This document shows, piece after piece, positions 1 through 36,090 of a DNA stretch of 36,090 nucleotides (the first letter of the stretch is position 1; the number at the start of each line of letters is the position of its first letter). Under the pieces are notes generated by a model, which saw nothing but the letters and a program-made list of their open reading frames with translations, did not search any database and was not told the DNA's origin. Source of the DNA: Dehalococcoidia bacterium (GTDB lineage Bacteria > Chloroflexota > Dehalococcoidia > Bin125); NCBI GenBank assembly GCA_022822375.1, contig JAJEBU010000008.1, positions 1 to 36,090 on the forward strand. The letters run 5' to 3'. Position numbers and translations under genes: made by a program.

Positions 1-1887
1 GTTGGCTGCGGCGATGATGACGACGACAGTCAGCCGTCCGTTGCGCAGACCGCGCAGCAGCAGCAACAGCAGCAACAGGCGATGCAGCAGCAAGGCCAGC
101 AGCAACAGCAGCAGCAGGCAATGCAGCAGCAACAGCAGGCCATGCAGCAGGCTGACCAGGCCGACCAACAGTCCATGCAGGACGACGACCAGGATCAACC
201 GACACAGCAGGCCGGTGTGGCGAAGAGCTACGGCGGCACGCTGCGGTTCTCGACCCCGGCCGCCACACACGACTTCTTCGACCCGCACCGCGGCGTCTTC
301 GGCCCCACCCAGTACTGGATGGGGTTCTACATGAACTACATGATCCGCTGGGCCTCGAAAGAGGGCGGGATCGTGGAGGAAGACATCACCTCGCTGCCTG
401 AGACGCCCGACGCCGAGACGTACATCTTCAACGTCGACCGCGGCGCACGCTTCTGGGATCAGTACCCGACCGAGGGCGGCCGCGAGGTGACCGCCGGCGA
501 CATCGCGCTCAACTTCGACCGCCAGATCGCCGCGCTCGACGCCGAAGGAAACCCGGACGCCCGCTTCCGTGGTCAGGACGCCTTCAAGAAGACGGCGTCG
601 CACGAAGCCGTCGACGACACGACGTTCATCGCCAAGACCGACGGCCCCGATGCCACCTATCTGGGCGGCACGATCCTGCGGCCCTTCTCGTGGATCACCT
701 CGCCTGAGGGCATCCAGGAGTTCGGCACCCGCTGGCGCGACGAAACTGCGAACGTCGAACTCTCCAGTGGCACCGGGCCGTACATCCCGCAGACGTACGA
801 CCCTGACATCGGCATCTACATGGAGCGCAACCCCAACTACTGGAAGAGCGATGGCGGCAACCAGCTGCCCTACCCGGACGCGGTGGAGTTCGTCAACCTG
901 ACCGACGCCACCGCCGTCGACGCCGCCTATCGCGGCCGCGGCATTGACATCGGCGGCTTCCCGCTGTCATCAGTGCAGGTCGAAGAGCTCTCTGGCGACT
1001 TCCCCGACCACCCGGTCGAAGAGGGCGCGTTCGGCTTCACGATCGTGACCGTGATGGGCACGTACGAGCCGGGCTGGGAAGGCTCCGACGGTCTCGGCAA
1101 CCCGTACCTCGACCGCCGCTTCGCCTACGCGATGCAAGTCGCAGTCGACCGCGACCTGCTGATCGACGCGGTCTACCTGGGCGCGGCCAAGCCATCAGCG
1201 ACTCACTTCTGCCCCTGGTTCTCGACCTACTGGACGATTCCGCCCGAGGAGCTGCGCACGGTGCCGGGCTTCCGCCTGAACCGCGAAGAGGACATCCAGC
1301 TCTGCCGCGAGCTGATCGCCGCCTCCGGCTTCGACACCGACCGCACCGTCACGATCTACATCCCCGACCTCTGGGAGCAGACCTACCCGGGTATCTCCGA
1401 GACGACGCGGAACATGTACAACGAGGCGCTCGGCTTCAACGTCGAGCTGGACATCCAGCCGTACACGGTCATGCAGGACCGCTACGACAACCAGACGTTC
1501 CCCGGTCGCGCGCCGACCTGGACCAACCCGCCGGCAGACCTCGACCCGACCGCGCAGTTCACGCTGTCGCTGAAGGTCGGCGGCGCCTCCAACCTGACCC
1601 AGTACAACTACCCAGCCGTCGAGGAGATCGTCGACGAAATGGCCGTCACGCTGGACACCGAGCAGCGTCGCGATATGGCGCTCCAGGTGCAGCGGATCGG
1701 CCTCGGCGTCGACGAAGAGCACGGACTCGAGGGCATCTTCGGTTGGTTCGGCGTCATGAACGGCATCGCACCGACCATCTGGTGGCCGTACGTCAACCGC
1801 CCGGACGACACCTGGCAGTTCGCGCACGACTCGCACAACTTCGACACAGTCTGGCTCGACCAGACCCACCCCGATTACCAGGCCTAA
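1..1887 (+). CDS. ABC transporter substrate-binding lipoprotein, family 5 (5' end missing)
   Basis: Open from the first base; 628 residues are visible and the start codon lies outside the window. Visible codons 1-4 read V-G-C-G, the end of a lipobox, so Cys3 should be the lipidated residue and the mature protein begins there. A run of Asp follows, then a Gln-rich linker (about residues 19-70). The folded part, from about residue 75, has hallmarks of family 5 binding proteins of peptide/nickel importers, for example the TGPY segment followed by an ERNPNYW-type motif near residues 258-282. It should sit outside the membrane and deliver an oligopeptide or other small solute to the two permeases downstream. 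Family membership is seen in sequence; the substrate cannot be told. Confidence 0.9.
   Translation, partial: VGCGDDDDDSQPSVAQTAQQQQQQQQAMQQQGQQQQQQQAMQQQQQAMQQADQADQQSMQDDDQDQPTQQAGVAKSYGGTLRFSTPAATHDFFDPHRGVFGPTQYWMGFYMNYMIRWASKEGGIVEEDITSLPETPDAETYIFNVDRGARFWDQYPTEGGREVTAGDIALNFDRQIAALDAEGNPDARFRGQDAFKKTASHEAVDDTTFIAKTDGPDATYLGGTILRPFSWITSPEGIQEFGTRWRDETANVELSSGTGPYIPQTYDPDIGIYMERNPNYWKSDGGNQLPYPDAVEFVNLTDATAVDAAYRGRGIDIGGFPLSSVQVEELSGDFPDHPVEEGAFGFTIVTVMGTYEPGWEGSDGLGNPYLDRRFAYAMQVAVDRDLLIDAVYLGAAKPSATHFCPWFSTYWTIPPEELRTVPGFRLNREEDIQLCRELIAASGFDTDRTVTIYIPDLWEQTYPGISETTRNMYNEALGFNVELDIQPYTVMQDRYDNQTFPGRAPTWTNPPADLDPTAQFTLSLKVGGASNLTQYNYPAVEEIVDEMAVTLDTEQRRDMALQVQRIGLGVDEEHGLEGIFGWFGVMNGIAPTIWWPYVNRPDDTWQFAHDSHNFDTVWLDQTHPDYQA
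55..180 (+). repeat. CAG/CAA codon repeat encoding a poly-Gln linker
   Basis: Imperfect run of CAG and CAA codons, broken by ATG and GCC/GCG codons, encoding a Gln/Met/Ala linker just after the lipid-anchored Cys. The mix of CAG and CAA suggests a selected Gln-rich linker more than a freshly slipped trinucleotide repeat, although length variation between strains would be expected. Confidence 0.85.
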
Positions 1888-1903
1888 CGGCGGCAGACCT
1901 CCC

Positions 1904-1940
1904 AACCGCCCTTCCCCGTCGATGACGGGGGAGGGTGGTT
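1904..1940 (+). terminator. Strong intergenic hairpin after the binding-protein gene
   Basis: Arms 1904-1920 and 1924-1940 pair over 17 bp, with a few G-U pairs, around a 3-base GAT loop. No T-run follows, so it is not a classic intrinsic terminator. Between a binding-protein gene and its permease genes such a hairpin usually protects the upstream message or partly terminates transcription, giving excess binding protein over permease. That role is inferred from position. Confidence 0.6.
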
Positions 1941-1954
1941 CGGGCATGGTCTGA

Positions 1955-1976
1955 CTCCCCTCGTTCGCGAGGGGAG
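1955..1976 (+). promoter_or_regulatory. Hairpin sequestering the permease ribosome binding site
   Basis: Perfect 9-bp stem (1955-1963 with 1968-1976) closed by a TTCG loop. Its 3' arm contains most of the Shine-Dalgarno sequence GGGGAGGA (1971-1978) of the permease that starts at 1988. When folded it should hide the ribosome binding site and lower permease synthesis relative to the binding protein. The structure is seen directly; the effect is inferred. Confidence 0.6.
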
Positions 1977-1987
1977 GACAGGATGTC

Positions 1988-3469
1988 ATGCAGAAGTACC
2001 TGATCCGACGCTTGCTGCTGGTGATCCCCACGCTGTGGTTGGTGATCTCGATCCTGTTCCTCGTCCTCAACGCCTTGCCAGGCGACTACGTCACGATCAA
2101 GCTGGCCAACCTCGAAGCATCGGGCGCGACCAAGATCGAGGCCGAAGTGATCGGCGAGGTCGAGGTCGAACGAACGCTGCATCGCGTCGTCGGCGGCGAC
2201 TCGCTGGCGACAATCGCCGCCCAGTACGGCATCGGCGTGGACGATCTCCTCGCCAACAATCCGAGTCTCGACGCCGGCGACGACTTGCGGCCCGGTTCGA
2301 CCATTGTGGCCATCGACGGTCAGCTGCTGTCGACACTGTCGCGCCAGAATCGATTGGCGTTGCCGGAGAACACCTCCGATGGTGTCGCCCTGCTGCAGGA
2401 GCGCAACCCTGGTGTCGAGTGGGGCGACTCAGGCGGCGAGTTGTTCGCTCCCGCGGGCGTCGTCCTGACGCTGCGCGAGAGTGTCACGCTCCGCGAGCTG
2501 GCGGAGGTCAACCGCGTCTCGCCCGACGACTACATGAACGTCAACCTCGAAGGCACGCCGGCCAACGAGGACGGCAACCTCACGGTTGACACGCAGCTGG
2601 AACCAGGAGCCATCTTCATCTCCCCCACGCGGGAGATCACCGAGGCCAGCATCAAGAACCAGCTCGGCATCGACAGACCGCTGGGCCGCCAGTACGTCGA
2701 GTACCTGTGGGACACGATCCGGTTCCAGTTCCGTCCGTCGTTCCAGACGAACGAGCCGTCGATGGATATCTTCCTGCGTTCATTGCCGCGGTCGCTGCAT
2801 CTGAACGCGTACGCGCTGGTGGTCGCGGTGGTTGTGGCGCTGCCGGTCGGCATCCTCTCGGCGATGCGGCAGGACCAGTGGCTCGACTACGGACTGCGCG
2901 GCTTCGCGATCCTGGCGCTGGCGGCGCCCGCCTTCTGGATCGCCACCATGTTCATCTTCGTCGTCTCGCCGGGCGGCATCTTCGACGGCGGACTCTGGTC
3001 CATTCCACTCACGGAGGAGAGCGCTCGGAGCATCTTCACCAGTGTTGACGGGTTCTTTGCGCTCTATACGATCCCCGCGTTCGCGGGAGGCATCGCGGCC
3101 GGCGCCGGACTGATGCGGATCACCCGATCCGAGCTGCTCGAGGTGCTGCGCCAGGACTACGTGCGTACCGCGTGGTCCAAGGGGCTGCGCGAACGCTCCG
3201 TAATCCGACGCCACGCGCTGCGCAATGCGCTCGTGCCCGTGCTCAGCGTTTTCGGCCTGCAGCTCGCGGCGTTGGTCGGCGGCAACATCATCCTCGAAGT
3301 GCTCTTCAACATCCCCGGCATCGGCCTGATGCTGCTCCAGCGCCTCTACCAGGCCGATATCCCGGTTGTCCAGACCGCGGTGTTCTTCCTGGCCCTGTTC
3401 GTGATCATCGTCAACATCGTGATCGATGTCAGCTACGCGCTGATCGATCCGCGAATCCGCTACAACTAA
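1988..3469 (+). CDS. ABC transporter permease, DppB/OppB type, with LysM-like insertion
   Basis: A 493-residue inner-membrane permease of a peptide/nickel-type importer; DppB proteins are usually 310-340 residues. TM1 is at about 8-30, followed by the family's PGD motif (31-33). The next family motif, QLGIDRPLGRQYVEYL, comes only at 225-240. The roughly 190 residues between contain a clear LysM domain (about 63-109: a GDSL..IA..Y element, then LL..NP and a final RPGS) and a second, degenerate one (about 157-212, ending LEPGAIFI). The remaining helices and the EAA loop (KGLRERSVIRRHALRNALVP) are normal. The start is fixed by GGGGAGGA at 1971-1978. The insertion faces outside and may hold the transporter to the cell wall or another glycan. 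Confidence 0.9.
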   Translation: MQKYLIRRLLLVIPTLWLVISILFLVLNALPGDYVTIKLANLEASGATKIEAEVIGEVEVERTLHRVVGGDSLATIAAQYGIGVDDLLANNPSLDAGDDLRPGSTIVAIDGQLLSTLSRQNRLALPENTSDGVALLQERNPGVEWGDSGGELFAPAGVVLTLRESVTLRELAEVNRVSPDDYMNVNLEGTPANEDGNLTVDTQLEPGAIFISPTREITEASIKNQLGIDRPLGRQYVEYLWDTIRFQFRPSFQTNEPSMDIFLRSLPRSLHLNAYALVVAVVVALPVGILSAMRQDQWLDYGLRGFAILALAAPAFWIATMFIFVVSPGGIFDGGLWSIPLTEESARSIFTSVDGFFALYTIPAFAGGIAAGAGLMRITRSELLEVLRQDYVRTAWSKGLRERSVIRRHALRNALVPVLSVFGLQLAALVGGNIILEVLFNIPGIGLMLLQRLYQADIPVVQTAVFFLALFVIIVNIVIDVSYALIDPRIRYN

Positions 3470-3499
3470 CCGCGCCGGACCAAACGAGACAGACGCCCC

Positions 3500-4732
3500 A
3501 TGAGCGAGCAACGCGGCGACTCCGAACAGCTTGACGACTTCGCGTCCGCTCAGGGACTGCGGGTCGATCAGGCAACGGGCGTCCGTCGGTTGCTGACCAG
3601 CTTCCGTAATTTCATGGCCACCAAGCGGCTCGGCGCCGCTGGCGTGATCCTGGTCGTCCTCTGGAGCGTGATCGCGGTCGGCACGGTCGGCGATGGTGGC
3701 GGCTGGTTGGGCATCGGCCGCTACGACTCCCGCGATGTCTTTGAGATCGCCTCATCCAAGTACGCGGACGACAAGATCGCCAACGTGCTCGACGGCCTGA
3801 GCGCCGATATCTCCGACGCAGACCTGCGCGCGCTCGTCAGCGACGAGGGCATCTACGAACAGCCCGCCGCTGACGTCGGTGTGCAGGGCGAGATGGTCGT
3901 CTACGCGTTGTCGCGCGTCGATGACGGGTCGCTGCTCGAGTGGCTGGTCGACGAACAGCAGATTGCGATCGAGGGCGGCACGATTTCCGATGTCGACCGT
4001 CTGCTGGCGTCGGGCACAGACAATCCGCTGATCACCGCGTCGCTGCTCGGTCCGTCCGGCAAGCACTGGTTCGGTACCGATCGCGCGGGACACGATCTCT
4101 TCTCGCGCGTTACTGAGGGCGCGCGGCTGTCGCTCTACATCGGCTTCTTCGCGACGCTGATCGGCGTGGTCGCGGGGACGCTGACTGGGCTCGTCTCCGG
4201 CTCGCTCGGCGGCGGCGTTGACCTGACCATCAACCGAGTGCTCGACGCGGTGCAGAGCTTCCCGCCGATTGCCTTCCTGCTGCTGATCGCGTCGATCACA
4301 GATCCATCCGCGCTGTGGGTCACACTATCGCTGTCGGTCTTAGGAATCGCGCCAACCAATCGGATCGTGCGCGGCAGCGTGATCCAGATTCGTGAAATGC
4401 CCTACGTCGAGGCGGCCCGCACGATCGGCGCCTCATCGCAACGCGTGATGGGCATGCACATCTTGCCCAACATCATGGCCCCGCTGATCGTCATCTTCTC
4501 GATCACCATCGGCGCCTTCATCCTCGCCGAGGCTGCGCTCAGCTTCCTCGGACTCGGCACGCTTGATGTCTCATGGGGCAAGATGATCGCCGACGGCCGA
4601 CAGTTCATCGTCTATTCGCCGTGGACATCGCTGTGGGCCGGCTTAGCCCTGACCAGCCTGGTCTTCGGCTTCAACGTCCTCGGCGACGCGCTGAGAGACG
4701 TGTTGGATCCCCGCCAACGAGGCAGCCGCTGA
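3500..4732 (+). CDS. ABC transporter permease, DppC/OppC type
   Basis: A 410-residue partner of the preceding permease, 30 bases downstream. TM1 is at about 46-64. The OppC signature FGTDRAGHDLFSRV is at 191-204, followed by the core helices and an EAA loop (ARTIGASSQRVMGMHILPN). The external segment between TM1 and the signature is about 120 residues instead of the usual 30-40, so both permeases have enlarged outer loops; this one does not resemble LysM. No ATP-binding subunit follows: the next gene is an unrelated SDR. The ATPases must be upstream of the window or elsewhere. The Shine-Dalgarno sequence is weak. Family assignment is firm; substrate unknown. Confidence 0.9.
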   Translation: MSEQRGDSEQLDDFASAQGLRVDQATGVRRLLTSFRNFMATKRLGAAGVILVVLWSVIAVGTVGDGGGWLGIGRYDSRDVFEIASSKYADDKIANVLDGLSADISDADLRALVSDEGIYEQPAADVGVQGEMVVYALSRVDDGSLLEWLVDEQQIAIEGGTISDVDRLLASGTDNPLITASLLGPSGKHWFGTDRAGHDLFSRVTEGARLSLYIGFFATLIGVVAGTLTGLVSGSLGGGVDLTINRVLDAVQSFPPIAFLLLIASITDPSALWVTLSLSVLGIAPTNRIVRGSVIQIREMPYVEAARTIGASSQRVMGMHILPNIMAPLIVIFSITIGAFILAEAALSFLGLGTLDVSWGKMIADGRQFIVYSPWTSLWAGLALTSLVFGFNVLGDALRDVLDPRQRGSR

Positions 4733-4829
4733 GACCGCGCCTGGGACTTCTCGTCCGCTTGGATCCTCTTCCACCTCGCGATTCGCTACCTTGCGCTTGA
4801 CATGCTGATCACAAGTCGAGGAGGCACCC

Positions 4830-5702
4830 ATGGCCGATCTGTCGGGCAAAGCGGCATTCATCACGGGCGCGGGATCGGGAATCGGACAGGGCACCGCGGT
4901 CCGACTGGCCCGCGACGGCGCTGACATCTGCATCGCCGAGATCGACCTCGACGCGGCCGCCGAGACTGCCTCGATGGTGCGAGAGTTCGGCCGCCAGGCG
5001 CACGTCGTGCGCTGCAACGTCGCCTCGCATGACCAAGTGCAGTCCGCTGCCGATGAGTGCGTCGCGGAGCTGGGCAGCATCGACATCGCGGTCGCCAACG
5101 CCGGCATCGGACGCGGCGGCTCCGTGCTGGAGATGACCCAGAAAGACTGGCAGGATCAGGTCGATATCAACCTGACCGGCGTCTTCCTGACCGTGCAAGC
5201 GGCGGCGCAGCGGATGGTCACGGCCGGCAGCGGTGGACGGATTGTCTGCATCTCCAGTCTCGCCGCGCTCAACACGAGCGCGCAGATGTGGAGCTACTCG
5301 GCGACCAAGGCCGGCGTCGCAATGATGGTCCGCGGCTGGGCCGCCGATCTCGGTCAGCACGGCATCAACGTCAACGCAATCGGACCCGGCGTGATCGACA
5401 CGCCGCTCGCCCACGCGCTCGCCGGCGACGAAGGCGGCCCAATCCGCACCCAGCTGGAGGCGGCCACGCCGCTCGGACGATCTGGCCGTCCGTCCGACAT
5501 CGCAGGCTTGATTTCGTTCCTGGTCGGACCCGACGCGGAGTTCATGTCGGGCAGCTATCTGGTCATGGACGGCGGCCTGCGCGATGCGCGTGGCAACCTG
5601 ATGGAAGACCCTGAATCTCCCGTTGGTCAGGAGCGCATGCGCCACATGCAGTCGTCGATGGAGCGCACCGCGCGGTTGCAGCCGCTGATCGATCAACGCT
5701 AG
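4830..5702 (+). CDS. Short-chain dehydrogenase/reductase (classical SDR)
   Basis: A 290-residue NAD(P)H-dependent oxidoreductase. The cofactor motif TGAGSGIG is at 12-19, the NAG motif at 90-92, and the catalytic Ser143, Tyr156 and Lys160 (YSATK) are present; the C-terminal MDGG motif is followed by an extra tail of about 35 residues. An acidic residue after the second beta strand (E37/D39) suggests NAD(H) preference. GAGGAGG at 4818-4824 fixes the start. The 97-base gap after the permease genes suggests a separate transcript. Likely a secondary-alcohol or 3-hydroxyacyl dehydrogenase; the substrate cannot be read from the sequence. Confidence 0.9.
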   Translation: MADLSGKAAFITGAGSGIGQGTAVRLARDGADICIAEIDLDAAAETASMVREFGRQAHVVRCNVASHDQVQSAADECVAELGSIDIAVANAGIGRGGSVLEMTQKDWQDQVDINLTGVFLTVQAAAQRMVTAGSGGRIVCISSLAALNTSAQMWSYSATKAGVAMMVRGWAADLGQHGINVNAIGPGVIDTPLAHALAGDEGGPIRTQLEAATPLGRSGRPSDIAGLISFLVGPDAEFMSGSYLVMDGGLRDARGNLMEDPESPVGQERMRHMQSSMERTARLQPLIDQR

Positions 5703-5768
5703 GAAGCGCGCCCCCAAACGGCGGCAGTGGCCGACGGCGTGCTGTCGAGTACCCTTGCAGGAACGGGA

Positions 5769-5784
5769 GTCAGCGTGCGCTGAC
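5769..5784 (+). promoter_or_regulatory. Inverted repeat in the leader of the GPP34 gene
   Basis: GTCAGCG (5769-5775) and CGCTGAC (5778-5784) form a perfect 7-bp inverted repeat with a 2-base centre, three bases before the AAGGAG ribosome binding site. A TACCCT box at 5751-5756 could be the -10 element of a promoter. The repeat could be an operator or a small hairpin; nothing decides between them. Confidence 0.4.
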
Positions 5785-5799
5785 ACAAAGGAGACTACG

Positions 5800-6450
5800 A
5801 TGCCCGACCTGTCGATCAGCGACCAGATTGTCCTGCTCGGTCTTGGCGAGGACGGCCAGCTCGAGCGTCCCTACGACGGACGGCTGGACTACGCGATCGC
5901 CGGTGCGTCGCTGCTGGACCTGTCCTTCCTCAATCGCATCGACACCGATCCCAATCGCCTCTTCGTGATCACAGCCGAGGCCACGGGCAATCCACTGCTC
6001 GACAGCGTGCTGCACCAGATCAACTCGGGCCCGCCGAACCAGCCCATCTCGTTCTGGATTTCGGAGATCGCTCGCTACTCGCTGGTCCTGCGCCAGCAGA
6101 TCATCGAAGACTTGACCGACCGCCACATCATTCAGCGCGAGGCCGGACGACGACTGATCGTGCTCAAGTCGGAGAAGTTTCCACCGGTCGACCCGCAGGT
6201 CGTGCGAGACATCCAGCGCCGGCTGATCGACACCTTGCTCTCGGACGAGATTCCGGACCCGGAAACGGTGGCGTTGATCGGTCTGGCGCGGGCGAGCCGT
6301 TTGCTCGAACTGATGCTCCCGCGCGAATACCTGGACCGCGTCGAATCCCGCACCGAGCAGCTTGCCCGCATGGACCTGATCGGCATGAGCGTGAACCGGA
6401 CGCTCGACGAGCTGCAGGCCGCGGTCGCGACCGCGTTGCCCGGCCTCTAG
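5800..6450 (+). CDS. GPP34 (Golgi phosphoprotein 3-like) domain protein
   Basis: A 216-residue protein. The start at 5800 is chosen because AAAGGAG lies seven bases upstream and the family match begins at once; an in-frame start at 5755 is poorer. Family features are an N-terminal element LLGLGEDGQL, the ALAG-like segment YAIAGASLLDLSFLNRI (about 28-44), a TGNPLLDSVL element near 65-75 and a helical C-terminal half ending in a long amphipathic helix. Eukaryotic GPP34 proteins bind phosphatidylinositol-4-phosphate and retain glycosyltransferases in the Golgi. Bacterial members occur mainly in Actinobacteria and some other phyla, with no settled role; membrane peripheral binding is the likely common property. 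No helpful neighbour. Confidence 0.78.
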   Translation: MPDLSISDQIVLLGLGEDGQLERPYDGRLDYAIAGASLLDLSFLNRIDTDPNRLFVITAEATGNPLLDSVLHQINSGPPNQPISFWISEIARYSLVLRQQIIEDLTDRHIIQREAGRRLIVLKSEKFPPVDPQVVRDIQRRLIDTLLSDEIPDPETVALIGLARASRLLELMLPREYLDRVESRTEQLARMDLIGMSVNRTLDELQAAVATALPGL

Positions 6451-6503
6451 GCCGCCCATCAGAATCTGCTGCGACCCAGTGTCGGCAGCGACTGGAGTCT
6501 CGC

Positions 6504-7712
6504 ATGGACTGGAAAGACACGCCCGAACAGGCCGCCTTCCGCAGTGAGGTGTCCACGCTGATCGATACGCGGTTGCCGACGCGTTACCGCGAACTCGCCG
6601 CGCGTGGCGCCATGCCCGAGCGCGCCTGGGAAAACGACCGCAAGTCCGACATGCCGGACGAGGTCGCGGCCGCCGTTGACTGGCACGCCGCCCTGGCCGA
6701 GCGCCATTGGGTCGCGCCACATTGGCCCACCGAGTACGGCGGCGGCGGTCTGACTGCGATGGAGCAGTTCATCTTCAACCAGGAAATGGCCGAGTCCGGT
6801 GCGCCAGGCGTCGGAGGCTCAGGTTTGAGCATGCTCGGCCCAACGCTGATCGTGCACGGATCAGACGAGCAGAAAGAGAAGTATCTGCCACCGATCCTCG
6901 ATGGCAACGTGACCTGGGCGCAGGGCTACAGCGAGCCAGGCTCCGGCTCTGACCTCGCCTCGCTGACCACCCGCGCCGTCCGCGACGGCGACGACTTCAT
7001 CATCAACGGACAGAAGATTTGGACGTCAGCCGCGCACACCGCCGACGCGATGTTTGCGCTCGTCCGCACCGACCCCGATGCGCCCAAGCATCGCGGCATC
7101 TCCTTCGTCATGATCGATGACATCAAGACACCCGGCATCACCGTCCGCCCATTGATCAACATCAACGGCGACCACTACTTCAACGAGGTCTTCTTCGAAG
7201 ACGTACGCATCCCCGCCACGAATCTCGTCGGCGAGCTCAATCGCGGCTGGTATGTCGGCATGACGCTGCTCGACTTCGAGCGATCCAACATCGGCGGCGC
7301 CGTCGCGGCGAGGCGACAGCTGCGTAGCCTGATCGGTCACATCAAGGCCAACCAGCAGGGCGCCGCCGAGCGCATCACGCCCGAGCTGCGCCGCGAGATC
7401 GTCGACCGTTGGGTCGAGACCGAGACGCTGTACCAGTTCAGCTTTCGCATCATTTCGATGCAATCGGCTGGTTTGGTGCCCAACTATGAGGCGTCGACGG
7501 CGAAGCTGTTCGCGTCCGAGCTGAGCCAGCGGCTCGCGCACACGGCCACGAAGGTCTTCGGTCTCCACGCTCAGCATTGGGCAGACGCCGAACCAGCGAG
7601 CCGCTTCACGCGCAACTACATCGCGATGGTCCCAGCCACAATCCGAGGCGGCACCTCCGAGGTGCAACGGAACGTCATCGCCACGCGAGGTCTCGGCCTG
7701 CCCCGGGCGTGA
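6504..7712 (+). CDS. Acyl-CoA dehydrogenase family flavoprotein
   Basis: A 402-residue FAD enzyme catalysing alpha,beta-dehydrogenation of an acyl-CoA. FAD and substrate motifs are present: YSEPGSGSDLASL near 143-155 and GQKIWTSAAH near 170-179. The C-terminal signature reads RGGTSEVQRN. The position that carries the catalytic Glu376 in medium-chain enzymes (just before G-T-S) is Gly here, so the base must lie elsewhere, as in isovaleryl-CoA dehydrogenase or many actinobacterial FadE proteins, or the activity differs. It shares its C-terminus (ATRGLGLPR) with the paralogue at 21353-22537. A GGAG lies nine bases before the start. The helicase gene begins 12 bases downstream, so the two are probably cotranscribed. 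Confidence 0.9.
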   Translation: MDWKDTPEQAAFRSEVSTLIDTRLPTRYRELAARGAMPERAWENDRKSDMPDEVAAAVDWHAALAERHWVAPHWPTEYGGGGLTAMEQFIFNQEMAESGAPGVGGSGLSMLGPTLIVHGSDEQKEKYLPPILDGNVTWAQGYSEPGSGSDLASLTTRAVRDGDDFIINGQKIWTSAAHTADAMFALVRTDPDAPKHRGISFVMIDDIKTPGITVRPLININGDHYFNEVFFEDVRIPATNLVGELNRGWYVGMTLLDFERSNIGGAVAARRQLRSLIGHIKANQQGAAERITPELRREIVDRWVETETLYQFSFRIISMQSAGLVPNYEASTAKLFASELSQRLAHTATKVFGLHAQHWADAEPASRFTRNYIAMVPATIRGGTSEVQRNVIATRGLGLPRA

Positions 7713-7724
7713 TCGACTGCGACC

Positions 7725-10700
7725 GTGAGCATGCCCACGCCCGCTTCCGCGATCAAGCAATGGTCAGATTCACTCGTTGACATCGGCGGACGCAACCGCC
7801 TGCTCTTCTACAAGCCGCAGCGCAGCGGCACGATTGACTTCTTTCCCAATCAGGACGCCGATCCAGTCGTCGTGGCGCAGCTGTTGGACGGCGTCTCGAT
7901 CCGTCTGTCCGACGCGGTGCCGAACGACGAACGAATCATGCGCCGCGGCCGCGCCATCCACAGCAAGTCGAAGGAACACGAAGAGGAACAAGGGGTTCGC
8001 AGCCTCTATCTGGGGCGCCGCATGGCGAGCTGGTCCGATCCAGGAGGCCGCGAACCAGCCGCCCCCATCCTTCTGAGCGCGATCCGCATTGAGCCATTGG
8101 GCCGGCTGGGCGATGACTTTCTGCTCGAACGGAGCGACGACTGGGAATTCAACCCAAGCCTGCTGCACTATCTGCGTGCAGAATTTCATGCTGACTTCGA
8201 CGAAAGTGGTCTGCAACAGGCGGTCGAGGGCGGGCTGTTGGACCAGGCGTTGGACCTGTTCCAGAGTGGAGCGGCGACCGTCTCTGGACTGGAGATCTCA
8301 GACCGGATCGTGCTGGGCACGTTCTCCTATGCCAAGCTGCCGATGGTGCGCGATCTCGAGCAGTCGTCGGAAGACGTAGCGGCGCACCCGCTGGTGATGG
8401 GACTGACTGGCGATCAAGACGCGCGTCAGCTGCTGCGCGGCGGCGTGCTTGCTTTCGGAGATGGTCCGAGTGAGATCGCCGATGATCCTCCACCCCAGGA
8501 TGAGTTCCTGATCCTGGACGCCGACGGGTCGCAGAGCCGAGTGATCAATGCCGCGCTGCAAGGCCGCAATCTGGTCATGGTCGGCCCGCCGGGCACCGGC
8601 AAGAGTCAGACCATCGCGAATCTGATTGCCGCACTTGCCGCCAGAGGGAAGTCATCGCTCTTCGTCGCCGAGAAGCGCGCCGCCATCGACGCCGTCACCA
8701 AACGCTTGAACAACGCCGGCTTGCAGGACCTCGTCCTCGATCTCCACGAGGGCGTCCGCAGCCGGAGGCGGACAGCCGAACAACTCGCAAGCTCGCTCGA
8801 CGCGGCCGCGCGATCAATCGATCCCAACACGATCAGCCTCCATGAGGAGCTCAGCCGCAACAAGGATCGGCTGAACAGCGCTAGTCGCGCACTGCACTGG
8901 ATTCGACCGCCGTGGGGCTTGTCAGTCTTTGACATTCACAATGAGCTGTTCAGCGTTGATCCCTCCGCGTTGAGCGAGTTTCGTCTGCGTGGATCGGTCG
9001 TGCGTGAACTCGGCGAGCGCCAGCGTGGTGAGGCTGCGGACGGCATCGTCGAGTACATCCAGCTTGGCGGCGCCCGGCTTGACTCCGATGACGATGCGCT
9101 CTGGTCGGCCGCGCATCGAGTGGGCCGGGTCACCACGGCCGAACAGAGCGATGACATTCGCGACACGCTCGACGATTTGAGAGTCAATGACCTGCGCCGC
9201 TTGCTCAGCGCGGTCGATGGCGTGGCGGCGGCACTGCATTGTCAGCGCCCAGCAAGCCCGAAGGCGGTCGGACCGTGGCTTGACTCACTTGAGCGCCTCG
9301 GCGTTTCGCTCGAGCAGGTCACCCACGACGCGTTCACACTCGAACGATCCATCGTCGAGGTTGATCTGGCTCCTGTGGACAGCGGTGTGGTCGGCCGACT
9401 GATCGCGTTCCTGACCAAGCCGGCCTATCGCAGCGCCCGGCAACACGCGGAGGCGCTGTTGCGCGATGACCAGGCGAGCCCGTCAACGTCGCGGACGATG
9501 CTGATCGATGCGCTCGACGCCGCGGACGCCTGGCGCGATCAGTCGGCGAGCGCGCCGATTCCGCAGTCCGTCCCAGCGCTTGACGATGTTCATGCCGCGC
9601 TGCAGAGCGTGATGCAGGGTCTCGATGCCCTTAGCGATGCCACGGAGAGCGAGCGCCCGCTCAGTGTGCTCGGTTGGCCGCAGCTGCAATCGCTCCTCGA
9701 AAGGCTGGCAAGCGCAGAGTCACAAGCGGCGCTGGCGCGTCTGCCTCGACTCCAACAGCTGCGCAGCCGGTTCTTGCAGCTCGGACTCGCCAGACTCTTG
9801 CGCCATGCCGGAGAGCAGCAATGGACCGAGATCGAGGCGCGAGGCCGCTTCCAGGCGATCTGGCTGCTCTCGGTGCTCGATGAGATTCGCTTGGGCGATG
9901 CCAATGTCGACGCGTTCCGCGCTGACGTACAAGACGCCGCCGCGATTCGTTTTGCCGAAGCCGATCGTGAGCATGTTGGGGTCGGCGCTCGGCGCGTGCA
10001 GCGTGCTTGGGCCGAGCATGTGACCACGGCTCGCAACGAGCTACAGGAGCAAGAAGAGATCGTGCGGCGTGAAGCGCACAAGAAACGCCGCCATATGTCG
10101 ACTCGGCAGCTGATTCGAGAGGCGCCCGATCTGCTGCTGAAGCTGAAACCGTGTTGGGCGATGTCGCCCTTGGTAGTGCCGCAGATTCTGCCGCGCGAGC
10201 AACTGTTCGACGTCGTGATCTTCGATGAAGCATCGCAGATCCTGCCCGCCGACGGCGTACCCGCGCTATTGCGCGGCCGACGCGCCGTCGTCGCCGGCGA
10301 CTCTAAACAGCTGCCGCCGACGACCTTCTTCACCTCCACAGCCGACGATTATGAAGCAGAGGAGGACGCAGACTCAGTGAATGACGCTGACCGCCCGGTG
10401 ACTGCTGACATGGAGTCGGTGCTGGACGCGGTGAGTGCGCTCATCCCTGGCAACTCTCGCACTCTGAGTTGGCACTACCGCAGTCTCGACGAGCGATTGA
10501 TTGCATTCTCCAATCATCACATCTACGACGGCTCCTTGACGACGTTCCCCAACGCGCTGGCCGAAGACTGCATCCGCCACGTGTTGGTGCCGTTCTCGGA
10601 ACGCGCTGTAACCAGCAAGGCGTCCAACTCGGCGGAGGTCGATGTGGTCGTCGAGATGATTCTGGAACATGCCTCGCAGCGGCCGAGCGAGTCGTTGGGG

Positions 10701-11777
10701 GTGATTGCATTTGGGATCAACCATGCGCACCGGATCGAGGAAACGCTGCGCGAACGCCGCGTCGCGCGACCGGACCTGGACGAGTTCTTCAACGAGCAGC
10801 GCGACGAGCCGTTCTTTGTCAAGAACCTGGAGCGGGTGCAGGGTGACGAGCGAGATGCGATCATCCTGACGGTGGGCTACGGGCGCGCCGAGCACGGTCG
10901 GATGCGCTATTACTTCGGACCGCTCAACCAGGAGGGCGGATACCGGCGGCTCAACGTCGCGGTGACGAGAGCCAAGCGGCGCCTGACAGCGGTCAGCACA
11001 TTCACGGCTGCTGACATGGATCCCGACGCCCTAAACACGGAGGGTCCGAGGCTGTTGCGTGAGTACCTGGCCTACTGCGTCAGCGCCGGCAGAGACCTTG
11101 GTTCGGCCCGACGCGATGTGGAGCCGCTCAATCCCTTCGAGATCGATATCCGCAACGCGCTTGATCAGGCCGGCATCCCGCTTCAGACACAGTACGGCGC
11201 TTCGGGCTACCGGATCGACTTCGCCGCCATGCATCCAGAGCAGCCGAGCCGTCCGGTGCTCGCGATTGAAGCCGATGGCAAGAGCTATCACAGCGCGATC
11301 AACGCGCGCGAACGCGACCGCTTGCGCCAGGAGCACCTCGAGCGTCTCGGCTGGCAGTTTCACCGCATTTGGTCGACCGAGTGGTTCCGCAATCGGGAAC
11401 AGGAGATCAACCGCGCCGTTGAGGCCTGGCGCAGGGCGGTCGAGGCGGCGGATCGGGCAAGCACGTTCTCACCTTCGCCGGCCGCGGAGCGAATTGATTC
11501 CGCCGAGACGGTTACGGCTGCGGCTGCGGCGGCGGTCAGGACAGATCGTGAGCCGCTCCCGCCCATTCGCTTCAAGCGACCCATCAACGAGTATGAGGAC
11601 GGCGAGCTCGACGCGATGGTCCGCTGGGCCCAGTCGGACGGCCTGCTCCATACGAATGAACAACTCATCCGACTGATCGCGGAAGAGATGGGCTACAAAC
11701 GCCTGGGACACCGTATTCGCGAACATCTTGGCCGCGCCATCGAGCGCGTCAGCCACGCGGGAAAGCACCAACCATGA
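7725..11777 (+). CDS. DUF4011-SF1 helicase-Vsr-like nuclease, Hhe-type antiviral protein
   Basis: A 1350-residue multidomain protein. The N-terminus (about 9-60) has the DUF4011 pattern: W..SLVDIGGRNRLL. The Upf1-like superfamily 1 helicase core has Walker A GPPGTGKS at 287-294, DEAS Walker B at 834-837, a GDSKQLPP motif soon after, and motif VI NVAVTRAKRRL from 1077. A long, mostly helical insertion separates Walker A from Walker B. The C-terminus (about 1150-1220) is a Vsr/DUF559-type PD-(D/E)xK nuclease: Asp1165, then E1182-A-D-G-K. From memory, this architecture was reported as the single-gene phage defence system Hhe. The GTG start at 7725 is used; ATG at 7731 is equally possible and neither has a clear ribosome site. 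Its stop overlaps the next start (ATGA). Confidence 0.88.
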   Translation: MSMPTPASAIKQWSDSLVDIGGRNRLLFYKPQRSGTIDFFPNQDADPVVVAQLLDGVSIRLSDAVPNDERIMRRGRAIHSKSKEHEEEQGVRSLYLGRRMASWSDPGGREPAAPILLSAIRIEPLGRLGDDFLLERSDDWEFNPSLLHYLRAEFHADFDESGLQQAVEGGLLDQALDLFQSGAATVSGLEISDRIVLGTFSYAKLPMVRDLEQSSEDVAAHPLVMGLTGDQDARQLLRGGVLAFGDGPSEIADDPPPQDEFLILDADGSQSRVINAALQGRNLVMVGPPGTGKSQTIANLIAALAARGKSSLFVAEKRAAIDAVTKRLNNAGLQDLVLDLHEGVRSRRRTAEQLASSLDAAARSIDPNTISLHEELSRNKDRLNSASRALHWIRPPWGLSVFDIHNELFSVDPSALSEFRLRGSVVRELGERQRGEAADGIVEYIQLGGARLDSDDDALWSAAHRVGRVTTAEQSDDIRDTLDDLRVNDLRRLLSAVDGVAAALHCQRPASPKAVGPWLDSLERLGVSLEQVTHDAFTLERSIVEVDLAPVDSGVVGRLIAFLTKPAYRSARQHAEALLRDDQASPSTSRTMLIDALDAADAWRDQSASAPIPQSVPALDDVHAALQSVMQGLDALSDATESERPLSVLGWPQLQSLLERLASAESQAALARLPRLQQLRSRFLQLGLARLLRHAGEQQWTEIEARGRFQAIWLLSVLDEIRLGDANVDAFRADVQDAAAIRFAEADREHVGVGARRVQRAWAEHVTTARNELQEQEEIVRREAHKKRRHMSTRQLIREAPDLLLKLKPCWAMSPLVVPQILPREQLFDVVIFDEASQILPADGVPALLRGRRAVVAGDSKQLPPTTFFTSTADDYEAEEDADSVNDADRPVTADMESVLDAVSALIPGNSRTLSWHYRSLDERLIAFSNHHIYDGSLTTFPNALAEDCIRHVLVPFSERAVTSKASNSAEVDVVVEMILEHASQRPSESLGVIAFGINHAHRIEETLRERRVARPDLDEFFNEQRDEPFFVKNLERVQGDERDAIILTVGYGRAEHGRMRYYFGPLNQEGGYRRLNVAVTRAKRRLTAVSTFTAADMDPDALNTEGPRLLREYLAYCVSAGRDLGSARRDVEPLNPFEIDIRNALDQAGIPLQTQYGASGYRIDFAAMHPEQPSRPVLAIEADGKSYHSAINARERDRLRQEHLERLGWQFHRIWSTEWFRNREQEINRAVEAWRRAVEAADRASTFSPSPAAERIDSAETVTAAAAAAVRTDREPLPPIRFKRPINEYEDGELDAMVRWAQSDGLLHTNEQLIRLIAEEMGYKRLGHRIREHLGRAIERVSHAGKHQP

Positions 11778-14395
11778 CCGACACCGACCAGCACCTTCTG
11801 TCCGACCTCCGCGTCGTCGAGATCGGCGACGAAGTCTCGGCGTATGCCGGACGGCTGCTCGCTGGACTCGGCGCGGAGGTGATCAAGGTCGAGCCGCCTG
11901 AGGGCTGCACGACCCGCAACATCGGTCCCTTCTTCGAGGACCAGCCGGGACTCGAGCGCTCGCTCTTCTGGTGGCACTACGGACTGGGCAAGCGTTCCGT
12001 CACGCTCGACTTGAGCGATGCCGACGGTCGCGAGGCGCTCCTACGCCTGCTCGCCACCGCTGACATGTTGCTTGACGCTCGGCCTCGCGCCGACCTCGAA
12101 ACGCTTGGCGAGGGCGCGATTCGCGCTGCCAACTCCGACATCGTGATCGCCCGCATGACTCCCTTTGGCGACGACGGACCCTGGGCCGACTACCGCGGCT
12201 CCGACCTCGTTCATCTGGCGCTCGGCGGCGAGATGATGAACTGCGGCTACGATCCGCAGCCCGACGGCACGTACGACACACCGCCGATCGCGCCGCAGAT
12301 GTGGCACGCCTACCACATCGCCGGCGAACTGACGGTGATGAACGCCATCGGCGCGCTGATCGACCGTGGCCGATCGGGCCGCGCGCAGACCCTGCACACG
12401 GCTGTCCACGACGCCGTCGCCAAGAACACCGAGCTCGACCTGATGAGCTGGGTCTACCGCAGGGCGCGATTCTATCGGCAGACCTGTCGGCACGCGGCCG
12501 AGCGGGTGACGCCGCTGCCCTCGATCGGTCCGACCAAGGACGGTCGCTGGGTGATGGCGCTGCCGCGCGGACGATCGCAGTCGCTGATCGACTTCCTTGA
12601 CCGCTATGACATGGCGGCAGACCTCAACGACGATCCGCCGGAGGCCGGCGGCGCCAGTACCCGCTCGCGCGGTGAGACTGCGGCGCATCTGCAGGAAGTG
12701 ACCCAACGACTGATTCGCAAGTTCCAATTCGAGGACGTCCCCTGGCGTGACGCGCAGGATCTCGGCCATCTCTGGGCGCCGCTGCGCAAGCCGCACGAGA
12801 ACGCGCTCGACCCTCACTGGTGGGAGCGCGGCAGCTTCGCGAAGGTTGAGCATCCGGAGCACCAGGTGGACGGCGAACCCGCCGAGTTCGTCTACACATC
12901 GAGCAAATGGGTGTCGTCCGAGACGTCGTGGAAGGTTGGGCCTCGCGCCCCGTTGCTCGGCGAGCACAACGACGAGATCCTCGGCGAGCTCGATGCCCCG
13001 CGGCCACCTGCACCAGTGTCCCATGGGGTGTCGGCCGAGTCGTCCAACGGTGCGGGTAATCTCTCACGTTGGGGGACGCCATTCCCCCTTGACGGTGTGC
13101 GCATTCTCGACTTCACCTGGTGGCTGGCCTCGGGTGGCGCGCCGAGATTCCTCTCCGCGCTCGGTGCCGAAGACATCAAGGTCGAGTGGCACCAAAACAT
13201 GGACCTGCGCATGGGCATGGCGCAGTACGGCGTCGGCGGCCAGGCGGCGCGCGATGCGCTCGGCGTCGGCGATGAGCCGCTCCAGGCTGACCTCTCGACA
13301 ATCAACCGCTCGGGACAGTTCAACGACTTCCACGCCGGACATCGCGGCCTCTCGCTCAATCTGCGCGATCCGCGCGGACTGGAGATCGCGAAGCAGCTCG
13401 TCGCCGTGTCAGACATCGTGGCCGAGGGCTTCTCGCCCGGCGTGATGGAGCGCTGGGGTCTGGGCTACGACGTGATGAAGGAGATCAAGCCCGACATCAT
13501 CTATCTCTCGCAGTCAGGCATGGGACAGGTCGGCGTGTACGGACGCTACCGCACCGTTGGCCCGATCGCCGCGTCGTTCGGGGCGGTGTCTGAGATGTCG
13601 GGTCTGCCCGAGCCGTACGCGCCGGCCGGCTGGGGCTACAGCTATCTCGATTGGTTCGGCGCCTACAATCTCGCCAACGCGATGATGGCTGCGCTCTACT
13701 ACCGCGACCGCACGGGCAAGGGCCAGTGGATCGACTCATCCCAAGTCGACGCGGGCATCTACCTGAACGGCACCTCGGTGCTGGAGTGGTCGGCCAACGA
13801 CACGGTCTGGCAGCGCTACGGGAATCGCTCGCCCTACAAGCCGGCGGCGCCACACGGCGCATACCCATGCCGCGACGACATCGAGTCCTCCGACCGCTGG
13901 GTCGCCATCGCCTGCTTCGACGAGTCCGACTGGCAGTCACTCAAGCGGGTCATGGGCGATCCTGAGTGGGCGGCCGACGACCGCTTCGCCACGCTCGCCG
14001 AGCGCATCGCGCAGTACGACGAGCTCGATGAGCGCATCTCGGAGTGGACGCGCACGCAAGACCGCTACGACGTGATGCAGCGGCTGCAAGCGGAAGGAGT
14101 CGCGGCCGGCGTCTGTCAGGACGCCCAAGACCGCGTCGAGGCCGATCCGCAGCTGAGTCATCTGAACTGGCTGACCGAGGTCGAACACACGGAGATGGGC
14201 GCCTGGCCGACCAAAGAGGTCCCTGTCAAGTGGAGTGAGACGCCGCCCTTCATGGGAGGCCCCATCGATCGGGGAGCCCCCTGTTACGGCGAGGACAACC
14301 ACTACGTCCTGGGAGAGCTACTCGGCATAAGTGCCAAGGAAATCAGCAAGCTAGCAGAAGACGGCATCATCGCGGAGGGCCTGACGAGGGTTTAG
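11774..14395 (+). CDS. CaiB/BaiF family CoA transferase, two fused catalytic domains
   Basis: An 873-residue protein made of two family III CoA-transferase domains (about 8-410 and 435-865); most relatives have one domain of about 400 residues and dimerise. Both halves keep the N-terminal signature (LRVVEIGD...LAGLGAEVIKVE and VRILDFT...LSALGAEDIKVE). Both also keep the Asp that forms the acyl-aspartyl intermediate: Asp213 in HTAVHDAV and Asp659 in SSQVDAG, after a GKGQWID element. The enzyme moves CoA between carboxylic acids and is often paired with acyl-CoA dehydrogenases such as the one two genes upstream. The ATG overlaps the helicase stop by four bases, implying translational coupling. 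The acid substrate is unknown. Confidence 0.92.
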   Translation: MTDTDQHLLSDLRVVEIGDEVSAYAGRLLAGLGAEVIKVEPPEGCTTRNIGPFFEDQPGLERSLFWWHYGLGKRSVTLDLSDADGREALLRLLATADMLLDARPRADLETLGEGAIRAANSDIVIARMTPFGDDGPWADYRGSDLVHLALGGEMMNCGYDPQPDGTYDTPPIAPQMWHAYHIAGELTVMNAIGALIDRGRSGRAQTLHTAVHDAVAKNTELDLMSWVYRRARFYRQTCRHAAERVTPLPSIGPTKDGRWVMALPRGRSQSLIDFLDRYDMAADLNDDPPEAGGASTRSRGETAAHLQEVTQRLIRKFQFEDVPWRDAQDLGHLWAPLRKPHENALDPHWWERGSFAKVEHPEHQVDGEPAEFVYTSSKWVSSETSWKVGPRAPLLGEHNDEILGELDAPRPPAPVSHGVSAESSNGAGNLSRWGTPFPLDGVRILDFTWWLASGGAPRFLSALGAEDIKVEWHQNMDLRMGMAQYGVGGQAARDALGVGDEPLQADLSTINRSGQFNDFHAGHRGLSLNLRDPRGLEIAKQLVAVSDIVAEGFSPGVMERWGLGYDVMKEIKPDIIYLSQSGMGQVGVYGRYRTVGPIAASFGAVSEMSGLPEPYAPAGWGYSYLDWFGAYNLANAMMAALYYRDRTGKGQWIDSSQVDAGIYLNGTSVLEWSANDTVWQRYGNRSPYKPAAPHGAYPCRDDIESSDRWVAIACFDESDWQSLKRVMGDPEWAADDRFATLAERIAQYDELDERISEWTRTQDRYDVMQRLQAEGVAAGVCQDAQDRVEADPQLSHLNWLTEVEHTEMGAWPTKEVPVKWSETPPFMGGPIDRGAPCYGEDNHYVLGELLGISAKEISKLAEDGIIAEGLTRV

Positions 14396-14412
14396 GCCGC
14401 AGCGGGGGCGAC

Positions 14413-14436
14413 GCTCAGGCCACTCGTCGCCTGAGC
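14413..14436. terminator. Hairpin between convergent genes
   Basis: Perfect 8-bp stem, 14413-14420 with 14429-14436, around an 8-base loop. It lies between the CoA-transferase stop and the DUF1828 stop, overlapping the latter. It could end transcription in both directions, although no clear T-run follows on either strand. Confidence 0.55.
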
Positions 14437-15194
14437 TTGCGGGTTAGATCGTCGGTCGATTCAAGCGACGAAACCATGTCGCCCCCGACATCGGACAGTC
14501 GTGCAAGGTCGCTCCTCGTTATCTCAGCCTGGTTCTCAAAGACGATGAGCGACTCAAAGTCCAGTTGCTGACGATGAAAATAGCCGAGCATGATGGTGGT
14601 TAGCCTCGCCTTGTCCCGGTTGGGGACCCCATAGAGAAACAAGGGAGCGCGGCCCTTTCCCTCGATTCGGTAGTCGACCGGATAGGCCTCCGCGTTTGGG
14701 ACATCGGGCAGATAGCCTCTCTCCAACTTGTCCTCGTCCACAACGCCCGTGAGATAGTCGGCCAGGTCGTCGTAGAAGGTGGATCCGACGTTGGACCGCG
14801 ACAGCAGGGTCAGATCGTAGATGCGGGTAAGAGCCTGGCCGAAGTTGAAGATCGCTTCCGGTAGTCGCTCCGCCGAGGTATCGACCGCGAACACGCCCTC
14901 TTCGTAGAGCAGGCTGCTCTCGCCGACGATTCGCTCCAGGAGCATTCCGCGTGTGCCGTCTAGGAAGGCGTCGACGTCGTGTTCGTAGCTGATATGCATC
15001 AGTGTGTGGCCGTGGTCCGAGAGGCGTAGCCCACCCCCTACCGCCTCCGCCAAGTGGAAGGGATAGCCATCACCGTCGGGGAATCTGAAGTGGGTGCGCA
15101 GCATGAGCTCGCCGTCCGGACGTTCGACCACGCCGACATCCTCGCAGAGACGAGAGCAGAGCAGGTCTCGTAGCGCTTCAGCGTCCAGCGTCAT
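14415..15194 (-). CDS. DUF1828-domain protein, downstream gene of a coupled pair
   Basis: A 259-residue soluble protein of unknown function. The N-terminal 130 residues match what I know of DUF1828: a segment like TPxxFPDGDGYPFHL, then GLRLSDHGHTLMHIS, then a conserved LTRIYDLTLL helix near 120-130. The C-terminal half (a YPVDYRIEGKGRAPLFLYGV core) resembles the DUF1829 part that often follows. Its ATG overlaps the stop of the upstream gene (ATGA), so the two products are probably made in fixed ratio. Base composition is less GC-rich than the flanking metabolic genes, which hints at transfer. DUF1828 genes are often found in mobile or defence contexts; function here is unknown. Confidence 0.7.
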   Translation of the reverse strand: MTLDAEALRDLLCSRLCEDVGVVERPDGELMLRTHFRFPDGDGYPFHLAEAVGGGLRLSDHGHTLMHISYEHDVDAFLDGTRGMLLERIVGESSLLYEEGVFAVDTSAERLPEAIFNFGQALTRIYDLTLLSRSNVGSTFYDDLADYLTGVVDEDKLERGYLPDVPNAEAYPVDYRIEGKGRAPLFLYGVPNRDKARLTTIMLGYFHRQQLDFESLIVFENQAEITRSDLARLSDVGGDMVSSLESTDDLTRKLRRRVA

Positions 15195-15652
15195 TGCAGC
15201 CTTCCCTGATCTGGAGCCGGCTGCTCAATTCCTCCGACTCGGAAGTCTTCGAGCAAGCATCCTAGAGCGCCATCAAGGGTAGTGAACCTGTCGGTCTCCT
15301 CGGCTTCGGACTCTGGTTTCTTGCCCGTCGCGATTGCCTGAACCGTGGCGAAGTGAATGTGGGCACGGAACTCGATATCCCCGTGAATGTGGCTTGGACC
15401 GTTGTAACGTGCCAGTGTCAGCCGAGCGCCTCCTGGAGGAAGGAGGGCGATACCACATGAGAAATCGTGGTCGTCGATTACGCTCTGTCGCAGGTAGATT
15501 GCAAAAGCGGTCTCGTCGTCTCCCGCAACGACCTGAAAGTTCCGCTGGCGGTGGCCTGGCTTCTCGACCCAGCGCGCGCCTGGATTGGTGACCCTCTTGG
15601 GCAATGCCCGAAGCTCCTTCAATTCATCTTCACTGTAAAGCTTGGTCGCCAT
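15191..15652 (-). CDS. DUF6978-like protein, upstream gene of a coupled pair
   Basis: A 153-residue protein of unknown function. Visible traits are a basic N-terminus with an R-x-F-x-V strand, a YLRQSVIDDHDFSCGIAL segment, LTLARYNGPSHIHGD and a second AHIHFATVQAI motif. The HIH repeats and the R-Y-N-G element resemble the DUF6978 family, which I recall occurring beside DUF1828 genes; that match is from memory. A TAGGAT box lies exactly six bases upstream of the ATG, so the transcript may be leaderless; AGGA inside that box could alternatively act as a weak ribosome site. The gene overlaps the DUF1828 gene by four bases. Confidence 0.55.
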   Translation of the reverse strand: MATKLYSEDELKELRALPKRVTNPGARWVEKPGHRQRNFQVVAGDDETAFAIYLRQSVIDDHDFSCGIALLPPGGARLTLARYNGPSHIHGDIEFRAHIHFATVQAIATGKKPESEAEETDRFTTLDGALGCLLEDFRVGGIEQPAPDQGRLQ

Positions 15653-15658
15653 ACGAAG

Positions 15659-15664
15659 ATCCTA
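15659..15664 (-). promoter_or_regulatory. Candidate -10 box of a leaderless promoter (DUF6978-like gene)
   Basis: TAGGAT on the minus strand ends six bases before the ATG at 15652, which would put transcription start at or next to the start codon. No convincing -35 was seen. Confidence 0.4.
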
Positions 15665-15737
15665 GAGCAGACTCAGAATGGATTGATGAGCATGCATTCG
15701 TCGCTACGGTAAGGGGCCCTCTTGGGATACGGATGGT

Positions 15738-15980
15738 CTACCCAGTCGTGACGACCTCTGTGCCGTGCTCGACGACGAGGAAGCGATCTCCGTTGGGATG
15801 GCGCACGTGGTTGCCCTGATCGTCGATCACTTGCCAGATGCGCTTGACCGTTGTCTTGGCGCGCATCTTCCCGCCGTCCGTGAACTCGTACTCCGCCCAA
15901 TCCTCGCGCCGAATCTCGAACTGCACCTCGATGGCGTCTCGCTCCGTCCCGTTGACGTTGAGCTTGCGAACTTCAGCCAT
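15738..15980 (-). CDS. Small conserved-looking protein of unknown function
   Basis: Eighty residues, soluble, charged, rich in beta-strand pattern (RKLNVNGTERDAIEVQFEI, then KTTVKRIWQVIDDQGNHV). I do not recognise the family. The start at 15980 is preferred because GAGGAAGG lies eight bases upstream; the in-frame ATG at 15998 overlaps that ribosome site itself. It lies 42 bases after the stop of the esterase gene on the same strand and may be cotranscribed with it and the alcohol dehydrogenase. Coding reality is supported by the good ribosome site and neighbour orientation only. Confidence 0.6.
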   Translation of the reverse strand: MAEVRKLNVNGTERDAIEVQFEIRREDWAEYEFTDGGKMRAKTTVKRIWQVIDDQGNHVRHPNGDRFLVVEHGTEVVTTG

Positions 15981-16022
15981 GGTGAACGCCTTCCTCAAGC
16001 ACCCGTGAGAGGCAGCCGGTGC

Positions 16023-17183
16023 CTACAGACTCGCGTAGACCGCGTTGATGAGGCCTTGCACTCTGGGGTCGCCGCTGAGGTTGTTTTGCATCTGGTTCAT
16101 CGTGTAGCCGAAGCCGATGTTGGCGTCGAGATCGCCGAAACCCAGCGATCCGCCGGCGCCGGGATGTCCGAACGCGCGGGGATTCGGGCCGAGCGGCAGA
16201 AACTCGCCCGTGAGCATGAAGCCAAGACCGAAGCGGGTGGGAATCATCAGACAGGTGTCGGGACCGTTGGATTGCTCCACGATCGCGTTGTCGAGCGTCT
16301 CGGGATTGATGATGTGGATGCCGTCGATCTCGCCGCCGTTGGCCGCTCCGCCGTAGACACGCGCGAGCGAGCGCGCCGTCGCGTGACCGTTGGCAGCGGG
16401 AATCTCGGCCCCGCGCCAGCCGCGGCTGCCGGTAATATTGTCCTCGTCGGGTCCGCCGATCGGCGGATTGCTGAACGCGGCCGCTCCGACGCTGTCCTCG
16501 CCCATCAGTTCCACCAGGTTTGGCGCATTCGGATCGGCCGGCGCGTTGATCAAGGTCGAGATGCGACCGTCGAACTCCGGACCGGTGCCGATGTGCGCGT
16601 CGAGTCCCAGCGGCGAGGCGAACTCCTCGCGCCAGTACGTGCCCAGCGAACGGCCGTCAATTCGACGCACGACCTCGCCCACAAGCCAGCCGTAGGTCAG
16701 CGCGTGGTAACCGTGTTGCTCGCCGGGCGTCCACCAGGGCTCCTGTTCGGCCAGCGCCTCGCACATCGTGTCCCAGTTGAACATGTCTTCCATGACCAAG
16801 GGACGCCTCACCGCCGCCATCCCGGCGCGGTGAGAGAGCAGCCAACGGACAGGCATGTCCTGCTTGCCGGCCGCGGCGAACTCAGGCCAATACTCAGCGA
16901 CCGGAGCGTCGAAGTCGAGGCGGCCTTGCTCGGCCAGCCGATGCGCGCAGAACGCGGCGAGCCCTTTGGTGGTCGAGAAGACGTTGACCAGCGTGTTGCG
17001 GTCCCACTCGCGCTCCTGGCTGGCGTCGTACCAGCCGCCCCAGAGGTCGACCACCGGCTCGCCGTTGAGATAGACGGAAACGGCGCCGCCGACCTCTCCG
17101 TTCTCGGCGAAGTTGGCCGCGAACGCGTCGCGCACGCCGTCAAACTTCGGATCGGTCCAGCCGTGGATCGGGGTGTCGGTCAT
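16023..17183 (-). CDS. Serine hydrolase, beta-lactamase class C / family VIII esterase type
   Basis: A 386-residue enzyme of the penicillin-binding-protein-like hydrolase group. The nucleophile motif S-x-x-K is STTK at 70-73; the second catalytic element is Tyr159 in GYHALTYG. A conserved LLSHRAGM stretch lies at 115-122, as in EstB-type esterases and related carboxylesterases. No signal peptide is visible, which favours a cytoplasmic esterase over a true beta-lactamase. The start at 17183 (MTDTPIHGW) is preferred over in-frame ATG 17267, whose extra 28 residues are unlike the family and overlap the dehydrogenase gene. A TAGACT box at 17210-17215 on the minus strand could serve a promoter. 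Confidence 0.85.
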   Translation of the reverse strand: MTDTPIHGWTDPKFDGVRDAFAANFAENGEVGGAVSVYLNGEPVVDLWGGWYDASQEREWDRNTLVNVFSTTKGLAAFCAHRLAEQGRLDFDAPVAEYWPEFAAAGKQDMPVRWLLSHRAGMAAVRRPLVMEDMFNWDTMCEALAEQEPWWTPGEQHGYHALTYGWLVGEVVRRIDGRSLGTYWREEFASPLGLDAHIGTGPEFDGRISTLINAPADPNAPNLVELMGEDSVGAAAFSNPPIGGPDEDNITGSRGWRGAEIPAANGHATARSLARVYGGAANGGEIDGIHIINPETLDNAIVEQSNGPDTCLMIPTRFGLGFMLTGEFLPLGPNPRAFGHPGAGGSLGFGDLDANIGFGYTMNQMQNNLSGDPRVQGLINAVYASL

Positions 17184-17263
17184 GTCAGCGTCCAATCTGG
17201 AATGCCAGCAGTCTAGCTGGGACGAGCTAGATCGAACGGAGCATGCAGGGCTGCGCTGGGATG

Positions 17264-18304
17264 TCACACGTTCGGCGTGATGTGCACCTTGATCGACTTC
17301 GAGCGCTTGTCCAACGCGGTCTCAAAGGCCTGGTTGACATCCGTCAGGTTGTAGCGGTGGGTGATCAACGAGCGCGCCTCCTCGCTGCAGCCGGTCAGCA
17401 CCTCGAGCGCTTGCTGATAATCGGGCATGCGCCCGCCGAGCTTGCCATAGGTGACCGCACCGACCATCGTGATCTCTCGGCCGAGCAGGGTCAGCGGATT
17501 GAACCCGGCGTTGTCGATCGCGAACACGCCGAGCACCACGACCCGTCCGAGCCTGCGGACGACGTCGACCGACTGGCGGATGGTGTCCGCATGGCCGCCG
17601 ACGCACTCTGCGACGACATCAACGGCGTCGTCGCGGGCGAGCTCCTGCAAACGCTGTTGGCCGGCGTCGTCTTCGCCGATCACTTCGGCCGCGCCGAGCC
17701 GCCGAGCCGCGTCCTGCTGATGCTTGTGGCGCGCGAGCATGATCACGTTGGCGCCGGCGGCTTGCGCAGCAAGCTGTGCCGTGAGACCGATTGTGCCTCC
17801 GCCGATCACCAACACAGTCTCGCCCTGGCCGAGCGTGATCATGTTGTAGCCGTGCACCGAACAAGCGAGCGGCTCGGCCATCGCCGCCACCTCGCCGTCG
17901 ATGCCTCGAGGCGCCTTGAAGACCGCGACGCCGGGCGCAATCACGTCCTGCGCGATGCCCCCGTCGACAGCGATGCCGATCAGTCCGCCCGCGACCTGGC
18001 ATTGGTTGTAGTGCCCCGAGATGCAGTGTCCGCAGTTGCCACAGCGGAGCAACGGCTCGACGCCGACGACGTCGCCTTCCTGGACGTGGTCAACGCCGGC
18101 TCCAGCAGCTGCAACGATGCCGCCGATTTCGTGGCCCGGCGTGCGTCCGCCGTCTGGCTGGAAATCACCGCGATACCAGTGCAGATCGGAACCGCAGATG
18201 CCGGCGTTGACGACCTGCACGCGCACTTCGCCTTCGGCGGGTGGGCGCTGCGCGTCGTCGCGGACGCTGAGCGTTCGGTCGGCGTTCCAGGCAGCACGTC
18301 GCAT
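17264..18304 (-). CDS. Zinc-dependent alcohol dehydrogenase (MDR superfamily, sorbitol/threonine type)
   Basis: A 346-residue oxidoreductase. Catalytic zinc ligands are Cys37 (GICGSD), His58-Glu59 (GHE) and probably Glu144. A structural zinc is held by Cys88, Cys91, Cys94 and Cys102. The Rossmann motif is GGGTIG near 168-173. Length and motif order fit polyol, L-threonine or 2,3-butanediol dehydrogenases; the exact substrate is open. GGAGA seven bases before the ATG supports the start. The gene is divergent from the tandem esterase lipoprotein gene, with only 84 bases between, so their promoters share that space. The esterase gene follows 80 bases downstream on the same strand. Confidence 0.9.
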   Translation of the reverse strand: MRRAAWNADRTLSVRDDAQRPPAEGEVRVQVVNAGICGSDLHWYRGDFQPDGGRTPGHEIGGIVAAAGAGVDHVQEGDVVGVEPLLRCGNCGHCISGHYNQCQVAGGLIGIAVDGGIAQDVIAPGVAVFKAPRGIDGEVAAMAEPLACSVHGYNMITLGQGETVLVIGGGTIGLTAQLAAQAAGANVIMLARHKHQQDAARRLGAAEVIGEDDAGQQRLQELARDDAVDVVAECVGGHADTIRQSVDVVRRLGRVVVLGVFAIDNAGFNPLTLLGREITMVGAVTYGKLGGRMPDYQQALEVLTGCSEEARSLITHRYNLTDVNQAFETALDKRSKSIKVHITPNV

Positions 18305-18376
18305 GGCAGTCTCCGATCAACGGCGGGTCGGCACCGAGGCGGGTTGGTAGTGCGAGGCTAGCAGTCGGGCAACGGG

Positions 18377-18382
18377 TACGCT
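18377..18382 (+). promoter_or_regulatory. Candidate -10 box of a leaderless promoter (tandem esterase gene)
   Basis: TACGCT, preceded by GGG, ends exactly six bases before ATG 18389. There is no Shine-Dalgarno sequence. The same GGGTACRCT arrangement precedes the flavin reductase gene at 22632. Confidence 0.6.
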
Positions 18383-18388
18383 GAGGCC

Positions 18389-20356
18389 ATGCGCGTTCGG
18401 CTGTCGGTTCTGGGGGTGTTCATGGCGCTGATGGCAGCGGCCGTGTTCGGCTGCTCCAGCGAGGAATCGCAGCCGCAACAGCAGCAGCAAGCGCAACCCC
18501 AGCCACAGATGCAGACACAGACAGTTGTCCAAGCCGATCAGCCAGAGCAACAGGCCCAACAGACGCAACAGGCCCAACCAGCGCCGCCGTCCGAGCCCGA
18601 ACCGCAAGCCCAACAAGAGCAGCCCGAAGCAGCGCCGACCCAGAACGAGGCGCCGCAGCAGGACCAGCCGCAGCAGGACCAACCTGAGCAGGAGCTGCCC
18701 GCCCCAGAGTCCGAGCTCACCATTGGCGGCGAGCGCCCAGCGACGCTGCGTCTGCCGGTTGACGCCGACCGCTCGCTGCCGCGTCCGCTGATCGTGCTGC
18801 TGCACGGATACAGCAGCAACTCGCGAGAGGTGGACGGTTACTTCCATTCCTCGAACTGGGTTGAGGCAGGCGGCGCTGGCGTGCTGATCCCCGACGGCGT
18901 CGTCGACCTGATCGGCAACCAGTCGTGGAATGCGACGCCGGAGTGCTGCGATTGGACGGACGAGGTCGACGACGTTGAGTACATCACCTTGCTCATCGAA
19001 GAGGCGCGCACACATGCGAGCTTTGATCAGGTCTTCGCCGTCGGACACTCCAACGGTGGGTTCATGTCGTATCGCCTCGCCTGCGAGGCGGTGCCAGGTT
19101 TGACGGGCATCGTCAGTCTCGCCGGCGGACCGTTCGCCGATCCCGATCTCTGCCGCGTGCCCGAGCCGCTCTCGGTGCTCCAGATTCATGGCTCGAACGA
19201 CCGCGTCGTCCTCTACGACGGTGGACGGCTGCCCGACGTTCCCGATCCCGACCGGGCGGCGGTGCCCGGTGCCGTCGACACCGTCTTGCGCTGGGCAGAT
19301 CGGGCAGGCTGCGACCTGCAGGCGGGCGAGGCGCTGCTGCCGATTGACCTCGACGCCAACCTGGCCGGTGACGAGACATCGGTGAAACGCATGATCAATG
19401 GCTGCGCTGACGATGTGAAGGTCGAGCTATGGACCATCGAGGGCGGATCGCACGTGCCGTGGGTCTTTGGCACAGACTTCTCGCTGGCGATTCTCCACTG
19501 GATCGAGAGCGTCTACGAGGGCGACCTGGAAGCGCGCGGTTTCTCGGAGCCGGCGATTGCCAAGATTGGGATCGGTGGCGATCGGCCGACGGCGCTGCTC
19601 GTCCCGACCGGGGCCGAGGCACCGTTGCCGCTGATCGTGTCGCTGCACGGATACAGTGGCGACGCGTCGACGCACGACTGGTACTTCGGCCTCTCGCAAC
19701 GCGCGGAGGCGTACGGCTTCGCCTTGATCACGCCGCAGGGAACGTCCGACGGTCGAGGCCGCGCGTTTTGGAACGCGACTGACTACTGTTGCAACTTCGA
19801 TGGCTCGGACATCGACGATGCGGGGTACATCACGTCGCTCATCGACGAGGCGCGCGAACACGTGGATGTCGATCGCGTCTACGTGGTCGGGTACTCCAAC
19901 GGCGGGTTCATGGCGTACCGCCTGGCCTGCGATGGTCTTGACGGGTTGGCCGGTATCGTCAGTCTGGCTGGGTCGTCCTTTGGCGACGACACCCGTTGCG
20001 CGGACGCGCCTCCCGTGTCAGTGCTCCAGATTCACGGCACGGCTGACCTCGACATCCCCTACGACGGCACAATGGGACAGGGGTACTCAGCTGAGTATCC
20101 GGGCGCGGTCGCGTTGGCCGAGCGCTGGGCGCAGCGAGCCGGCTGCAATCTCGATGCACTGGAGGTGCTCGCGCCGATCGACCTCGACGAGATCGTCGAG
20201 GGCGCGGAAACGCGCGTCCAGCGCTATGCCGACGGCTGCGCAGATGACGTGATCGTTGAACAGTGGACGCTGGACGGGGTCGACCACTCGCCGTTCTTCT
20301 CGGACGACTGGCCCGATCATCTGCTCGGCTGGCTGCTGGGTTCTCGGGCCGGCTAG
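18389..20356 (+). CDS. Lipoprotein with two PHB depolymerase/feruloyl esterase-like (LpqC) domains
   Basis: A 655-residue exported lipoprotein. The signal peptide is 1-21 with lipobox VFGC and lipidated Cys22. A Gln/Pro/Glu-rich linker spans about 28-105. Two alpha/beta-hydrolase domains follow (about 108-375 and 390-650), both of the LpqC/carbohydrate esterase 1 type. Domain 1 has HGYSSN, nucleophile Ser221 in GHSNGG, Asp271 and His355. Domain 2 has HGYSGD, Ser503 in GYSNGG, Asp553 and His633. Both triads look complete, and each domain carries a WNAT..CC segment with paired cysteines. It probably hydrolyses esters of polymers or plant phenolics outside the cell. It overlaps the next gene by one base. 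Confidence 0.9.
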   Translation: MRVRLSVLGVFMALMAAAVFGCSSEESQPQQQQQAQPQPQMQTQTVVQADQPEQQAQQTQQAQPAPPSEPEPQAQQEQPEAAPTQNEAPQQDQPQQDQPEQELPAPESELTIGGERPATLRLPVDADRSLPRPLIVLLHGYSSNSREVDGYFHSSNWVEAGGAGVLIPDGVVDLIGNQSWNATPECCDWTDEVDDVEYITLLIEEARTHASFDQVFAVGHSNGGFMSYRLACEAVPGLTGIVSLAGGPFADPDLCRVPEPLSVLQIHGSNDRVVLYDGGRLPDVPDPDRAAVPGAVDTVLRWADRAGCDLQAGEALLPIDLDANLAGDETSVKRMINGCADDVKVELWTIEGGSHVPWVFGTDFSLAILHWIESVYEGDLEARGFSEPAIAKIGIGGDRPTALLVPTGAEAPLPLIVSLHGYSGDASTHDWYFGLSQRAEAYGFALITPQGTSDGRGRAFWNATDYCCNFDGSDIDDAGYITSLIDEAREHVDVDRVYVVGYSNGGFMAYRLACDGLDGLAGIVSLAGSSFGDDTRCADAPPVSVLQIHGTADLDIPYDGTMGQGYSAEYPGAVALAERWAQRAGCNLDALEVLAPIDLDEIVEGAETRVQRYADGCADDVIVEQWTLDGVDHSPFFSDDWPDHLLGWLLGSRAG

Positions 20357-20931
20357 TGGCGCGCAAGCTGGGCGTCGTCGGTCTGGCGCTGCCGCTGATC
20401 GCCATCGTCGGCGCGCTGATCTTCCTGTTCGCCTTTGGAACCGACGCGCCGACCTTCGACGCCGGCGCGCGAGAGCTGGCGCGCACGAACACCGTTGTCC
20501 GGCTCAGTGAAGAACCCAGCGCCGCCCTGGTGGTGCCCGAGCAGGCGCCGCCGTCGATGCCGATCCTGATCATCCTCGCCGATGACCAGCGTCACATCTG
20601 GCAGGCGGCGACGGACCTGGGGCTGCTGCCGCTGGTGGAATCGGAACAGTTTGGCGTCCTGATCGCGCCCGGCATCGCCGATGGCGAGCTGTTGCAGTCG
20701 CTCGTTGCGAAGGTCGAGGCGTTGGTTGACGTGGAGCTGGCGGCTCTGGCCGGCTTCGACGGCCAGCCGATCCGCCAGCTCTGTGCCGAGTGGAGTCAGG
20801 CGATCATCGTCGCTGAAGCCAACCTGACCTGCGGACAATCAGCCGTCGCGATCGTGTCAGACGGCGAGAATCTGGGCGTCAGGATGGTGGATGCAATGCG
20901 CGGGTTCCTGGAACTGGGAGCGGATCAGTGA
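20356..20931 (+). CDS. Small single-pass membrane protein, unknown function
   Basis: A 191-residue protein with one N-terminal membrane helix (about 5-26) and a likely external alpha/beta region of about 125 residues containing ILIILADDQRHIW and AIIVAEANLTCGQSAVAIV. I do not recognise the family. The start is the GTG at 20356, because its G is the last base of the upstream TAG (TAGTG coupling) and the membrane helix follows at once; an earlier in-frame ATG at 20263 lies inside the esterase gene. It overlaps the following gene by four bases (GTGA), so the three genes from 18389 form one unit, probably acting at the cell envelope. Confidence 0.75.
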   Translation: MARKLGVVGLALPLIAIVGALIFLFAFGTDAPTFDAGARELARTNTVVRLSEEPSAALVVPEQAPPSMPILIILADDQRHIWQAATDLGLLPLVESEQFGVLIAPGIADGELLQSLVAKVEALVDVELAALAGFDGQPIRQLCAEWSQAIIVAEANLTCGQSAVAIVSDGENLGVRMVDAMRGFLELGADQ

Positions 20932-21356
20932 ATTCCGACGATGTGGTTGCCATCGCGGTGGACCCGACGCTGCCGCGTCGGCGGGCCGCTGCCGCCGCCC
21001 GCAGGGCGGCAGCCGCGCTGGACGAGGCGGGCATCCCGATCAGGCGGCGGTGCTGGATTGTCGCCGCCGGCGTCGACGACGCCCGCACCGTGCGGATTGT
21101 GGCCGCCATCGCCGACGCCGTCGGCGGCGCGCGCCTCATCCTGCACGATCCGCATGAACCGGACGACCTGATCTTCCAGCGCCGTCTACCCGGTCAGCGT
21201 CGCGGCGGCGTGTATCTGAACGCAGCCTGGATCAGCGCCAGTGTTCGCATCGTGATCGGCGACGCAGAGACGGTCGCCCGCGGCTTGTGCGGGTTCTTCA
21301 ATCCGCCCGAGTCCGTCGACGCCGATGACCTCGACGCAGATCTGCGCTTCGACTAA
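20928..21356 (+). CDS. Short LarA/DUF2088-like protein, lacking the catalytic half
   Basis: A 142-residue protein with a GTG start inside the overlap GTGA. The order of elements follows the N-terminal domain of nickel-dependent lactate racemase LarA (DUF2088): a VVAIAVDPTLPRRR strand-turn, a helix, a WIVAAGVDD strand, then LILHDPHEPDDLIF (LarA relatives have NHDP..DDLV) and GVYLNAAWISASVRIVIGD (GTPVYLN..V.EADLVI). Full LarA proteins are about 420 residues. The active-site THRP-type motif is absent here, and the protein stops before the lysine and histidines that hold the nickel-pincer cofactor. It is either a decayed remnant or a repurposed binding domain. The match is by eye and moderate. 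Confidence 0.5.
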   Translation: MNSDDVVAIAVDPTLPRRRAAAAARRAAAALDEAGIPIRRRCWIVAAGVDDARTVRIVAAIADAVGGARLILHDPHEPDDLIFQRRLPGQRRGGVYLNAAWISASVRIVIGDAETVARGLCGFFNPPESVDADDLDADLRFD

Positions 21357-22537
21357 CCCCTCGGCAGGCCGAGCCCACGCGTGGCGATGATGTTGCGCTG
21401 AATCTCCGAGGTACCGCCCTCGATCGTGTTGGCGATGCTGCGAATGAACCCATACGCGTGGCGGCCGCGGCGCGGCGCGTCCCGGCCCTGCAGCTGACCG
21501 TGCAAGCCCAGCACCTTCACCGCAGTGGACTGGATGCGCTGGTTCAGCTCCATCGCGAACAGCTTGGCCATCGACGCCTCATGGTTGGGAATCAGGCCCT
21601 GGTTCTGCATCGAGACGATCCGGTAGGAGATCATCCGCGCCGTCTGCGTCTCGATGTATCGGTCGGTCAGCGCCAGCTGCGTCTCGCGCCGATCAACGCT
21701 GGACAGGCCCGATCCGCGGTTGTCCTTCGCGTAGCGGATGATGTCCTCGACCGACTGTTGCATGCCGACGGAGGAGCCAATGCTCGAGCGCTCGAAGTCG
21801 AGCGTGGTGACGGCGCCGTACCAGCCTCGGTTGACCTCGCCCAAGACGTTGCGCTGCGGAATGCGGACATCCTCGAAGAAGACCTCGTTGAACTCGTGCG
21901 TGCCGGCCATGTTGACCAACGGACGCGTTTGCACGCCGGGCGATTTCATGTCGAGCACGAAGTACGTGATGCCGCGGTGCTTCGGAGCGTCAGGATCTGT
22001 CCGCGCGAGCAGGATCATCCAGTCGGACATGTGCGCGCCCGACGTCCAGATCTTCTGTCCGTTGACGACGAAGTCATCGCCGTCCTTGACGGCGCGCGTC
22101 TGCAGGGACGCGAGGTCGGAGCCGGAGCCCGGCTCGGAGTAACCCTGGCACCAGATCGCTTCGCCGCTCAGGATCGGCGGCAGGTGCTCCTGCTGCTGGT
22201 CCTCGGTGCCGATCGTGATGATCGTGGGGCCGGCCATGCCGATGGCGATGCCGCCGGGCCGTGGCGCGCGCGCCTCCGCCATCTCCTCGTTGAAGATGAA
22301 CTGCTGCATCACCGAAAGCCCGGCGCCGCCGTACTGCTTCGGCCAGGCCGGTGCGACCCAGCCGCGGTCGGCGAGTTCCTTCTCCCATTCGCGCTGCGTC
22401 GGCGGACGGTCAAACGGCTTGGCCGAGCGCGACTCCTCGCGCATCTGCTGGCGCCGCGGCAGGAACTCGCTCTCGATGAACGACCGCACCTCGGTGCGGA
22501 ATGCAGCCTCTTCCGAGTTGTCGTGGAAGTCAACCAT
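21353..22537 (-). CDS. Acyl-CoA dehydrogenase family flavoprotein
   Basis: A 394-residue paralogue of the enzyme at 6504-7712. It has YSEPGSGSDLASLQTRAV, GQKIWTSGAH and the C-terminal GGTSEIQRNIIATRGLGLPR signature. As in the paralogue, Gly precedes G-T-S where medium-chain dehydrogenases have the catalytic Glu; here a Glu sits one residue earlier (373). The start at 22537 (MVDFHDN) has GGAG eight bases upstream; in-frame starts up to 22726 would run into the divergent flavin reductase gene and add non-homologous residues. Its TAG overlaps the TAA of the convergent LarA-like gene by two bases. Confidence 0.9.
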   Translation of the reverse strand: MVDFHDNSEEAAFRTEVRSFIESEFLPRRQQMREESRSAKPFDRPPTQREWEKELADRGWVAPAWPKQYGGAGLSVMQQFIFNEEMAEARAPRPGGIAIGMAGPTIITIGTEDQQQEHLPPILSGEAIWCQGYSEPGSGSDLASLQTRAVKDGDDFVVNGQKIWTSGAHMSDWMILLARTDPDAPKHRGITYFVLDMKSPGVQTRPLVNMAGTHEFNEVFFEDVRIPQRNVLGEVNRGWYGAVTTLDFERSSIGSSVGMQQSVEDIIRYAKDNRGSGLSSVDRRETQLALTDRYIETQTARMISYRIVSMQNQGLIPNHEASMAKLFAMELNQRIQSTAVKVLGLHGQLQGRDAPRRGRHAYGFIRSIANTIEGGTSEIQRNIIATRGLGLPRG

Positions 22538-22619
22538 GGTCAGTCTCCGTCTCAAGTCCGATGTAGTCATCGTATCCCAATCGATCGCAACGCTGGCACG
22601 GAACAACGGACGATGCGGG

Positions 22620-22625
22620 TACACT
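22620..22625 (+). promoter_or_regulatory. Candidate -10 box of a leaderless promoter (flavin reductase gene)
   Basis: TACACT, within GGGTACACT, ends exactly six bases before ATG 22632, with no ribosome binding site between. The layout matches the boxes before 18389 and 34424. Confidence 0.6.
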
Positions 22626-22631
22626 TCGGTC

Positions 22632-23369
22632 ATGGTCCGCAAACGAATGGTCGAGGAAGAGGCGCGCCGCCTGCTGGGCGGATCGCCGGTGCTGATCGTC
22701 AGCACGAGCTGGCGCGCCGTCGGCAACGCCGCGCCGATCGCCTACGCGATGCCTGTCTCGGTCAATCCGCCCCTGATTGCCGTCGCCGTGCACCCCTCGC
22801 GCCGCACACACGACATGATCAAGTTCGGCGAAGAGTTTGCGATCAACATTCCCTCCAAGGTCTTGCTCAACCACACGCAGTGGCTGGGGATGGTCTCGCA
22901 CACCGTCGGCGACAAGCTGGAATCGTCGCGCGTGCCGACGTTCAAGGGCAAAGAGATCGACGCGCCGCTCTTGGAGGGATGCGTCGGCTGGATCGAGTGC
23001 ACGCTGCACGACTTCTACACGATGGGCGACCACACGCTGTTCGTTGGCAAGGTCGTCGCCGCGCAGGCCGACACCGACGCGTTCGATCAGAACACCGGCA
23101 TGTGGTCGCTGGCGGACGATGAGTACAAGCCGCTGATGTATCTGGGCGGCCGCACCTACAGCGTGCTCGATGATCGCTTCGATGCGACGGTGGAGGCGCG
23201 CCCGGTCGAGCAGATGATCGAGGAGGGCATCGGCCGCGAGCTGGAGGAGGCGGAGGCCGAGCGCCGGATCAAACGCGAGGAAGAGGCCGAGCGGCGCGAC
23301 GAAGCAGAGCGCCGCGGCGAAGCCGAGCCGGATTCCTCGAGCCTCCCGCGCGAGCTCCCCGACGCGTAG
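22632..23369 (+). CDS. Flavin reductase family protein (FMN-binding split barrel)
   Basis: A 245-residue protein. Residues 1-180 follow the flavin reductase/DIM6 pattern: an N-terminal helix, PVLIVSTSW, N.APIAYAMPVSVNPPLIAVAV, then a R.THDMIK..EFAINIP segment. The last 50 residues form a highly charged Glu/Arg helix (from about 195), absent from most relatives and probably a coiled coil. Such proteins bind FMN and can supply reduced flavin to monooxygenases like the two luciferase-like enzymes in this window, though the pairing is a guess. The start is fixed by the leaderless -10 box and by homology; the longer in-frame ORF from 22206 is antisense to the dehydrogenase. Confidence 0.85.
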   Translation: MVRKRMVEEEARRLLGGSPVLIVSTSWRAVGNAAPIAYAMPVSVNPPLIAVAVHPSRRTHDMIKFGEEFAINIPSKVLLNHTQWLGMVSHTVGDKLESSRVPTFKGKEIDAPLLEGCVGWIECTLHDFYTMGDHTLFVGKVVAAQADTDAFDQNTGMWSLADDEYKPLMYLGGRTYSVLDDRFDATVEARPVEQMIEEGIGRELEEAEAERRIKREEEAERRDEAERRGEAEPDSSSLPRELPDA

Positions 23370-23376
23370 CACGTCC

Positions 23377-24207
23377 ATGGCCCAGGCGATCATCCACGAG
23401 GGCGATAACCTGCCGATCCTCCGCGCAATGCCGGCCCAGAGCGTCCAGCTCGTCTACACCGATCCACCGTTCAACACCGGCCGCGTGCGCACCTACGACC
23501 GCCTCCGCGTCCAGCGTGACGAGTCCGGCGGCCGCGTCGGATTTGGCGGAGATCGCTACCGCTCCGAGGTGGAATCGTCGCACTCCTACGGCGACGCCTT
23601 CGAGTCGTACCTGGAGGTGCTGCAGCCGCGCTTGATTGAGATCTGGCGGCTGCTCCAGACAGACGGAACCCTCTATCTGCATCTGGACGCTCGCGAATCG
23701 CACTACGTGAAGGTGATGTTGGACGGCATCTTCGGACGCGACTGCTTCCTCAACGAGATCATCTGGTCGTATGACTACGGCGGACGCTCCAAGCGTCGCT
23801 GGCCGGCCAAGCACGACAACATCCTCGTCTATGTCAAGGACCGCGAGCGCTACGTCTTTCACCATGACGCCATCGACCGGATTCCGTACATGGCCCCGGA
23901 GCTGGTCGGCCCCGAGAAGGCCAGGCGGGGCAAGCTGCCGACAGACGTCTGGTGGCAGAGCATCGTCGGCACCAACGCCAAGGAGCGCACGGGCTATCCG
24001 ACGCAGAAACCGATGGCGCTGGCCGAGCGGATCATCCGCGCCTCGAGCGATGCGGACGCGTTGGTGCTCGATCCGTTCGCCGGCAGCGGGACCGTGGGCG
24101 AGGCGGCTCTGAAGCTGGGCCGACGCTGCATCCTGATCGATGAGAACCCAGACGCGGTCGAGATCATGCAGCGCCGGCTGCCCGAGGCCGATGTCGTCAG
24201 ACCGTGA
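23377..24207 (+). CDS. DNA (adenine-N6 or cytosine-N4) methyltransferase, beta class
   Basis: A 276-residue enzyme. Motif order is that of beta-class methyltransferases: catalytic motif IV TDPPFNTG first (DPPF at 29-32), then the target-recognition region (about 35-200), then the SAM-binding motif LDPFAGSGTV (231-240) near the C-terminus, preceded by the TGYPTQKP element usual in this class. It transfers a methyl group from SAM to a base in a short site; the site cannot be read from sequence. No restriction endonuclease or specificity gene is next to it, so it looks like an orphan (regulatory or self-protecting). It begins 7 bases after the flavin reductase stop; its 3' end overlaps the convergent monooxygenase gene by 11 bases. 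Confidence 0.9.
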   Translation: MAQAIIHEGDNLPILRAMPAQSVQLVYTDPPFNTGRVRTYDRLRVQRDESGGRVGFGGDRYRSEVESSHSYGDAFESYLEVLQPRLIEIWRLLQTDGTLYLHLDARESHYVKVMLDGIFGRDCFLNEIIWSYDYGGRSKRRWPAKHDNILVYVKDRERYVFHHDAIDRIPYMAPELVGPEKARRGKLPTDVWWQSIVGTNAKERTGYPTQKPMALAERIIRASSDADALVLDPFAGSGTVGEAALKLGRRCILIDENPDAVEIMQRRLPEADVVRP

Positions 24208-25249
24208 TGTTGGGCGCGCACTCCTGCATGAAGAGGGTCATCGAGCGTGTCACCTGATCGTGCGGGATGATCCCGCCGGCGTTGCACCAGGTCAGGAAAT
24301 GGCCGGTGCCGTAGCGCTCGGCGAGCGCGTTGAGCTTGGCCGTGACTTCATCGGGATTGCCGATCGCGCAGAGCTGGTCGACCGCCTCGTCGTAGGACAG
24401 GCTGCGGTTGCGGGCGAGCAGCGGCGGCAGATCGTCTCGGCTGCGGCCGGCCCGAGTCCAGCTGCGGATGCCGGTATCCGTGACGACCTTCAGATAGTTC
24501 ATCAGGCTCGTGCGGGCCTGCTCCTTCGCGACCTCAGACGACTCGTGCACATGGACGGGCAGCAGCAGCCCCGCGTCGGACGCGGGCGCGTCCGGTCGCG
24601 CCTCGTGGTACATCGCGAAGCGCCGATCGAGGTCGTCGGAGAAGGCGGTGATCGGGCTGGCGAAGACGCGCCACTGTTCTGCGCAGGCGCGCACGAACGA
24701 CTCGTCGCTGTTCGCCGCCAGCCGCAGCGGCGGACCAGGCTGCTGAATCGGCTTGGGCACGACCTGGACGTCGCGGTACTGGAAGTGCCGTCCCTGAAAG
24801 TTGAGCGGTTCTGGCCGCCATGCCTGTTGGATCACGGCGATCGCCTCGTCGAAGCGCGCACCGCGGTCGGCGATATCGACGTTGAAACCGGCGAAATGCT
24901 CGCCGATGCTGCCGCGTCCGACGCCGAACTCGAGGCGTCCGTTGGAAATGATGTCCAGCGTGGCCGCATCCTCAGCGGCGCGGATCGGGTCGAGCAGCGG
25001 GACCAGCGTGACGCCGGTGCCGAGCGTGATCCGCTCCGTCTGGGCCGCGGCCGCGGCCATCGTCACGATCGGCGACGGCAACACTGAGAACTCGCGCACG
25101 AAGTGCATCTCGGCGAGCCACGCGGCGTTCCAACCGATGCGGTCGCCGTGCACGACCTGGGCGATGGTGTCGCGGTAGCGCGACGGCACATCCTGGCCGT
25201 CCGCCTGCGGCAGCTGGAAGAAGAGCCCGAACTCCGCCTGTACCGCCAT
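24197..25249 (-). CDS. Luciferase-like (LLM) flavin-dependent oxidoreductase
   Basis: A 350-residue member of the bacterial luciferase fold, which uses reduced FMN (or F420 in some branches) and oxygen. Visible family elements are the N-terminal GLFFQLP strand, AWLAEMHF near 43-50, the RITLGTGVTLVPL segment near 73-85, ISNGRLEFGVGRG (101-113) and the Q.AW.PEPLNFQGRHF stretch near 140-155. GAGGAG lies four bases before the ATG. An 8-bp inverted repeat (25265-25272 with 25285-25292) lies in its leader. It shares a promoter region with the divergent cupin gene. The substrate cannot be predicted. Confidence 0.88.
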   Translation of the reverse strand: MAVQAEFGLFFQLPQADGQDVPSRYRDTIAQVVHGDRIGWNAAWLAEMHFVREFSVLPSPIVTMAAAAAQTERITLGTGVTLVPLLDPIRAAEDAATLDIISNGRLEFGVGRGSIGEHFAGFNVDIADRGARFDEAIAVIQQAWRPEPLNFQGRHFQYRDVQVVPKPIQQPGPPLRLAANSDESFVRACAEQWRVFASPITAFSDDLDRRFAMYHEARPDAPASDAGLLLPVHVHESSEVAKEQARTSLMNYLKVVTDTGIRSWTRAGRSRDDLPPLLARNRSLSYDEAVDQLCAIGNPDEVTAKLNALAERYGTGHFLTWCNAGGIIPHDQVTRSMTLFMQECAPNITV

Positions 25250-25264
25250 GACGCTCCTCGAGTC

Positions 25265-25292
25265 CCCGAACGCTGACGCGGGTCCGTTCGGG
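25265..25292 (-). promoter_or_regulatory. Inverted repeat in the leader of the LLM gene
   Basis: CCCGAACG and CGTTCGGG form a perfect 8-bp stem with a 12-base loop, just upstream of the ribosome site of the gene starting at 25249. It may be an operator or a leader hairpin. Confidence 0.35.
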
Positions 25293-25310
25293 CAGGCTAG
25301 CGGACAAGCC

Positions 25311-25316
25311 TATACT
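25311..25316 (+). promoter_or_regulatory. Candidate -10 box, promoter of the cupin dioxygenase gene
   Basis: TATACT is a near-consensus -10 hexamer in an otherwise GC-rich stretch. It predicts a start site near 25323 and a leader of about 70 bases. No clear -35 is seen. Confidence 0.45.
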
Positions 25317-25324
25317 TGGCGCGA

Positions 25325-25369
25325 GCGCCTGCCATGCGCACACCTAGCAGGCGCATTCCCAGCAGGCGC
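25325..25369 (+). promoter_or_regulatory. Leader with two alternative hairpins (repeated AGCAGGCGC)
   Basis: GCGCCTGC at 25325-25332 can pair perfectly with either of two copies of GCAGGCGC (25347-25354 and 25362-25369). The two hairpins exclude each other. They lie in the predicted 5' leader of the dioxygenase gene, shortly before its ribosome binding site. The sequence relation is exact; any switching role is speculative. Confidence 0.4.
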
Positions 25370-25393
25370 GTATCCAGATGGAAGGGTGACCTC

Positions 25394-25978
25394 GTGACCA
25401 CCGCCACGTACACCATGCAAGAGTTTGTCCTGGACGCTCAGCGTATTGCCGACCGCGGGGACTCGGCAGAGCGCCAGATTGCGCAGATTTCCGGCCCGCT
25501 CGAGCGCTTGATTCAGCGCAAAGACTGCCTGCTCGACCTGCCCGAGAACGACGAGTTGGAGCCGGACAAGGGCTTCGTCATCCACCGCGCCGATAATCTG
25601 ACGGTCCTGTGCGTGGTCTGGCCTGAAGGCTCGAGCGCGCCGGTCCACAATCACAACGGTTGGGCGATGGAGGGCGTGATCTCGGGCGTCGAGTTCAATC
25701 GCAACTACCAGCGGACCGACGACGGCCTGACCCCCTGGCGAGCAGAGCTGGAAGAGCTCGAACCGACCCGCGTCACGCCTGGCACGACCACGTACCTGCC
25801 CGATCCACCTGCCGACATTCACGCGGTCGAGATCAACGAGGGCAAGACGATCGCCATCCACGTCTACGGTCTCGATCTGCCGGCGCAGTGGCGCTACCTC
25901 TTCGACCTCGAGACGGGCGAAGTGATCCCCTACACGATGAAGACGCGCAAGCAGCTCACCGTCAGCATGCAGCAGTAA
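25394..25978 (+). CDS. Cysteine dioxygenase / 3-mercaptopropionate dioxygenase-like cupin
   Basis: A 194-residue cupin that should oxidise a thiol to a sulfinate using Fe(II) and oxygen. Metal ligands are His85 and His87 (PVHNHNGWA) and His143 (DIHAVE). A later IAIHVYG element contains His156 and Tyr158, matching two members of the Ser-His-Tyr triad of thiol dioxygenases, while the Ser position is Ala154. There is no Cys after the HxH motif, so the Cys-Tyr crosslink of mammalian enzymes is impossible. The GTG start is chosen because GGAAGG is eight bases upstream; an ATG at 25334 would add residues with an S-R-R repeat from the leader. Together with the downstream SDR genes it may form an operon. 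Confidence 0.82.
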   Translation: MTTATYTMQEFVLDAQRIADRGDSAERQIAQISGPLERLIQRKDCLLDLPENDELEPDKGFVIHRADNLTVLCVVWPEGSSAPVHNHNGWAMEGVISGVEFNRNYQRTDDGLTPWRAELEELEPTRVTPGTTTYLPDPPADIHAVEINEGKTIAIHVYGLDLPAQWRYLFDLETGEVIPYTMKTRKQLTVSMQQ

Positions 25979-26023
25979 CCACACCTGACACCGCGCACCA
26001 CGACACATGGTCGGAGGCGAATG

Positions 26024-26797
26024 ATGGGCAAACTCGATGGCAAAGTCGCGCTGATTTCCGGCGGCGCTCGCGGACAGGGAGAGGCCGAGGCACGGCTGTT
26101 CGCTCGCGAGGGCGCGGCTGTCGTACTGGGCGATGTGCTCGAGGAAGACGGTCGACGGGTCGCCGAGAGCATCATCGACAGCGGTGGACAAGCCACCTTC
26201 GCCAAGCTCGATGTCTCCGACCAATCGAACTGGGCCGAATTGATCGACCTCACGGTCGAGACCTATGGCCGACTGGACATCCTGATCAACAACGCCGGCA
26301 TCGCCCGCTTGAAGATGATTGAGGACTCCTCGCTGCAGGAGTACCTGGAGGTCATCCGCATCAACCAGGTCGGTGTCTGGTTGGGCATGCGCGCGGCGGT
26401 CAAGCCGATGAAGGAAGTCGGCGGCGGCTGCATCATCAACACCTCGTCAACCGCCGGGCTCGAGGGCTACGCCGGCCTCAGCGCCTACGTGTCGTCCAAG
26501 TTTGCCGTGCGCGGGATGACCAAATCGGCCGCCGTTGAGTTTGGGCCGTACAACATCCGCGTCAACTCGGTGCACCCTGGTCCGATCGACACGCCGATGA
26601 TCCGCGATCCGGAGATTGCCCGGCGTCCGGCCGACGACTTCAGCTTCGACGGACCGATTCCGCGCCTCGGCACGTCCGACGAGGTGGCCAGGATGATGCT
26701 CTTCATCGCCGCTGACGCCTCCTACAGCACTGGCGCCGAGTTCGTCATCGACGGCGGGCTGACCATCGGCGGCAACATCGGCCAGCTGATTGAGTAA
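26024..26797 (+). CDS. Short-chain dehydrogenase/reductase, first of a tandem pair
   Basis: A 257-residue classical SDR. The glycine motif SGGARGQG is at 12-19, NNAG at 89-92, and the catalytic residues are Ser142, Tyr155 and Lys159 (YVSSK). Asp37 after the second strand suggests NAD(H). The sequence type (GARGQGEAEARLFAREGA, HPGPIDTPM) is that of 3-alpha/20-beta-hydroxysteroid dehydrogenase-like enzymes. Of the two adjacent ATG codons, the second (26024) is chosen: GGAGG lies six bases upstream and the tandem paralogue starts at the same residue. It lies 45 bases after the dioxygenase stop. Confidence 0.92.
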   Translation: MGKLDGKVALISGGARGQGEAEARLFAREGAAVVLGDVLEEDGRRVAESIIDSGGQATFAKLDVSDQSNWAELIDLTVETYGRLDILINNAGIARLKMIEDSSLQEYLEVIRINQVGVWLGMRAAVKPMKEVGGGCIINTSSTAGLEGYAGLSAYVSSKFAVRGMTKSAAVEFGPYNIRVNSVHPGPIDTPMIRDPEIARRPADDFSFDGPIPRLGTSDEVARMMLFIAADASYSTGAEFVIDGGLTIGGNIGQLIE

Positions 26798-26835
26798 TCC
26801 AGCAGCAGTTCAACGGACTAGACGCGGAGAATCCC

Positions 26836-27600
26836 ATGGGACAGCTCGACGGCAAGGTCGCCATCATCTCAGGCGGCGCACGTGGACAGGGCGAGGCCGA
26901 AGCTCGGCTGTTTGCTCGTGAGGGCGCGGCAGTCGTGCTCGGCGACATCCTCGATGAGGACGGCCAGCGGGTCGCGGAGAGCATTATCGATGCCGGCGGT
27001 CAGGCCGCCTATGTCCACCTCGACGTGACCAGCGAGACCGACTGGAGCGACATCGTCGACCAAGCCGTGGCCGAGTTTGGCCGCGTCGACTTACTGCTGA
27101 ACAACGCTGGCATCCTGCCGGTCGCGACCATCGAGCAGGCGACGCTCGAACACTTCCGCGAGGTGGTGGATGTGAACTTGATCGGCGTGTTTCTCGGGAT
27201 CCGCTCGGTGATTCCGGCGATGCGCGAATCCGGCGGCGGATGCATCATCAACACATCCTCAACCGCAGGCATTCAGGGCTACCCCGGTTTGGGCGCATAC
27301 GCGTCGAGCAAGTTTGCGGTGCGCGGACTGACCAAGGTCGCTGCTGTGGAGTTGGGCGCTGACAACATCCGCGTCAACTCGGTCCATCCAGGCCCGGTCG
27401 ACACCGAGATGCTGGCCAACCCCAACGCGAAGCGGAACGAGCAGGGCGATCGGCCGATGAGGATTCCGATCAGCCGCATGGGCCGCGCCGATGAGGTCGC
27501 CAAGATGATGCTCTTCATCGCCGCCGACGCCACCTACAGCACGGGCGCTGAGTTCATCATCGACGGCGGCCTGACCGCGGCCAGCAACATCGGTCGCTAG
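26836..27600 (+). CDS. Short-chain dehydrogenase/reductase, second of a tandem pair
   Basis: A 254-residue paralogue of the preceding gene. It aligns without gaps over the first 160 residues and keeps all catalytic positions (Ser142, Tyr155, Lys159 in YASSK). The two differ mainly in the substrate loop after HPGPVDTEM, where this copy has LANPNAKRNEQGDRPM. This points to a local duplication followed by a change in substrate. GGAGA lies six bases before the ATG. The 3' end is seven bases from the convergent VOC gene. Confidence 0.92.
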   Translation: MGQLDGKVAIISGGARGQGEAEARLFAREGAAVVLGDILDEDGQRVAESIIDAGGQAAYVHLDVTSETDWSDIVDQAVAEFGRVDLLLNNAGILPVATIEQATLEHFREVVDVNLIGVFLGIRSVIPAMRESGGGCIINTSSTAGIQGYPGLGAYASSKFAVRGLTKVAAVELGADNIRVNSVHPGPVDTEMLANPNAKRNEQGDRPMRIPISRMGRADEVAKMMLFIAADATYSTGAEFIIDGGLTAASNIGR

Positions 27601-27607
27601 CCGGCGC

Positions 27608-27964
27608 CTACGCCAGCGGCTTGGCGAACGAGAGCTCGTGACCGTCGGGATCGCGGAGGTGGAAGTAGCGCTCGCGCCACGGCGCGTCGCGGGGCTCGAA
27701 CTCAGGCGTCAGGCCGGACGACAGCACGTTGGCGTAGAACGCATCGACATCGTCGACGTACCAGATCGCGCGACCCCAGATTCCTTCAGACGTGGACTCA
27801 CTGAGCTGCAGGTTGAGATAGCTCTCGCCGACTCGGTACGACGTGAAGCCTGACTCAGGTCCGCCGTAGAGCAGCTCGAATCCGAGCGCCTCGTAGAAGG
27901 CGACGCTGCGCGCCATGTCGGCGACGGCGAGCGTGACGGCGCTCAGCGAGGTGACGCGCGGCAC
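27608..27964 (-). CDS. VOC (glyoxalase/bleomycin resistance/dioxygenase) superfamily protein
   Basis: A 118-residue single VOC module: SAVTLAVADMARSVAFYEALGFELLY at the start and YFHLRDPDGHELSFA at the end, the latter with a likely metal-ligand Glu. VOC proteins include metal-dependent dioxygenases, glyoxalases and drug-binding proteins. It begins with GTG two bases after the stop of the upstream VOC gene, so the two are coupled and may form a heterodimer. The specific reaction is unknown. Confidence 0.85.
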   Translation of the reverse strand: MPRVTSLSAVTLAVADMARSVAFYEALGFELLYGGPESGFTSYRVGESYLNLQLSESTSEGIWGRAIWYVDDVDAFYANVLSSGLTPEFEPRDAPWRERYFHLRDPDGHELSFAKPLA

Positions 27965-27966
27965 GG

Positions 27967-28377
27967 TCAGGTCAAGTCCGTGAACGGATTGTGGGCGAGC
28001 TCCCAGAGGTAGCCGTCGGGATCGGCGAAGTAGCCGCTGTAACCGCCCCAGAACACGTCCTCAGGCTGCTTGACGAGCGTCGCGCCGGCGGCGACCGCTT
28101 CCGCCATGGCGGCGTCCACTGCTTCACGCGACGGCAGGTTGTGCGCCAGCGTGACCGTCGGCGTGCCGCCTGACGGGTCGGCGAACGGCACGTCCGCCTC
28201 GATGGGAAAGTGGTCTCGTGGATAGAGCGAGAGCCACGTGCCCTCGAGCTCGAGGAAGCAGATGCCGTCGCCGTCGGAGTAGTTGGGCGCGGGCAGGCCG
28301 AGTCCGTCGCGATAGCACGCCACCGACTCCGAGAGGTTGGAGACGCCGAGCGTGATGATCGAAATCTTCGGTTTCAT
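27967..28377 (-). CDS. VOC superfamily protein (glyoxalase-like)
   Basis: A 136-residue VOC module starting IITLGVSNLSESVACYRDGLGL and ending GYSGYFADPDGYLWELAHNP, the standard pattern of the larger glyoxalase-like subfamily. The start at 28377 is set by a TACGCT box exactly six bases upstream, with no ribosome site, so translation is probably leaderless; the longer in-frame ORF to 28461 overlaps the selenoprotein gene. It is followed two bases later by a second VOC gene. Confidence 0.87.
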   Translation of the reverse strand: MKPKISIITLGVSNLSESVACYRDGLGLPAPNYSDGDGICFLELEGTWLSLYPRDHFPIEADVPFADPSGGTPTVTLAHNLPSREAVDAAMAEAVAAGATLVKQPEDVFWGGYSGYFADPDGYLWELAHNPFTDLT

Positions 28378-28383
28378 CGGCTC

Positions 28384-28389
28384 AGCGTA
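28384..28389 (-). promoter_or_regulatory. Candidate -10 box of a leaderless promoter (VOC gene)
   Basis: TACGCT on the minus strand ends exactly six bases before the ATG at 28377. It is identical in sequence and spacing to the box before 18389 and sits in the 19-base gap after the selenoprotein stop. Confidence 0.6.
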
Positions 28390-28396
28390 GCGGTCG

Positions 28397-29542
28397 CTAC
28401 GGCGTGGCGTTCTCGACAGCGGCCGTGATCGAGCTGAGTCGCGTCCCTGCGTTCTTCTCATTCACGAATACGGTCGGCGTGAAACCAACGCCAGCACTTC
28501 GAGCTGCGCTGAATTCTTCGTCGATTCGGTCCCGATGAGTCCCCTCAACCATGCACTGCAGGAACTGATCGTCGTCGAGGCCAATCTCTTCGGCGTACTC
28601 GAATGCTCGGCTTCGCGACCCTCGCATCGCGTCGCTGGTCATGTACTCGTCGTGGAACTGCCAGAAGGCGTTGCCACTCTGGTCGGCGGCGCACTCCATC
28701 GCCTCGGCTGCGAAGCCTGAATTCGTATGGGCCGGATAGTGTCGGAACTCAAACCGAGCTTGTCCGGTTCTGACCAACTGTTCAATCACGAGCGGCTCGG
28801 ACCGAGCCACCCAGCTGCGACAGTTTGGTCAATAGGGGTCACCGTATTCAGCGATCAACACCGGTGCGTCAGGATTGCCAATCACGTTGCGGTCGACGAC
28901 CAGTCCGTCGCGATGTCCGCCGCTGATCCGTTCGACGCTGCTCTCGTCGGCGTCGGAACCACCATCGTCGGCATCTGGCGGCGATGTGGCGCCGCTGCTG
29001 TCCTCAGGCTGATCAGATTGGCTGCTTTGGTCCGATTGGTCAGGCTGATCGTCTTGTTCGGGCTGCTCTGCTTGCTCAGCTTCGGGCATGGACTCGGGCT
29101 GGGGCGCCCACACGGTGACCGGCGTGCTCACCAACCAACTGCCAACGGTCGCGTCGGTCGGGAAGTAGCGCTGCCGCGGAAGCGTCGGCCGGCGATCGCC
29201 TTCGGGTCTGACCCCAAACTCAACGCGACCGTCATCCAGTCGTCGAGCAGCGATCTGGACCTCGGCGCCGTTGCTGAGCGTCAGTTTCGACGAATACGTC
29301 CAGCCAGTCGGACCGTCGTCGGCTGGGAAGAATCGGGCACGAGGTTCGAGGATGCCGCTCGGCGTGCGCAGCGTGAACTCGACGCGTCCATCGGCGAGCG
29401 CTCGCGCACGCACCCGGACTTGTTCGTGATCGGTCGCGTTCTGCGCGTCGATGACAACGACGGCCAACAACGCCATCGCAAGCGGTGCAATGACGAGCAG
29501 TGCCAATCGCTGCCACATGCTCAGGGGCGTCGTACGGCTCAT
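28397..29542 (-). CDS. Membrane-anchored DsbA-like thioredoxin-fold selenoprotein (Sec at in-frame UGA)
   Basis: A 381-residue protein if the UGA at 28829-28831 is read as selenocysteine 238. A membrane anchor (about 11-31) is followed by two similar beta repeats of about 50 residues (43-90 and 95-144, each with DGRVEF and an RxRxFP/RQRYFP turn). A Gln/Asp/Ser-rich linker (148-205) leads to a DsbA-type thioredoxin domain (214-381). The redox motif reads Sec238-P-N-Cys241 after AEYGDPY, where relatives have C-P-x-C. The helical insertion (FWQFHDEYM) and the cis-Pro loop (T355-P356) follow in the same frame, so both halves are well conserved. A SECIS-like hairpin lies immediately downstream of the UGA. 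Likely an extracytoplasmic thiol oxidoreductase or disulfide isomerase. Standard annotation would split it into two ORFs. Confidence 0.85.
28789..28813 (-). promoter_or_regulatory. Bacterial SECIS-like hairpin
   Basis: On the minus-strand mRNA, bases 16-40 after the UGA form a contiguous 10-bp stem (28813-28804 with 28798-28789, three G-U pairs, upper five pairs all Watson-Crick). The 5-base apical loop is GGUCC, at 28803-28799. The loop G-G-U lies 26-28 bases after UGA, inside the spacing known for bacterial SECIS elements, and the E. coli fdhF element also has GGUC in its loop. It should recruit SelB and selenocysteinyl-tRNA. Confidence 0.75.
28829..28831 (-). other. In-frame UGA, predicted selenocysteine codon
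   Basis: TGA on the minus strand at codon 238 of the DsbA-like gene. It occupies the first position of the C-x-x-C redox motif (U-P-N-C), the site where Sec replaces Cys in known redox selenoproteins. The flanking halves share one frame and one fold. Confidence 0.85.
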
Positions 29543-29567
29543 ACTCGATACTCGCGCCTCAGATACC

Positions 29568-29600
29568 CGAAGGGGCGGAGCCGTTCGCCCCGCCCCTTCG
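29568..29600 (-). terminator. GC-rich hairpin downstream of the LLM monooxygenase gene
   Basis: Arms 29568-29578 and 29590-29600 form a perfect 11-bp stem with an 11-base loop. It lies 31 bases after the stop of the monooxygenase gene at 29632 and upstream of the selenoprotein gene on the same strand. No T-run follows, so termination may be partial or factor-assisted. Confidence 0.55.
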
Positions 29601-29631
29601 CGGTGTTGACCGTGTCAATCGACGCTCTTGG

Positions 29632-30924
29632 CTAAAAGGCGAGCGCGCGCGGCTCGGCCTGACCAGCCTCGAGGCCCTGCGGCCACCAATGGTCTTCCCA
29701 GCCTTCGTCGTCCCAGATGTGCTTGAGGTTGGGCAGCACCTGCTGGGCGGTCATCTCGATATTCGGGATCGCCAGCTCCTTGGGAATCGAGCCGAACTGG
29801 TTGAGGATCATCAGGTGCCCGACGTGCAGGGTCTTGATCACCTCTTCGAGCTGCTCGGTGACCTGGCTCGGCGTGCCGGCGACGATGTTGCCCTCACGGA
29901 TCAGGTCGGACCAGGTGATCTCCGAGTTGGCCTTGGACTCGACCATCTTCTCGGCGGTCTTCTCGCCCTCGAACTTCTTCGACTCCTCGAAGACGGGCTT
30001 GAGACCCTGGCTGCGCGTGAAGCCCTGCTCGATCGTGCGCACGGTGCGGTAACCGGGCGGGTCCGCGTAGCGCGGGTCGATGTGCAGCATCTTGTTGTAG
30101 AAGTACTCGGCGTGCGGGCCGAACTTGTCGGCCACTTCCTGCTCGGTTTCGCCGACGGCGACGAGCTGGAGGAATCCGGCGTGGTAGGGGTTGAGCGGCT
30201 TCTCACGCTGCTGCATCGTGCGCCAGAATCCGTCGACGTTCTTCTGCCCGGCCTTGTATCCGCCGTAGGAGAGATAGCAGTAGACGTAGTTGTGGTCGGC
30301 GCACCATTCCCAGGTCTCGACCGAACCGCCGCCGGGAATCCAGACGGGCGGATGCGGGTCCTGGATCGGGCGCGGCCAGATGTTGACGTAGCGCAGCTGG
30401 TTGTAGCGGCCGTTGTAGCTGAACATCTCTGGCCGCGTCCAGGCCTGCGTGATCAGGTCGGCAGCCTCGTAGTACTTGTCGCGCAGGTGCGACGGGTTGG
30501 CGCCGTAGCAGAAGCAGTCATCCATCGGCGTACCGACGGGGAAGCCGGCCACGAGGCGTCCACCCGAGATGCAGTCGAGCATCGCAAACTCCTCGGCGAC
30601 GCGAGTCGGCGGGTTGTAGAGCGCGATCGAGTTGCCGAGCACGACGATGGCGACGTCCTTGGTCCGTCGGCACAGGTTGGCGGCCATCAGGTTGGGCGAC
30701 GGCATCAGGCCGTAGGCGTTCTGGTGGTGCTCATTGATGCAGATGCCGTCATAGCCGGCGGCCGCCGCGGCCTCGAGCTCGTCGAGGCCGTCGTTGTACA
30801 TCTGGTGGGCCTTCTTGGGGTCGAACAGGTGCGATGGCACGTCGACCCAGACCGAGTTGTTGGTCTCGGCGAAATCTGCGGGCAGATCCCGATAGGGCAT
30901 CAGGTGGAAGAACTCAAACTTCAC
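29632..30924 (-). CDS. Luciferase-like (LLM) flavin-dependent monooxygenase
   Basis: A 430-residue luciferase-fold enzyme, longer than the usual 330-380. Family elements are KFEFFHLMPY at the start, GYDGICINEHHQNAYGLMPSPNLMAA (about 58-83), ALYNPPTRVAEEFAMLDCISGGRLVAGFPVG (about 100-130) and NGRYNQLRYVNIWPRPIQDPHPPVWIPG (about 170-197). A C-terminal region with a Lys/Glu-rich helix and a WDDEGWEDHWWP tail is unusual. The GTG start has GGAG eight bases upstream. Enzymes of this subgroup oxidise diverse small organics; in SAR202-type Chloroflexota such paralogues are very numerous and thought to attack recalcitrant organic matter. The actual substrate is unknown. Confidence 0.9.
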   Translation of the reverse strand: MKFEFFHLMPYRDLPADFAETNNSVWVDVPSHLFDPKKAHQMYNDGLDELEAAAAAGYDGICINEHHQNAYGLMPSPNLMAANLCRRTKDVAIVVLGNSIALYNPPTRVAEEFAMLDCISGGRLVAGFPVGTPMDDCFCYGANPSHLRDKYYEAADLITQAWTRPEMFSYNGRYNQLRYVNIWPRPIQDPHPPVWIPGGGSVETWEWCADHNYVYCYLSYGGYKAGQKNVDGFWRTMQQREKPLNPYHAGFLQLVAVGETEQEVADKFGPHAEYFYNKMLHIDPRYADPPGYRTVRTIEQGFTRSQGLKPVFEESKKFEGEKTAEKMVESKANSEITWSDLIREGNIVAGTPSQVTEQLEEVIKTLHVGHLMILNQFGSIPKELAIPNIEMTAQQVLPNLKHIWDDEGWEDHWWPQGLEAGQAEPRALAF

Positions 30925-31080
30925 GGGGAACTCCGTTCGTGTTCCAACCGCTGGGCAAGAGAAGCGCACAGCGGAATCGCCCATTGCGGGCGGTCTCGCA
31001 GGCAAGGTACCGAGTGGCCCGCGCCAATGTCAAACCTCGAGACATGACTTCGAGATATGACAGCGCAACAGCCTGCCGGC

Positions 31081-31584
31081 TCAGAGCGCGCTGATGCTCA
31101 GTCGCGGTCGTCCAGCGGCGGACGACGGAAATGCGCGGGCCAGCGTTTCGGCGCGGAACTGAAAGATGCGGCGGAGTTGGGGAACGACGGCGAGCTCGGC
31201 AATCGGGGTGGAGATCGGGTCCAGAGGCAGCGACCAATGCACCTGGTCGCTCGCAAGAATGCCCCCTTCGACCACCTCAAAGCGATGCTCGTGATGCCAG
31301 AGTGCGTACGGACCCGCAATCTGGTCGTCGACGAACATGTGCGGCTGATTCACCTGGGTAATCTCGGTCGCCCAGGACACGCGCAGTGGCAGCAGCGGCA
31401 GCGGCTTGAGTCGGTAGGTGATGACCAGCCCGGGCCGGATCGCCGTCGGGGGCTCGCCGGTGATTTGAAACTCCATCTCAGGCGGCGTGATGACGGCCAG
31501 GTTGGAGGGATCGGAGAAGAACCGCCAGGCGGTCTCGATGTCGGTCGTGAGCGTCTGCGATGCGTCGAGTCGGTAGATCGGCAT
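31081..31584 (-). CDS. SRPBCC (START/Bet v1-like) ligand-binding protein
   Basis: A 167-residue single-domain protein. It follows the cyclase/dehydrase-type SRPBCC pattern: an initial strand YRLDASQTLTTDIETAWRFFSDPSNLAVITPPEM, a central PLRVSWATEITQVNQPHMFVDDQ and a WHHEHRFE strand before the C-terminal helix. The fold forms a hydrophobic cavity for lipids or polyketides. GGGAG lies eight bases before the ATG. It is divergent from the small membrane protein gene, 36 bases away. Some relatives are fused to sugar epimerases; here it stands alone. Its ligand is unknown. Confidence 0.85.
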   Translation of the reverse strand: MPIYRLDASQTLTTDIETAWRFFSDPSNLAVITPPEMEFQITGEPPTAIRPGLVITYRLKPLPLLPLRVSWATEITQVNQPHMFVDDQIAGPYALWHHEHRFEVVEGGILASDQVHWSLPLDPISTPIAELAVVPQLRRIFQFRAETLARAFPSSAAGRPRLSISAL

Positions 31585-31620
31585 GGCATGCTCCCACTGC
31601 TAGTCTGGCCTCAGCGTAGA

Positions 31621-31905
31621 GTGAAGACGGGAGCGGGCGAAGAGGCGATCATCAATGGGCTCAGATTCGTGGACACGTTGCGTGAACGGTTGGGAGACGA
31701 TGTCTCCAGAGAGTTCACTGAGGCGCTCCAGGACGAGATGGCGCCTCTGATGACCAAGGAGGAGATCCAGTGGATGCTCGCCGGGTTCGTTGATCAGATC
31801 GAGGCGCGAGTGTGGCGTGTCGTGGCAATCGTCTCAGGGATAGTCGTTGCAGTCCTGCTGGGGGCGATTGCGGTTGCCACCACGCTGATCCTGACACTTG
31901 ATTGA
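31621..31905 (+). CDS. Small tail-anchored membrane protein, unknown function
   Basis: Ninety-four residues from a GTG start: a soluble helical region (L.FVDTLRERLGDDVSREF, then LM.KEEIQWMLAGFVDQIEARVWR) followed by one C-terminal membrane helix (about 67-90) ending at the stop. The helix-then-anchor order resembles small DUF1640/CCDC90-like coiled-coil proteins, but I cannot assign the family. A TAGTCT box at 31601-31606 would give a leader of about eight bases. It is convergent with menA; a 7-bp inverted repeat covers both stop codons. Confidence 0.65.
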   Translation: MKTGAGEEAIINGLRFVDTLRERLGDDVSREFTEALQDEMAPLMTKEEIQWMLAGFVDQIEARVWRVVAIVSGIVVAVLLGAIAVATTLILTLD

Positions 31906-31929
31906 CGTTCCCCGCAGTCCTAGAACGTC
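31904..31929. terminator. Inverted repeat spanning convergent stop codons
   Basis: GACGTTC (31904-31910) and GAACGTC (31923-31929) form a perfect 7-bp stem with a 12-base loop that overlaps the small-protein stop and the menA stop. It may serve as a weak bidirectional terminator. Confidence 0.4.
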
Positions 31930-32828
31930 GCCAGGACGCCGCCCAGACCGATCAGCGCGCCGACCATCAGGTGCAGCTGCGCCGTCCGTTTCAGCATCGG
32001 ATTGAGGCCGCCTCCTGTCAGGCCGCCCGCGACCTGGCGGACCAGGATCACGCCCAGCGGCAGCGACGCCCAGGCCAGCATGGTCCACCATGGCAGCAGT
32101 CCGATGGTGGCGAAGACCAACACGGAGACGAACGCCCCCAGCGTGAGCATCGTGTACTCGGCGCGCGTCGCGCGTTCGCCAATGATCACCGCCAGCGTGC
32201 GCTTGTCGCTCGCTCGGTCGGTGTGGATGTCGCGCAGGTTGTTGACGACGAGGATCGCTGTCACCGTGCAGCCGAGCGGCACCGAGGCGGCCGCCAGCTC
32301 CCAGGTCAGCTCTTCGATCTGTACGAATCCGGCCCCCATCACTGCGACGAACCCGAAGAAGATGAAGCAGATCACATCGCCCAGGCCTCGATAGCCGTAG
32401 GGCAGCGGGCCTCCGGTGTACGCCACGGCGGCGACGAGCGAAGCGGCACCGATGAGCAGGATCGGCCATCCCACGATGATCGTGAGGACCACGCCGACGA
32501 TCAGCGCGGCACCGGTGATTGCGACAATGCCGATCGTCATCTCGCGCTGCGAGAGCCAGCCCTGCGCGACTGCGCGCGGTGGACCGAGCCGATCCGGGGT
32601 GTCGGCGCCACGTCGGAAGTCCGACAGATCGTTTGCGAAGTTGACCACGATCTGGATCAGCAGCGCGCCGATCAGGGCGAGCAGGAACCGTCCGACCTCG
32701 AAGTCGCCGTCGACCGCTGCAATGCCTGTCCCGGCCAGGACCGGCGCAACCGCCGCCGGCAGCGTCGGCGGCCGGACGGCGAGCAGCCAGGCTCGCCGCT
32801 TGCTCGGAGACGACGGTGCGGACGCCAC
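31920..32828 (-). CDS. menA: 1,4-dihydroxy-2-naphthoate polyprenyltransferase
   Basis: A 302-residue integral membrane prenyltransferase that attaches the polyprenyl tail to 1,4-dihydroxy-2-naphthoate, giving demethylmenaquinone. The UbiA-family motif N-F-A-N-D-L-S-D...G-A-D is at 63-76 and the second Asp-rich motif NNLRDIHTDRASDKRTLAV is near 197-215, with eight or nine membrane helices. The start is a GTG whose G is the last base of the menB stop (TAGTG), so the two are translationally coupled. Being last in the operon tetR-menB-menA and opposite menG supports the MenA assignment over other UbiA members. Confidence 0.92.
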   Translation of the reverse strand: MASAPSSPSKRRAWLLAVRPPTLPAAVAPVLAGTGIAAVDGDFEVGRFLLALIGALLIQIVVNFANDLSDFRRGADTPDRLGPPRAVAQGWLSQREMTIGIVAITGAALIVGVVLTIIVGWPILLIGAASLVAAVAYTGGPLPYGYRGLGDVICFIFFGFVAVMGAGFVQIEELTWELAAASVPLGCTVTAILVVNNLRDIHTDRASDKRTLAVIIGERATRAEYTMLTLGAFVSVLVFATIGLLPWWTMLAWASLPLGVILVRQVAGGLTGGGLNPMLKRTAQLHLMVGALIGLGGVLATF

Positions 32829-33679
32829 TACGGAAAGCGCGGGTACTTGGAGAAGTCGGGTCGCCGCTTCTCAAGGAACGCGTTCTTGCCCTCCTTGGCC
32901 TCTTCCATCAGGTAGTAGAGCAGCGTCGAGTCGCCCGCGAACATCTGCATGCCCGAGAGGCCGTCGGTATCGGCGACCAGTGCGCGCTTGATGAATCGCA
33001 GCGCCGTCGGCGACATGCAGAGGATTTCGCGGCAGCGGTTGACCACTTCGAGTTCCAGCTCGTCGACCGGGAAGACCTCGCAGGCGAGCCCCATCGCGAC
33101 GGCTTCCTCGCCGGAGTACTGGCGGCACTGCATCCAGATCTCGGCTGCCTTCTTGTGGCCAACCAGTCGGGCGAGCAGCATCGTGCCATAGCCCGCGTCG
33201 AACGAGCCGACCTTCGGGCCCGTCTGACCGAACCAGGCGTTGTCGGCCGCATAAGTCAGGTCGCAGACCGTGGCGAGGACGTTCCCGCCGCCGATGGCGT
33301 AGCCCGCGACCATGGCGATCACTGGCTTCGGGATCGATCGCATGTAGCGATGCAGGTCGAGCACGTTCAGTCGCGGGACGCCGTCATCGCCGACATAACC
33401 ACCGTCGCCGCGAATGCGTTGGTCGCCGCCCGAGCAGAACGCTTCCTTGCCCTCGCCGGTGAGGATGATCACGCCAACGGACATGTCCTCGTGCGCGCGG
33501 GTGAACGCGTCCTGCAGCTCGAACAAGGTCTTGGGACGGAACGCGTTGCGCACCTCGGGACGCGCAATCGTGATCTTGGCGATGCCTTCGGCGACGTCAT
33601 AGTAGATGTCGCCGTAATCGCCCGAGCGCTGCCAATCGGGCAAGCCGGTTCCAGGCGGCGAGACGGTCGGTCGGGACAT
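32828..33679 (-). CDS. menB: 1,4-dihydroxy-2-naphthoyl-CoA synthase
   Basis: A 283-residue crotonase-fold enzyme that cyclises o-succinylbenzoyl-CoA in menaquinone synthesis. Diagnostic stretches are [11 protein letters not shown] (81-91), [11 protein letters not shown]-like at 123-133, [15 protein letters not shown] (151-165) and the C-terminal [16 protein letters not shown]. The Gly in Q-T-G (154) marks the bicarbonate-dependent type I enzyme; type II enzymes have Asp there. GAGGAG lies six bases before ATG 33679. The tetR stop is two bases upstream and menA overlaps downstream, so all three are cotranslated. The next step (the thioesterase) and earlier steps are not in the window. Confidence 0.95.
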
Positions 33680-33681
33680 GT

Positions 33682-34371
33682 TCACTCCTCTTCGTTCTGT
33701 GCGGTGGTCGTGGTGTGCAAATCGGATACTGGCGCCAGCGGAGCGCCTGCGCTGCGCAGCAGCAGACGCCGCAGCTCTGGGTAGATGCGCTCGATCGGTG
33801 CGTCGATGCGTCCCGTGGCCCAGGCCGAGAGCATCGATTGCACCAGCCCCACCCAAGCGCGAGCCGTCAGCTCGGGGTCCAAGGAGCCTTCCAGCTGCGT
33901 GAGGCGGCCAGCATCGAGCGCGGTTCGCAACTCGGCCGCGATCAGCGCGACGAAGTCGTCCTCGATCTCCCCCGCGCGGTGACGCGCCGCCGCCGACCCG
34001 CTCAAGGTCTCCGAGGCCAGCACGCGGGCCAGCGAGCGGTGGGTGGACAGCGTCCGTACCAGTGTCGCGAGCGCCGCATCTGCGCGCGCGACCGGGTCCG
34101 TGCCGGCGGCTGACATCGCGGCGCTCACGCGGCGCTGCAGCAGATCGCCGGCGCGACCAATCACGGCGGCGGCGAGCGCCTCCTTGTTGGGGAAATGGAA
34201 GTACAGCCCGCCCTTCGAGGTGTCGGCGTCTGCAGCGATCTCCTCCATCTGGGCGCGCTCGTAGCCGCGCCGTGCGAAGACGCGGGCCGCGGCGTCAAGC
34301 AGCTGGGCGCGCCGCTCGACGGCGCGGGCCTGGCGCGGCGCAGACACGGATTGACTCGATGTCGTCGTCAC
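33682..34371 (-). CDS. TetR/AcrR family transcriptional regulator, first gene of the menB-menA operon
   Basis: A 229-residue regulator with the N-terminal TetR helix-turn-helix (about 23-68: [31 protein letters not shown], then [11 protein letters not shown]) and a ligand-binding helical C-terminus. The start is the GTG at 34371, with GGAG five bases upstream; earlier in-frame ATGs (34422, 34479) lie in or beyond the menG promoter. It reads out from the same 52-base gap as menG, which contains a perfect palindrome, so it probably controls itself, menB, menA and menG. The inducer is unknown; acyl-CoA or quinone-like ligands are plausible for this family. Confidence 0.9.
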
Positions 34372-34389
34372 CAGGACTCCTGCAACAAT

Positions 34390-34401
34390 CCGACGCGTCG
34401 G
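34390..34401. promoter_or_regulatory. Palindrome, candidate TetR operator
   Basis: CCGACGCGTCGG is a perfect 12-bp palindrome in the 52-base gap between tetR and menG. It covers the place expected for the -35 region of the menG promoter (-10 at 34412-34417) and lies in the predicted tetR leader, so a bound repressor could block both directions. Confidence 0.55.
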
Positions 34402-34411
34402 TCGGTTTCTG

Positions 34412-34417
34412 TACTGT
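34412..34417 (+). promoter_or_regulatory. Candidate -10 box of a leaderless promoter (menG)
   Basis: TACTGT ends exactly six bases before ATG 34424 and no ribosome site is present. The overlapping reverse-strand hexamer TACAGT (34413-34418) could serve as the -10 box of tetR, so the two promoters may overlap back to back. Confidence 0.55.
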
Positions 34418-34423
34418 ATCAGC

Positions 34424-35131
34424 ATGGCGCAGCACAGCCCCCACCACTCCCGCGAGCGGGTTCGAGAGATCGGCGGCATGTTCTCGCGGTTGGTGCCACA
34501 CTACGACCGCATGAATCGGCTGATGACGGCCGGCCGAGATGGCGCCTGGCGGCAGATCGCGGTCTCGATGTCGTCGCCCTGCGACGCGCTGGTGCTCGAC
34601 CTTGGCTCGGGCACAGGTGATCTCAGCGCTGAGTTTCGCCGTCAGGGCGCGCGCGAGGTCGCGGCCCTCGATGTTTCCGCCGCCATGCTGCGCAGAGCCA
34701 AAGCCAAGTACGGGCCAGACCGCACCGATTATCTGGTCGGCGACGCCCATCGGCTGCCGTTTCCAGACGAGTCCTTCGACGTCGTTGCCTCAGCCTTCGT
34801 GCTGAGAAATCTGCCGGACTTGGCCGCCGCCCTGCACGAGATGGCCCGGGTACTGCGCCCCAACGGACGCCTCGTCGCGCTGGACATCACGCACCCGCCA
34901 GACACGGTCTGGGGCAACATGCTGCGCCTCGGTTTCGAGCAAGGGGTGACGCGGGTGGCCGGCCTGGTCTCGGGCGACCGCTCGGCGTATCGCTACCTGC
35001 CCAACTCATTGGACGGCTATCCAACCGCCGACGAGTTAGCGCGAATGATCGAGCACGCCGGCCTGTCCGGCGTGTCCTACCGCCGGCTGTCCATGGGAGC
35101 CGTGGCGCTGCATGTGGGGCGGAAGTGCTGA
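34424..35131 (+). CDS. menG: Demethylmenaquinone methyltransferase (UbiE/MenG family)
   Basis: A 235-residue SAM-dependent methyltransferase that adds the methyl group in the last step of menaquinone synthesis. The UbiE/MenG signature MFSRLVPHYDRMNRLMTAGRDGAWR is at 19-43, SAM motif I LDLGSGTGDLS at 58-68, and DAHRLPFPDESFDVV followed by LRNLPD near 106-130. The C-terminal signature (YRYLPNSLDGYPTADEL) is typical. The start is set by the leaderless box. Divergence from a tetR-menB-menA operon supports the menaquinone role over ubiquinone. Confidence 0.94.
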   Translation: MAQHSPHHSRERVREIGGMFSRLVPHYDRMNRLMTAGRDGAWRQIAVSMSSPCDALVLDLGSGTGDLSAEFRRQGAREVAALDVSAAMLRRAKAKYGPDRTDYLVGDAHRLPFPDESFDVVASAFVLRNLPDLAAALHEMARVLRPNGRLVALDITHPPDTVWGNMLRLGFEQGVTRVAGLVSGDRSAYRYLPNSLDGYPTADELARMIEHAGLSGVSYRRLSMGAVALHVGRKC

Positions 35132-35138
35132 ACGGACG

Positions 35139-35549
35139 CTAATCGTCCACTTCCTGTAGGGACTCCACAACCTCATCCAGGGTCTCAAATCTCAAGTCAA
35201 GGTCGTTCAAAATCGTCACGCGTCGCAGCAATGGATCCGCAGCAAGTGCCTGATCAACGGAGTCGAGTGTCTGCTCAATGGCCTGAGTCATTCGCTCCGC
35301 GGTCCGGGCTGTGATGCGGATGATGCGCAGTCCGTCACTCATTGCTTTGAGCGCCGCACTCCGAGACGGATTGCGCTTGAACCCATTCCGCGTGAGCAGA
35401 ACGTAATTCTCTTCGAGCGCGCGGGCAAACACGAATTCATCGCTGGCGGCTTGCCACCCTCGTTTGATCACGTGGTCAACGTCGTGCCCTTGATCGTGTA
35501 AAGCCGAGAGCCACTGGACGGGGGCATTCTCATCCAGGAGCAGACGCAT
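35139..35549 (-). CDS. DUF5615 PIN-like toxin of a type II toxin-antitoxin pair
   Basis: A 136-residue protein. The start MRLLLDENAPVQWLSALHDQGHDV is the hallmark of DUF5615, a PIN-like nuclease fold; Asp6 and Glu7 are likely metal ligands. A second acidic cluster follows (ASDEFVFARALEENYVLLTRN, about 35-55). The family normally has a D-x-D-F after the L-x-T strand, but this copy has TRNGFKRN, so one catalytic acidic residue appears lost. The C-terminus is about 20 residues longer than usual. Its ATG lies inside the DUF433 gene (20-base overlap), the standard antitoxin-toxin order. Base composition is less GC-rich than the men genes, suggesting acquisition. Confidence 0.82.
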   Translation of the reverse strand: MRLLLDENAPVQWLSALHDQGHDVDHVIKRGWQAASDEFVFARALEENYVLLTRNGFKRNPSRSAALKAMSDGLRIIRITARTAERMTQAIEQTLDSVDQALAADPLLRRVTILNDLDLRFETLDEVVESLQEVDD

Positions 35550-36090
35550 ACGTCTCCAGCTCACGCTCGAACGCAATGACTCGTTCCACCGTTTCGAGAC
35601 GCAGGTCATACGCGCTGGCGATGACCATTGGCGAGTCGCCCGCATCGTGCATAGAGGAGATAGCTGCGGTCTCCAGCCGTCTCCCCTTGAGCGTTGGCGA
35701 GCCACCGAGCACTTCAGGCCTCACGTCAATCAGATCTGAGTACTCGTGCAGCTGTCCCAGCGGCCAACTCGTCGCGAACTCGTGATAGACCGCGGTCGCA
35801 GCCGCACCGTCTGGCAAAGCGTCGGCGACGTGCTGGTTGATTCGCTCCTTGTCGATTGTTGCCTGAGCCACGAAATCGAGAACCACATCCTGTGGCGACC
35901 GTTCAGCGGTGTGTCCAACGCCGTTTGGCCGTCTCACAATCGCTTGCTGCTCCGTTACTGTCGTCGGCAAGTCATTGTCGGGCGGGATCACCCGACAGTA
36001 TTCGTTGAGTACATAGCGGAGTCGATGTGCCTTCAGCCCGTGGCTGAGCAACAGCGAGGCGATTCGCGCTCGTCGATACTCATCCCAGCG
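35530..36090 (-). CDS. DUF433 antitoxin-type protein (5' end beyond the window)
   Basis: Open to the right edge; 186 residues are visible. The C-terminal 65 residues are a DUF433 domain: DVRPEVLGGSPTLKGRRLETAAI, then AGDSPMVIASAYDLRLETVERVIAFE, a winged-helix-like DNA-binding fold used by antitoxins of PIN-like toxins. The preceding 120 residues are much more than a usual DUF433 antitoxin (about 75-110 in total) and contain RWDEYRRARIASLLLSHGLKAHRLRYVLNEYC, a helical region I do not recognise. A TTG at 36051 could be a start, but the frame continues to the edge with sensible residues, so the true start is probably outside. Confidence 0.78.
   Translation of the reverse strand, partial: RWDEYRRARIASLLLSHGLKAHRLRYVLNEYCRVIPPDNDLPTTVTEQQAIVRRPNGVGHTAERSPQDVVLDFVAQATIDKERINQHVADALPDGAAATAVYHEFATSWPLGQLHEYSDLIDVRPEVLGGSPTLKGRRLETAAISSMHDAGDSPMVIASAYDLRLETVERVIAFERELETYASAPG

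Follow-up and report, generated by a model that had tools for sequence, protein, structure and literature searches.

Selenoproteins of the DsbA-like and DsbG-like kinds, which share a UxxC motif, have been known since 2005, when they were found in data from the Sargasso Sea (PMC1088965); they were found in genomes in 2006 (PMC1794560), and later reviews list them (PMC9312934, PMC13188914), the DsbG-like entry in the former giving a family, a motif and a representative accession. A table in the accessible portion of a 2016 survey, as its columns were read, records DsbA-like proteins in 41 organisms and 45 genes (PMC5029168). The nearest curated model to the gene described here is NCBIfam NF041057, the 'Rcas_1661 family thioredoxin-like (seleno)lipoprotein'. 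Here we analysed a 36,090-nucleotide stretch of Chloroflexota DNA (the window) and predict from its sequence that positions 28397-29542 form one gene, seemingly cut by a stop codon, for a membrane-anchored, selenocysteine (Sec)-containing DsbA-like redox protein, with a probability of about 97% for its identity as a selenoprotein.

The initial annotation described two same-frame halves separated by one TGA at codon 238, which holds, and left the strand unstated; the gene lies on the minus strand, and translation of the plus strand over the same interval does not contain the selenoprotein. The upstream half (29542 to 28829) comprises 237 codons ending in ...LIAEYGDPY directly before the TGA (28831-28829), after which the same frame runs on as PNCRSWVARSEP... 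to a TAG at 28397. With TGA translated as Sec, the product has 381 residues, U238 and zero further stops, reads ...VLIAEYGDPY-U-PNCRSW... around the Sec site, and is matched in length and architecture by its orthologues. The proposals that the UGA occupies the place of the first Cys of a C-x-x-C motif and that the downstream half keeps its cis-Pro loop without other stops were likewise borne out, as Sec238 opens a U-P-N-C motif, the printed alignment with PDB entry 4pwp sets C-P-x-C opposite it, the frame is open, and a T-P at residues 355-356 of the DsbA domain forms the putative cis-Pro loop. The features of the gene are collected in Table 1.

Table 1. Predicted features of the selenoprotein gene, in window coordinates.
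Feature	Position	Strand	Remarks
Complete selenoprotein gene	28397..29542	(-)	381 codons + TAG; TGA = Sec at codon 238; open throughout
UGA codon for Sec238, position 1 of U-P-N-C	28829..28831	(-)	same column in homologues
SECIS hairpin	28792..28810	(-)	8-bp stem GTGGCTCG/CGAGCCGC, GTC apical loop
Hydrophobic N-terminal membrane anchor, ~residues 9-35	29438..29518	(-)	from sequence; no lipobox Cys
Two tandem beta repeats, ~residues 40-146	29105..29425	(-)	repeat also in other proteins of the genome
Acidic Gln/Asp/Ser-rich linker, ~residues 147-204	28931..29104	(-)	from sequence; length varies among orthologues
Thioredoxin_4/DsbA domain, residues 219-367	28442..28888	(-)	PF13462 match

The assembly that contains the window (2.72 Mb in 158 contigs, 95.6% complete) encodes the machinery for Sec insertion. 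All four genes that the initial annotation had proposed looking for, selA, selB, selC and selD, are present: a tRNA-Sec with anticodon TCA (UCA) scoring 66 bits, SelA (E 4e-123), SelB (345 bits over the cut-off) and SelD (350 bits). The SelD gene (L081, G000:C110:7468-8409) in turn has an in-frame TGA, in NCGG-U-GSK, which makes SelD another predicted selenoprotein; this is the Sec site known from other SelD proteins. Within the window, an Rfam scan at the gathering threshold gave no matches and a tRNA search found none.

To place the TGA in an evolutionary context, the read-through protein was searched against 61 relatives, the assemblies compared being drafts of metagenome type. The fused gene occurs in 13 of the 15 genomes of the genus (G000, G001, G002 and G004-G013), each time with exactly one TGA, and the fused orthologues form one clade in the tree (support 100/97); a GenBank Dehalococcoidia bacterium relative also carries an orthologue, 67% identical over the best segment. 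Among all homologues, 71 distinct TGA sites fall on the same single alignment column, at which ten Cys homologues from the class have TGC or TGT. The column thus holds Cys or Sec without exception and never Trp or Gly, as would be expected from the Sec assignment made in the initial annotation. Comparison with the nearest relative, L019 (identical to L033 over the gene and counted once with it), gave a pN/pS of 0.25 after the TGA (Jukes-Cantor-corrected dN 0.10, dS 0.54) and of 0.48 before it. The value after the TGA indicates that the translated tail is real coding sequence under purifying selection. In all fused orthologues the frame closes 143-145 codons past the in-frame TGA, in several of them with a further TGA at the conserved C-terminus, so this lineage uses TGA as a stop codon too. 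Paralogues that lack the beta repeats are clustered in tandem in 14 of the 15 genomes, usually three or four together, and each has one TGA. In the window's own genome, one such cluster (G000:C100:4468-6852; L020:4200-6910) contains three tandem Sec-DsbA lipoprotein genes with the motifs U-G-I-C, U-P-H-C and U-G-N-C, one TGA each, and all three products start with a lipoprotein-like signal with a lipobox-like sequence.

Downstream of the UGA we identified a hairpin, an addition to the initial annotation, which named none. Its placement is fixed in the genus family, with 18 nt from the UGA to the start of the stem and 26 nt to the apical loop, which reads GTC or GGT, in agreement with the bacterial SECIS rule of a small apical loop containing a G (PMC1088965). 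Across 64 distinct sequences, 93.9% of stem cells are paired, a share that drops to 27-39% on sliding the 3' side, and both sides are changed in 15 cells, compared with a mean of 1.4 in shuffles, none of which reached 15; kinship of the sequences inflates both the pairing and the covariation counts. The window gene is one of the cases with changes on both sides: it has CGG TCC (Arg-Ser) in place of the CAG GTT (Gln-Val) of most relatives, an exchange that converts the closing pair from A-U to G-C and keeps it paired. In the ten Cys homologues, only 1-4 of the 8 stem pairs can form and the hairpin is absent. The six most distant Sec homologues are mostly not in the exact register (1-7 pairs), and their hairpin, if present, lies elsewhere.

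In the C-terminal part, PF13462 (Thioredoxin_4) matches with an E-value of 9.3e-28 and 97.9 bits, well above the curated cut-off of 23.2, PF01323 (DSBA) matches partially (31.3 bits, residues 274-363), and sequence matches in the PDB place DsbA and BdbD nearest (3e-11 to 9e-10; e.g., 4pwp, 3gha and 3f4r). No Pfam family covers the beta repeats in the same search. This repeat, RVRARALADGRVEFTLR...RFFPT...GSWLVSTPVTV, is found in about seven further places of the window's genome and in many proteins of the genus. Gln-rich low-complexity stretches resembling the linker of the selenoprotein also lie at 82-300 and 18389-20356 of the window, near the N-termini of other apparently exported proteins. 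An AlphaFold model built from a two-sequence alignment is of low confidence (mean pLDDT 47), with a helix at residues 9-35, beta-repeat strands reaching a pLDDT of about 70-79 in places, and a DsbA domain that is not resolved.

Judged by these sequence features, and leaving the direction of electron flow aside, the protein is very probably a Sec-containing extracytoplasmic thiol-disulfide oxidoreductase. SelB carrying Sec-tRNA(UCA) would bind the hairpin 18 nt downstream of UGA238 and the ribosome would then read this codon as Sec, a step for which both the sequence and its comparison among relatives speak. By established thioredoxin-fold chemistry, the Sec238 selenolate of U-P-N-C would be the attacking nucleophile and Cys241 would resolve the selenenylsulfide. 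The beta-repeat stalk and the acidic linker may hold the DsbA domain off the membrane surface, and a transmembrane protein of the CcdA/DsbD type may recharge the Sec protein in a reducing or isomerising direction. Each of the 15 genus genomes encodes a DsbD_TM/CcdA-type protein, the putative conduit of a reductase system; in the window's genome its gene (G000:C58) does not adjoin the selenoprotein gene. VKOR was found in none of the 15, despite several DsbA-like proteins in the genus, and a search of the window's own genome for DsbB found none, so that neither of the partners expected of a DsbA oxidase was recovered in these searches. This distribution moderately favours a reductase or isomerase over an oxidase, and we give action in the reducing or isomerising direction an even chance. 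It is also possible that the CcdA-like protein is dedicated to cytochrome c maturation and that oxidants not yet known take the place of DsbB and VKOR.

The alternative that survives best, a possible but doubtful one, is a DsbA/BdbD-like oxidase that makes disulfides in exported proteins and relies on an unknown recharging partner. It would fit the solved structures nearest by sequence as well as the single domain, which lacks the dimerisation domain typical of DsbC and DsbG, but it is at odds with the partner distribution just described, and an exchange of Cys for Sec usually makes the redox potential lower. Less probable is that the 237-residue product ending at the UGA, with its anchor and beta repeats, is functional in itself and that readthrough is minor or selenium-regulated: the upstream half does constitute a complete anchored beta-repeat protein, the repeats occur elsewhere without a DsbA domain, and UGA recoding in E. 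coli is given as only 30-40% efficient in the accessible part of one report (PMC4513850), but selection is weaker upstream of the TGA than downstream, which indicates that constraint acts more strongly on the Sec domain. A pseudogene, nonsense mutation or sequencing error, which in a single genome would look just like a lone TGA in an open frame, is refuted by the recurrence of the TGA at the same codon in 13 independently assembled genomes and in the paralogues, as well as by the downstream purifying selection, the SECIS hairpin and the Sec machinery, and general recoding of TGA to another residue (such as Trp), for which nothing was found, is likewise rejected as very improbable since several fused orthologues use TGA as a true stop and homologues have Cys at this position, in no case Trp or Gly.

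Returning to the reading of the gene as a selenoprotein gene, we also considered how it might fit into the physiology of the genus. One speculative picture, which we consider unlikely to hold as a whole, is a selenium-dependent extracytoplasmic thiol-redox system composed of the beta-repeat-anchored Sec-DsbA protein and, in most genomes, the tandem Sec-DsbA lipoproteins, fed with electrons by CcdA in a lineage that lacks the oxidising VKOR/DsbB branch, in which termination at the UGA under selenium limitation would leave a bare beta-repeat stalk. The genomic neighbourhood is conserved in the order luciferase-like monooxygenase, selenoprotein gene, two glyoxalase-like genes and short-chain dehydrogenase/reductase (SDR) wherever the orthologue contigs reach, and these neighbours do not reveal a pathway or point to a Dsb pathway. 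Among relatives, the monooxygenase keeps 92-98% identity; for the Sec protein the figure is only about 41-47% once its closest relative is set aside, indicating that the Sec protein evolves fast. Two similar SDR genes stand in tandem at 26021-27600 of the window, a pair that is found in L019 too. A GC-rich sequence at 29568-29600, between the monooxygenase and selenoprotein genes, forms a strong inverted repeat, CGAAGGGGCGG...CCGCCCCTTCG, that has no T run and may act as a terminator or a processing site.

Because standard gene callers break up this gene and its paralogues into truncated pieces, the redox proteomes annotated for these genomes are probably wrong. If they are expressed as predicted, four of the five Sec proteins seen here would be exported thiol oxidoreductases, an unusual selenoproteome for this Dehalococcoidia-related genus of Chloroflexota. 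Because Sec and Cys homologues coexist in the same class, the question of what an extracytoplasmic DsbA-like enzyme gains from Sec can moreover be posed cleanly here.

The architecture had been considered unfamiliar in the initial annotation, and our searches agree to the extent that they returned no match for it: in the literature on selenoproteins in Chloroflexi/Chloroflexota or SAR202, or on Rcas_1661, no paper could be identified as describing this protein. The Sec DsbA-/DsbG-like UxxC kind, however, is known. With the DsbG-like selenoproteins (PF13462; PMC1794560, PMC9312934) the window protein has the Pfam domain and UxxC in common, and the available portions of these papers do not mention a fusion to an anchored beta-repeat stalk. 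The DsbA-like selenoproteins (PF01323/COG2761; PMC1088965, PMC5029168) likewise share UxxC, a bacterial SECIS element and Cys homologues with it, but the window gene sits on the Thioredoxin_4 side of the superfamily, its PF01323 match being the partial one. Homology to the DsbA/BdbD proteins of known structure is detectable over the whole domain, but these have Cys instead of Sec and other N-terminal parts. NF041057 comes closest, covering residues 153-363 (E 1.4e-34); its score of 119.8 bits falls short of the cut-off of 190, so that the window protein is a relative and by NCBI's rule a non-member. At least two of the three tandem lipoprotein-like Sec paralogues in the window's genome match the same model. 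Relatives under this model are common in 201 Chloroflexota genomes, some with one TGA; in most of them the matched stretch contains no stop. The window protein differs from the modelled family in that it has no lipobox (no Cys precedes residue 238) and in that an anchor-like N-terminus and two beta repeats precede its linker. Thus, Sec insertion follows the standard mechanism, while the combination of anchor, beta repeats, acidic linker and Sec-DsbA domain, confined to one Chloroflexota genus in our sample, appears undescribed, and the tandem Sec-DsbA lipoprotein paralogues are new here.
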